Program-made: the position numbers and the translations under genes | DNA from: a virus | DNA length: 24,596 nt | Virus record (IMG/VR): IMGVR_UViG_3300043420_000050 | Coordinates: 1-24,596 of that record | Reading direction: 5' to 3' (one strand) | Shown here: positions 1 through 24,596 of the stretch, one piece after another | Position numbering within the stretch: the stretch's first letter is position 1 | How the letters are laid out: each line of letters starts with the position of its first letter | Notes under the pieces: model-generated | What the model was told of the DNA's origin: nothing | Seen by the model: the letters and a program-made list of their open reading frames with translations, nothing else | The model's database searches: none

Positions 1-123
1 AAGTGTGGTGAGGCATATAAGAATGGAGTTAGTTTCCATCCTGATAGTCCTTACCATAAGATCTGTGCCGATGTCGTTGTCAAGTATCCTAGAGTACAGG
101 ACGTTGTAAATGGATCCAATTGA
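1..123 (+). CDS. C-terminal end of an unknown plus-strand protein (5' truncated)
   Basis: Frame 1 is open from the first base to a TGA at 121-123 and encodes 40 residues, including two cysteines (C2 and C22) and the stretch HPDSPYHKICADVVVKYP. The start lies outside the window. The next plus-strand gene starts 14 bases before this stop in another frame, which is typical of tightly packed phage genes and supports both being real. I do not recognise the protein. The plus strand in cyanomyoviruses often carries a separate structural block, so a virion protein is possible, but nothing in the 40 residues proves it. Confidence 0.6.
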   Translation, partial: KCGEAYKNGVSFHPDSPYHKICADVVVKYPRVQDVVNGSN

Positions 124-973
124 TAATCCCAATCTGATACCCATCATCGGAAATAATCCGATCAAGGTTCCAAATACAAACATCAATCGAATAGCTGGTC
201 CCTCTATCATTCCCACCATAGAGAGACCAGTAGTTCGTGGTGTTGAGGCACCTGTAGTTCGTGGTCTTGAAGTTCCTGTTATTGATGCTCCCAATACTAG
301 GATACCTTATCCTGTAATCAACGTACCAACACAGGAAGAGTTTGATGCTGCTGTCAAGGCAGAGCGTGAGAAACAAGCAGCAGAGAAAGAAGAGAAGACT
401 AGGGGGTTACCTGATACCAAACCAGAACTACCTCCTGCCATTCAACAGGCAATACCACAACCTACAACTCCCGTTGTAGAGGTTCCAGCACAACCTAAAC
501 CTCCCACATTTACAGTCAATGGAATCGATATTAATCTACCTGACCCTTCTCTTGTTGCTACGGCTGGTTCTGTCGCCGTAGTTACTACTGCTGCTACGAT
601 GGTTGCCACAACAGCATTCAATACAATCAAGAATGCTGCTGAGCCACTCATCAAAGAAGCAACCAAGAAGAAGTTTAAGGTCAAGATCAAGCAAGTCAAA
701 CCCGTCCTACATTATGTGCTAGCAGACGAGGGACATATTGATATCTTTGAATACTCTGCTACTGGCACACGACTTGTAGAGAAGATCGATAATGTGGAGC
801 AGTATATTCGTGATCAAGTTGAGATCAATTCTCTATATGAAATTGATAATAAGATCATTATTGATGATGTCATAGCAGACAAATTTACAAAAGAGGGGCA
901 AGCAAGGTTCAAGCCCCTGTTTGCCCCCGCTAAAAAGATTGCTAAGAAGTTATCTGCTAAGTTTTCAATCTGA
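110..973 (+). CDS. Proline-rich protein with a hydrophobic Ala/Val/Thr segment, function unknown
   Basis: This 287-residue protein has three visible parts. Residues 1-75 are rich in Pro, Ile and Asn and contain a near-perfect 8-residue tandem repeat (PVVRGVEA then PVVRGLEV). Residues 75-140 hold a charged Glu/Lys helix followed by a Pro-rich linker. Around residues 145-175 there is an uncharged Ala/Val/Thr-rich stretch that could be a membrane segment or a packed structural helix. The C-terminal third is mixed charged and globular-looking and ends in a Lys-rich tail. It overlaps the preceding gene by 14 bases and runs 9 bases into the oppositely directed small gene at 965-1096. Pro-rich proteins with such mosaic layouts are common among cyanophage virion-associated proteins, but I cannot assign a specific role. 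Confidence 0.85.
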   Translation: MDPIDNPNLIPIIGNNPIKVPNTNINRIAGPSIIPTIERPVVRGVEAPVVRGLEVPVIDAPNTRIPYPVINVPTQEEFDAAVKAEREKQAAEKEEKTRGLPDTKPELPPAIQQAIPQPTTPVVEVPAQPKPPTFTVNGIDINLPDPSLVATAGSVAVVTTAATMVATTAFNTIKNAAEPLIKEATKKKFKVKIKQVKPVLHYVLADEGHIDIFEYSATGTRLVEKIDNVEQYIRDQVEINSLYEIDNKIIIDDVIADKFTKEGQARFKPLFAPAKKIAKKLSAKFSI

Positions 974-1096
974 GAACTTATCAATTACCCAAGAGATAAC
1001 TAAGACTGGAATATAAACTACGATGTTGTAGAGAATATCAACAAAGATATTATCTTTTTCTTCTTTACGCTTGTCCTTCGCTGGTGCTGTTGTCAT
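965..1096 (-). CDS. Small single-span membrane protein, 43 aa
   Basis: An ATG at 1094-1096 opens a 43-residue frame ending at a TGA (965-967). The first 15 residues are strongly charged (AKDKRKEEKD). They are followed by about 20 hydrophobic residues (DILYNIVVYIPVLVISWVI) and a short polar tail. This is the typical layout of a small membrane protein with its charged N-terminus in the cytoplasm. It overlaps the upstream 69-aa gene by 32 bases and the plus-strand gene by 9 bases at their 3' ends. It is the last gene of the minus-strand run. Function is unknown; a role in lysis or membrane modification is only a guess. Confidence 0.6.
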   Translation of the reverse strand: MTTAPAKDKRKEEKDNIFVDILYNIVVYIPVLVISWVIDKFSD

Positions 1097-1274
1097 TTAC
1101 CACCTCAAGAATAATAGTATATAGACCGCTAACATTAGCATGTGCCATTGCTTCATCTTGGTTTGAAAACACGGCTGCTTTGGATTTATCTTTCGTCCAT
1201 TTTGGACTGTCGTTTACGTTAGTTTCGAAATAATCCCAGGTTCCAGTAAACCCTTCACGCTTTGCTATGTACAT
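1065..1274 (-). CDS. Small soluble protein, 69 aa, unknown
   Basis: The start ATG shares one base with the stop of the upstream 62-aa gene (TGATG), so translation is probably coupled. The 69 residues look soluble and globular, with aromatic residues in the N-terminal half (YIAKREGFTGTWDYFET) and a mixed alpha/beta pattern after it. A stretch like KAAVFSNQDEAMAHAN resembles small phage proteins that carry a short beta-strand/helix module. No catalytic motif is visible. The end overlaps the following 43-aa membrane protein gene by 32 bases. I do not recognise the family. Confidence 0.65.
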   Translation of the reverse strand: MYIAKREGFTGTWDYFETNVNDSPKWTKDKSKAAVFSNQDEAMAHANVSGLYTIILEVVNDNSTSEGQA

Positions 1275-1462
1275 CAGAACAATTTGAATGGTAGTTTCTC
1301 TGTGATTTCTTTTACACCTTTGGGTGTAACTGCTTCGATGATCTCACGCTTTGCTTGCTCGATTAGAGTTTCTCTATTCATGTAAGCATAAACGCCAGCA
1401 CCTACAGCAGAAGCACTCATGACAAACGAGGCAACTGCTAGAACGTTAATTAGTTTTTGCAT
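1274..1462 (-). CDS. Small membrane or exported protein, 62 aa
   Basis: Residues 1-30 form a hydrophobic segment with a short positive N-terminus (MQKLINVLAVASFVMSASAV). It could be an uncleaved signal anchor or, less likely, a signal peptide; an Ala-X-Ala-like site (SASAV) is present. The remainder is an amphipathic Lys/Glu-rich helix (EQAKREIIEAV) ending in KLPFKLF. A purine-rich AGAAAGAAA stretch lies just before the ATG. The gene starts inside the end of the 47-aa gene upstream and ends in a TGATG junction with the 69-aa gene. Similar short anchor-plus-helix proteins recur in cyanomyoviruses, but their function is not known to me. Confidence 0.65.
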   Translation of the reverse strand: MQKLINVLAVASFVMSASAVGAGVYAYMNRETLIEQAKREIIEAVTPKGVKEITEKLPFKLF

Positions 1463-1589
1463 TTTCTTTCTTGATTAGATTACAAGGTAAGGTGACAGAT
1501 TGGACATCAACGTATCGTTGATAATCCACCCTACAAAGATTGGGTCCAACTTCCGTTAGACCCACGATAGCGAAAATAATGTATTCCAT
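1446..1589 (-). CDS. Small protein, 47 aa, unknown
   Basis: The ATG overlaps the stop of the upstream Lys-rich gene (TAATG). The 47-residue product begins with a hydrophobic stretch (MEYIIFAIVGLTEVGP). A segment with two cysteines follows (NLCRVDYQ and TLPCNLIKK), and the end is polar. The frame closes at TAA 1446-1448, 17 bases inside the next gene. The start overlap and the protein-like pattern argue that it is translated; the small size keeps confidence moderate. Function is unknown. Confidence 0.55.
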   Translation of the reverse strand: MEYIIFAIVGLTEVGPNLCRVDYQRYVDVQSVTLPCNLIKKENAKTN

Positions 1590-1687
1590 TACTTTTTCTT
1601 CCCACCATTCTTTGCTTTTTTGGCAGTAGCATTGCCCTGATTTTGTTTAGAAGATCCTTTCTTTCCTTTGTTAGCAGACTTAGCCAT
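1589..1687 (-). CDS. Tiny Lys/Gly/Asn-rich basic protein, 32 aa
   Basis: The ATG shares a base with the TAA of the upstream membrane protein gene (TAATG), and its own TAA shares a base with the next ATG. The product is 32 residues, about a third of them lysine, with runs such as KGKKG and GGKKK and no hydrophobic core. It is probably disordered and could bind nucleic acid or acidic partners by charge alone. Being held between two start/stop overlaps is the main argument that it is a real gene. No family is recognised. Confidence 0.55.
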   Translation of the reverse strand: MAKSANKGKKGSSKQNQGNATAKKAKNGGKKK

Positions 1688-2166
1688 TACAGATCTCCTC
1701 TGCGTGGTCTCTCTTCAGATGATTCTTCGGTTGCTTCTGGTTCTTCTACAACTGTTTCTTCAACAGCGGGTTCTTCCCATACTAGTGGTGGTTCTGGAGT
1801 TGGTTCTGGTTCAGACCATACTGGTTGAACTTCAGGCTCAGTATTCTCTTCTTCTTTCTTAGCAGCATATACAGGTGCTTCAGGAAGAGATCCACCATTA
1901 CCATTGGCGCCAGGTGTTTGACCTGCCTTAGCAGCAGCAATACCAAATCCAGCTAAAGATCCAGAGAAAACAGAAGCGATGAAAGTTGGGTCAAAATCCA
2001 TGATCTTTTGACCACTTGGAAGCCTTACATATGAGGCAGTTAACAGTCCAGCAGACCAGATTAGGATCACAATTCTAACAAGATCACTTAACCATTCTCT
2101 TTTTTCTTCTCTGTCTGCTCCTTCGGAAACCTTAGGTAGCATTTTCTTAATGAGATTAAACACCAT
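1687..2166 (-). CDS. Membrane protein with an acidic Pro/Glu-rich tail, possible holin-like protein
   Basis: The product has 159 residues. Residues 1-26 are charged and soluble. Residues 27-48 (LVRIVILIWSAGLLTASYV) and about 60-80 (FIASVFSGSLAGFGIAAA) form two hydrophobic spans separated by a short polar loop. From about residue 95 to the end the chain is a low-complexity tail rich in Glu, Pro, Val and Thr. Two spans plus a charged tail fit a small phage membrane protein, and a holin-like role is possible but unproven; no family signature is visible. The gene begins directly after the stop of the endonuclease gene (TAGATG) and its own stop overlaps the start of the 32-aa gene. Confidence 0.75.
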   Translation of the reverse strand: MVFNLIKKMLPKVSEGADREEKREWLSDLVRIVILIWSAGLLTASYVRLPSGQKIMDFDPTFIASVFSGSLAGFGIAAAKAGQTPGANGNGGSLPEAPVYAAKKEEENTEPEVQPVWSEPEPTPEPPLVWEEPAVEETVVEEPEATEESSEERPRRGDL

Positions 2167-2502
2167 CTATTTATTCTCAAACAACTTTATAAAATACTCT
2201 GCGTCAACAACCACTAACGGTTTCTTTCTATTCTTCTTCATAACTACAATAGGTTCATAGTCACCACAGTTTGCTTGTGCCTGTTCATAAGCATCCCAGA
2301 CATTAAGACGTTCTACGTTCTTACATTCAATACTGTGAGGGAACTTTTCTCGTGCTGCCCTTGCCATAATAAGATCTTCACCGCCTGCGCCCATAGATCG
2401 AGACTCGATATCCTCTGGATGGACATCAAGCATCTCGATCAACTTCTCCCTAACCCACTTCTGTAAGTTTCTTCCTTTTGCTTTAGCACTACTTACTTTC
2501 AT
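2167..2502 (-). CDS. PD-(D/E)XK-type endonuclease, Holliday-junction-resolvase-like
   Basis: This 111-residue protein shows the small archaeal-resolvase-like nuclease layout. A basic N-terminal helix (KGRNLQKWVREKL, residues 9-21) is followed by SRSMGAGGEDL, in which D43 is the probable metal ligand. Next comes IECKN with E59 and K61 as the (D/E)XK pair, and then a helix with Gln/Tyr (AYEQAQAN). The C-terminal strands (PIVVMKKNRKKPLVVV) complete the fold. Proteins of this fold cut branched or damaged DNA, so a role in processing replication or recombination intermediates, or in degrading host DNA for nucleotide reuse, fits its place next to ribonucleotide reductase. The substrate is inferred. 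The gene follows the 47-aa GTG-start gene by 6 bases. Confidence 0.75.
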   Translation of the reverse strand: MKVSSAKAKGRNLQKWVREKLIEMLDVHPEDIESRSMGAGGEDLIMARAAREKFPHSIECKNVERLNVWDAYEQAQANCGDYEPIVVMKKNRKKPLVVVDAEYFIKLFENK

Positions 2503-2508
2503 ATCACA

Positions 2509-2652
2509 TCAATGGGTCGTCCCATGGGTCTGGATATTTCTCAGTTTGTTCTTTAGCGCCGCTAATATCCAAGCCTGAGATAAACTTTGTGGACCGTTCT
2601 CCAGGATCTGTTCCTGGAGTTTGGTCAGTTTTTCCACTTCTCGTTTTCTCAC
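2509..2652 (-). CDS. Small helical protein, 47 aa, GTG start coupled to nrdB
   Basis: A GTG at 2650-2652 overlaps the nrdB stop as GTGA, the classical 4-base coupling seen at most junctions here. The frame runs 47 residues to TGA 2509-2511. The product looks like a genuine protein: an amphipathic charged helix (EVEKLTKLQEQILENG) followed by PQSLSQAWILAALKNKL. A competing frame (2504-2710) is also open but would start deep inside nrdB, has no coupling signal and looks low-complexity. I therefore prefer this frame. The position between nrdB and an endonuclease suggests an accessory of nucleotide metabolism, but no function is recognised. Confidence 0.55.
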   Translation of the reverse strand: MRKREVEKLTKLQEQILENGPQSLSQAWILAALKNKLRNIQTHGTTH

Positions 2653-3827
2653 AGTTGAAAACCAGCGAAAGTATCTTTCTTAACATCCTGTTTAATCCCC
2701 CCAATAACATAAGATTCTACTTCAGTTTCCTGTGGGGCAACTTGTAGACCTTTAGATGACAACCAATGTTCAGTCCAAGGAAGTGGATTATTATTGGCAG
2801 GAACATCAAAGATTGGTTTAAATCCAATTGATTTCATCCTACGATTAGCAATCCATTCAACATATTTCTGAAGTAGTTTAGCATTAAGTCCAATCATTGA
2901 CCCATCTTTAAAAAGATATTCTGCCCAGATTTTTTCTTCCTCTACACACTCTCGGAACATTTCAACAATGTTGTCATGCTCTTCTTTAGCGATCTGGATG
3001 ATATCTGGATCATCACCTTCCTTCCACTTATTTAGAATGTTTTGAGTGATAGTCATATGTTGGGATTCATCTCTGGCGATGAGTCCGATGATCTTTGCTG
3101 ATCCTTCGAGGAGTTTAAGTTCACCAAAAGCGAAAGAGCAGGCAAACGATACGTAGAACCGAATTCCTTCGAGGATATAAACGTTAGCAACTGCTCGATA
3201 TAACTTTCTCTTGAGATCATATAATGTTTCTTGTGCTGCTGGAGTTCCTTCTAAAGCATGTTCCCATTGGTTACCAGCACCCCACTCAGATGCTGCCTGT
3301 AAAAAATCATCATAAGCACGGGTAACTGATTGTGCTCGTGAGAGGATCTTCTCGTCGTCTAGAATGTGGTCAAAGACATCCGAAGGATCAGCATACACAT
3401 TTTTGATAATATGGGTATAGGAGCGACTGTGGACCATCTCCATGGTCTGCCAGATATTCATAGCACCTTCTAGTTCAGGAAGAGAGCAATAAGGAATAAA
3501 TGCCATACCAGGACCACGACCCTGAACGCTATCCAGAAGGATCTGATACTTCAGGTTTGAAGTGAAGATGTGCTTTTGTGCTTCATTGAGAGTGTGATAA
3601 TCAGCACGATCCTTCTGGAGGGATACCTCTTCGGGTCTCCAGAAGTATCCAAGCTGTTGCTGTGTCAGTTTATCAAACACAGGATACTTAAACTTGTCGT
3701 ATCTCTGGACCCCCAGCGGGGGTCCGAAGAACATCTTTTGTTTTGTACTGTCTAGTTTAGTTGTATTGAATACCGTCATACCAGATGGTTTATTAGGTTC
3801 ACTCACTCTAAATTTTGCAACTGTCAC
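2649..3827 (-). CDS. nrdB: Ribonucleotide reductase class Ia, beta subunit
   Basis: NrdB holds the diiron-tyrosyl radical that drives ribonucleotide reduction by NrdA. All key residues of the E. coli protein can be aligned: the iron ligand Asp in LLDSVQGR (D99), Glu in TMEMVHSRSY (E130, H133) with radical Tyr Y137, Glu in LEGIRFYVSF, and the Glu-X2-His of RDESQHM. The C-terminal tail that docks on NrdA (QVAPQETEVESYVIGG ... FAGFQL) is nearly identical to E. coli. The GTG at 3825-3827 has a perfect AGGAGG six bases upstream, inside the end of nrdA, so I use it. An in-frame ATG at 3777-3779 would give 376 residues, the E. coli length, and cannot be excluded. It supplies dNTPs for phage replication. 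Confidence 0.95.
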   Translation of the reverse strand: MTVAKFRVSEPNKPSGMTVFNTTKLDSTKQKMFFGPPLGVQRYDKFKYPVFDKLTQQQLGYFWRPEEVSLQKDRADYHTLNEAQKHIFTSNLKYQILLDSVQGRGPGMAFIPYCSLPELEGAMNIWQTMEMVHSRSYTHIIKNVYADPSDVFDHILDDEKILSRAQSVTRAYDDFLQAASEWGAGNQWEHALEGTPAAQETLYDLKRKLYRAVANVYILEGIRFYVSFACSFAFGELKLLEGSAKIIGLIARDESQHMTITQNILNKWKEGDDPDIIQIAKEEHDNIVEMFRECVEEEKIWAEYLFKDGSMIGLNAKLLQKYVEWIANRRMKSIGFKPIFDVPANNNPLPWTEHWLSSKGLQVAPQETEVESYVIGGIKQDVKKDTFAGFQL

Positions 3828-6117
3828 AGTCTTCCTCCTGAGTTTCTAAAATTTCATTTAATAAGTCTTCGATGCTTTGACGCTTCTCCTCTTCTTTTAC
3901 TTCATCTGTTTTACTGTCATAAGTGTTCTGGTAATATGAAGTTTTCCAACCATACTTGTATGTAGTTAAGAAGTCTTGTGCCATGACTGATGTAGGTACT
4001 TCATTATCTGGATAGTTCTCAGGATTATAACTCCAGTTACCAGAGATTGCCTGGTCAAAGAACTTTTGCATCACAGCAACAACATTAATATAACCACGAT
4101 TAGACTCCATCTCCCACAAAAGAGTGTAATTGTTTTTAAGAGATTGATATTGTGGAACAATCTGCTTAAGGGGACCCTTCTTCGATTTCTTAACGGACAA
4201 GTAATCTCTAGGTGGCTCGATTCCGTTTGTTTCGTTTGACACAACGGAACTGCTCTCCGAAGGCATTTGTGCGGACAGTGTGCTGTGTCTGAGACCGTGC
4301 TCCAAGATAGATGCTCTAAGAGTTTCCCAATCATAATTCAACTGGTTGGGGACGATCTCATCGACATCTCGCTTATAAGTGTCGATTGGGAGGATACCGT
4401 CTGAATACTTCGTTCGATCGAAATAACCACACTGCCCTTTCTCCTGGGCAATGGCGTTGCTTGACTTGAGCAGATAGAACTGGAAAGATTCAGTAAGTTC
4501 GTGGACGAGTTGCCATGCTCGTGGGTCATCGTAGTGTTCTCCTTGACGTGCTAAGTAGTGTGCTAAACCAATATAACCAATGCCAAGAGAACGACGGTTC
4601 TTTGTGCTTTCTTCTGCTGCTTTAATAGGATAGTTCTGATAATCAATCAGTTCTTCCAAACCACGAACAGCAAGATCACAAAGTTCTTCTAGTTCATCGA
4701 GGTGCTTCAATTTACCAACATTGATAGCAGAAAGAATACACAGAGCAATCTCACCATCACCATCAATGTGCTGAAGAGGATCTGTGGGGAGAGTAATCTC
4801 CTGACACAGATTAGACATATAAACTTTATCCTTGAAAGAAGAGTGTGAATTACAATGATCAATGTTCATAATATAAACACGACCAGTTTCTGCCCTTTCT
4901 TTCAGTAAATCAAGAATCAATTCCTGAGCGCCGATTCGCTTTTTAGGGATTGAATCGACTGATTCGTAATGGGTATACAGATCATCAAAGCTAGGAGTCC
5001 CGAAACTATCATAGAGCCCAGGTACATCATGGGGAGAAAATAGGGTGATCTCTCCATTCTGAATGAATCGTTCGTAGAAGAGTTTTGAGATTTGAATTGA
5101 GTAGTCAAGTTTTCGTACACGATTATCCTCCGTACCTTTATTATTTTTAAGAACTAGAATGTCTTCGATTTCTTGGTGCCAGATCGGGAAGTGTACAGTC
5201 GCTGATCCACCTCGGATGCCATTTTGTGTGCAACAACGGACAGTTGCTTCAAACTTTTTGAGGAAAGGGATAACACCTGTGTGCTGAACTTCTCCACCTC
5301 GGATCTTACTGTTGACGCCACGGATTCTACCTGCGTTGATACCGATGCCCGCCCTTTGTGCAACGTATCTGCCAATAGCCATATCACTAGTAAAGATACT
5401 ATCGAGGGTGTCATCGCTATCAACAAGGACACAGCTAGCAAATTGTCTAAGCGGTGTTCGAACCCCCGCCATGATTGGTGTTGGGATGTTGATCTTGTGC
5501 TTTGAGATGGCGTTGTAGTATCGTCTGACATAATCGAGCCTAGAAGTAAGAGGATAATCAGCGAAGAGGGTCAAAGCAATCATCATGTACATATATTGTG
5601 GAGTCTCATAGACTTCACCACTGCTTCGATCTTGCACGAGGTACTTATCAACGACCTGACGTAAACCCGCGTAAGTGAAGAGATAGTCACGATCATGATC
5701 AATCCAATTATTAACTTTAATCCAATCTTCATCACTATACTTATCTAAAATATCCTCATCGTACACTTTGTTTACCGTAGCATTGTACAGAGCTACATCA
5801 TATACGCTAGGCATACCCTCTTTCCACACATTCTTATGGAAGACTTGTTTACGAAGTCCGAACAAAAGAAGACGAGCAGCAACAAACTGATAGTTAGGAT
5901 TATCTAGATTAATAAGATCACTAGCCGAACGAATTAAAATCTCTTGAATATTTTCTGTGGTAATACCATCTTCAAATTGAATTCCAGAATTCATCTCTAC
6001 CTGAGAAGCAGAGACTCCAGAGAGACCGCTACATGCCTCTTCAACCATCTTGTGAACCTTATCAAGGTTGAGAGATTCGGTGGAACCATCTCGCTTTTGA
6101 ACTGTGATTGTGCTCAT
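3808..6117 (-). CDS. nrdA: Ribonucleotide reductase class Ia, alpha subunit
   Basis: NrdA reduces ribonucleoside diphosphates to deoxy forms in the cytoplasm. With the ATG at 6117 it has 769 residues. An ATP-cone-like allosteric domain occupies about residues 1-95. Catalytic residues are visible: C229 in FASCVLV, N436/C438/E440 in SNLCQEI and C460 in ALCILSAIN. The radical-transfer pair of tyrosines is in TSYYQNT (728/729), and the C-terminal redox pair is in CDSCKI (764/767), here CXXC where E. coli has a wider spacing. I choose ATG 6117 over 6129 because it makes an ATGA overlap with the primase stop, and the upstream ATGGAAGAAAG then serves as the ribosome site. nrdB overlaps its end by 20 bases. 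Confidence 0.96.
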   Translation of the reverse strand: MSTITVQKRDGSTESLNLDKVHKMVEEACSGLSGVSASQVEMNSGIQFEDGITTENIQEILIRSASDLINLDNPNYQFVAARLLLFGLRKQVFHKNVWKEGMPSVYDVALYNATVNKVYDEDILDKYSDEDWIKVNNWIDHDRDYLFTYAGLRQVVDKYLVQDRSSGEVYETPQYMYMMIALTLFADYPLTSRLDYVRRYYNAISKHKINIPTPIMAGVRTPLRQFASCVLVDSDDTLDSIFTSDMAIGRYVAQRAGIGINAGRIRGVNSKIRGGEVQHTGVIPFLKKFEATVRCCTQNGIRGGSATVHFPIWHQEIEDILVLKNNKGTEDNRVRKLDYSIQISKLFYERFIQNGEITLFSPHDVPGLYDSFGTPSFDDLYTHYESVDSIPKKRIGAQELILDLLKERAETGRVYIMNIDHCNSHSSFKDKVYMSNLCQEITLPTDPLQHIDGDGEIALCILSAINVGKLKHLDELEELCDLAVRGLEELIDYQNYPIKAAEESTKNRRSLGIGYIGLAHYLARQGEHYDDPRAWQLVHELTESFQFYLLKSSNAIAQEKGQCGYFDRTKYSDGILPIDTYKRDVDEIVPNQLNYDWETLRASILEHGLRHSTLSAQMPSESSSVVSNETNGIEPPRDYLSVKKSKKGPLKQIVPQYQSLKNNYTLLWEMESNRGYINVVAVMQKFFDQAISGNWSYNPENYPDNEVPTSVMAQDFLTTYKYGWKTSYYQNTYDSKTDEVKEEEKRQSIEDLLNEILETQEEDCDSCKI

Positions 6118-7112
6118 ACTTTCTTCCATTCGTTTAATTTTAGTTGTGCTTCTAATCCTTGATAGATGTTTGATTCTACCACACGTTGAACATCATGTCC
6201 AGCAAGAACCATGTCATTCAAATCTTTTTCTTTGATAGACTTAGGAAAGATAACTACCTTATGTCCCGACTTGGCCGCTTTAGCAATCTTAGATACGATT
6301 TCTCTGTTTCTCGGTTCATTGTCGAATACGAATACGAATCGATAATCATAACCGCTAAGGTCAACATCGCTACCACACATAGCGATAGAGTTATCAAGGA
6401 AAGTTGAGTCGAATGGTCCTTCTGTGACATATACTTCGTTACCTTCATCTACACGATCTAATCCAAATACTTTAGGTTTAGAATCATCTAGCATGATAGT
6501 AATGTATCTAATCTTAGCTTTAGGGGCGAGGGATCTTCCCTGATAACCAAACAGGGTTCCGTCTTTATCCCTCAGTGGGATTATAATTCTGGCACTATCT
6601 TGCCGAAGAGTATCAAATACCTTCTTTTGTTTGTTAGTCCAGTCTTTAAATTTGGGACAGTAATAGAAGTAATCTAGGTCTTTAATTTTTCTCTGCTCAA
6701 GATACTCTCGGGCGGGGTGTGATATATTTAGTTCCGAGATCTTTTTCAAGTCTACAGAATTTTCAGGTTTGCTGAAAAACTGTGGTTCCTGAAAATTAAA
6801 CTTAGGGTCTGGAGTTTGAGATCCTTTACCAGTGAGTCCTTCCTTATATCTCTCCATGACATACTGATCATGAAGCATCGGACTTTGATCTTTTAAAAAG
6901 TTAGTAAAAGTCCTCCCAACACCACAGTTATGGCATTTAAACACAAAGTCATTCTTCATCTTGAAGAAGTATCCTCTTGCTTTGTTCTGATACTTCTTAG
7001 AATCTCCACAATAAGGACAACGGAAATTGTAAGTAGAAGCATTCTTCCGAACAAACTTTCCGAGTTGTGGAGAGACAAGTTGTATGTACTTTACATCAAT
7101 AAAAGAACTCAC
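6114..7112 (-). CDS. 61: DNA primase, T4 gp61-like
   Basis: Gp61 makes the RNA primers for lagging-strand synthesis and works with the gp41 helicase at the fork. In this 332-residue protein a CPYCG (C32, C35) and KCHNCG (C60, C63) pair forms the N-terminal zinc-binding domain. A TOPRIM-type core follows, with VTEGPFDS (E231) and FVFDNEP (D264, E266) as the probable metal-binding acids. The length is close to T4 gp61 (about 340). The start overlaps the stop of the upstream coiled-coil gene as ATGA, and the end overlaps nrdA in the same way, so primase and RNR are co-translated. The gp41 helicase lies about 8.5 kb upstream in the transcription direction. Confidence 0.92.
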   Translation of the reverse strand: MSSFIDVKYIQLVSPQLGKFVRKNASTYNFRCPYCGDSKKYQNKARGYFFKMKNDFVFKCHNCGVGRTFTNFLKDQSPMLHDQYVMERYKEGLTGKGSQTPDPKFNFQEPQFFSKPENSVDLKKISELNISHPAREYLEQRKIKDLDYFYYCPKFKDWTNKQKKVFDTLRQDSARIIIPLRDKDGTLFGYQGRSLAPKAKIRYITIMLDDSKPKVFGLDRVDEGNEVYVTEGPFDSTFLDNSIAMCGSDVDLSGYDYRFVFVFDNEPRNREIVSKIAKAAKSGHKVVIFPKSIKEKDLNDMVLAGHDVQRVVESNIYQGLEAQLKLNEWKKV

Positions 7113-7537
7113 TTGGGTTGGGCGTACTGACTACCTCCCATAGTAGCAGCTGCCTGCCCGACTGTCAAGAGATTACCAAAGAACGTAGCGGATCCGATAA
7201 CGATCACAGCAGCGGTGCCGATGCCTGTAGCGATCCAGCGAAAGGTAGCAAGGTCATTTACTCTTCCTTCAATCCTTTCAATCCTTTCAATTACTGCTTT
7301 GTGTTCTTTTGTATTTGCTGTCTTTACATCTTCCAGCATTTTAATAATAAGTTGGTCATTCTTATCGCTTTCATTCAAGCGATTTTCATGGCGTTCTAGG
7401 ATTACAGCAACTCTGTTACTGTTCTCACTAATTGTAGCAACTGCTCGCTCAAGCTTATCGAGCATTTCTTTTGACAAGTCTTCATAGATATCGAGTTTGC
7501 TTTCAAGGACCGCTAACTTCTGAAGTCCGAACGCCAT
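7109..7537 (-). CDS. Coiled-coil protein with one C-terminal membrane span
   Basis: The product has 142 residues. Residues 10-95 are a long heptad-like coiled coil rich in Glu, Lys, Ile and Leu, including the short repeat ERIERIEGR. Residues about 100-127 form one hydrophobic span (WIATGIGTAAVIVIGSATFFG), followed by a short polar tail. This layout resembles XhlA-type or other phage coiled-coil/anchor proteins that sit on the inner membrane, sometimes linked to lysis, but no signature proves this. The gene ends in an ATGA overlap with primase. Function remains open: membrane tethering, superinfection exclusion and lysis accessory are all compatible. Confidence 0.75.
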   Translation of the reverse strand: MAFGLQKLAVLESKLDIYEDLSKEMLDKLERAVATISENSNRVAVILERHENRLNESDKNDQLIIKMLEDVKTANTKEHKAVIERIERIEGRVNDLATFRWIATGIGTAAVIVIGSATFFGNLLTVGQAAATMGGSQYAQPK

Positions 7538-7551
7538 GTCTGCCCCTTAAA

Positions 7552-8274
7552 TTAAACGTTTCTGATAGCAAACTCAAGAGCTGATTGGAATGTAGAAGCA
7601 TCCTTATTCAGCAAATAACGAAACTGTTGTTGTTTGTCGTCGTCGAGCTGAGCATAGGCGGCGGCAATTCTCTTAGCAGAGAAGTTATCCAGATTCTGTT
7701 GGGAACCATCACCAAATGTAATCTTGGCGAATGATGTTTCCCCCTGTGGATTAAGTTCAGATGTAGCAACTTGTAAAGCAACATCTAAAGCGTCTAGTGT
7801 AGTTGTTTCCATAACCATTTCACCTTCCATTTCGTATGAGTTTTTCATTGATACTTTTTTTTGTTGATCAGATGCTTTCTTTTTAAAGTCAGCGAGACGT
7901 GCTTTCATAAGCGTGTCCATCTCTTTAGTCTTATTCTGCATCTTCTTCTTCGCTTCATCTCTCTTCTTTTGAAGATCTTTTTGGCGATTAAGTTTTTTCT
8001 GTTGTCCGATTTGCTTCTGTGCTCTCTCAGTTTCTGAGGGCACAGCTTCAGAAATAATTGTTTCTTCGACTTGTTCTTTCATTTTCTTACGTTGGTTAAT
8101 ACGAGAGAGCATTTGTTTAGCACCCTTAGTTCTGCCGTCAACTTTATCTTGATTCTTTTTTTTATATGTACGATTCTTTTTCGTGTTGACAAACACGAAG
8201 GCGGGTGGCATTGACAGGGCAGCACCATTACCCGCCATCATTTCATTCAGATTAGATTCAGTTGCTTCAGACAT
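7552..8274 (-). CDS. Lys-rich coiled-coil protein, possible virion assembly or internal protein
   Basis: The product has 240 residues. A short N-terminal region contains PPAFVFVNTKKNRTYKKKNQ, followed by about 100 residues of highly charged Lys/Gln/Glu helix (residues 55-145) that looks like a coiled coil. The last 90 residues are a compact, less charged domain with LDALDVALQVA and SAKRIAAAYAQLDDDKQQQF. It lies downstream of the Ig-domain gene in what seems a late transcription unit, and highly charged helical proteins of this sort are often scaffold, core or internal head proteins. That is inference only. The ATG at 8274 lies 28 bases inside the upstream gene. A second in-frame ATG about 12 codons in is possible. 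Confidence 0.75.
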   Translation of the reverse strand: MSEATESNLNEMMAGNGAALSMPPAFVFVNTKKNRTYKKKNQDKVDGRTKGAKQMLSRINQRKKMKEQVEETIISEAVPSETERAQKQIGQQKKLNRQKDLQKKRDEAKKKMQNKTKEMDTLMKARLADFKKKASDQQKKVSMKNSYEMEGEMVMETTTLDALDVALQVATSELNPQGETSFAKITFGDGSQQNLDNFSAKRIAAAYAQLDDDKQQQFRYLLNKDASTFQSALEFAIRNV

Positions 8275-8603
8275 TCTTGGTTTACATTAACGTTTAAACT
8301 ATCAGGCAATCTATTTAAAAATAGCATGAATGCTTTCAAGATTGGCCAGTAAGTTGCTTCTATCTTAAAGAATAAGATAGGGGTAGCAGCATCATCAAAC
8401 ACATTATACATGACGATGATGTGATTTAAAATCAAGTGGGTTTTCAACTCACCTGTTGTATCATAACGACGAAGTAATCTTTTGATATACTTAATTCTAT
8501 TTAGATCTTCTTCAAAGTCAGTGTATGTAACTGACGTTGGATTATCATAATGTTTAATAGCAAATAGTACCCAATTTTCATGGGTCAACTCATCGAAGAT
8601 CAT
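8247..8603 (-). CDS. Conserved cyanomyovirus-type protein, 118 aa, unknown
   Basis: The product is an all-helical-looking 118-residue protein with many aromatic residues. It begins MIFDELTHENWVLFAIKHYD, continues with FEEDLNRIKYIKRLLRRY, then LKTHLILNHIIVMYNVF and a hydrophobic C-terminal half (YWPILKAFMLFLNRL). I recall this kind of sequence as widely conserved in T4-like cyanophages, but no function is known to me. The position between an Ig-domain virion protein and a charged coiled-coil protein suggests a late or assembly role. It follows the Ig gene stop by 6 bases, and its 3' end overlaps the next gene by 28 bases. The second half is hydrophobic enough to be membrane-associated, but no clean span is obvious. 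Confidence 0.8.
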   Translation of the reverse strand: MIFDELTHENWVLFAIKHYDNPTSVTYTDFEEDLNRIKYIKRLLRRYDTTGELKTHLILNHIIVMYNVFDDAATPILFFKIEATYWPILKAFMLFLNRLPDSLNVNVNQECLKQLNLI

Positions 8604-8609
8604 GTGTTA

Positions 8610-9293
8610 TCAGGCAGTAACAGTTAGAACTGCTGCGTCAGAAATAACTTCCTCAGCACCAGCATCAGATGTTAGTTTGACACGATACTCATGAGCATCA
8701 AGTCCAGTAACATCAGAAATTACTAGGGTATCAGTATTGAAGTCGCTGTAGACTCCACCATCTAGAGTGCCACTAACGTTAGTCCAACGACCAGCAGCAC
8801 TGGTTCTACGCTGCCAGATGTAAAGAACGGTTCCAGTTGGGGCAGCAGCGGCAGTGACGGAGAATGCTCCTGGATCACCAGCAGCAACTGTGTCATCAGC
8901 AGGTTGTACAGAGATGCTGATAGCGGATGCTACGTCAGCGGCAACAGCATCATCAGTATCAGCAGTGTTGGCAGGAGCATCCTTCATTGATACAAGATGT
9001 ACTGCCTTGTGGCGAGTAGCACCAGAAGCATCAGTATATGAGGTATACTGCCACCAACCAGGAGCGGTTAGTCCACGCTCTCTGTTCTCGGCAAGAGTTG
9101 CTTCAACTTCGTCAATGAAAATTGATCTTGCTTGGATAGCAGCATTACCCTCAGCACCAGCGGTGGCATTAGTATTGCCATCATGTGCTACGAGAGTTCC
9201 ATCAGATTCGTACTTCTTGACGGAAGACTTCTCAGTTGTGTTTAGAACTTTAATTGATTGTGCTTGCGTTTCAGCACGACTGTACAAAGCCAT
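8610..9293 (-). CDS. Probable virion surface protein with a C-terminal Ig-like domain
   Basis: The product has 227 residues and low charge, with Ala, Thr, Asp, Gly and Val abundant. Residues 1-120 are a structural-looking domain with APGWWQYTSYTDASGATRHK. From about residue 130 an Ig-like domain follows: QPADDTVAAGDPGAFSV, then TVLYIWQRR with the core Trp, and near the end DAHEYRVKLTSDAG with the typical D-X-X-X-Y-X-V pattern. Ig-like domains decorate tailed-phage capsids and tails and may bind cell-surface sugars weakly. The gene has a T4-type late promoter box 39 bases upstream and a terminator before that, consistent with a late structural gene. Which virion part it belongs to cannot be read from the sequence. 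Confidence 0.8.
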   Translation of the reverse strand: MALYSRAETQAQSIKVLNTTEKSSVKKYESDGTLVAHDGNTNATAGAEGNAAIQARSIFIDEVEATLAENRERGLTAPGWWQYTSYTDASGATRHKAVHLVSMKDAPANTADTDDAVAADVASAISISVQPADDTVAAGDPGAFSVTAAAAPTGTVLYIWQRRTSAAGRWTNVSGTLDGGVYSDFNTDTLVISDVTGLDAHEYRVKLTSDAGAEEVISDAAVLTVTA

Positions 9294-9331
9294 TGGATAC
9301 TTACTCCAGATAATTACCGTTTTCTATATTG

Positions 9332-9339
9332 TATTTATA
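9332..9339 (-). promoter_or_regulatory. T4-type late promoter box TATAAATA
   Basis: On the minus strand the sequence is TATAAATA, an exact match to the T4 late promoter consensus recognised by the gp55 sigma factor. It stands 39 bases upstream of the Ig-domain gene start and directly after the U-tract of a terminator. No -35 is expected for late promoters. Confidence 0.65.
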
Positions 9340-9340
9340 A

Positions 9341-9361
9341 AAAAAGGGGACCTAGGTCCCC
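9341..9361 (-). terminator. Rho-independent terminator
   Basis: A perfect palindrome GGGGACCTAGGTCCCC (9346-9361) is followed on the minus strand by a run of T. It sits 5 bases after the stop of the 58-aa gene and separates that block from the Ig-domain gene. Its T-run runs straight into the late promoter box, so end and start signals touch. Confidence 0.85.
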
Positions 9362-9366
9362 CCATA

Positions 9367-9543
9367 TTACTCACATCCTTTGAGTAGTGCTGTCTTAACA
9401 GTAGCAACGATTAGATCGTCAACGTCATTATCAGTTGATTTCACATAACGCTCTAGAAGTTCGACAACGAGTTTTTTAACCTGACAAGACGACATAGCCT
9501 TGAAAAGTACTGGTTTTACAACCGATACAACGACACCTAGCAT
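9367..9543 (-). CDS. Small helical protein, 58 aa
   Basis: An ATG at 9541-9543 opens 58 codons to a TAA at 9367-9369. The product begins with a hydrophobic helix (MLGVVVSVVKPVLFKAM). It continues with KKLVVELLERYVKSTDNDVDD and LIVATVKTALLKGCE, all amphipathic helix. Similar short proteins with an ELLERYAKSTDN-type core occur in several phage groups near structural genes, but their function is unknown to me. The gene is bounded by an upstream late-promoter-like box and a strong downstream terminator 5 bases after its stop, which supports expression. Two cysteines (SSCQ and KGCE) are present. Confidence 0.7.
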   Translation of the reverse strand: MLGVVVSVVKPVLFKAMSSCQVKKLVVELLERYVKSTDNDVDDLIVATVKTALLKGCE

Positions 9544-9567
9544 AAGAGTAAATAGAACTCGACGAGC

Positions 9568-9825
9568 CTATTTATCTTTGTTCTTATGTTTCCAGGCTGT
9601 AGCGTAAGCAATACCTTCTTTATCTTTAGGATAATTCTTTTTGATATGCTTCACCATTCTTTCATACTTCTTACCAGGAGGAGCAACTTCATCTAGTGCC
9701 TCCTCTTTCATCTTCTGCTTTTCAACAGTCTTGAGAACATACTTCTTATGTTTTCTCTTTTCTTCTTTATCTTCTTGGGCACCGTCTTCAATGCTAGGCA
9801 TTACTTCAACGTGTGCCGACTTCAC
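9568..9825 (-). CDS. Small Lys/Glu-rich protein, 85 aa
   Basis: The product is highly charged. Residues 15-45 are a Glu/Lys helix (EDKEEKRKHKKYVLKTVEKQ). The C-terminal part contains YERMVKHIKKNYPKDKEG followed by IAYATAWKHKNK. This MVKHIKK...AYATAWK module is one I remember from several unrelated cyanophage proteins, where it seems to act as a short reusable unit of unknown role. The start overlaps the stop of the upstream EF-hand-like gene as ATGA, so the two are probably made together. There is no catalytic motif. A role in head or internal protein assembly is possible but not shown. Confidence 0.75.
   Translation of the reverse strand: MKSAHVEVMPSIEDGAQEDKEEKRKHKKYVLKTVEKQKMKEEALDEVAPPGKKYERMVKHIKKNYPKDKEGIAYATAWKHKNKDK
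9569..9576 (-). promoter_or_regulatory. Possible late promoter box GATAAATA
   Basis: The minus strand reads GATAAATA, 7 of 8 matches to the late consensus, 25 bases upstream of the 58-aa gene. It overlaps the final Lys codons and stop of the 85-aa gene, so the match could be due to coding alone. Confidence 0.3.
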
Positions 9826-10571
9826 TTTTTTTCTTCTTCGATCTCCTTACTAAGTTCTAAAGACTCTTTCATTTTCTTCTTAGCGCCAATGACAGCAGAG
9901 ATCTTCTTACGACGTGCTAGAAGATATTTGTCAGACTTATCATGATCACCATCGTTATCAACATCCTTATCTTCCTTGCCAACTGGATCTAGTTTCTTTT
10001 CTCCAAGCATTTGACCTTCTGGTTCGTAACCTGCTTTAACACACTTGTCTTTTCCACCTTCGGTGCCAGCATACTTATAACCTTTCCAGCAAGCTTTGCC
10101 GTCAGCACCTTGCTCCTTACCAGCAGCATTCTTTTTCTCAAAGATATAAGTTTTACCATTGAGTTGAAACTCATAAGTTGTGCCAACTAGTTCTTCATGG
10201 AAGACTTCTTCTTTCTTCATATCTTTCTTGCCATCACATTGACATTTTGCTTTGCCACATGACTCACATAATTCTCTTTCCTCACGGGCAACCACCTTCG
10301 TGGTGTCTTTAATCTCTGCTCCATGAGACTGCTTAACGCCAGCACCTGTACGTAGATCAACAGCGGGGTCAGGAGCACCAGCATTTGCTTTGGGGTCCTT
10401 CTTGCTGAAGTCATCTTCTCCACCTTTTTTCTGAAGTTCAGGATATGTTTCTTCTTGTTGTAAGTGCTTACCAAATCCTTCGCCGCCCATCCAGCGACCA
10501 TAAGATTCAATTAAAGCCTGTGAAAACTCATCATTATATTTGAGACTAGTCGTTGGTTTCTGCCTTTCCAT
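9822..10571 (-). CDS. Mosaic protein with a Cys cluster and a dockerin/EF-hand-like Ca-binding loop
   Basis: The product has 249 residues and is very hydrophilic. In order it shows an N-terminal segment with SQALIESYGRWMGGEGFGKH, a Gly/Asp/Lys linker and a tight cysteine cluster LCESCGKAKCQC (C102, C105, C110, C112) that could bind zinc. A small unit ACWKGYKYAGT...GGKDKCVK (C161, C177) follows. Residues 203-214 (DVDNDGDHDKSD) match the 12-residue EF-hand/dockerin loop with acidic residues at positions 1, 3, 5, 7, 9 and 12. A basic helix KYLLARRKKISAVIG and an acidic tail close it. An exact late promoter box lies 31 bases upstream. Cyanophage proteins built from these short units are common and uncharacterised; an internal virion or scaffold role is a guess. 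Confidence 0.8.
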   Translation of the reverse strand: MERQKPTTSLKYNDEFSQALIESYGRWMGGEGFGKHLQQEETYPELQKKGGEDDFSKKDPKANAGAPDPAVDLRTGAGVKQSHGAEIKDTTKVVAREERELCESCGKAKCQCDGKKDMKKEEVFHEELVGTTYEFQLNGKTYIFEKKNAAGKEQGADGKACWKGYKYAGTEGGKDKCVKAGYEPEGQMLGEKKLDPVGKEDKDVDNDGDHDKSDKYLLARRKKISAVIGAKKKMKESLELSKEIEEEKK

Positions 10572-10818
10572 TATTTGTAAAGATACTACTTTTCCTTTCT
10601 TTATTTATAGTCTCTTGAACTTCACGTATATCAGTAACCCAAGCACGAAACATAATACCAGCTTCAGTAATAGCAATAACATAATTAGGACCCGATCGAT
10701 GTACTCTTCCTTTTTCTCCAGTATTGACATTCATCACCAGATCTCCTGGTTGATACACTTCCTTCAATCGAAAGCGTTGTTGATCTGCTGTCTTCTTTAA
10801 ATCTTTAAAATTTCTCAT
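10546..10818 (-). CDS. Small protein with an SH3/KOW-like beta domain, 90 aa
   Basis: A basic helix at residues 1-20 (MRNFKDLKKTADQQRFRLKE) is followed by PGDLVMNVNTGEKGRVHRSG, then YVIAITEAGIMFRAWVTDI. The GD(L/V)V...TG..G.V pattern and short strands suggest a KOW or SH3-like small barrel of the kind that binds nucleic acid or protein, but this is inferred from pattern only. The last 20 residues are polar. The start overlaps the stop of the 590-aa gene as ATGA, so it is coupled to it. Its 3' end holds the late promoter box for the following gene. Confidence 0.7.
   Translation of the reverse strand: MRNFKDLKKTADQQRFRLKEVYQPGDLVMNVNTGEKGRVHRSGPNYVIAITEAGIMFRAWVTDIREVQETINKERKSSIFTNNGKAETND
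10602..10609 (-). promoter_or_regulatory. T4-type late promoter box TATAAATA
   Basis: The minus strand carries an exact TATAAATA, 31 bases upstream of the Cys/EF-hand-like gene start at 10571, inside the end of the 90-aa gene. The exact match, the spacing and the second identical box at 9332-9339 make a functional late promoter likely. Confidence 0.6.
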
Positions 10819-12587
10819 ACACCCATACCCAGAGCATCTTGCATATTATTAGCATAATTTTTAGTTCTCAATTTAATCCACTGCTTATACTGCCCAAAAT
10901 TTCTGGTGCTAACAAAATCATAATACAATCTCATTTCATTATTAATTTCTTTTTGTTTTGTTATAGAGTATAACACACTTTCTTTCAATAGGACTTGTTC
11001 ATAAAATAACTTGTAAAAATTTATTTGAGTTGCTCCAGTTTCATATGAAGTTTGAACAAGAACTCGTTCACATAACAAAGCGACATTATTCAAAGCAAAT
11101 GGATATTTTTTATTCGGACTTCTTTTAACCGCTTCTTCTTCTGTTAAAGAAATACATTCCTTAACTTTTTTGGTTTTACTCTCTTCTTTAAAAAGATTGT
11201 CTGCTATAAAATTTTTTGTTTTCAAAAGCAAACCAGGATCCGATATAAGATTATCCAAAGGTTCAAAATTTTTATTGATGCTGGTAATTTTTTTATCCAA
11301 AATTGTCAATACTTGATTCCATTCATTAACCGACATTGACGAAGTATTCAGCACTTGTTTGAAGTCACTAGTAACTTGTGATTTCTTAGATCCAGCTAAT
11401 AGTTTTCTCAATCCTCTTATAGGATACAGAGTTCCTTTACTACTATATTTGTTATACTCCATAGCAGAAGAAGCTATCATTCTCTGCCCAATCTGAGAAG
11501 ACCTAGCATTTGATGCTATACTTTTAAACCACTTATGTACTTCTGCTTCTCCACCAGGAAATGCTGTCTGGAATTTAACTGTTGCTGTAGAAGATCCTCT
11601 CATCTGTGATTTAACACTAATCTTCAACGGAGTATTTCTATTACCATTAACAGCAATTTTATAATCAATCAATGCTTCGTTAGCTGCTTCTGGCAAATAA
11701 ATTTCAACCTTAGTAATCCTTTCTTCTTCTGGCCACCCAACAACATCTTTTATAATCTTATTGTTAGAAGACAAAAGTTTAGATATTTTTAGAACAGAAA
11801 GAACTTCAAAAAATTCTGACGACATATCTGGTGCCACACCAAGTTTATCATCTAAAGTATTATTATTCCATGAGTTAGAAACCGCCTCAACATAACTCTC
11901 TCTAAGATAGTTACTAGTAAAAATACTGTTAGAATCTGGATGATTAATAAAAGATATAACATTATTATAAAATTGCTGAGGACTTAACCACACATCAGTA
12001 ATTTTTGGACTAACGTCTTTTGGTTTTAATGAAGATAGCTTACCACTACTTTCCGCTTTACCAGCATACTTCAATGAAAAATTGTAATTGATTCCAGTTT
12101 TTTTAGTTACAATGTTACCCTTCTTATCTAAAACTTTATAAGCATAAAATGATTTAATAACTAAAGTTGGGTTTTTGCCACCAGCTAATGTGTGTAACTT
12201 GATCTCTGTTATATTTAATTTATTTTTGATACTTTTAGAATTAACGAAGGAGATCATATCCTGAATGAATGACGCTCTAGGAGTTCTAAAGTTCAAAGCA
12301 GAATATTTTTGATTTCCATTATCACATGTCATCTTGTAATTATATGTGATGGAACTCTTTCCTTTGATAACCGCTTCAATCTCGGTTAGAGTTCCGTCTT
12401 CGTCTACATCCTTACTACCACCCTCTATAATAAAATCAAAACCATTCGTTTCATTGTATTGTTTATTAAAAGCATATCCAGCAGCAACATGAACGAGTCT
12501 CAGCATCCTTCTAATTCTTGTTGCTGGAATATCAATATCAATATAGTTGTCAATGTTTCTTTGTTCTTTTCGTAAGTCAAATGCCAT
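10815..12587 (-). CDS. Large unknown protein, 590 aa, coupled to the ligase/nucleotidyltransferase fusion
   Basis: I do not recognise this protein. It begins MAFDLRKEQRNIDNYIDIDI, with a mixed alpha/beta N-terminal half in which two segments follow a similar beta-rich plan (TEIEAVIKGKSSITYNYKM near residue 80, and DYKIAVNGNRNTPLKISVKS near residue 320). The second contains an acid followed by a strand ending in I-S-V-K-S, which resembles the (D/E)XK region of restriction-type nucleases. This is weak. The C-terminal 200 residues are helical and Lys-rich. Its codon choice looks more AT-rich than gp41 or nrdA, suggesting separate acquisition. The start shares a base with the upstream fusion gene stop (TAATG), so the two proteins are likely partners; the next gene overlaps as ATGA. 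Confidence 0.85.
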   Translation of the reverse strand: MAFDLRKEQRNIDNYIDIDIPATRIRRMLRLVHVAAGYAFNKQYNETNGFDFIIEGGSKDVDEDGTLTEIEAVIKGKSSITYNYKMTCDNGNQKYSALNFRTPRASFIQDMISFVNSKSIKNKLNITEIKLHTLAGGKNPTLVIKSFYAYKVLDKKGNIVTKKTGINYNFSLKYAGKAESSGKLSSLKPKDVSPKITDVWLSPQQFYNNVISFINHPDSNSIFTSNYLRESYVEAVSNSWNNNTLDDKLGVAPDMSSEFFEVLSVLKISKLLSSNNKIIKDVVGWPEEERITKVEIYLPEAANEALIDYKIAVNGNRNTPLKISVKSQMRGSSTATVKFQTAFPGGEAEVHKWFKSIASNARSSQIGQRMIASSAMEYNKYSSKGTLYPIRGLRKLLAGSKKSQVTSDFKQVLNTSSMSVNEWNQVLTILDKKITSINKNFEPLDNLISDPGLLLKTKNFIADNLFKEESKTKKVKECISLTEEEAVKRSPNKKYPFALNNVALLCERVLVQTSYETGATQINFYKLFYEQVLLKESVLYSITKQKEINNEMRLYYDFVSTRNFGQYKQWIKLRTKNYANNMQDALGMGV

Positions 12588-14362
12588 TAGGACATACCTG
12601 CTAGTACTGCTTGGATATACATTTTCTTAAATTCCTTATCGTTCTTAACTGCTTGAGGTAACCCACTTTCAACCGTAGCAAAGTCACCTTCCACAATTGC
12701 TTTACGAACTTTACTGGCAGACATTCCAGATACATCATCAGCATCAGGATCTCTAGTGCCAGCACTCTTGATCTCAACAGTATTCATGTTGTAGTCTTTA
12801 CCATTATACTGTTTGATAAACTGGAATGCTGGTACACGATCAGAACCAACTACAAAGATAGCATCAGTATATCCTTCACTTTCCAACCACTTCAATGCTT
12901 TGATAGCATCACGAATGTCTTCATTTAGGATAAGATTTTTCTGGTGAGAAGGAAACATCGCTTTCATAAGAGTAACTTTCTGAGCAGCGGTCAAAGGGTT
13001 CTTTCCTTTTTTGTCGGTGGTATGACTAGGGAACACGTAGTAATCATTACCAGCAGCATACTCCTTGACTTTATTTATTAGTAGCTCATGACCCGTGGTA
13101 GGAGGATTGAAACGACCGAAGGTGAATACAGCAACCTTGGCACCGTCACCAACAGGAGGACGCCAGGACTTCTCAAGCGTGAAGTTAGCACGAGAGAACT
13201 CAAGACGATCAACGATCTTGACTGCCTTGCCATCAACGATGGCAACGAAACCTTCAGGTTTAGTCACCACAAAGTTGTCACCACTACGAAGGAACACACG
13301 AGTATCGCTGAGACCAGCAAGTTTCAGATTGATCAGGTTCTTGGCATTCGTGAAAGAGTTATACATCACAATGAATGCTTTGAATGCTCGATGGTTGTTC
13401 TCTAGATACGAGATACCGTCAGCAAGAATGTCACGATACTGTGCCTTAGACTTTTCAGTTTTTAGACTCTCAATCTTCTCTATCAGGGACTTCTCAAACG
13501 CTTTCGTGAAACCGCTGATGAAAGCATTTACGTTCGTGATGGTCTTACCTTCTTTCACGTAGGAGTTCGTGAAACGCTTCATCGTATAACCAAGCGTGAA
13601 TTGCTTTCCTGCTTCATGGGAGATCAGTTCAAGAAACTCCTTAGCAGTAGAAGCATTTCGAGAAACAACAGAGATAACAGACTTCAACACACGCTCCTCA
13701 GAAGGTGTGAGACCAGACTTGGCGCTGATGTTATCTACAGTAGCAGTCGCCAGGAATACGTTACGAGTGGATTTGAGGTTGAAGCGATCAACCCCGAAAC
13801 CAGCAGACAAAGTATTTACAGGACCAGTACCGCTGTAATAGGTATGAAATACAGCACCGATCTTAGCAGTATTTACTGCCTTGCCCAGATCGCTATCCAC
13901 AGGCCAAGCATACGTTAGAGTGTTAGGGGTAGCAGTATAGAAACGTTCTCCATCGATAATTTTCGTCTGAACGTCTTCATCCGTAAAGAGAAGGTCTCCT
14001 TGGATAACTCCCTTGATCTTGAGTTCGGGGAAATACTTCAGACAATACTTCAGTTTCTTAGCGAGGTCAGGGATCTCTCCATGGTTTTTATCAATATCTT
14101 CTTCAGTAAAATTGATCTTCGGTTCTTTCTTATTGAATACAGACTTGGTGCCTACAAAGAAGTTACCGCTCTCTGGGTCGATGCCACAAACCACAGCAGG
14201 AGCGCCGTCCCATTTGGTAGTAACCTTTACGTTACCAGTGGGACGACCACCAAGTTCATCTATAAAGTTTTGAATTAGGTCCTTGGAAGCGATGTATCCA
14301 TTATATCCATAATTAATTAACTCATCTTCCAGGTGCTCCAGGTGCTTATTCTGGGTTGCCAT
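12587..14362 (-). CDS. RNA-ligase-like domain fused to a HIGH-family nucleotidyltransferase (NMNAT-like)
   Basis: The protein has 591 residues and two domains. The N-terminal about 400 residues carry covalent nucleotidyltransferase (RNA/DNA ligase) motifs in order: motif I TTKWDGAP with the candidate adenylated lysine K50, motif III-like GVIQGDLLF near residue 117, motif IV-like PEGFVAIV and motif V-like KAVKIVDR. From about residue 410 a second domain begins VAVFTFGRFNPPTTGHELLI, the (H/T)XGH nucleotidyltransferase signature (H425). It ends with GMSASKVRKAI, the ISSTXXR-like motif of NMN adenylyltransferases and relatives. The first domain would seal or adenylate RNA or DNA; the second would transfer AMP or CMP to a small substrate such as NMN. 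The joint substrate is unknown. A late-type promoter box lies 20 bases upstream. Confidence 0.85.
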   Translation of the reverse strand: MATQNKHLEHLEDELINYGYNGYIASKDLIQNFIDELGGRPTGNVKVTTKWDGAPAVVCGIDPESGNFFVGTKSVFNKKEPKINFTEEDIDKNHGEIPDLAKKLKYCLKYFPELKIKGVIQGDLLFTDEDVQTKIIDGERFYTATPNTLTYAWPVDSDLGKAVNTAKIGAVFHTYYSGTGPVNTLSAGFGVDRFNLKSTRNVFLATATVDNISAKSGLTPSEERVLKSVISVVSRNASTAKEFLELISHEAGKQFTLGYTMKRFTNSYVKEGKTITNVNAFISGFTKAFEKSLIEKIESLKTEKSKAQYRDILADGISYLENNHRAFKAFIVMYNSFTNAKNLINLKLAGLSDTRVFLRSGDNFVVTKPEGFVAIVDGKAVKIVDRLEFSRANFTLEKSWRPPVGDGAKVAVFTFGRFNPPTTGHELLINKVKEYAAGNDYYVFPSHTTDKKGKNPLTAAQKVTLMKAMFPSHQKNLILNEDIRDAIKALKWLESEGYTDAIFVVGSDRVPAFQFIKQYNGKDYNMNTVEIKSAGTRDPDADDVSGMSASKVRKAIVEGDFATVESGLPQAVKNDKEFKKMYIQAVLAGMS

Positions 14363-14381
14363 GTACCTGTCCTTTATTACC

Positions 14382-14389
14382 TATTTATT
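14382..14389 (-). promoter_or_regulatory. Late-type promoter box AATAAATA
   Basis: The minus strand has AATAAATA, 7 of 8 to the T4 late consensus. It lies in the non-coding gap between tRNA-Ser and the ligase/nucleotidyltransferase gene, 20 bases before its ATG. This gap has no other feature that I can see. Confidence 0.5.
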
Positions 14390-14437
14390 TTAGCAGCACC
14401 ACAGAGGACCGTGAGTAGCAGTGGACAGTTTGAAAAG

Positions 14438-14522
14438 CGGAAGGGGTGGGATTCGAACCCACGGATGCTTTCACATCGCTAGTTTTCAAGACTAGAGCCT
14501 TAAACCACTCGACCACCCTTCC
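14438..14522 (-). tRNA. tRNA-Ser (anticodon TGA)
   Basis: The 85-nt cloverleaf can be drawn on the minus strand. The acceptor stem GGAAGGG pairs with CCCTTCC, with discriminator G. The D arm contains GTCGAGTGGTTTAAGGC. The anticodon stem CTAGT/ACTAG holds the loop CTTGAAA with anticodon TGA. A long variable arm (CGATGTGAAAGCATCCG), typical of class II serine tRNAs, and a T arm with GGTTCGAATCC follow. The 3' CCA is not encoded. It starts 2 bases after the stop of the oxygenase gene, so it is probably cut out of the mRNA. It would read UCA and related Ser codons, used often in an AT-leaning phage. Confidence 0.95.
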
Positions 14523-14524
14523 AA

Positions 14525-15199
14525 TTAAAATGAGTTGACTTGCTGTACCTTAGATCTGGGTAAAGGAGGTTTACAAGAACTTCTAAGTTTATATATGAAA
14601 AACACTAAGGTAAGTCTAGGTTCTTCACCAACAATAAAATTAGATTCTTTGTGAAACTCCATTCCAGAATAACAAATCAACCGATTATATACATTCTTAA
14701 CATCAATAGTTTTTTCAAATTGTTCGTGAAATTTTTCTTTAACGTCAAGATAGTAATCAACATCTACAGGCTCATTAGCATATAAAAGATCTCTTGTATC
14801 AGATAGATCACGTATTGTTCTTTCTTTTACTTGCCTGTATATTGAAGTGCCAGCATCAGGATTTGAATTCTTATTCAAGTAGACTAGTCCAGCAAGAGGA
14901 ACTTTCAAATCTTGATGAACCCAACCAGTATTTATTTCGGGTGGTCCTTCATATGGATATATTTTTTGGAAATGTAATGCCATCTCACATTCGACATAGC
15001 AGTTTTCTCCAAAAAATAATCCAAGAATCTTCCTAACAAATTGATCGTAAAACGACGGATTAATATTACGAAGATAGTCAGTTCTAACGCCAGGGTAGTT
15101 ACCAGATATTTTAGAGTATTCCAAAGAGAGTCCGTATTCACGGACTTCATCTGGATTCTCAAAGAAATCATCTACAACTGATGCTGGAATAAACTTCAT
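14525..15199 (-). CDS. Probable 2-oxoglutarate/Fe(II)-dependent oxygenase (DUF6445-like)
   Basis: The product has 224 residues. The middle part contains the facial-triad pattern: TGWVHQD gives H95 and D97, EFHKES gives H183, and EEPRLTLVFF gives R195, placed 12 residues after the second His, where these enzymes bind 2-oxoglutarate. Between them lie PLAGLVYLN and DAGTSIYR, typical of the double-stranded beta-helix. I recall this layout from the DUF6445 group, in which members occur near flavin-dependent tryptophan halogenases in some bacterial clusters; I have not checked this. A halogenase homologue lies two genes upstream. The substrate is unknown. The start overlaps the mazG stop as TAATG, and the tRNA follows at once. 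Confidence 0.75.
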   Translation of the reverse strand: MKFIPASVVDDFFENPDEVREYGLSLEYSKISGNYPGVRTDYLRNINPSFYDQFVRKILGLFFGENCYVECEMALHFQKIYPYEGPPEINTGWVHQDLKVPLAGLVYLNKNSNPDAGTSIYRQVKERTIRDLSDTRDLLYANEPVDVDYYLDVKEKFHEQFEKTIDVKNVYNRLICYSGMEFHKESNFIVGEEPRLTLVFFIYKLRSSCKPPLPRSKVQQVNSF

Positions 15200-15603
15200 T
15201 AGAGATCATCTTCTGCTCGGTTCTCGGAGTAGTAAATATCAAAGCTTCCACCTGGATACCTCTTCTCAAGTTTCTTGACATTACGTTCAAGAACTTCTTC
15301 AAAAGAAACCCCCAATGCTTGAGTTGCTTGAGCTACGTACCAAAGGAGATCGCCCAACTCAATAATAAGATGTTCTCGGTTGTCGTCGTTCCAAGGTTTA
15401 CCTTGGAAGACCATCTTCTTAACGATCTCAAGGAACTCACCACCCTCAGCATTAATGCCAACACCAGCAGTAATAAGTCGCTCAATATTGGCACCTTTTC
15501 CATCAAGTTCAACAAGACGGTCAGCAAGGGCAACAAAATCTTTAGAAGCGTCACTAGTGACAGCATCTACGAATTCCTCATAACGATTGAAATTAATAGT
15601 CAT
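15199..15603 (-). CDS. mazG: MazG nucleotide pyrophosphohydrolase
   Basis: MazG hydrolyses (d)NTPs or related nucleotides to monophosphates. Cyanophage MazG has been linked first to (p)ppGpp control and later to dNTP (dGTP/dCTP) hydrolysis for reuse of host DNA. The 134 residues show the two metal-binding pairs: EFLE (E56, E59) and ELGD (E82, D85), the latter in HLIIELGDLLWYVAQA. The C-terminal helix FEEVLERNVKKLEKRYPGG also fits the family. The length is typical of the short single-domain form. It starts 2 bases after gp41 and shares a base with the next gene, so it belongs to the replication operon. Confidence 0.92.
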   Translation of the reverse strand: MTINFNRYEEFVDAVTSDASKDFVALADRLVELDGKGANIERLITAGVGINAEGGEFLEIVKKMVFQGKPWNDDNREHLIIELGDLLWYVAQATQALGVSFEEVLERNVKKLEKRYPGGSFDIYYSENRAEDDL

Positions 15604-15605
15604 AT

Positions 15606-16997
15606 TTAGATAACGAATTTAGAAAATTTATCTAGGCGAGATTGTTTAGAAGAAACATCTTCAAACGTTTCGAACGTGTCTTCATCTTCAGTATTGAGGA
15701 TGTTGTCTCCGTCCGAATCCTCAACATTATACAGCTTCATCTTTGCTCTGTCAATACCCACTGTAAAACGTCGGAAGTAAGTGGGATCGTTGTATCGATT
15801 CTTAAGTTGTTTAACCATAATCCTACCAGACTGTTCAAGTTCCTCAGTGGAAATGAGAGCAAACATAAAATCTGCTGTGGCAGGAAGACCAAAGGATTCA
15901 GAAGTGTCGGTGAGATCAACGTCACTATTACCAAAACCAGACCTAGTAGTTTGAGTTGCTGATACAACTGGTACGTCATTCTCAACAGCAAGACCCCTGA
16001 GTTCCTCTGCAATTGCTTTAACATACGTATAACTGTTTACGATGTGTCCTTTATATCTGGACGAAGCACAGATATTTAGATAATCGATGAAGATAATATC
16101 TGGTTTGAAATATTTCTTCAGTGACAATTCATTGAGAAGTCCTTTGAAATGACCAGCGTGGGCAGAGGCGGTAGGATACTCTTTGATAATCAAACGACCT
16201 TGAGTTTTCCTACCGATCTCAGCAACTCTAGAAGTAAATATCTGCTCAGGAATAGAACCAATATCTTTGATATTAACGTTGAGAAGGTTGGCATCAATAC
16301 GCTCAGCAATCTTCTCCTCTGCCATCTCCATAGTGATGTAGAGAACGTTCTTACCCTGAGACAAACATGCTGCTGCCATATGACACATAAACAGAGACTT
16401 ACCAACACCAGTGCCAGCAAGAGCAATGTTCAGTGTTTTATTAGGCAGACCACCTTTTGTTACAGTATTGAACTTATCAATATCAAAAGGAATTTTAGAT
16501 TCATCCTGGTGATAATAATCATAACGTTCGCCAGCATTCTCAACATAATCGTGACCTACATGTTCGTCGAACGATACTGCCAGGGCCTCTTGTAGGATTG
16601 CTGGGATAGCGTCCTTCGATACCTGTTGATTGCCTCCGTCCGCAATCTTGATTGATTCGAGTAGAGCGAGATAGATTGCCCTGTCCTTACACCACTTCTC
16701 CGTTGTGTCAAGCAACCAGTTATATTCAACTGCCGTGTCCTCAAACGACTTGAGCGTTTGAACAGCAGATTGATAAGATTCTTCAGTAATATCCTTCCTA
16801 TTTTGAAGGTCGATAATGATAACTTCCGAAGTAGGTACAGTGTCGTAATTGCTGGCAAAGTTCCAGACTTCTTCGTAGATAATTCTTTCATGATAGTCTT
16901 CAAAATATTCAGGTTTTACAAACGGTACTACCTTTCGATAAAAGTCTTCATTGAAGAGAAGATTCCTGAGAATAGTTGATTCAATTTTTTCCGTCAT
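15606..16997 (-). CDS. 41: Replicative DNA helicase, T4 gp41/DnaB-like
   Basis: Gp41 is the hexameric 5'-3' helicase that opens the fork and binds the gp61 primase. The 463 residues contain an N-terminal helical domain (1-150), a linker and the RecA-like motor. Walker A is GTGVGKS at 195-201 (ALAGTGVGKSLFMCH), and Walker B is IIFIDYLN at 301-308. A conserved TQTTRSGF stretch follows, then a basic motif KNRYNDPTYFRRF. The C-terminal tail is acidic (DSDGDNILNTEDEDTFETF). The length matches T4 gp41 (475). The start lies 17 bases inside the end of the halogenase-like gene, so it is coupled to it. Confidence 0.95.
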   Translation of the reverse strand: MTEKIESTILRNLLFNEDFYRKVVPFVKPEYFEDYHERIIYEEVWNFASNYDTVPTSEVIIIDLQNRKDITEESYQSAVQTLKSFEDTAVEYNWLLDTTEKWCKDRAIYLALLESIKIADGGNQQVSKDAIPAILQEALAVSFDEHVGHDYVENAGERYDYYHQDESKIPFDIDKFNTVTKGGLPNKTLNIALAGTGVGKSLFMCHMAAACLSQGKNVLYITMEMAEEKIAERIDANLLNVNIKDIGSIPEQIFTSRVAEIGRKTQGRLIIKEYPTASAHAGHFKGLLNELSLKKYFKPDIIFIDYLNICASSRYKGHIVNSYTYVKAIAEELRGLAVENDVPVVSATQTTRSGFGNSDVDLTDTSESFGLPATADFMFALISTEELEQSGRIMVKQLKNRYNDPTYFRRFTVGIDRAKMKLYNVEDSDGDNILNTEDEDTFETFEDVSSKQSRLDKFSKFVI

Positions 16998-18117
16998 TCA
17001 TTACTCCTTCGTACCAATTTTTAAAGCTCCAGAATGACCACTGCCCATAACTATGTTGAGTAAATAAAGGATGCCTAATTTGATCACAAGAACTAATCTT
17101 TGATTGTTCTAAAAACTTATCAAAAATTTCATCTTCTACATAAAGTTTTTTACAGTAATTCCAAAAAGGTGTATTATATTTTGATCCATTCTGATAATGC
17201 CACAATATAAATCTTTCCAGATTTTTAATGTAAACTCTCATCATGTCTTCAGCTTTCTCAAGCGAAATTTTATTAGCAACGATAGCTTGAAAAGACAGCG
17301 TTGCCCATTGTTGATATGCTCCTATAGAAGTAGATTCCAACGGTTCTAAGAAAAACATTTTATTGCCATTGAATAAAATATTACCTTTATAAAAATTGTT
17401 AGTGACATAATTTTTAAAAGAAAATTTTGATGTAACTTCGACATCAAACATTTCTAGCATGTTTTTCTCTGCTGCATCTGGATTGGTCTTTTTATTATTA
17501 TACAAATAACCAACAGAATATGGGTATGAAGTAGAATCTTCTAGAGTAGGGATAATAAAGCACCACCCATCTGGAGTTGCTACACATCTAGTCCACGGTT
17601 TTGTAAATACTTCTTTTGGTTTTCCAAGAATAACCGAATTAAGTGGATTAACTAAGTCAGTATATCCAGAGTAATCAGATGGTTTACCAGTACAATCAAA
17701 AACATAATCGGAATCTATCTCAGATACCTTTACATTCTCCTGCTCTCTTACTTTAAAATACCCAGAGTTTAAAATTACAGATCTAGTTTCTTTTGGAGAC
17801 AAGTGTAAAGCATGGGTGTCTAAAGGAAAATCGTGGAAAATTGTTTCAGACTTCCCCCAGTTCTCATACAAAATACCTTCTTTGGGAATAGCTTTGATCT
17901 CATTAGTATACCAATTTGTTCCCAAGGTTTGCCACAAAAGTCTAGGTTGAGATGGTATAGTTGCTTGACCAACTAATTCATGTTTCTTATTTGGATCATG
18001 AATCATCTCAACTTCGACGCCATAGGATTTCCCATGATAAGCATAATATAAAGCGGTAATACACCCAGCGTTTCCAGATCCAACGACTGTTATTTTTTTA
18101 TTCGTCGTCAGTGCCAT
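16981..18117 (-). CDS. Short flavin-dependent tryptophan halogenase homologue (PrnA-like)
   Basis: The 378-residue protein has the FAD-binding loop GSGNAG (13-18) and GQATIPSQ (50-57, usually G-E-A-T-X-P). K79 aligns with the catalytic Lys79 of PrnA. E261 lies in FLEPLEST and aligns with the catalytic Glu. Departures are notable: the WXWXIP signature reads GWCFIIP (184-190), and the residue after EST is Ser (ESTS) instead of the Gly that helps bind chloride. It is also about 130-150 residues shorter than classical tryptophan halogenases. It could halogenate an indole, or work as a related monooxygenase. It starts 20 bases inside uvsX and ends 17 bases inside gp41. Its codon use is AT-rich compared with both, pointing to insertion of a foreign gene into the operon. 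Confidence 0.8.
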
Positions 18118-19120
18118 AGAGAAATTCCTTTTGTGCTTGTTTATCTAGTTGCTCCAGAACTTCTGGAGTAAAGTAAGTCTCTGGTTCTTTGAGGATCTGC
18201 TTAGCATAGATCTTCTTGCCATCGATTTCATATCGACCAGCAACGTTCTTCCACATCCCTGCTCGCTCACCTAATTCTAGCAGACCGTAGTATCGCTCCA
18301 GTCCCCTAGCATCGAAGAACAACCGTGTCTCGACCTTAGATCCCTCACGAGTCAGACGGGACTTCTTCGCCTCACATTTAATAATGTTTCCGACCAGATC
18401 GGTTCCGTCTTTCTCTTTCTTTTTAGAAAGGAAAACGATGGTAGAAGCGGAATACTTGAGACCAACTCCCCCTCCCATTTCTTTAGTTGGGACATAAGCT
18501 CCGATAACATCATAGGTGTGATTAGTAACCAACATTGGAATGTTAGCCTTACCAAGCTTAAGTGTCAACACTCGGAAAGCACCCTTAATAAGTTGTGATT
18601 TCGTCATGTCACGAACTTGCTTGTCATTAGAAATGTCTTCCATTTCCTTAGAAGAAGATAACATTCCCAAAGAGTCTAACACAAACATCAATGGTTGACG
18701 TTCATCTTTAGGTTGTTCTAAGTATTTGTCCACAATACGGATCGCCTGAGTTCTGAACTCCTCAATGGTATCCACAGGCATAATAATCATACGTTGAGAA
18801 TCGATGCCACGACTCTCAATCATGTCCTTAGAAATAGCAGACTCCGTTTCAAAATAAATGACTCCAGCGTTGGGATCACTATCAAGGAAAGAACGAACAA
18901 CAGAAAGACAAAAGAAAGTTTTGCCTGTGCCGCTTTCCCCTGCCAAAGCTGTAATCTTGTTCGAAGGGAATCCACCAAAAATAGATCCACTAACAAGGGC
19001 GTTAACCATATAACTACCAGTGTCAATGAAAGATTCAATATCACCAGCAGCGATCCCATCGCTAACAAAGCTAGCGTATTCATTTTTGCTGTCTTTAATT
19101 ACAGTATCTAGAAAATTCAT
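18098..19120 (-). CDS. uvsX: UvsX, RecA-like recombinase
   Basis: UvsX forms filaments on single-stranded DNA and drives strand exchange and recombination-dependent replication in T4-like phages. The 340-residue protein has Walker A GESGTGKT (61-68) within [20 protein letters not shown], and Walker [11 protein letters not shown] (143-152). A probable DNA-binding loop lies around [19 protein letters not shown], and an L2-like region near [12 protein letters not shown]. The acidic C-terminal end (LYGTDDE) also fits RecA relatives. The length is close to T4 UvsX (391) minus part of the C-terminus, as usual in cyanophages. It follows gp43 by 1 base and is overlapped by the halogenase-like gene. 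Confidence 0.95.
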
Positions 19121-19121
19121 A

Positions 19122-21614
19122 TCAGAAGAAACTCAATAAGGAAACTTTTTTCTCGTAATGCCAACCAATACATTCTAGCACATTCTTGAGAGGTTCCAAA
19201 AAACTCTTCTCAAACTGAAGGTTATGGTCAACATACTTTGCCAGATTAAATTCTGGAGGTAGATTTTGAAAGAATGAAATTACATTCTCTTGGATTGGGT
19301 TTGGAGTCTTGAGGTAGAGAAACTTGATCTTCTCTCCTTCTTGGATAAGAGGATACTTGTGAGTAATTTTATGACTTCGAATGTAGTGATTATACAATAA
19401 TGCACCTCGGACATGAATAGGAGTCCTCTCTCGGTAAATCGATCCTTTGGAGCTGTATTTTTGTAGTCCATTAACACCTCTCGGAAAAGCAATATTCAGG
19501 TAATCTTCCTTCTTAGTATCTTCCTTAACTTTATCAATGAAGTCAATAAGAACATCATTATCTTCGTTAATAATAATACTATATGCTTTCTTCAATTTAT
19601 CCCTAAAGAAAGCAGGAGTAGAAGACCTAGCAGTTTCCATACCACAGATCTTCATCTTAGGTTCGGCATAGCGTACACCTTCACTATCCCACACGTTGAG
19701 AATGTATCGCTTCTTGGCAGTCCAGATAGCACGGTCAGCGATGTTCTCACGCTTCATCTTCATCTTCTGCTCATATGCCGAAACATAATCCGCCAGTTCT
19801 TGATAAGAGGATTCGATGAACGGTTCCAATTTGTCTTGACAGATCTTATCAAGTATCCCCACAATTGCTGCTTTATCGCTAGACTTACTACCAAAAAATT
19901 TAGTAACAAGAGGTCCAAGATTAAGATAGATGCTGTCAGTGTCGGATGCGATAACATAATCCACTCCATCAGTTGACAAGAGTTTATTTAGATACCCATT
20001 CATTTTATTCTCAATCCAACGGATAGAGAGTTGACCAGACATAGTGATAGCTTCAGCAATCTCTAGACGATAGTATCTAAAATGCTCATTGCCGATAGCG
20101 CCATAAGCAGAGTTCAGTTGGATTTTACGTGCCATCTGAATGTTGTTACAGCGAGCGATCTCTTTCTTCAATTCTACAGTAGGATTCTTTTCATACTGCT
20201 GCTTGGCGGCAAGCATCCTCTTCTTGTAGATAGTACGTTCCTGATAGATTTTATCCATCAATTCAGGTAAGAATCCTCTTTTGTTGGTATCGTAATATGT
20301 ACCGTTAGCACATAGAGTTTGACCAGTTAGATCAAACAACTCAATCTCTTTATTTAACAAACGTTCTACATTAGCAGATGGATGACGATTGTCTTTCAAC
20401 GTCTCTGGCGAGAGGTTGTACTGCATAATGAGGTGAGGGTATAGGGAGTTGAGGTCAAAAGATACCACCCAGTCATAAATTCCTGGAATAGGTTCTTTGA
20501 CATATGCTCCAGCATACTTGTTATCCTTTCTGCTTTCATGTTTCGGGGGAATTACAATGTTTTGTTTCGACAGATAAACATAGATGATATTATCCCACAT
20601 ACGTACCTGTGAGTACACATCCTCAAAATTAACCTTAGCATCATATGCCATAGTGATGGCAAGTTCAATCAACTTCATCTTGTCATCCAACTGATCAACC
20701 AATCGAACGTCAATGATGTTGTACTCGACAAACTTCTGCCACCCTTTAGTGTAGAACTCCTTGAAAGTATCAAACTCACTATGGTCTAACTTTCTAGCAC
20801 CAAGTTCTACCGAACAGATATGATCAAGACGATATGATTCTTGGTTAGTGTAAGTAAATTTTTTGTATAATTCAAGGTAGTCTAGACAAGCAATGCCACT
20901 AATGTCGTAGGCAATCTGTTTACGTCCTTTAATATAAATCTCACGGTAAAGGATGCTATTCCATGGAGAGATCATCTTCGCTTCCTTTTCACCGATGATA
21001 CGTTCAATACGCTTGATAATGTATGGCATATCAAACAATTGAACGTTCCATCCAGTAATCACATCAGGATAGTTTGATTGCCAGTAGTGTAAGAATGCTT
21101 TGAGAAGTCCCGTCTCGGTTTCAAACTGCATGTAATCGACATCTTTCTCTTTATTATCAAAAGGGCGACTACCAAAAACAGTGATCCTACCCATCTCAGA
21201 ATCTTTAATGCTGATCAAAAGAATCTCTTGATCAGCAGATTCAATATCAGGGAATCCATTTTCAGCACCAGTTTCAATGTCGATCGTAAAGACACGAATC
21301 TTTCCCATATCAAATTTCATTTCATCCCAAGGATATTCACTAAGGATGTATTGATTGGTATATCGTGTTTGACCATATACAGGAAAGTCTGCCAACTCTT
21401 TATGAGTTTCTACAAACTCTTTAGCATCTTTGATTGTACCCTGTTCTACAGGGCGAACATACTTTCCGTCCAGCGTTTTCCACTCAGACTTTTTGGTTGT
21501 AGGCAAGAACAATGTAGGGTTAAATTTAACCCTATCGCTAAACTGCTTACCATGATCATACCCACGAACAAGAATAGTGTTTCCCGACTGTTGAACGCTG
21601 GTGTAAAATTTCAT
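19122..21614 (-). CDS. 43: DNA polymerase, family B, T4 gp43-like
   Basis: Gp43 copies phage DNA and proofreads. The 830 residues show the 3'-5' exonuclease motifs: Exo[10 protein letters not shown] with D112/E114 (the same numbers as T4), Exo[12 protein letters not shown] (N190, D195) and Exo[13 protein letters not shown] (Y298, D302). Polymerase motif A is FDLNSLYP (D387), motif B is [12 protein letters not shown] and motif C is SDTDSIYL (558-561). The C-terminus SLLSFF is a short hydrophobic tail of the kind that docks on the sliding clamp. The start overlaps the 84-aa gene as ATGA, tying the polymerase to the three small proteins before it. It is somewhat shorter than T4 gp43 (898). RegA may repress its translation, as in T4; I did not find a clear site. 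Confidence 0.97.
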
Positions 21615-21865
21615 TCCGTTTCTACTTTCTTTAGGTCATAATAACGTGCCGATGTTTCGGCATCAGGTTCGGCAATCAACGTAATCTCAGAAGATCTTAC
21701 GACTAGTTCACGATCCGTACTGTAAGGAGGGAATTTAACCACCCCATCAAGCGTTACCTCACATGGGTATTTTAACACACAATCGGGGTCCCCGAACTCA
21801 ACATCGGGGACTTCTTCAATTTCAGCCACAATCCAGTGACCGCTAAACTTCAGTAGTTTAATCAT
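21611..21865 (-). CDS. Small Sm/SH3-like protein, third of a tandem set, 84 aa
   Basis: The product is beta-rich with very little helix. It has lost most of the middle part of its two upstream relatives but keeps the shared core: VKFPPYSTDRELVVRSSEITLIAEP, then a Tyr-rich tail SARYYDLKK (motif around residues 48-80). The upstream proteins show VKFTKWCPYATDTQYRIPY and VKVHFSQWSIFSKSTQFRI at the matching place, each followed by an I-T-I-(A/G)-E-P strand. This looks like a small barrel (Sm/LSm or SH3-like), by pattern only. The start and stop both lie in 4-base ATGA overlaps with neighbours, so the protein is made in step with polymerase. Function is unknown. Confidence 0.75.
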   Translation of the reverse strand: MIKLLKFSGHWIVAEIEEVPDVEFGDPDCVLKYPCEVTLDGVVKFPPYSTDRELVVRSSEITLIAEPDAETSARYYDLKKVETE

Positions 21866-22323
21866 ACTACTTCTGGTGTTACAGCGGGTGGTTGACCAGC
21901 TTCAGCAATTGCTTGCTTAACCAGTTGTTGCTGCTGTTGCCAGTTGGGACTATCTTCAGCACCAGAGGCTGGCATTGGTTCTACTTCTGTAGGAGTAGGA
22001 ATTGTAGTCTCTACTTTCTTACGATAGGCTTGTCCAAGACCTGGATCAGGTTCGCCAATCGTAAGGATGCCATCATAAGGAATACGATATTGAGTATCCG
22101 TAGCATATGGGCACCACTTAGTAAACTTAACCTGAAGATCAAGTTCAGGACTATCTTGACTAGGTGCCGAAATCAAATCAAGTTCATATGGATAGTTCAT
22201 CATCAGACAAATACCACGCCTTTCTTCACCTTCACCTTCAAACACTTCTTGAAGGAATGTAATTAGTTTTTCCCCAGTCCTCAGGACTACAATAGAGGGA
22301 TTCAGTTCAATTGCTTCGCTCAT
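21862..22323 (-). CDS. Sm/SH3-like protein, second of a tandem set, 153 aa
   Basis: Residues 8-105 make up the beta-rich core: IVVLRTGEKLITFLQEVF, then GICLMMNYPYELDL, VKFTKWCPYATDTQYRI and GILTIGEPD. Its opening LRTGEKLI matches the LKTGEHVI of the upstream gene. The C-terminal 45 residues are a disordered Gln/Pro/Glu-rich tail with NWQQQQQLVKQAI. Sm-like proteins such as Hfq bind RNA through short barrels and often have such tails, but I infer this from pattern only. The three-gene set sits immediately before the polymerase and is joined by ATGA overlaps, suggesting a regulatory or accessory role in replication or RNA handling. Confidence 0.8.
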   Translation of the reverse strand: MSEAIELNPSIVVLRTGEKLITFLQEVFEGEGEERRGICLMMNYPYELDLISAPSQDSPELDLQVKFTKWCPYATDTQYRIPYDGILTIGEPDPGLGQAYRKKVETTIPTPTEVEPMPASGAEDSPNWQQQQQLVKQAIAEAGQPPAVTPEVV

Positions 22324-22676
22324 TTAGATTTCTCCTCTTGTTTAATTTTTTCTTGGAACTCTTCAAATTCTGATGGAGACAGAATTGGATATGCTGGTTG
22401 AATCAATTCAATATATCTGTTGTAGATATAATCTTTCGGTTCAGCGATAGTAATAATTTCATCAAATCCAATTCTAAATTGGGTTGATTTAGAAAAAATA
22501 CTCCACTGAGAAAAATGAACCTTTACCTCGCTGTCATTCTCTCCTGCTCCCACCATCTTCAAAAGAGTGGGAACTTCCATAAGAAAACAAAAAGGATTAC
22601 CCTGTTCATCTTTTAGTTCTGTTAGTTTACAGATGACATGCTCACCTGTTTTCAAATGTAAAATACTTACTGACAT
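22320..22676 (-). CDS. Sm/SH3-like protein, first of a tandem set, 118 aa
   Basis: I place the start at ATG 22674-22676, giving MSVSILHLKTGEHVICKL. The longer frame back to 22742 would run through a terminator hairpin and a promoter -10, so its extra 22 residues are not real. The core is VKVHFSQWSIFSKSTQFRI followed by IITIAEPKDYIYNRYIE, closely related to the next gene downstream. The tail is Glu/Lys-rich (EFEEFQEKIKQEEKSK). A small barrel of the Sm or SH3 type is the best guess, with RNA or protein binding as the likely activity. Its -10 box lies 23 bases before the ATG. No clear ribosome site is seen, so the leader may be very short. Confidence 0.8.
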   Translation of the reverse strand: MSVSILHLKTGEHVICKLTELKDEQGNPFCFLMEVPTLLKMVGAGENDSEVKVHFSQWSIFSKSTQFRIGFDEIITIAEPKDYIYNRYIELIQPAYPILSPSEFEEFQEKIKQEEKSK

Positions 22677-22698
22677 ATCAAGCAGGTTATTCAAGATT

Positions 22699-22704
22699 AT
22701 TATA
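22699..22704 (-). promoter_or_regulatory. Promoter -10 box TATAAT
   Basis: A perfect TATAAT stands 2 bases after the T-run of the hsp20 terminator on the minus strand. Seventeen bases upstream is TTGTGG, a weak -35, which falls in the loop and stem of that terminator. This promoter would start the operon of the Sm-like genes, gp43, uvsX and gp41. Confidence 0.65.
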
Positions 22705-22706
22705 GC

Positions 22707-22737
22707 AAAAAAATACGTGACCCACAAGGGGTCACGT
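22707..22737 (-). terminator. Rho-independent terminator after hsp20
   Basis: The stem ACGTGACCC/GGGTCACGT (22715-22737) has a 5-base loop and is followed on the minus strand by A and seven T. It lies 19 bases after the hsp20 stop. The hairpin also overlaps the likely -35 of the next promoter. Confidence 0.9.
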
Positions 22738-22755
22738 GCCACTATTTAGACTGTC

Positions 22756-23193
22756 TCATTCTGTCAGTAGTTGCTGTTTACCTGCCCCAATAGTGTATGT
22801 GGTTCTCTTCTGATGCTCTGGGATGATTTTCTCCAGTGAGATTGTTAGTAAACCATCGACAAATTCTACAGAGGATACTCTAACATCGTCGGACATTTGC
22901 CAAGAATTATTGAACGATCGTTTGGAGAGACCTTTGTGTAGGTATGTTCTTTCAGTATCTCGTTTCTCAACTTTTGAGGCAACTCGGAGAATGTTCTGTT
23001 CAGTAGAGACCTCGATCTCTTCTGCTTTAAATCCTGCCAGAGCGACTTCGATTTCGTAATTAGATCCATCGTGTTTGATTAAATTGTAGGGTGGATAACT
23101 GGTGTTATGTCCAGACATTGCCTCTAGACGATTAAATACTTCGTCTAGACCTACTGAAAATGGGGAATAGATATCCCAGGTATATTTAGTCAT
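22756..23193 (-). CDS. hsp20: Small heat-shock protein Hsp20 (IbpA-like)
   Basis: Hsp20 proteins hold unfolded proteins in a refoldable state in the cytoplasm. The 145 residues have an N-terminal arm resembling IbpA (SPFSVGLDEVFNRLEAM) and an alpha-crystallin domain from about residue 35 (YPPYNLIKHDGSNYEIEVALAGF) to GLLTISLEKIIPE, which holds the G-X-L signature. A short tail follows (KRTTYTIGAGKQQ). It is a regular member of cyanomyovirus genomes and is usually linked to virion assembly or stress protection. AAGGAG lies 7 bases before the ATG. It is transcribed alone, with an extended -10 promoter upstream and a terminator on each side. Confidence 0.95.
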   Translation of the reverse strand: MTKYTWDIYSPFSVGLDEVFNRLEAMSGHNTSYPPYNLIKHDGSNYEIEVALAGFKAEEIEVSTEQNILRVASKVEKRDTERTYLHKGLSKRSFNNSWQMSDDVRVSSVEFVDGLLTISLEKIIPEHQKRTTYTIGAGKQQLLTE

Positions 23194-23248
23194 GTGTGTC
23201 TCCTTGAATAAGCAAGAGGTTTGTGGACCCTGACGGCATCCACTACTA

Positions 23249-23257
23249 ATTATAACA
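23249..23257 (-). promoter_or_regulatory. Extended -10 promoter of hsp20 (TGTTATAAT)
   Basis: On the minus strand TGTTATAAT has a perfect -10 plus the TG extension, which lets it work without a clear -35. It lies 56 bases before the hsp20 ATG, just past the regA terminator. A strong AAGGAG ribosome site follows at 23200-23205. Confidence 0.65.
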
Positions 23258-23265
23258 CCGCATTA

Positions 23266-23296
23266 AAAAAGTGGGGTGTTGTCTTCCCCACTTTTT
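23266..23296 (-). terminator. Rho-independent terminator after regA
   Basis: The stem AAAAAGTGGGG pairs with CCCCACTTTTT around a 9-base loop, giving a strong hairpin followed by T on the minus strand. It begins 8 bases past the regA stop. The A- and T-flanks make it able to work on both strands, but no plus-strand gene ends here. Confidence 0.9.
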
Positions 23297-23303
23297 GTTC
23301 GGA

Positions 23304-23732
23304 TTACACTTCAGGTTTCTTACGACCAATATTATATTTACTTTCTAAAGTCCACTCATCTTTTTCTTTAAAGGCAAGGACTTTAATCTGATTGAGTGGA
23401 GCAACATCAGAAATTTTTTCTTGACTAGTAGAAGAAATTTTAATTAATCCCCAATCACTGAGAAGTTGAATGATACGATTACGACGTTGTACGTCATTCA
23501 ACGACAAGTTAGTATTCTTACCGTCAAGAGCAAACAACTCTTTGAAGTGAACGATGTAATACTTACCTTGCTTGTGTAGGATATGGCAAGACTGATAGAT
23601 CTTCTTTTCTTTACGAGATGCTACACCAATTCTGGTGAGCGTTTCACGTACCTTAAGGAAATCGTCTGGTTGACCCAGAACCACTTCTACCATATCTGTA
23701 GGTTGCCACTGTACTTCAATATCAGCTGTCAT
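23304..23732 (-). CDS. regA: RegA translational repressor
   Basis: RegA binds the start regions of early mRNAs and blocks their translation in T4-like phages. The protein is nearly colinear with T4 RegA: PDDFLKVRETLTRIGVASRK, then YQSCHILHKQGKYYIVHFKEL, WGLIKI and FKEKDEWTLESKYNIG. It has 142 residues against 122 in T4, with an N-terminal addition. The ATG at 23732 overlaps the gp62 stop as ATGA and is preferred. An in-frame ATG at 23693 (MVEVVLGQPDD) would match the T4 N-terminus more closely and is a real alternative. It is the last gene before a terminator. Confidence 0.95.
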   Translation of the reverse strand: MTADIEVQWQPTDMVEVVLGQPDDFLKVRETLTRIGVASRKEKKIYQSCHILHKQGKYYIVHFKELFALDGKNTNLSLNDVQRRNRIIQLLSDWGLIKISSTSQEKISDVAPLNQIKVLAFKEKDEWTLESKYNIGRKKPEV

Positions 23733-24115
23733 TTGATTCCACCTTTATTCAATGCTTTTCTTATAAAATCGATTTCCTCTTTGGTGAGAAGATTCAAAGC
23801 TTCCAATGCTTTATTATGACTGTAACCATAATATTGCTTTACAAGTTCCAATTCTTCAAGAGTTTGTTTTCGTAACCAGGGAGTAAAACGCTTCCTAGGT
23901 TTCAAACTATTTATAAAAAAATCATATTGAAGTCTCTTGTCCAGGTGAGAATTCTTATTCATCTCATTGGAATACAAGATAGAATCAATAAAAGACGACA
24001 GACATTTATTTACAATAAAAGGCGGATATGCTCTCTCCGCCTCTTGATCGTCTTTCAGAATATTCTTCTTTGACTGGTTGATTGAATAAAGATAATCTTT
24101 TAGTTCTGGTTTCAT
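23729..24115 (-). CDS. 62: Clamp loader small subunit, T4 gp62-like
   Basis: Gp62 joins gp44 in the clamp-loader ATPase that places the gp45 sliding clamp on DNA. The 128-residue protein is helical and lacks ATPase motifs, as expected. AYPPFIVNKCLSSFIDSI, with Asn, aligns with the KFMVENALSQFPE region of T4 gp62. SLKPRKRFTPWLRKQ resembles the T4 PRGKRYGKWAK segment. It is shorter than T4 gp62 (187), usual for cyanophages. It stands between the 47-aa gene and regA with 4-base overlaps on both sides, the same order as in T4, where gp62 precedes regA. Confidence 0.85.
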   Translation of the reverse strand: MKPELKDYLYSINQSKKNILKDDQEAERAYPPFIVNKCLSSFIDSILYSNEMNKNSHLDKRLQYDFFINSLKPRKRFTPWLRKQTLEELELVKQYYGYSHNKALEALNLLTKEEIDFIRKALNKGGIK

Positions 24116-24255
24116 TTAAATACAGCGGTCACACCAATAACTTTTGCTTTAGGATTACGTGCCAAAGCAGTCTCACGGGCATCTTGATAATTACGTGCCT
24201 CAACAGTTTCGGTAAAAACTTTACCTGCCACATAGAGTTTTACTTCACACTTCAT
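24112..24255 (-). CDS. Small conserved protein, 47 aa
   Basis: An ATG at 24253-24255 starts a 47-residue frame that ends in TGA 24112-24114, overlapping the gp62 start as ATGA. The product reads MKCEVKLYVAGKVFTETVEA, then RNYQDARETALARNPKAKVI and a short strand ending GVTAVFK. This beta-helix-beta plan with RNYQDARETALARNP is one I remember from cyanomyovirus genomes, where it precedes gp62. No function is known. It overlaps the end of the methylase gene by 11 bases. Conserved spacing and protein-like composition support it. Confidence 0.75.
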   Translation of the reverse strand: MKCEVKLYVAGKVFTETVEARNYQDARETALARNPKAKVIGVTAVFK

Positions 24256-24595
24256 TTGCCAGAACCGTAGCGTAGTTGGTAAGGACGAGCTCTTTTCGCT
24301 CTGCCTGATCTAGTGTATACGACCCCACACTCCTCATGGTGTAGGTGTGGGCAAATTCTCCAACCGTCCACCCCTGGAACCGCTCCTTGACGAGGTTGGA
24401 ATTGTTGTAAGAAACTAGTTGAGGACAAAGATAACGATCACAATCAACAGCAAACTTATCGTGATCAAATCCTTTGTGCATTGATCCCTTACGCCCATAG
24501 AGGTTGTCCTTAATGTCGTAAGGAGGATCAAGATAAACAAATACATCTTTCTTGTCCGTCAGCAGATCTTCGTATGACCAATTAGTTATATACCA
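24245..24595 (-). CDS. DNA adenine methyltransferase, Dam/D12-like (5' truncated)
   Basis: The frame continues unbroken to the window edge, so the ATG at 24481 is internal and the true start is outside. The visible 116 residues include VFVYLDPPYD, the DPPY catalytic motif (motif IV) of N6-adenine methyltransferases. Next come YGRKGSMHKGFDHDKFAVDC and the end LANEV. Dam-like enzymes in T4-like phages methylate short DNA sites such as GATC, protecting phage DNA or changing protein binding. The site cannot be read from this fragment. It is followed by the 47-aa gene with an 11-base overlap. I cannot judge the rest of the gene. Confidence 0.75.
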   Translation of the reverse strand, partial: WYITNWSYEDLLTDKKDVFVYLDPPYDIKDNLYGRKGSMHKGFDHDKFAVDCDRYLCPQLVSYNNSNLVKERFQGWTVGEFAHTYTMRSVGSYTLDQAERKELVLTNYATVLANEV

Positions 24596-24596
24596 A

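Follow-up and report, generated by a model that had tools for sequence, protein, structure and literature searches.

A putative nuclease-like protein in an exchangeable slot beside the ligase-like/cytidylyltransferase enzyme of marine T4-like phages

The active site of CCGG-family enzymes is spelt S-x-K. These enzymes carry a permuted site, PD...K...D/E, in which no acid occupies the ExK position (PMC6344858). Separately, a cytidylyltransferase (T4-GC190) has been found in purified S-SM1 virions, according to PMC3037559, which also states that T4-GC190 had earlier gone undetected in S-PM2 virions, and Table 3 of PMC10665884 lists ORF154, a cytidylyltransferase detected with 3 peptides, together with ORF155 and ORF156 for S-CREM2 virions. 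Here we analyse a gene that is translationally coupled to a cytidylyltransferase enzyme and encodes a protein with a candidate S-x-K site. It lies on a 24.6-kb IMG/VR fragment, referred to below as the window, by which we mean the whole stretch of DNA analysed. We found no published account of an exchangeable slot of this kind in the open-access papers searched, among which text searches for S-PM2 p140, the relative of this protein in a named phage, and for DUF6267 also gave no match, and no expression or proteome data for p140 were found in the passages of PMC5931967 consulted.

The slot gene and its genomic setting

The gene is located in the replication region of a T4-like phage, where the series uvsX, tryptophan halogenase, gp41, MazG, DUF6445 protein and tRNA-Ser (uvsX and gp41 being named by comparison with S-PM2) is followed by a DUF6267/cytidylyltransferase fusion, the 590-aa gene under study, whose position we call the slot, and a 90-aa SH3-like gene (Table 1). 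Its ATG start codon lies inside the stop codon of the fusion gene (junction CCTAATGG), the final A of the TAA stop doubling as the A of the ATG (...GTCCTAATGGCA), and its 3' end forms an ATGA overlap with the SH3-like gene (GTATGAGA; GTATGAG). The GC content of the slot gene is 31.4% (23.5% at third positions), compared to 43.1% for the upstream fusion gene. The original prediction, made from the sequence of the window, had proposed TAATG coupling, AT-richness and two beta-rich segments, and all three were confirmed in the sequence or in the full-length AlphaFold2 model (pLDDT 87, pTM 0.72), where the beta-rich segments comprise residues 79-89/126-172 and 294-338.

Table 1. Features of the locus, with positions in the window
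Feature	Position	Strand	Basis
Partner enzyme: DUF6267 (ligase-like) fused to cytidylyltransferase-like domain	12587..14362	(-)	Pfam, PHROG
Partner C-terminal tail, residues 546-591, exchanged together with slot gene	12590..12727	(-)	locus-pair identities, correlations
Slot gene, 590-aa PD-(D/E)XK-like protein with N-terminal polymerase-beta-type domain (predicted)	10815..12587	(-)	ORF, models, fold comparisons, invariants
N-terminal domain, residues 18-181, nucleotidyltransferase (Pol-beta/PAP/OAS/CD-NTase) fold, no conserved DxD	12045..12536	(-)	VIA-align; motif-region alignment
Nuclease-like core, residues 245-400: helix 257-273, strands 294-298, 309-313, 321-327	11388..11855	(-)	models, fold comparison, region identities
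Putative active site E258/E261...D308...S324-V-K326; K338 and W353 invariant just downstream	11610..11816	(-)	27-sequence invariants
Helical region between core and last strands, residues 382-536	10980..11444	(-)	DSSP of models
Last beta hairpin, residues 538-559	10911..10976	(-)	models
SH3-like gene, 90 aa, PHROG 4808, overlaps slot gene	10546..10818	(-)	PHROG, overlap
249-aa protein, PHROG 4359; second gene downstream of slot gene, after SH3-like gene	9822..10571	(-)	PHROG search

The tRNA-Ser (tga) at 14437-14522 is directly upstream of the DUF6267/cytidylyltransferase gene. Two other genes of the region, those for the DUF6445 protein (14525-15199; GC 33.5%) and tryptophan halogenase (16981-18117; GC 33.3%), come close to the slot gene in AT content and are perhaps further exchangeable cargo.

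The 590-aa ORF is a real gene, because it has IMG/VR homologues at 25-86% identity and a low dN/dS ratio (0.06-0.10 in five of the six close within-lineage pairs compared; the sixth pair, which is very close, has 0.28). In agreement with the earlier view that the protein lacks a recognisable family, searches of Pfam and PHROG gave no meaningful match (best E 0.19 and 0.22, respectively), PHROG gave no match to a structural protein, and a sequence search of PDB chains gave no match at all. Scans of viral contigs with the slot protein returned 9, 14, 27, 12 and 27 loci, in overlapping sets; no relatives were found in plasmids or in bacterial and archaeal genomes (0 after checking 60 pattern stretches). 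The only named phage in which an orthologue was found is Synechococcus phage S-PM2 (three records of one phage), where p140 (T4-GC 841), annotated as hypothetical only, belongs to the same family, occupies the same place and is 57% identical; a Foldseek search of BFVD with the slot model matched p140 at E 1.8e-71 and further matched A0A7D7J3I6, A0A8S0ICT5 and A0A0E3I1W5.

The partner enzyme matches PF19782 (E 2e-111) and PF01467 (E 2.8e-7) in Pfam, and PHROG 455, 3041 and 395; its KWDG motif is presumably the basis of the 'ligase-like' label. Of the S-PM2 records, the first (AJ630128; L001 6225-8004) has a frameshift that breaks this gene in two, and LN828717 (L037 4001-5776) has it as a single 591-aa CDS.

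Occupants of the slot and the unit of exchange

A scan with the fusion enzyme yielded 68 loci. In the close clade, in which the nucleotidyltransferase (NT) is 76-94% identical to that of the window, we counted 71 loci with a readable junction, which include repeats of single contigs and correspond to 37 distinct slot proteins; 16 distant DUF6267/NT loci (33-46% identity; L038-L044, L100-L102, L105-L110) were removed by hand before the 37-locus counts, and L079, which runs off its contig, and loci whose NT match ends before residue 560 (e.g., L057, L058 and L086) fall outside these counts. At all 37 distinct loci with the fused ligase-like/cytidylyltransferase, a large ORF was present in the slot, and there were no empty slots. 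The start of this ORF overlapped the stop of the partner in 36 of the 37 (20 of the TAATG type and 16 of the four-base ATGA type), the exception being L035, where the junction contains an ambiguous base and the slot ORF starts 83 bases away. The gene 3' of the slot overlapped or abutted in 34 loci, the other 3 being cut by contig ends, and the GC content of the slot gene was lower than that of the partner in 37/37.

By BLAST, the 37 occupants fall into families I (that of the window, 23), II (10), III (3) and IV (1). Comparison of the families with hhalign shows that family IV is homologous to family I over residues 185-345 (probability 96.2, E 2.5e-9), with D..SVK retained, and detects no homology to family I for family II, family III or GC1029. 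The nuclease-like protein at the slot has thus been replaced repeatedly while the cytidylyltransferase enzyme was kept, making the slot a hot spot. A fixed partnership had been expected from the coupling; the coupling is indeed nearly constant (36/37 close loci), but the partner is not, since different protein families fill the slot.

We compared the identities of slot proteins with those of their neighbours in 666 locus pairs, which are not independent, so that the correlations are descriptions and not a source of P-values. Slot-protein identity was correlated with identity of the NT tail (residues 545-591; Spearman 0.82) and, less closely, with that of the NT body (0.55); the partial rank correlation given the NT body was 0.79 for the tail vs. 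-0.15 for the SH3-like protein (528 non-independent pairs from 33 loci). In the pair L023 and L080, the NT bodies are 94.1% identical, whereas the tails are only 40% identical and the slot proteins are without BLAST similarity; nucleotide identity is 96-98% over codons 501-545 and drops to 46% over codons 561-591. The exchanged stretch begins immediately beyond the nucleotidyltransferase motif SGMSASK(V/M)R and runs to where the slot gene ends. Because the tail covaries with the occupant and the SH3-like gene does not, the unit of exchange is the C-terminal tail of the enzyme (~45 residues) together with the nuclease-like gene. The natural reading of this covariation is that the tail docks the slot protein; it could also reflect plain linkage, that is, hitchhiking of the last codons. 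Occupancy, exchange and purifying selection, taken together, match the expectation for a subunit that is required yet can be replaced.

The same counts bear on the view that the slot gene is selfish, either of the homing type or a moron, and sits at the junction by chance. Low GC content and a patchy distribution would fit such a gene, as would an insertion between the nucleotidyltransferase and an SH3-like domain that are encoded in one ORF in HTVC008M. However, the absence of empty slots among the 37 close loci, the exchange of the partner tail along with the gene, purifying selection, and the lack of any LAGLIDADG, HNH or GIY-YIG match in the Pfam search already disfavour this explanation, which we consider very unlikely.

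The original prediction had also suggested that the SH3-like protein could form one system with the two coupled genes. This part did not hold up: the SH3-like protein does not covary with the nuclease-like gene, and, because HTVC008M carries the SH3-like domain fused to the nucleotidyltransferase, the SH3-like gene seems to be a piece split off from the enzyme and not a further partner. Homologues of the SH3-like protein (PHROG 4808, S-PM2 p141, S-H9-2 gp083) are labelled 'ribonucleotide reductase alpha subunit', which is probably a propagated misannotation.

Adjacency of the two genes is maintained in the close clade but not in more distant relatives, in which a homologue or analogue lies upstream of DUF6267, sometimes at a distance of about 6 kb. 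In other cyanophages, two adjacent genes encode DUF6267 and the nucleotidyltransferase separately, with a family II protein (S-H9-2, S-RIM8 and P-SSM4) or a PHROG 3060 protein (S-MbCM6 and S-RIM12) directly upstream of DUF6267. These PHROG 1462/3060 proteins between MazG and DUF6267 (P-SSM4, S-RIM8, S-H9-2, S-MbCM6 and S-RIM12) carry D..S-L-K, and no homology between them and the window family could be detected. In AG-345-F15, a family IV relative precedes the nucleotidyltransferase; in L024 and L036, a family I homologue lies ~6 kb upstream of DUF6267/NT; in L028, an 11-kb fragment, no DUF6267/NT was seen; and in Caulobacter phage Cr30, a family III relative lies 3.1 kb from a cytidyltransferase. 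The loci L100-L102 and L105-L110 (DUF6267/NT 33-41% identity), in several of which DUF6267 and NT may be fused, carry other ORFs in the slot, which, as far as seen, do not belong to families I-IV. One of these, the ORF after the nucleotidyltransferase at L105:6035-7339, matches PHROG 1645, 'virion structural protein' (E 8e-154), a hint that the slot neighbourhood touches the virion.

We considered as distant slot homologues the large ORFs that follow the cytidylyltransferase in S-CAM9, HTVC008M, P-SSM4 and S-SKS1 and dropped them on reading their sequences, and hhalign gave no support for a relation between family I and PHROG 3060 (S-MbCM6), HTVC008M P0007 or P-SSM4 P0006. A DruA-like (DUF4338) gene lies between gp41 and the slot homologue in L024 (L024:4393-5499; PF14236, E 1.8e-8; PADLOC DruA1, E 7.8e-9) and likewise in L027, L028 and L036; between the slot homologue and DUF6267/NT, L024 and L036 carry ORFs that resemble glycosyltransferases or sugar enzymes (named by eye).

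Predicted fold and conserved residues of the slot protein

In an alignment of 27 family I sequences, which includes members with an unrelated N-terminus, 16 of the 590 residues are invariant (P140, G157, P189, E258, F260, E261, L263, P299, L306, D308, S324, K326, T336, K338, W353 and K458). Region 245-400 is more identical than the N-terminal domain in 11 of 11 comparisons (43% vs. 20% for the window and L055), and the C-terminal end (516-590) is kept as well or better in most of the more distant pairs. In the distant members L024, L027, L028 and L036 (25-30% identity), the match begins at about residue 156-196, and the N-termini are different.

For residues 186-590, modelled separately with AlphaFold2 (pLDDT 90.5, pTM 0.84), VIA-align gave Z of at least 2 for 28 of the 626 PDB chains offered by Foldseek. 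The first 19 of the 24 matches listed are PD-(D/E)XK proteins (HinP1I, Z 6.0 and 5.3; MspI, 4.9; 15 EcoRV entries, 3.1-4.1; Hjc, 4.0), and the other five are unrelated, with Z of at most 2.5; all nuclease-fold scores are below the VIA-align guide value of Z = 8, the best being 6.0. Foldseek alone found nothing significant in the PDB with either model (best E 0.64; HinP1I at E 0.77 with residues 186-590), and the fold search gave no confident match to a virion protein. The core of this superfamily has the order alpha-beta-beta-beta-alpha-beta; in the model, helix 257-273 precedes the strands 294-298, 309-313 and 321-327, and the strands at 538-559 come after a long helical region. E258 and E261 are located in the first helix, and D308 and S324-x-K326 on neighbouring strands of the model. 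The score is thus modest, but because no other fold exceeds Z 2.5 among the matches listed and the invariant residues fall on the active-site positions of this one, the models support reading residues 186-590 as a PD-(D/E)XK-like fold with an S-x-K variant of the active site. The original prediction had likened an ISVKS strand (residues 323-327) to (D/E)XK nucleases, and this agrees with the model, in which the strand is within the PD-(D/E)XK-like core and E258/E261, D308, S324 and K326 are all invariant.

An invariant D and S-x-K with a preceding E are present in all four occupant families. When the invariant residues were shuffled over positions, the E..D..SxK pattern, which had first been spotted by eye and was submitted to this procedure afterwards, appeared in 0 of 5000 trials for family I, compared to 6 for family II, 446 for family III and 112 for GC1029 (family IV, with 2 sequences, is outside this analysis). 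At these frequencies, the motif proves little for family III (446/5000) and PHROG 3060 (112/5000).

In the slot family, the acid position of ExK holds a serine (S324), and the site could be inactive with S in place of this E. This substitution and the presence of a cytidylyltransferase in S-SM1 (PMC3037559) and S-CREM2 (PMC10665884) virions would suit a catalytically dead nuclease fold, in a protein that travels in the virion with the cytidylyltransferase and binds nucleic acid, acts as a scaffold or belongs inside the capsid. Such a role appears unlikely to us: D308, S324 and K326 are invariant where nearly all else has changed, T4-GC190 went undetected in S-PM2 virions (as reported in PMC3037559), and no slot protein is named among the virion proteins in the passages of PMC3037559 and PMC10665884 consulted.

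Comparison of residues 18-181 to known structures with VIA-align gave a top Z of 8.8 (rmsd 3.9, 119 aligned), and all 50 matches listed are Pol-beta-type nucleotidyltransferases or their relatives, including five pre-ribosome chains that we take to be Utp22, a degenerate member of the family. Of the motif of RlaP and active Pol-beta nucleotidyltransferases, hG[GS] followed by Dh[DE]h, the GG is retained in part of the slot family only, and strand 79-89 lacks the acidic pair in the 23 N-terminal domains aligned. Having lost these catalytic acids, the domain probably does not act as a transferase.

This domain also bears on a repair module, in which the ligase-like enzyme, the nucleotidyltransferase and the slot protein would trim and reseal nucleic-acid ends cut by host defences, as proposed for RlaP, a Pol-beta family associated with RNA ligases. 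The ligase-like partner, the Pol-beta-type fold of residues 18-181 and the tRNA-Ser next to the operon would fit, and an RlaP-RNA ligase pairing is described for jumbo phages in PMC7824862. The slot protein is like RlaP in that it sets a Pol-beta fold beside a ligase-like enzyme, but differs in having no family match (Pfam gave none to RlaP), no conserved DxD in the 23 aligned domains, and a nuclease-like second half; moreover, L024, L028 and L036 carry a different N-terminus, and so fast a swap is unexpected for repair enzymes. We therefore regard the repair module as quite improbable.

Proposed function and comparison with known systems

The reading that we favour, and hold to be moderately probable, is that the slot gene encodes a variable PD-(D/E)XK-type endonuclease subunit that docks on the conserved enzyme and is used in conflict. 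The putative S-x-K site (E258/E261, D308, S324-V-K326) would bind Mg2+ and cleave the backbone of a nucleic acid; the N-terminal polymerase-beta-type domain, its catalytic acids gone, would probably serve in recognition or contact. The protein would be made by coupled translation with the DUF6267-cytidylyltransferase enzyme and would probably dock on the last ~45 residues of the partner, so that phages may keep the body of the enzyme and swap the tail and the nuclease gene as one cassette. We infer a role in conflict because the slot is constantly occupied and its occupant rapidly replaced; the target would most likely be nucleic acid, either that of rival phages or that of the host, or the protein might counter host defences. 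A search with PADLOC-DB 2.0.0 (E ≤ 0.1) matched 0 models for the slot protein, the partner and four alternative occupants or analogues.

Only tentatively, and with more doubt than belief, do we propose that the locus is a new conflict module, in which an interchangeable nuclease is plugged into a conserved, perhaps virion-borne ligase/nucleotidyltransferase by a matching C-terminal tail, such that marine T4-like phages re-arm by cassette swap and several unrelated S-x-K families compete for the slot. If the fusion enzyme is in the head, then, as a speculation, the nuclease-like subunit might be delivered along with it. With these results, a hypothetical gene of S-PM2 and its marine relatives becomes a testable predicted nuclease, with named residues and a putative docking tail, and slot exchange offers a handle on the purpose of the unexplained cytidylyltransferase/DUF6267 pair.

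Among known systems, Cfr10I, NgoMIV and Bse634I of the CCGG family resemble the slot protein in lacking the acid at the ExK position, the acid having moved elsewhere (PMC6344858); CCGG-family enzymes are not among the listed fold matches of the slot protein, an absence still compatible with a relation in fold, and no sequence relation to them was seen. The closest structural parallels are HinP1I (Z 6.0, rmsd 4.5, 147 aligned) and MspI (Z 4.9, 155 aligned), the best fold matches of residues 186-590, in which D and x-K likewise lie on neighbouring strands. The slot protein is only 8-12% identical to them and differs by its extensive helical region, by the serine that replaces the usual acid, and by an extra N-terminal domain.

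Follow-up and report, generated by a model that had tools for sequence, protein, structure and literature searches.

DUF6267 is a Pfam family without an assigned function, which in most cyanomyoviruses is encoded together with a 'cytidyltransferase' (T4-GC 71 and 190). This pair is orthologous to the two halves of the fused protein described here and has the same order and strand, but it consists of two genes, and the partner frequently has additional domains at its C or N terminus. In the literature we found no proposed function for DUF6267, and a fusion of DUF6267 with an adenylyltransferase is not described in the papers found. The best structural match to DUF6267 is the Naegleria gruberi RNA ligase (NgrRnl, PDB 6vt3/5cot), which shares the nucleotidyltransferase fold and the order of the lysine-adenylation motifs. 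However, both proteins are only 10% identical, the match is limited to the C-terminal nucleotidyltransferase part of NgrRnl, and the helical insertion as well as a K-x-V-x-R motif V are features of DUF6267. T4 RNA ligase 1 (RnlA, gp63) has in common with DUF6267 the motifs KxDG and EG[YF]V, a spacing of 12-13 residues from the motif IV glutamate to the motif V lysine and a local profile similarity over motifs IV-V, whereas DUF6267 is without K-x-K, its split forms end just after motif V and overall the two sequences are not significantly similar. T4 RNA ligase 2 (RnlB, PDB 1s68/2hvq) matches in fold (Z 7.2 over 178 residues), but DUF6267 has no match to the Pfam family RNA_ligase, and motif V and the insertion differ. 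The second half of the fused protein shares the HIGH-superfamily fold (Z 12-14) and the TxGH and SxSKxR motifs with NadD, NadR, NadM, human NMNAT and PPAT/CoaD, but is only about 11-20% identical to this group and stays below the equivalog cut-offs. Like PPAT it carries TxGH, in contrast to the HxGH of NadD.

The fused gene is located in a window of 24,596 nucleotides, which is the whole stretch of DNA analysed and comes from a virus of marine cyanobacteria. It is encoded on the minus strand (the earlier note gave none), and the plus strand of the same interval is broken by stops.

12587..14362, minus strand: whole fused gene, 591 amino acids, stop codon at 12587-12589 (open reading frame and translation)
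14370..14375, minus strand: Shine-Dalgarno-like AAAGGA, 7 nt before the start codon (read from the sequence)
14382..14388, minus strand: ATAAATA, a T4-type late-promoter-like box about 20 nt upstream of the fused gene (suggestive only)

The earlier note had read 12587-14362 as a two-part fusion, and this is borne out by the exact open reading frame together with matches to PF19782 and CTP_transf_like. Among the fetched loci 49 complete fused ORFs were present, and Synechococcus phage S-PM2 / S-PM2d138 contains the same single CDS with 90% identity to the fused protein. The fusion is therefore no sequencing artefact.

With 373.4 bits against a gathering cut-off of 27, the first half matches the full PF19782 profile and belongs to DUF6267. 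It contains the following elements:

13169..14350, minus strand: DUF6267 domain, a predicted RNA-ligase-like nucleotidyltransferase, residues 5-398 (Pfam PF19782, E 2e-111)
14204..14215, minus strand: motif I, K50-W-D-G, with the predicted adenylated lysine (K50, D52, G53 in 73/73)
13994..14002, minus strand: motif III region, Q121-G122-D123, in strand 119-127 (73/73 relatives)
13313..13729, minus strand: helical insertion, residues 212-350, between motifs IIIa and IV (AF2 secondary structure)
13244..13255, minus strand: motif IV, E370-G-F-V (E370, G371, V373 in 73/73)
13205..13219, minus strand: motif V, K382-I-V-D-R386 (K382 73/73, R386 73/73, V at position 384 in 68/73)

K50, D52, G53, E370, G371, K382 and R386 are identical in all 73 non-redundant, divergent relatives. 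The core residues are also kept in short forms of the P-SSM4, S-SM1 and P-SSM2 type, whose alignment revealed a shorter helical insertion. Ahead of motif I, an N-terminal set of H7, H10, E12 and D13 is invariant. The motif order is the same as in T4 Rnl1, with K99-E-D-G as the equivalent of K50-W-D-G, E227-G-Y-V in place of E370-G-F-V and a spacing from motif IV to V of 13 instead of 12; the motif III stretch of the fused protein reads Q121-G-D-L-L-F. In contrast, motif V reads K-x-V-x-R, with V in 68 of the 73 relatives, in place of the classical K-x-K: K240 and K242 are found in 33/33 members of the T4 Rnl1 family and the second lysine in 30/31 members of the Rnl2 family, but this lysine is missing in DUF6267. 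All motifs named in the earlier note are thus present and its proposed K50 proved invariant, but the ligase set is not fully classical.

For structural comparison we used an AlphaFold2 model of the DUF6267 domain (pLDDT 90.4, pTM 0.85). Foldseek against the PDB returned no match at E below 1e-3, with a result dominated by the helical insertion, and ligases emerged only with a second aligner, VIA-align, in which ranks 1-20 are all RNA or DNA ligases (Z 8.7 to 5.9). The Naegleria RNA ligase comes first with a modest Z of 8.7 (186 residues, rmsd 3.8), and an archaeal RNA ligase reaches 6.8. The VIA-align list contains no NAD-dependent ligases or capping enzymes, an absence that does not amount to exclusion. 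A Pfam scan of the fused protein (E up to 1) gave no RNA ligase family, nor did any other ligase family match by sequence, the LigA adenylation domain PF01653 included; a profile search of solved structures with DUF6267 yielded coiled-coil noise only, and scanning with the DUF6267 of the Vibrio phage gave no matches. Using hhalign, 21 columns on motifs IV-V aligned to T4 Rnl1 (38% identity, E 0.013), with a score of 26 versus 20 for the reversed decoy. A C-terminal OB domain with motif VI is absent: the split forms stop about 15 residues past motif V, and the fusion continues as the HIGH domain. The expected agreement of the first half with RNA-ligase folds was thus found in the model, and on these grounds the DUF6267 half, whose lysine-adenylation core is intact, is a putative enzyme of the ligase fold and a hidden relative of RNA ligases.

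The second half comprises three features:

12590..13150, minus strand: HIGH-superfamily adenylyltransferase domain, residues ~405-591 (PF01467, CTP_transf_like, 31.2 bits, cut-off 21)
13088..13117, minus strand: GRFNPPTTGH nucleotide-binding motif (TxGH, H425), starting at G416 (H425 45/45, P420 45/45, R417 44/45)
12704..12721, minus strand: SASKVR motif, equivalent of ISSTxxR, residues 548-553 (S548 44/45, R553 45/45)

The PF01467 score above cut-off and the presence of both motifs place this half in the HIGH superfamily, and H425, whose conservation the earlier note had wanted checked, is invariant. Given the strength of the DUF6267 and CTP_transf_like matches, the motifs of the fused protein are far from chance. 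Foldseek assigned the HIGH half to NMNAT/NaMNAT with a probability of 1.00, and VIA-align gave Z 12.3-14.0 to PPAT and NMNAT, which is about a tie (PPAT up to 14.0, NadD/NMNAT up to 13.1). The fold of the second half therefore aligns with NMNAT/PPAT as anticipated, and we classify it as a predicted adenylyltransferase of this class. By sequence it is nearest to NMN/NaMN adenylyltransferases, yet far below the curated NadD/NadR cut-offs, reaching 27.7 bits versus 112.45 for TIGR00482 (NMN/NaMN adenylyltransferase equivalog) and 20 bits versus 341 for TIGR01526. With tied folds and these scores, the specificity for NMN suggested earlier is unsupported.

The fusion is kept in the S-PM2 clade, whereas most phages encode DUF6267 and the adenylyltransferase as neighbouring genes, so that the fusion did not turn out to be the general state of cyanomyoviruses. 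All 89 split pairs are on the same strand, with the adenylyltransferase downstream in 88/89 and directly adjacent in 50/89, and the fusion arose at least twice. As phages of great diversity maintain this linkage and the fusion happened more than once, the two halves probably act in one pathway. Within the replication module, the DUF6267 gene lies between gp41/mazG and gp61/nrdA. Outside the S-PM2 clade, a P-loop kinase (nearest to L-seryl-tRNA(Sec) kinase, TIGR03574, E 2.5e-10) occurs in 20/77 loci and a Pol-beta NTase in 19/77, each only about a quarter of the loci; this wider context leans towards nucleic-acid end repair. Anti-phage defence families gave no match.

We favour a divergent polynucleotide ligase that works through lysyl-AMP and is probably of the RNA-repair type, coupled to a small-metabolite adenylyltransferase in one pathway, and give this explanation about an even chance. 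The fused protein would be a bifunctional nucleotidyl-transfer enzyme, in which the attack of Lys50 on a nucleotide, most likely ATP, would give lysyl-AMP; its AMP would then be handed to a 5'-phosphate end, and this end sealed to a 3'-OH. RNA rather than DNA ends are the probable substrate, because the OB/motif VI domain is absent and the closest folds are nick-sealing RNA ligases, and the role would be to mend cut tRNA or other cleaved RNA in infected cells. The HIGH half may catalyse the ATP-dependent adenylylation of a small phosphorylated metabolite, of the class of NMN, NaMN or phosphopantetheine. The observed parts of this explanation are the gene linkage, the fold assignments and the invariance of the catalytic residues, while the virion adenylyltransferase comes from literature on relatives. 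The ligase reading is in agreement with a distribution complementary to known ligases, the fold ranks, the motif order, the invariant core residues, the local profile match to T4 Rnl1, the linkage and the kinase/Pol-beta context; the Foldseek null result, the modest Z, the missing motif V lysine, the lack of sequence matches to ligase families, the restriction of the kinase and Pol-beta enzymes to about a quarter of the loci and three phages with both enzymes speak against it. T4-like viruses of the ocean, which occur there in great abundance, almost universally carry the ligase-like half; as most of them are without a recognised ligase, it may be their missing nucleic-acid joining or repair enzyme. 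Its constant pairing with a virion-found adenylyltransferase hints at a novel arrangement that serves nucleic-acid repair or counter-defence.

The complementary distribution also bears on an alternative that we regard as unlikely: DUF6267 could be the missing replicative/repair DNA ligase of cyanomyoviruses and pelagiphages, replacing T4 gp30, with the adenylyltransferase as an accessory for nucleotide/cofactor supply. Nearly every cyanomyovirus examined carries DUF6267, as do many further marine T4-like phages, and 16 DUF6267 phages (14 of them named isolates, the other two IMG/VR contigs longer than 175 kb) have no PF01068 or PF09414 above cut-off and no PF01653 where tested. T4, KVP40-like records and L226 display the reverse pattern, with gp30 but no DUF6267; the exclusivity is, however, phylogenetically confounded (Kyanoviridae versus Straboviridae) and fits an RNA ligase equally. 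Although the position in the replication module would suit a DNA ligase, the OB fold and motif VI are absent, S-CRM01, EniLVp02 and XaC1 carry both DUF6267 and a classical ligase, and a host NAD+ ligase can stand in. Cyanomyoviruses lack g30, with unidentified distant homologues considered possible (Clokie et al., 2010, PMC2984593), and the ligase-fold identification makes this puzzle directly testable.

Rather improbable is a role in NAD+/CoA economy or nucleic-acid capping, where the HIGH half would make NAD or a related dinucleotide, with the adenylate then used or passed on by the ligase-like half, for instance in restoring NAD+ after host NADase defence. The kinship of the HIGH half to NMN/NaMN adenylyltransferases by sequence and to NMNAT/PPAT by fold would agree with this, as would the homologous NMNAT-like proteins in virion preparations of S-SCSM1, S-SZBM1 and S-CREM2, but the scores are far under the NadD/NadR cut-offs and no ligase-fold partner is known to us from any NAD salvage or capping system. 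Nicotinamide phosphoribosyltransferase, the partner in phage NAD+ salvage, is not among the annotated neighbours.

Still less probable is a structural or chaperone role, as a virion-associated internal protein like the split adenylyltransferase relatives, with the enzymatic folds as relics or assembly aids. T4 RnlA also has a role in tail-fibre attachment, products of neighbouring genes were detected in S-SZBM1 and S-SCSM1 virions, and the ATAAATA box lies upstream; but even very divergent homologues keep the catalytic residues unchanged, unlike relics, and the split DUF6267 protein is missing from the S-SZBM1 virion list. The box was also dropped as a gene-specific signal, with 8 occurrences in the window versus 6.7 by chance, and 20/70 DUF6267 upstream regions versus 72/354 control ORFs among relatives. 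A self-supplying ligase, whose HIGH half makes a dinucleotide (e.g. NAD+ from NMN and ATP) as AMP donor for DUF6267 and recycles the freed NMN, is a long shot in which the lost motif V lysine and the invariant H7, H10, E12 and D13 would point to something other than plain ATP as the donor.

Linkage to tRNA was dropped as a functional clue, as none of the other lineages scanned has it; the tRNA-Ser gene that abuts the fused gene is common only to some S-PM2-clade members.

The window, a record of only 24,596 bases, represents part of the genome of a T4-like cyanophage related closely to Synechococcus phage S-PM2, whose counterpart is 90% identical to the fused protein over its full length. The coordinates of the fused gene in the earlier note (12587-14362) hold, and the strand, which that note did not give, is minus. 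MazG, the gp41 helicase, UvsX and the DNA polymerase are encoded upstream, and small phage genes, followed by primase gp61 and ribonucleotide reductase, downstream. The features around the gene are:

14362 to 12587, minus: fused gene, 591 aa
7 nt before its ATG, minus: Shine-Dalgarno-like AAAGGA
14437-14522, minus: tRNA-Ser (anticodon TGA), immediately 5' of the fused gene
10815-12587, minus: 590-aa protein, beginning on the fused-gene stop
10546-10818, minus: small protein
9822-10571, minus: protein with the GKEDKDVDNDGDHDKSDKYLLARRKK motif
2168, 9332, 9569, 10602, 13072, 14382, 14929 and 23908, minus: ATAAATA late-promoter-like boxes

The stop codon of the fused gene overlaps the ATG of the next gene (TAATG), which therefore places it in an operon-like run. 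All eight ATAAATA boxes of the window have the minus orientation, as do most of its genes, but their number is not above chance expectation. The fusion is already present in databases, since S-PM2 carries it as a single coding sequence, labelled only 'hypothetical protein', and a BFVD/UniProt entry names it 'cytidyltransferase-like protein', which is a superfamily label only. Our literature search found no published description of the fusion. In the IMG/VR copy of S-PM2 (L056:4983-6780) the gene is broken into two overlapping frames, unlike the intact gene in LN828717.

Residues 5-398 match DUF6267 (E 2e-111) and also PHROG 455, neither of which has an assigned function. An AlphaFold2 model of this half, built from 73 non-redundant sequences, was confident (pLDDT 90.4, pTM 0.85). 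It carries K50 on the beta core, QGD on the 119-127 strand, H173 on the 168-177 strand, E370-G and K382 in a C-terminal hairpin, and a helical insertion at residues 212-350. Helical bundles filled the list that Foldseek returned by itself, and no PDB chain matched at E below 1e-3. After re-aligning and re-ranking the 1000 best Foldseek chains, ranks 1-20 among them were RNA and DNA ligases, led by a Naegleria RNA ligase (Z 8.7, 186 residues, rmsd 3.8) and followed by T4 Rnl2 (Z 7.2), archaeal RNA ligases and DNA ligases. Despite the modest best Z of 8.7, the uniform top list, the span of the whole core and the matching motif order make a convincing case for a predicted ligase-fold enzyme, in line with the ligase-like half of the earlier note.

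K50, D52, G53, K73, D123, H173, E370, G371, K382 and R386 are identical in 73/73 sequences; the conservation of K50 had been set as a check in the earlier note. These residues are largely retained in Vibrio and Xanthomonas phage homologues and in a short cyanophage form (P-SSM4, S-SM1, S-RIM8, P-SSM2) without much of the helical insertion. The ligase motif set had been described as complete-looking; motifs I and IV stand (73/73), but in motif V 68/73 sequences have V in place of the second lysine, which Rnl1 keeps without exception and Rnl2 almost always. The invariant R386 lies two residues beyond this position. An OB domain is absent from DUF6267, split forms ending ~15 residues after motif V, and the 73 sequences share, with few exceptions, an N-terminal H-x2-H-x-E-D set. 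Because of these three departures, we did not file DUF6267 under Rnl1, Rnl2 or DNA ligases. A local match to T4 Rnl1 (sequence from the T4 genome record) covers motifs IV-V (EGYVAVMKDGSHFKIK against EGFVAIVDGKAVKIV; profile E 0.013 for one pair of sequences, score 26 versus 20 for a reversed decoy), but profile comparison by itself does not establish homology. If the ligase inference is right, DUF6267 would work like an RNA-type ligase. In P-TIM68 (L287:2425-3213) the DUF6267 start is annotated too far downstream, at a methionine within motif I, so that the conserved N-terminal set is cut off.

The C-terminal half (residues ~405-591) matches PF01467 above cut-off, and the whole fusion was modelled with a pLDDT of 90.2. 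Foldseek returned human NMNAT, NadD and PPAT at probability 1.00, and VIA-align gave nearly tied scores for PPAT (Z 14.0) and NadD/NMNAT (~13). The best NCBIfam match, an NMN/NaMN adenylyltransferase model, fell far below cut-off. We therefore place this half in the adenylyltransferase class and name no single substrate; the HIGH domain proposed earlier is retained, but its NMN specificity is not supported.

Most cyanophages encode the two halves as neighbouring genes. Split pairs share a strand in 89/89 cases, the adenylyltransferase is downstream in 88/89 and the genes are adjacent in 50/89; a Vibrio phage of the Straboviridae has the pair as well. Two lineages carry fused ORFs, the S-PM2 clade and one represented by L064 and L187, and a maximum-likelihood tree needs two fusion/split changes, two being forced by well-supported branches. 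At 77 DUF6267 loci outside the S-PM2 clade, each with at least 3 kb downstream, we counted an adenylyltransferase in 62, a P-loop kinase (nearest family: L-seryl-tRNA(Sec) kinase) in 20 and a Pol-beta nucleotidyltransferase, mostly as part of the adenylyltransferase chain, in 19. We favour RNA repair as the role, since phages are known to combine a kinase, a Pol-beta nucleotidyltransferase and an RNA ligase for this purpose (Iyer et al. 2021, PMC7824862). Beside DUF6267, one locus (L095:5183-7921) encodes a single 913-aa chain of P-loop kinase, Pol-beta-type nucleotidyltransferase, HIGH adenylyltransferase and a small C-terminal domain; another (L139:5417-8548) fuses the HIGH adenylyltransferase to RimK-type ATP-grasp and Zn_protease-like domains.

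Fold and invariance suggest that K50 would form lysyl-AMP, and the family that AMP would pass to a 5'-phosphate before sealing. The missing OB domain, the closest folds and the neighbouring enzymes point, more weakly, to RNA as substrate. The second half would, judging by fold and motifs, adenylylate a metabolite; linkage and repeated fusion support a functional coupling of both halves. For the role in infection, the most parsimonious guess is repair of ends left by host cleavage.

ATP-dependent DNA ligase and RNA ligase domains were absent above cut-off from 16 DUF6267-bearing phages: S-PM2 (two records), ACG-2014j, HTVC008M, S-SZBM1, S-SCSM1, P-SSM2, P-SSM4, S-SM1, S-SKS1, S-CAM1, S-RIM8, P-TIM40, P-TIM68 (with a sub-threshold, interrupted match), RB11-B and two IMG/VR contigs over 175 kb. 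NAD-type ligase, searched for only in the first 16 records examined, was absent from those. DUF6267 is lacking in T4 and three further T4-like records, all of which have ligases; S-CRM01, EniLVp02 and XaC1 have both DUF6267 and a classical ligase. Clokie et al. 2010 (PMC2984593) report no homologue of the T4 DNA ligase gene g30 in cyanomyoviruses and add that any such gene may have diverged beyond recognition. This complementarity is suggestive, but is not independent evidence, because it follows two large clades.

Proteomics of CsCl-purified particles detected adenylyltransferase homologues in S-SZBM1 (S-SZBM1_140, 362 aa) and S-SCSM1 (ORF91); S-CREM2 particles yielded a cytidylyltransferase. 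Two of these studies warn that such detections may reflect carry-over. The S-SZBM1_140 gene adjoins the DUF6267 gene, whose product is not on the S-SZBM1 virion list. In the fused protein, the location of the adenylyltransferase half would also be that of the ligase half.

The tRNA-Ser beside the fused gene is common to S-PM2 and a few clade members and absent there in all other lineages scanned. Searches of Pfam, PHROGs, NCBIfam and PADLOC gave nothing significant for the 590-aa protein; other phages have a different sequence at this place, e.g. of the KWNPADIW...SLK type, and the fold is possibly restriction-endonuclease-like. Relatives of the 10546-10818 protein are recorded as 'ribonucleotide reductase alpha subunit' or 'possible cytitidyltransferase'; both look like misannotations, because the homologue of this protein in other phages is a domain (PHROG 395 positions 216-275) that comes after the HIGH adenylyltransferase. 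The GKEDKDVDNDGDHDKSDKYLLARRKK motif recurs in other cyanophage proteins of the same region, one of them a listed S-SCSM1 virion protein, and is possibly a packaging or targeting tag.

What the first reader, a model, noticed from the sequence alone, without database searches (positions are those of the whole stretch)
14525..18117. Possible two-enzyme oxidative modification pair (halogenase-like + 2OG oxygenase-like) flanking gp41-mazG
Two redox enzymes of accessory type lie in one operon. From memory, DUF6445-like proteins also neighbour tryptophan halogenases in bacterial clusters. If that link is real, the phage has carried a pair that may act on a common substrate, such as tryptophan in a peptide or a pigment-related indole, during infection. 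The placement around helicase and MazG would put it under the replication-phase promoter at 22699-22704.
Basis: inference. Interest (0 to 1): 0.75.

Follow-up and report, generated by a model that had tools for sequence, protein, structure and literature searches.

The report
Phage halogenase and hydroxylase-like gene pair
A marine cyanobacterial virus carries, in its DNA-replication genes, a compact halogen-adding enzyme and an oxygen-adding enzyme whose families are true partners in bacteria but were dropped into this virus at two separate sites; related viruses line up such enzymes beside their tail-fibre genes, which suggests, without proof, that they chemically modify virus or host proteins.

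Summary
A flavin-dependent halogenase (FDH; 16981-18117, minus) lies between uvsX and gp41, and a DUF6445 protein (14525-15199, minus) between mazG and tRNA-Ser, in a T4-like cyanophage fragment. Sequence motifs and predicted folds support an FDH with its catalytic Lys and Glu, and a prolyl-hydroxylase-type 2OG-Fe(II) oxygenase. The phage pairing is not a recurrent unit: none of 80 viral loci with this short FDH type has DUF6445 within 8 kb, the nearest relatives lack both genes, and they occupy two different cargo slots. DUF6445 also follows a conserved promoter embedded in gp41. A broader pattern was found: full-length cyanophage FDHs, including VirX1, sit in arrays with 2OG oxygenases, often beside tail-fibre genes (27 oxygenase hits within 3 kb, 9.2 expected, p = 0.0004; p = 0.002 in an unbiased subset). 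Best reading: two accessory protein-modifying enzymes acquired as cargo. A shared substrate is possible but unproven.

The parts
16981..18117 (-). short flavin-dependent (tryptophan-type) halogenase, 378 aa, between uvsX and gp41
   Evidence: PF04820 2.9e-33; phrog_2928 8e-67; GxGxxG, K79, H95xF97, E258-P-L-E261-S-T and GWxFxIP; model pLDDT 87, Z 34.9 to SttH
14525..15199 (-). DUF6445 protein, P4H-type 2OG-Fe(II) oxygenase by motif and predicted fold, 224 aa, between mazG and tRNA-Ser
   Evidence: PF20043 2.1e-11; H95xD97...H183...R195 conserved; model pLDDT 86, Z 13.4 to P. putida P4H
15606..16997 (-). gp41 replicative helicase, separates the two enzyme genes
   Evidence: DnaB_C 1.2e-17
15199..15603 (-). 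MazG pyrophosphohydrolase
   Evidence: PF03819 4.6e-11, phrog_229
18098..19120 (-). uvsX; its last codons overlap the start of the halogenase gene
   Evidence: RecA 3.8e-12; junction
14437..14522 (-). tRNA-Ser(UGA), conserved downstream of mazG in relatives; marks the DUF6445 insertion slot
15726..15754 (-). perfect TTGACA-17-TATAAT promoter embedded in the 3' coding end of gp41, upstream of mazG and DUF6445
   Evidence: conserved in 47/122 gp41 loci and by codon choice in 32/32 loci with the peptide motif
22699..22704 (-).
   Evidence: sequence

Best explanation
The two genes are separate accessory cargo in the replication module of a T4-like cyanophage. One is a compact flavin-dependent halogenase, inserted cleanly between uvsX and gp41. 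The other is a DUF6445 protein, a prolyl-hydroxylase-like 2OG-Fe(II) oxygenase, inserted between mazG and tRNA-Ser. Expected chemistry from family knowledge: the FDH uses host-supplied FADH2, O2 and halide to make a hypohalous species that Lys79 delivers to an aromatic side chain; DUF6445 uses Fe(II), O2 and 2-oxoglutarate to hydroxylate a residue. I infer that both act on proteins (virion, tail-fibre or host surface proteins) rather than on free tryptophan or a pigment. Reasons: FDHs and 2OG/cupin/DUF6445 oxygenases recur together next to tail-fibre genes in cyanophages and next to TonB receptors in bacteria, the DUF6445 fold is that of protein prolyl hydroxylases, and the short FDH lacks a segment present in full-length FDHs, which may leave a more open substrate site. 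Shown: gene identities, motifs, predicted folds, insertion sites, bacterial linkage, phage arrays. Inferred: activity, protein substrate, any shared target.
For: Identity and motifs. Folds: FDH Z 34.9 to SttH, 30.2 to the lanthipeptide halogenase MibH, 26.9 to VirX1; DUF6445 Z 13.4 to P. putida P4H, then OGFOD1, PHD2 and the viral collagen hydroxylase vCPH. Insertion: nearest relatives (gp43 88-89%, gp41 91%) lack both genes, and their uvsX and gp41 overlap directly. The uvsX^gp41 slot holds a 2OG oxygenase in P-RSM4, Syn33 and S-CAM9 and a DNA methyltransferase-like ORF in L119 and L122; the mazG slot holds a 2OG-like ORF in L106. Both genes are AT-rich (GC 0.33) next to GC 0.38-0.43 neighbours. 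Bacterial linkage and fusion. Phage arrays of full-length FDH, 2OG oxygenases and tail-fibre genes, clustering p=0.0004 and 0.002 in genomes chosen from the FDH list alone.
Against: The array association holds for full-length FDHs, not for the short type in this window (1 oxygenase within 3 kb of 6 loci, 2.5 expected). Short FDHs recur after gp23 or in the nrdB region with no fixed partner. No substrate, flavin reductase or activity was shown. Gene adjacency is not proof of a protein substrate. Other genes of the window are as AT-rich (10815-12587 GC 0.31), so composition does not prove transfer.
Confidence: 0.5

Rival explanations
1. A dedicated two-enzyme pair: the phage took both genes from a bacterial-type FDH-DUF6445 system, and they act in sequence on one substrate, as adjacency and fusion suggest for bacteria.
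For: Bacterial adjacency and fusion; both genes absent in the closest relatives and of equal low GC; they lie 1.8 kb apart.
Against: The FDH belongs to a phage clade found in hundreds of viral contigs, 0/80 with DUF6445 within 8 kb and 1/28 contigs with one. The slots differ, an internal promoter lies between them, and the nearest homologues of the two genes lie in different contigs.
Confidence: 0.2
2. Host-metabolism genes: the FDH halogenates free tryptophan or an indole (protection or signalling) and the oxygenase modulates 2-oxoglutarate or nitrogen metabolism.
For: Published suggestions: PrnA as antibiotic protection (PMC2984593, PMC9964418), 2OG oxygenases and 2OG levels (PMC3037559).
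Against: No biosynthetic genes nearby; a segment after HxF and part of the C-terminus are missing. VirX1 has an open active site and broad substrate scope (PMC8407142).
Confidence: 0.2
3. The two genes are neutral or transient cargo in insertion hotspots, without a function selected in this phage.
For: Slots with rapid turnover of cargo; restricted to this fragment among the relatives examined.
Against: Both reading frames are intact with catalytic residues conserved; the same FDH clade is kept in many viruses.
Confidence: 0.1

Closest known systems
VirX1 (cyanophage Syn10/syn9 gp42, PDB 6QGM) and PrnA/RebH-type flavin-dependent halogenases
   Same: Same fold (Z 26.9 to VirX1, up to 34.9 to SttH), GxGxxG, catalytic Lys79 and Glu, HxF
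   Different: 378 aa instead of about 480-530; lacks the segment after HxF and much of the C-terminus; GWxFxIP instead of GWxWxIP; about 20% identity to syn9 FDHs
Short 'tryptophan halogenases' of S-RIM14/S-ShM2, S-SSM5, S-RIM4, Sf-CH8, AG-345-E15 and uncultured marine viruses
   Same: Same length class and clade, 41-53% identity to the nearest
   Different: Placed after gp23, nrdB, talC or next to tail fibres; none seen between uvsX and gp41
Bacterial TonB receptor - FDH - SapC - Cupin_8 - FDH - DUF6445 clusters (e.g. Ferrimonas marina)
   Same: Contains FDH and DUF6445 as adjacent, sometimes fused partners
   Different: Full-length FDHs; SapC, Cupin_8 and TonB receptor absent from the window
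Prolyl 4-hydroxylases (P. putida P4H, PHD2, OGFOD1, vCPH)
   Same: Double-stranded beta-helix model, HxD...H iron triad and 2OG-binding Arg
   Different: 10-15% identity; substrate unknown

Membership tests
Flavin-dependent tryptophan-type halogenase (PF04820) | Dinucleotide-binding GxGxxG and family HMM | tested here: met
   115.8 bits vs cut-off 21; G13, G15, G18 conserved
Flavin-dependent tryptophan-type halogenase (PF04820) | Catalytic Lys79 and active-site Glu (PrnA E346) with Ser/Thr | tested here: met
   K79 invariant in the alignment, E261-S262-T263 present
Flavin-dependent tryptophan-type halogenase (PF04820) | WxWxIP motif | tested here: not met
   Window has W185-C-F-I-I-P190: first W and IP kept, second W is F. 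The claim is limited to a divergent short clade of the family.
Flavin-dependent tryptophan-type halogenase (PF04820) | Tryptophan as substrate | not testable with these tools
   Segments of full-length FDHs are missing in the alignment; needs an assay
DUF6445 (PF20043) | Score above the curated cut-off | tested here: met
   44.6 bits vs 24
2OG-Fe(II) oxygenase superfamily | HxD...H iron triad and Arg for 2-oxoglutarate | tested here: met
   H95, D97, H183, R195 invariant in A5, invariant or near-invariant in A1
2OG-Fe(II) oxygenase superfamily | Double-stranded beta-helix fold | tested here: met
   Predicted model only; Z 12-13.4 to prolyl hydroxylases
Prolyl 4-hydroxylase subfamily | Hydroxylation of proline in protein | not testable with these tools
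   Fold similarity only
FDH-DUF6445 partnership as a unit | Adjacency or co-occurrence in bacteria | tested here: met
   30/46 vs 4/114 genomes; 17/30 within 1.5 kb; fusion
FDH-DUF6445 partnership as a unit | Adjacency or co-occurrence of the window's FDH type with DUF6445 in phages | tested here: not met
   0/80 loci within 8 kb; 1/28 contigs
TonB-FDH-SapC-Cupin_8-DUF6445 cluster | SapC, Cupin_8 and TonB receptor genes nearby | tested here: not met
   No such Pfam match among the window ORFs scanned; the record is a 24.6-kb fragment

The most novel reading that the evidence does not exclude
Cyanophages run a protein-modification line in which flavin-dependent halogenases and a set of 2OG/JmjC/DUF6445 oxygenases halogenate and hydroxylate their own tail fibres (or a host surface protein); the window phage carries two such enzymes moved into its replication operon. 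This would give VirX1 a candidate natural substrate.
Probability: 0.25. Interest if true: 0.85.

Novelty: new variant of a known kind. Interest (0 to 1): 0.5.

Why it matters
Phage halogenases have been catalogued for years as tryptophan halogenases with a guessed antibiotic role, and VirX1 is a studied biocatalyst whose natural substrate I found stated nowhere in the papers read. The association of full-length FDHs with oxygenase arrays, often beside tail-fibre genes, points to a concrete test: look for halogenated and hydroxylated residues in virions of cultured phages. The FDH-DUF6445 adjacency and fusion in bacteria, with the P4H-like fold of DUF6445, gives an uncharacterised Pfam family a likely function and partner. 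Separately, a conserved promoter inside gp41 may explain why mazG responds differently from its upstream genes.

Tried and rejected
Conserved pair in phages: rejected for the short FDH type. Genome-level co-occurrence among isolates: inconclusive, p=0.053 in a spread sample and p=1 in a second, partly hit-selected set. The PHROG label 'minor coat protein' for DUF6445 (phrog_1644) was set aside because motif and fold give an oxygenase. The sequence search of PDB with DUF6445 gave nothing meaningful. The class sample alone gives p=0.013, and p=0.13 without its centre genome. Long frames of 494-596 aa around some bacterial DUF6445 genes looked like fusions, but the translated text suggests read-through of GC-rich sequence; only L389 was confirmed by Pfam. 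A split primase at 6114-7537 was considered and dropped: Pfam shows the upstream ORF is a separate coiled-coil protein, DUF7201. Some handle lists for the genome search exceeded size limits and were split.
Full report
What is there. The window is a whole 24,596-base IMG/VR record, a fragment of a T4-like cyanophage; its DNA polymerase is 77% identical to those of S-CAM3 and Sf-FR1. The halogenase (16981-18117) and the DUF6445 gene (14525-15199) are on the minus strand, separated by gp41 and mazG. A tRNA-Ser(UGA) follows DUF6445.

The halogenase. It matches PF04820 at E=2.9e-33 and phrog_2928 at 8e-67. It keeps GxGxxG, Lys79, His-x-Phe, Glu-Ser-Thr and a GWxFxIP version of WxWxIP. The AlphaFold model (pLDDT 87) aligns with tryptophan halogenases at Z up to 34.9, with the lanthipeptide halogenase MibH at 30.2 and VirX1 at 26.9. 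It is 378 aa long and lacks a segment after HxF and much of the C-terminus that full-length FDHs have. Such short FDHs are common: a scan returned 348 viral stretches, the best 80 at 43-53% identity. In a FastTree they form one clade with weak support (0.57), the window sequence grouping with the uncultured set and S-RIM14 (0.99), and all phage FDHs group with one deltaproteobacterial MAG sequence (0.96).

The DUF6445 protein. The alignment shows H95-x-D97, H183 and R195, the iron triad and 2-oxoglutarate arginine of 2OG-Fe(II) oxygenases. The model (pLDDT 86) matches prolyl hydroxylases: P. putida P4H Z 13.4, OGFOD1 13.3, PHD2 13.3, vCPH 12.1. The PHROG label 'minor coat protein' is therefore doubtful.

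How they got there. Of 128 viral loci where both uvsX and gp41 could be placed, 101 have a gap of under 100 bases or an overlap, and 20 have a gap of 500-600. Three isolates with an insert (P-RSM4, Syn33, S-CAM9) carry a 2OG oxygenase there. L119 and L122 have a methyltransferase-like ORF in that slot, and L123 has a full-length FDH between gp41 and mazG. The closest relatives (L024, L036, L104; gp43 88-89%, gp41 91%) have neither FDH nor DUF6445, with uvsX and gp41 overlapping directly. In the window, the first residues of the FDH are read out of frame from the end of uvsX and its last residues from the start of gp41. The tRNA-Ser downstream of mazG is conserved in relatives, so DUF6445 occupies the gap between mazG and that tRNA. 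Both genes have GC 0.33 against 0.38-0.43 for their neighbours, but some other genes of the window are as low.

Bacterial link. I fetched 80 bacterial FDH loci. Of 46 non-actinobacterial genomes among them, 30 encode DUF6445 over the cut-off, against 4 of 114 genomes in a class sample and none of 14 controls. Of the 30 DUF6445 loci fetched, 17 have an FDH within 1.5 kb. One is a fusion: Paucibacter L389 reads PF04820 (1e-173) and PF20043 (1e-60) in one frame. Ferrimonas L271 has TonB receptor, FDH, SapC, Cupin_8, FDH, DUF6445 in a row; Pseudoalteromonas L264 has TonB receptor, two FDHs, DUF6445 and SapC. The sample is FDH-selected, and the class sample alone is small (p=0.013; 0.13 without its centre).

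Phage link. For the window's FDH type there is no pairing: none of 80 short-FDH loci has DUF6445 within 8 kb and one of 28 contigs has one. Short FDHs recur after gp23 and in the nrdB region (these neighbour names are my reading of the sequences, helped by the annotated Sf-CH8 locus). For full-length FDHs the picture differs. In syn9, S-RIM44, S-CREM1, Sf-FP1, Sf-CH11, S-WAM1, P-TIM40, P-RSM6, S-SZBM1 and Sf-FR1 one or two FDHs are followed or flanked by several 2OG, JmjC/cupin or DUF6445 oxygenase genes, with tail-fibre, tail-fibre-assembly, collagen-like or large structural genes on one side. S-SRM01 has an FDH among tail-fibre genes without oxygenases. S-H35, S-MbCM6, S-PM2 and S-SSM7 do not show the full pattern. 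A circular-shift test gives 27 oxygenase hits within 3 kb of 20 long-FDH loci against 9.2 expected (p=0.0004) and 1 against 2.5 for six short loci. Restricted to genomes chosen from the FDH list alone, it is 17 against 5.0 (p=0.002). Oxygenase coordinates were typed from result lists of which the last two were cut at about 150 rows, and the genomes are related, so these are guides and not exact probabilities. The tail-fibre adjacency was counted from annotations and not tested statistically. syn9 gp42 matches VirX1 over its whole length (1-530, 1271 bits).

Regulation. A perfect TTGACA-17-TATAAT lies at 15754-15726 inside gp41. It is present in 47 of 122 gp41 loci at a similar place. All 32 non-identical loci with the peptide motif use the four codons that keep it, against 1.9 expected from their own codon use (relatedness inflates this). 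mazG and DUF6445 thus probably have their own start in addition to read-through. In S-PM2d, mazG is induced more than gp41 under low phosphate (1.33 against 0.67 in the table; PMC10976474), which would fit.

Literature. Halogenase genes in cyanophages are known (PMC3037559, PMC2984593; 20 of 153 genomes in PMC10452541), with lengths of 1104-1593 bases already listed in 2010. Suggested roles are antibiotic protection and 2-oxoglutarate metabolism. PMC8407142 describes VirX1 as an open-site, broad-substrate iodinating FDH. I found no paper in the library on DUF6445 or on the FDH-oxygenase arrays; the library lacks most subscription papers.

Verdict. Observation confirmed; interpretation partly supported. 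The families are partners in bacteria and full-length phage FDHs keep company with oxygenases, but this phage's pair is most likely two separate cargo insertions. A protein substrate is my preferred reading, unproven.

Noticed in passing
15726-15754 (-): Perfect sigma70 promoter embedded in the gp41 coding sequence, conserved by codon choice in 32/32 gp41 genes with the peptide motif (1.9 expected). Probably drives mazG and whatever cargo follows it.
   Followed up: yes
syn9 32454-42605 (L189); S-CREM1 56135-64780 (L191); S-RIM44 104156-112590 (L190): Arrays of full-length FDH plus several 2OG/JmjC/DUF6445 oxygenases next to tail-fibre or structural genes; VirX1 is a member.
   Followed up: partly
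L389 1-2190: FDH-DUF6445 fusion protein in Paucibacter sp. B2R-40.
   Followed up: yes
L004/L344 (IMGVR 3300030333_003696): Two short FDH genes in tandem (L004 4913-6001 and 5998-7092) between structural (DUF4815) and Mtd-N-like tail genes.
   Followed up: partly
L123 4036-5487: A full-length FDH inserted between gp41 and mazG in another phage, i.e. in a neighbouring slot of the same module.
   Followed up: partly
NC_006820 121316-122701: S-PM2 halogenase is unannotated in the record and the HMM match reads through one in-frame TAA stop; it may be a broken gene.
   Followed up: no
L207 9992-11584: A phage-type FDH on what looks like a genuine bacterial contig of a deltaproteobacterial MAG; 39% identical to VirX1 and nested among phage FDHs in the tree.
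   Followed up: partly
22715-22737 (-): Terminator-like hairpin with T-run directly before the TATAAT at 22704-22699, and a CTAAATA motif just upstream that resembles cyanophage late promoters.
   Followed up: no
phrog_1644 and phrog_274: PHROG names 'minor coat protein' and 'DNA endonuclease V' are attached to proteins that look like 2OG oxygenases, and the same names appear in RefSeq phage annotations.
   Followed up: partly
8610-9293 (-): phrog_613 head protein with a weak Ig-like domain match at its C-terminal part.
   Followed up: no

Follow-up and report, generated by a model that had tools for sequence, protein, structure and literature searches.

In RebH the indole ring is sandwiched by H109 and F111 (PMC4917012), and W466 of this enzyme is equivalent to F443 of BrvH, a halogenase that halogenates indole and refuses tryptophan (PMC5945002). 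VirX1 of cyanophage Syn10, the sole characterised viral halogenase found in the literature (PMC8407142), has no helical lid and shows a broad scope (PMC7948982). Lid loss is known from both BrvH and VirX1, which are active on indoles or bulky substrates (PMC5945002, PMC7948982, PMC8269204). A PrnA table of 2010 lists short (1104-1167 bp) and long phage forms together (PMC3037559), and no paper separating the compact forms from the long ones was found in our literature search, outside which most subscription journals lay.

The window analysed here is a stretch of viral DNA of 24,596 nucleotides (IMG/VR record IMGVR_UViG_3300043420_000050). Its DNA polymerase shares 77% identity with the polymerases of Synechococcus T4-like phages, and the window is therefore taken as a fragment of a cyanomyovirus-like genome. 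A single 378-codon open frame on the minus strand (positions 16981-18117, with the ATG at 18117 and the end of the stop codon at 16981) matched the Pfam profile PF04820 (3e-33; 115.8 bits, well above the gathering cut-off of 21). The 378-aa protein also matched PHROG 2928, 'tryptophan halogenase' (8e-67). The gene product belongs to the PF04820 superfamily of flavin-dependent halogenases, of which it is a compact viral representative.

The gene is preceded by uvsX (18098-19120; PHROG 97, 3e-101) and followed by the gene of the gp41 DnaB-like helicase (15606-16997; PHROG 19, 2e-134); these neighbours and all sites and motifs given below for the gene lie on the minus strand. Direct reading of the sequence showed an overlap of 17 bp with the start of gp41 (16981-16997). 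The overlap with the end of uvsX is 20 bp (18098-18117), where the ATG is located within uvsX codons (TATGGC). An AAGGAA sequence within uvsX (18125-18130) and an AAGGAG sequence within the halogenase-like gene (17004-17009), both read directly, are the likely ribosome-binding sites of the halogenase-like gene and gp41, respectively. With its start codon inside uvsX and the probable ribosome-binding site of gp41 inside its own end, the gene keeps the overlapping layout. The GC content of the gene is 33.3%, compared with 39.9-41.7% for uvsX and gp41. The first-pass annotation had described an AT-rich, overlapped gene inside a replication operon, and these data agree with that description. The gene was more AT-rich than its own flanks in 74 of 76 relatives. 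AT-richness was therefore rejected as a sign of recent foreign origin, for which it is weak evidence in a family that is AT-rich throughout.

Relatives of the protein fell into two length classes, one of 359-399 aa and the other of 455-530 aa. In an IMG/VR scan, relatives were found to be encoded by at least 591 loci, and relatives were also held by 59 annotated phage records, mostly of cyanophages, none of them more than 48% identical. A search of IMG/VR with the S-RIM4 sequence as the query gave no match. In a maximum-likelihood tree, the compact and long forms were split with a support of 100/99, and the window protein was placed inside the compact clade; the protein of Campylobacter phage CP21 (399 aa), which has a long branch, grouped with the long forms. 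Besides this clade support, the window protein has the length of the clade (approximately 360-400 aa), the sequence WxFxIP, the deletion between HxF and the next strand, and a GSKYDTPFW-like motif. On the aligned sequences, WxFxIP is a mark of the compact clade of T4-like marine phages.

The tree bears on the idea that the protein is a VirX1-like small-molecule halogenase of broad scope, whose halogenated indoles or released HOX would shield the infected cell or change the chemistry within it. The PHROG common to the query and VirX1, the loss of the lid in both, and the halide-rich habitat are consistent with this idea, and a protective role of phage PrnA has been proposed in the cyanophage literature, where it is called speculative (PMC2984593). 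However, VirX1 falls in a separate clade with long branches between, where the Syn10 sequence taken as VirX1 in the tree and in the long-form comparison was its paralogue CPUG_00132, and the WxF sequence is unlike all of the long phage forms examined. We regard this explanation as unlikely. In the Syn10 locus (L009, 5230-8335), VirX1 is CPUG_00131, annotated as a 'hypothetical protein', and the paralogue CPUG_00132, the gene before it, is the one annotated as a 'tryptophan halogenase'.

Several other loci of the compact type were observed. A gene for a 369-aa protein near that of S-ShM2 in the tree (L274, 4682-5791) is found in a BD1-7 clade bacterium (Spongiibacteraceae), beside malate-dehydrogenase-like and ttcA-like genes. 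Because this copy lies in what is apparently a true bacterial chromosome, the compact clade is perhaps not purely viral. An archaeal origin was rejected for three further copies labelled archaeal (L270, L271, and L275), which share genes with phage loci and are probably mis-binned phage contigs. One viral contig (L003, 8913-11089) carries a tandem pair of compact halogenase-like genes.

Conservation was counted over 81 distinct sequences of compact length, CP21 among them. The FAD-binding GxGxxG (residues 13-18; 18064-18081) has G13 and G15 in all 81 sequences and G18 in 80. K79 (17881-17883), the catalytic lysine, aligned with RebH K79 and was present in all 81 sequences and in all long forms. 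In the alignment, the sequence FLEPLESTS (residues 256-264; 17326-17352) contains E258 (80/81) and the catalytic E261 (78/81, Gln in the other three), which aligned with RebH E357 (PrnA E346). The FAD loop (G13xG15xxG18), K79, and the EPLEST glutamate (F256-L-E258-P-L-E261-S-T-S264) that the first-pass annotation had reported were thus all found. On the other hand, the meaning that it attached to a lysine at exactly position 79 did not hold. The aligned lysine lies at residues 70-101 in the relatives and at 79 only in the window protein, and the number is a matter of chance; the window protein is slightly extended at its N terminus, with residues 2-6 missing in at least 78 of the 81 sequences. 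H95-x-F97 (17827-17835) is the equivalent of RebH H109/F111 in the alignment, with H in 74 and F in 79 of the 81 sequences. G13, G15, K79, D137, W185, F256, P259, and W319 were invariant. In addition, FLEPLE (residues 256-261) matched FX[DE]PX[EFL], cited as a flavin-dependent halogenase motif (PMC8407142), and ATIPS (residues 52-56; 17950-17964) has the same letters as the first five of ATIPSL, the Trp1 motif in PrnA (motif table in PMC8269204).

The nearest relatives are only approximately 46-53% identical to the query, and the retention of the catalytic set at this distance points to strong selection on it. It is very improbable that the protein is a flavoprotein that has decayed or has no catalytic function, its gene being passenger DNA. 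The protein is shorter than the characterised enzymes, and E261 is replaced by Gln in three relatives. In contrast, the frame is intact, related loci number in the hundreds, the catalytic residues are near-invariant, and the fold is confidently predicted.

Three positions depart from PrnA and RebH. The WxWxIP motif is absent from the window protein, where W185-C-F187-I-I-P190 (17548-17565) takes its place; F187 was found in 80 of the 81 sequences, the sole exception being CP21 with Trp. The Gly after EST is replaced by S264. This position was occupied by Ser in 61, Ala in 18, and Gly in 2 of the 81 sequences, and Ser after EST is also found in PDB 9luq (EPLESTSI). The motif Fx.Px.Sx.G was consequently unmatched: F256, P259, and S262 are there, and its last residue, S264, is not Gly or charged. 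Q51 (17965-17967) aligned with RebH E49, the glutamate of the VGE(A/S/G) motif. Here, Q was counted in 74, E in 6, and S in 1 of the 81 sequences, and E was seen in all long phage forms examined; a literature search on this glutamate (PyrH E46) found no statement of its role. The first two changes had been read correctly in the first-pass annotation, which treated them as altered residues of this gene. The changes are real; they are not peculiar to the gene, WxF being clade-wide and Ser present in 61 of 81. A one-off 'altered' enzyme is ruled out, as the changes are common to the clade. The E-to-Q change in VGE(Q)AT and a conserved C-terminal Trp, described below, were absent from that annotation.

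The first two of these changes speak against halogenation, and the main rival explanation is an FADH2-dependent monooxygenase that has the scaffold of a halogenase but does not halogenate. Without the second Trp and the halide-loop Gly, the substrate and the peroxide would meet near the FAD, which would lead to hydroxylation or oxidation. WxWxIP has been suggested to prevent monooxygenation (PMC8407142, PMC5945002), Phe replaces its second Trp in 80 of the 81 sequences, and residue 264 is not Gly in 79. Nevertheless, K79 is invariant and the lysine is essential for halogenation, the K83A mutant of BrvH being dead (PMC5945002); moreover, some active flavin-dependent halogenases, e.g. Bmp5, halogenate without WxWxIP (PMC8407142). 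Fe(II)/2OG-type oxygenases fill the same gene slot in other phages, as detailed below, but this pattern may mirror only the abundance of 2OG genes. We consider a monooxygenase possible but rather doubtful.

A structure model was built with AF2 from 47 aligned window and IMG/VR sequences (pLDDT 90.1, pTM 0.89). All 50 matches listed by Foldseek against the PDB were flavin-dependent, mostly tryptophan, halogenases, and no lycopene-cyclase-like or other flavoprotein group was among them. In VIA-align comparisons, 348-364 of the 378 residues were aligned to full-length variant A halogenases with Z of 28-35. The corresponding Z was 27.1 for VirX1 (343 residues aligned) and 25-26 for CndH and CmlS. 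The profile search and structure prediction that had been proposed as checks thus both returned the halogenase family, with no better match to another flavoprotein family among the matches listed; PF04820, PHROG 2928, and the best matches of the model agree with the claimed halogenase-family fold and catalytic Lys/Glu.

The RebH sequence used for comparison (530 aa, identical letter for letter to PDB 2e4g) is 152 residues longer than the window protein, close to the shortening of approximately 130-150 residues estimated beforehand. The deleted parts correspond to RebH residues 91-104, 121-165, 198-213, and 234-242 and to everything after approximately 480. The long loop with Y454, Y455, and E461, which forms the tryptophan amino/carboxyl clamp, is replaced by a short loop. 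The Trp4 lid/clamp YYxxF...NFW...YY in its group A form is absent, only the Trp at the W455 position being left. This residue is W360 (17038-17040; 74/81). The structural alignments end at model residue 375 against PrnA 470, 374 against RebH 480, and 375 against BrvH 458. As these three end registers agree, W360 probably falls on PrnA W455, RebH W466, and BrvH F443; sequence alignment alone places it elsewhere. In the model, the active site looks complete but unusually open, with the lid and the amino-acid clamp lost and the catalytic pair kept.

The family and clade of the protein, its fold, the conserved catalytic residues, and the lost lid and clamp were computed here, and for the chemistry of FADH2, O2, and halide we draw on characterised enzymes. 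From the fold and residues and this analogy, we estimate an even chance that the protein is a two-component reduced-flavin halogenase whose open pocket takes an indole-like group carried by a bulky substrate. A host flavin reductase would supply reduced FAD, which would bind to the enzyme and react with O2 to give the C4a-hydroperoxide, which bromide or chloride would attack to form HOX. The HOX would then pass to K79 with the assistance of E261, and an indole-like ring sandwiched by H95/F97 and W360 would be halogenated by electrophilic substitution. Since the lid, the amino-acid clamp, and a segment of approximately 50 residues are lost, the substrate is probably bulkier than free tryptophan; our guess would be a side chain of a peptide or protein, or a host metabolite, bearing an indole or similar ring. 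The halogenase reading is weakened by the Phe at the second Trp of WxWxIP, the Ser/Ala at the halide-loop Gly, the Gln at the VGE Glu, and the Gln at E261 in a few relatives, a change reported to inactivate another halogenase (PMC8407142). It also counts against this reading that no flavin reductase was recognised within the window. Both alternatives offered by the first-pass annotation, a halogenase with a new substrate and a non-halogenating monooxygenase, are therefore retained.

The uvsX/gp41 junction was surveyed in phage Sf-FR1 and in 80 IMG/VR loci whose gp41 is related to that of the window; 78 of these showed both genes. The two genes overlapped or nearly touched in 56 of the 78, including the closest relative (L110, gp41 91% identical), and were separated by an insert of approximately 480-915 bp in 22. 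Twenty inserts were scanned: 13 matched 2OG-FeII_Oxy_3, four Asp_Arg_Hydrox, two 2OG-FeII_Oxy_5, and one a DNA methylase, so that 19 of the 20 were Fe(II)/2OG-type oxygenases, belonging to three Pfam families. Within the sample, only the window carried a halogenase at this junction. In T4-like marine phages, the overlap (L110-L189) was also observed to be a cargo slot for a single gene. At the control junction gp41/mazG, inserts were found in 14 of 73 cases. The ten scanned there comprised one long halogenase (L129), two DUF6445 proteins (one below the cut-off), two 2OG oxygenases, an S-adenosylmethionine synthetase, an S-adenosylhomocysteine hydrolase, and three without a match. It is suggestive that the uvsX/gp41 slot mainly houses O2-dependent enzymes. 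The pattern is only suggestive because cyanophages often carry 2OG oxygenases in any case (76 of 153 genomes; PMC10452541) and the inserts are not independent events. A more far-reaching reading, in which the clade is a dedicated viral macromolecule-modifying enzyme whose lid was removed and which acts on a phage or host protein by halogenation or oxidation of a tryptophan (or a ring like it) exposed there, interchangeably with the Fe(II)/2OG-type oxygenases of the slot, seems to us quite unlikely.

Two other genes of the window were noted. The DUF6445 protein encoded at 14525-15199, whose gene is AT-rich like the halogenase-like gene, has HxD and a distal Arg and resembles an Fe(II)/2OG oxygenase; it also matches PHROG 1644, 'minor coat protein'. 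DUF6445 homologues occupy the gp41/mazG junction in two loci (L123 and L175). A direct link of DUF6445 with the halogenase-like gene was rejected: it also occurs in Sf-CH8 and Syn10 but is probably too common to be informative. A 591-aa protein (12587-14362) joins DUF6267 to a cytidylyltransferase-like domain.

Elsewhere, among 88 compact genes with neighbours, 30 lay downstream of gp23, 37 upstream of gp3, and 11 near nrdB. A capsid-linked function, which the gp23-gene-gp3 position in about one third of the loci might suggest, was not supported; in an independent sample drawn from other lineages, a halogenase was found at none of 73 gp23/gp3 junctions.

Marine T4-like phages carry the compact clade in abundance, and from 2010 on its genes have been listed under PrnA without being distinguished in any paper found. 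Its minimal, open active site, with the catalytic pair kept and the supposed anti-monooxygenase Trp replaced, amounts to a natural experiment on the roles of WxWxIP and the lid, and its short scaffold could serve to halogenate bulky substrates. Should a protein prove to be the substrate, this would represent a new kind of viral protein modification.

Among known systems, PrnA, RebH, and PyrH share with the query the fold (Z 28-32), GxGxxG, K79, the EPLEST Glu, and the indole-sandwich residues. The query differs from them in having no lid/Trp4 clamp, no counterpart of RebH 91-104, 121-165, and 198-213 or of the C-terminal 50 residues, and in the substitutions W to F, G to S, and E49 to Q. BrvH (PDB 6FRL; Z 33.0) and the group C halogenases have, as does the query, a short loop for the tryptophan lid and an open pocket, whereas BrvH is full length and keeps WxWxIP (PMC5945002). 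VirX1 (CPUG_00131; PDB 6QGM), a viral iodinating halogenase, shares with the query the superfamily, the PHROG, and the missing helical lid, but is 530 aa long and belongs to the long-form clade. The compact phage 'tryptophan halogenases' (T4-like GC 212 / PHROG 2928) form the same clade as the query. Named members are those of Synechococcus phages Sf-CH8, S-ShM2, S-SSM5, S-RIM4, and S-SSM7, Cyanophage P-TIM40, and Marine virus AG-345-E15. Like the query, they have 359-390 aa, the same deletions, WxFxIP, the K79 lysine, and [ED]PxE/Q; they are 24-48% identical to it and, unlike the window gene, occupy another genome position, most often downstream of gp23 and never at uvsX/gp41 in the sample.

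What the first reader, a model, noticed from the sequence alone, without database searches (positions are those of the whole stretch)
21611..22676. Three tandem related small-barrel proteins coupled to DNA polymerase
The three products share a core VK(F/V)-X-(P/Q)(Y/W)...ST(D/Q)...(I/V)-(I/L)-T-(I/L)-I-(A/G)-EP and are linked by 4-base ATGA overlaps to each other and to gp43. They look like successive duplications with one member shortened and one with a Gln/Pro tail. An Sm/Hfq-like RNA-binding or hetero-oligomeric ring role before the polymerase would be new.
Basis: partly seen in the sequence, partly recalled or inferred. Interest (0 to 1): 0.65.

Follow-up and report, generated by a model that had tools for sequence, protein, structure and literature searches.

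The report
Acidic Sm-like trio beside phage polymerase
A marine cyanobacterial virus carries three related small-barrel genes stitched onto its DNA polymerase gene; the fold is already known from one solved marine phage protein, but the tandem set, its strong acidity and its link to the polymerase have no explained function.

Summary
ORFs C (22320-22676), B (21862-22323) and A (21611-21865), minus strand, are homologous and joined to each other and to gp43 by 4-base ATGA overlaps. The Sm-like reading of the fold is right: predicted models of C and A match the solved pentameric Sm-like protein 3by7 (Z 14.8 and 11.7), ahead of eukaryotic and archaeal Sm/LSm. It is not unique to this window. The window is a T4-like cyanomyovirus fragment; among 142 distinct gp43 loci anchored by an upstream regA or hsp20, 87 carry two such genes in this slot, 14 three, 27 one, 14 none. 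A belongs to an old, separate short class; B is the common long class; C is an extra copy of uncertain origin. The nearest relatives of 3by7 are single genes in the same slot of Pelagibacter-phage-like genomes. RNA binding is not supported: the Sm2 Arg-Gly is absent and the tandem paralogues are strongly acidic (median pI about 4.5), whereas neighbouring RegA and gp62 are basic. I favour an acidic, protein-binding ring scaffold made in step with gp43; an RNA- or ssDNA-binding ring remains possible. Oligomeric state, partners and function are untested.

The parts
22320..22676 (-). ORF C, 118 aa, first Sm-like gene of the array; the extra copy
   Evidence: DUF6561 40.5 bits (cut-off 27) and Sm_like 19.9 bits (cut-off 29.4); AlphaFold model pLDDT 88.7; 3by7 Z 14.8, rmsd 0.9 over 81 residues
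21862..22323 (-). ORF B, 153 aa, long-class Sm-like gene with a Gln/Pro-rich tail after about residue 107
   Evidence: PHROG 431 E 1.9e-28; BLASTP to C E 1e-17; long-class group of 16 rows, SH-aLRT 99; DUF6561 only 21.5 bits, under the cut-off
21611..21865 (-). ORF A, 84 aa, short-class Sm-like gene directly before gp43
   Evidence: DUF6561 70.6 bits; AlphaFold model pLDDT 92.5; 3by7 Z 11.7, rmsd 1.5 over 74; short class SH-aLRT 100
19122..21614 (-). gp43 DNA polymerase, start codon overlapping the stop of A (ATGA)
   Evidence: PHROG 262, 1200 bits; sequence
22756..23193 (-). Hsp20, upstream neighbour that delimits the array
   Evidence: PF00011 58.2 bits; PHROG 432
22715..22737 (-). terminator-like hairpin plus T run between hsp20 and C; the array and gp43 may start a transcript after it
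   Evidence: 9-pair stem and T-rich tail; consensus scan only, 13 terminator-like sites in the region against 5.8 (sd 2.7) in shuffles; a TATAAT follows in the sequence but no promoter there passed the scan
23304..23732 (-). RegA translational repressor (context)
   Evidence: PF01818 150.7 bits
23729..24115 (-). gp62 clamp-loader subunit (context)
   Evidence: PHROG 225 152 bits

Best explanation
The three genes encode diverged paralogues of a phage Sm-like family (Pfam DUF6561 / Sm_like). SHOWN by computation: common ancestry, the Sm small-barrel fold of A and C (predicted models), the conserved position between hsp20 and gp43, and the overlap with gp43. INFERRED from the solved relative: they assemble into rings, probably pentamers, through edge-strand pairing. 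INFERRED: the rings act as acidic protein-binding scaffolds (hub or assembly factor) of the replication module rather than as Hfq-type RNA chaperones. Translational coupling would make ring subunits in step with the polymerase, and the acidic surface would hold basic partners made nearby (gp62, RegA) or gp43 itself. The old split into a short class (A, with a conserved G-[ED]-P-D-C loop between strands 2 and 3) and a long class (B, C, with a long strand 3-4 loop and variable tails) suggests two distinct subunit roles, in one mixed ring or in separate rings.
For: Fold. Sequence link to 3by7 without the 3by7-like group in the query: short class E 1.4e-8, long class 6e-12. Pentameric LSm: five chains of 3by7 and passages that call the LSm part of TIP60 pentameric (PMC10374429; PMC7212437). 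Conserved slot. Coupling: last Sm stop to gp43 ORF start is -4 in 60 and -1 in 22 of 100 loci, duplicates included; adjacent Sm ORFs, taken from their first possible start, overlap in 133 of 138 pairs. Acidity: short class median pI 4.45 (n=100), long class 4.49 (n=103), against RegA 8.93 (n=71), gp62 9.20 (n=64), Hsp20 5.84 (n=86), gp43 6.82 (n=106). Sm2 Arg-Gly absent. Host precedent: cyanobacterial Hfq, an Sm protein, has very low affinity for RNA and works in a protein complex with PilB and EbsA (passages of PMC10989914).
Against: Net acidity does not exclude a local nucleic-acid site; acidic Sm-type proteins that bind RNA exist (recalled). Nothing shows that A, B or C forms a ring, touches gp43, gp62 or RegA, or mixes with the others. 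The tree-distance test for L-S coevolution was not specific: partial r 0.31 for L-S against 0.30 for L-Hsp20 and 0.29 for S-Hsp20. Coupling to gp43 is not universal: 11 of 100 loci have more than 30 bases between. 14 of 142 anchored loci have no recognised member, so the genes are not required by every T4-like phage.
Confidence: 0.42

Rival explanations
1. RNA- or ssDNA-binding Sm-like rings: a phage RNA chaperone or single-strand chaperone made with the polymerase, serving hosts whose own Hfq is missing or does not bind RNA.
For: Sm/LSm fold; position in a module with the repressor RegA and replication proteins; 10 of 12 sequenced Prochlorococcus strains lacked Hfq (passages of PMC2518516) and cyanobacterial Hfq hardly binds RNA (passages of PMC10989914); single-copy relatives are charge-neutral with conserved basic columns, R 93% at column 35 and K 79% at column 60.
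Against: The tandem paralogues have mainly other residues at those columns, carry a median of about -8 charges per 100 residues, and lack the Sm2 Arg-Gly.
Confidence: 0.28
2. Cis-acting control: the Sm-like genes are mainly a translational lead-in for gp43, with a ring that binds its own mRNA or RegA and so sets polymerase synthesis, replacing the gp43 self-repression known in T4 (recalled).
For: Common short overlaps with gp43; RegA upstream of hsp20; terminator-like hairpin ahead of C.
Against: 11 of 100 loci have a gap over 30 bases and single-copy loci often have 300 bases or more, in Mosig with another gene between; coupling alone would not need a conserved fold or two old classes.
Confidence: 0.15
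3. Host-directed proteins: acidic Sm rings that occupy a basic host factor or imitate host Hfq.
For: Acidity; Sm fold; host Hfq works through protein contacts.
Against: Strict placement with replication genes and kin in phages of unrelated hosts.
Confidence: 0.1

Closest known systems
PDB 3by7, Sm/LSm-like pentamer from a marine metagenome (LSm part of TIP60)
   Same: Same fold (C: Z 14.8, rmsd 0.9 over 81; A: Z 11.7, rmsd 1.5 over 74) and same sequence superfamily. Its nearest kin sit in the same slot before gp43.
   Different: It belongs with the single-copy, about charge-neutral class; A, B and C are tandem, acidic, about 20% identical to it, and in other classes. Its best named relative is Pelagibacter phage Mosig (45%), not a cyanophage.
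T4-GC 176 / 177 / 417 hypothetical proteins of cyanomyoviruses (S-PM2, S-RSM4, ACG-2014h, P-HM1, Sf-FR1); Pfam DUF6561; PHROGs 431 and 483
   Same: Same genes, same slot between hsp20 and gp43; Sf-FR1 and IMG/VR locus L030 share the C-B-A order.
   Different: Most have two genes, not three; in S-RSM4 and its kin the third gene lies in the middle and forms another clade.
Sm/LSm and SmAP proteins
   Same: Fold, Z about 5-7.
   Different: No Sm2 Arg-Gly; no LSM/Hfq Pfam hit; acidic; RNA binding untested.
Hfq
   Same: Sm fold class (recalled); host Hfq in cyanobacteria also lacks RNA-binding residues.
   Different: No Pfam Hfq hit; no detectable sequence kinship.

Membership tests
Pfam PF20198 (DUF6561) | score over the curated cut-off of 27 bits | tested here: met
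   A 70.6 and C 40.5 bits, over the cut-off; B 21.5 bits, under it, and joined to the family only through C and the class profiles; 67 of 74 long-class members match at E <= 0.01
Pfam PF16243 (Sm_like) | score over the curated cut-off of 29.4 bits | tested here: not met
   C 19.9 bits; A and B not listed; search of the window's own record gave no match
Sm/LSm superfamily | five-stranded Sm small barrel | tested here: met
   predicted models of C and A, matches to 3by7 and then to Sm/LSm chains; B not modelled, inferred from homology to C
Sm/LSm superfamily | Sm2 Arg-Gly between strands 4 and 5 | tested here: not met
   columns 89-90: short class R 29% then S 97%; long class P 52% then mixed; window A R-S, B P-Y, C G-F; the motif itself is recalled, and the mapping rests on strand order
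Sm/LSm superfamily | ring oligomer by edge-strand pairing | not testable with these tools
   only the relative 3by7 is known as a pentamer
Sm/LSm superfamily | RNA binding | not testable with these tools
   acidity argues against it, no assay
Hfq / LSM Pfam models | sequence match to the curated models | tested here: not met
   hmmscan of A, B, C at E <= 1 listed only PF20198 and PF16243; the program's filters drop most very weak matches
Cyanomyovirus hsp20-gp43 Sm-like array | one or more homologous ORFs between hsp20/regA and gp43 | tested here: met

The most novel reading that the evidence does not exclude
T4-like cyanophages make a hetero-oligomeric Sm ring from an old short and an old long subunit (here with a third), which works as a polymerase-linked acidic protein hub instead of an RNA binder: an origin, outside eukaryotes, of mixed Sm rings by paralogue divergence, starting from a single charge-neutral gene as in Pelagibacter phages.
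Probability: 0.22. Interest if true: 0.78.

Novelty: new variant of a known kind. Interest (0 to 1): 0.5.

Why it matters
These genes sit in the replication operon of most of the cyanomyovirus loci examined and are mostly labelled hypothetical. Linking DUF6561 to a solved Sm-like pentamer gives them a fold, a testable ring model and residues to change. A natural tandem series of short, long and extra subunits would be a compact system for asking how Sm rings go from one subunit to several, and whether an Sm ring can serve a DNA polymerase. It also places the solved 3by7 nearest to Pelagibacter-phage-like genomes, in the gp43 slot.

Tried and rejected
Single-sequence PDB search gave nothing for A and only weak 3by7 hits for B and C (E 0.079 and 0.15); profiles were needed. 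The record that holds the window is just the 24.6-kb window, so nothing more of this genome could be read. Rfam found only a tRNA, no RNA element in the array. Tree-distance coevolution of L and S was no stronger than with Hsp20 (60 loci), so it is no evidence for a mixed ring; residue-level coupling was not tried because about 100 pairs are too few. Placement of C in the tree has no starred support. A genome scan for cellular relatives of A gave 96 pattern matches and no relative; it reaches close relatives only. Simple chance similarity is rejected. The charge comparison of single- and multi-copy loci is partly confounded by differing phage proteomes: gp43 differs by -1.2 and gp62 by -3.4 charges per 100, against -8.4 for the Sm-like genes; its p-values treat related sequences as independent.

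Literature: ten searches in an open-licence library found no paper holding DUF6561 or ECX21941, and no listing that describes the tandem array; subscription papers are mostly missing. The 3by7 paper (recalled as Das and others 2009, Proteins) was not held under the DOI that I gave from memory, so its content is recalled. Of PMC3037559 I read passages, abstract text among them, and one section; of PMC2518516, PMC10989914, PMC10374429 and PMC7212437 only passages; all other papers only as search listings.

Full report
WHAT IS THERE. The window is a fragment of a T4-like cyanomyovirus: Hsp20, RegA, gp62, gp43 and other T4-type genes lie on the minus strand, and the nearest named records are Synechococcus phages and cyanophages (132 records, none covering 80% of the 5.5-kb query). 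Between hsp20 and gp43 lie C, B and A. Each pair of neighbours, and A with gp43, overlaps by ATGA.

HOMOLOGY. Pairwise BLASTP gives E 1e-17 (B-C), 4e-5 (A-B), 2e-4 (A-C). Class profiles give E 1.4e-15 (short against long), 5e-8 (short against the upstream 3by7-like group) and 3.4e-14 (long against that group). An HMM begun from the three window proteins alone recruited 57 ORFs and stopped growing. In the final set it hit 423 of 12,107 ORFs, with none on the minus strand, none downstream of gp43 and none among reversed decoys.

FOLD. AlphaFold gave confident models for C (pLDDT 88.7) and A (92.5), both with the strand order of an Sm barrel followed by a helix. VIA-align puts 3by7 first for C (Z 14.8, rmsd 0.9 over 81) and for A (Z 11.7, rmsd 1.5 over 74), with Sm/LSm chains next, after TIP60, at Z about 7 and 6. 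By Foldseek E-value 3by7 is first for C, while for A the first rows are TIP60, a designed fusion that contains a pentameric LSm unit, and 3by7. B was not modelled; its fold follows from its homology to C. Profile searches without the 3by7-like group still find 3by7. So DUF6561, a 'family of unknown function', is an Sm-like family.

DISTRIBUTION. Twenty-four phage records read around the slot all have at least one such ORF before gp43: 18 have two, 5 three, 1 one (the records were chosen from the hits, so this is not a random sample). Four IMG/VR scans anchored on gp43 (each keeps the best 80 of the first 600 matches) plus the records and the window gave 253 loci with gp43, 200 distinct by a gp43 core stretch. 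Of the 142 with regA or hsp20 upstream, 87 have two Sm-like ORFs, 14 three (window included), 27 one, 14 none; 58 distinct loci were left out because neither anchor was in view. A further paralogue lies before gp62 in 12 of 44 distinct loci with more than 2 kb upstream of gp62. Structure search in predicted viral proteins also found the fold in phages of Agrobacterium, Burkholderia, Ralstonia, Stenotrophomonas and Sinorhizobium.

HISTORY. In a tree of 129 of 217 domains (86 columns, many weak forks), 52 of the 53 rows labelled short form one side of a starred branch (SH-aLRT 100); the 53rd is the single gene of Pelagibacter phage Mosig, labelled short only by position, which falls with the upstream group. 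Window A lies in the short class, window B in a starred 16-row long-class group, and C has no starred place, its nearest rows being first genes of other three-gene arrays. Third genes occur at two positions: first (window, L028, L030, Sf-FR1) and middle (S-RSM4, ACG-2014h, ACG-2014j and three IMG/VR loci; starred clade of six); the P-HM1 and L075 arrays are unplaced. So the extra copy probably arose more than once, while the short-long split appears older than the cyanomyoviruses compared; the tree is unrooted. The closest relatives of 3by7 are single genes before gp43 in Mosig-like genomes, the best at 73% over 89 residues (L194); among named records Mosig is best at 45%. This makes the gp43 slot the likely home of the solved protein too.

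CHEMISTRY. The tandem proteins are strongly acidic: median -8.1 (short, n=132) and -8.5 (long, n=138) charges per 100 residues, pI about 4.5; the 29 single-copy proteins of at least 96 residues have median 0.0, pI 6.2. Neighbouring proteins of the same loci shift far less between the two sets of loci. The short class has nearly constant G-[ED]-P-D-C between strands 2 and 3 and Ser 97% where Sm2 has Gly; the long class keeps [ST]-G-E in the first turn and Trp 88% at column 77; the single-copy class has Arg 93% and Lys 79% at two columns where the tandem classes have mainly other residues. No class has a conserved Arg-Gly.

MECHANISM. Shown: kinship, predicted fold, place, overlaps, acidity. Inferred: rings, by kinship to a pentamer; protein binding rather than RNA binding, by acidity, the missing basic columns and the absent Sm2 motif; supply in step with gp43, by the overlaps. 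A precedent is the host's own Hfq, an Sm protein that hardly binds RNA and regulates pili through protein contacts (PMC10989914, passages). The RNA reading keeps a real share because fold alone cannot decide, and because most Prochlorococcus strains lack Hfq (PMC2518516, passages). Against a specific L-S partnership: the tree-distance signal is no stronger than with Hsp20.

STATUS. The fold and some members were known: 3by7 (2008 release), T4-GC 176/177/417 in annotated genomes, 'Sm-like domain-containing protein' in recent records. T4-like cyanophages share 25 extra core genes, 16 of them hypothetical (PMC3037559, passages and one section); whether T4-GC 176 is one of these could not be read. 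What I did not find in print, in the ten searches listed under Tried and rejected, is the tandem multi-class array, its acidity, its coupling to gp43, or the link of DUF6561 to 3by7. I therefore file it as a new variant of a known kind, with moderate interest.

Noticed in passing
window 12587-14362 (-): A 591-aa protein joins DUF6267 (373 bits) to a C-terminal cytidylyltransferase-like domain (PF01467, 31.2 bits); function unknown.
   Followed up: partly
window 16981-18117 (-): Tryptophan-halogenase-like protein (PF04820, 115.8 bits) in the replication cluster.
   Followed up: no
window 15754-15726 (-): A perfect sigma-70 consensus (TTGACA, 17 bases, TATAAT; 12 of 12) inside the helicase-like ORF 15606-16997, upstream of the ORF at 15199-15603.
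   Followed up: no
window 14437-14522 (-): tRNA-Ser with anticodon TGA.
   Followed up: no
window 8610-9293 (-): Protein with a weak Ig-like I-set match (19.8 bits, under the cut-off of 23.7).
   Followed up: no
L009 4944-5195, L022 4281-4622, L008 5193-5450: In several records the short-class gene is annotated from a late start (126-141 bases), hiding most of its Sm-like domain; the HMM covers a longer ORF.
   Followed up: partly
PHROG 471 and A0A0E3FQP9 (Synechococcus phage ACG-2014f): 'Methylamine utilization' labels stand on a family that matches C (E 1.4e-9) and on a protein with a similar predicted fold; probably a mislabel of Sm-like proteins.
   Followed up: no
L194 1067-1387 and L026 7992-8306: The nearest relatives of solved 3by7 are in Pelagibacter-phage-like genomes (73% and 45%), in the slot before gp43, which suggests a pelagiphage rather than cyanophage source.
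   Followed up: yes
BFVD hits A0A2L0V0T8, A0A482MMQ0, B2ZXM8, A0A0H4ITP8, S5MAP5: A similar fold turns up in uncharacterised proteins of phages of other hosts (Agrobacterium, Burkholderia, Ralstonia, Stenotrophomonas, Sinorhizobium).
   Followed up: no
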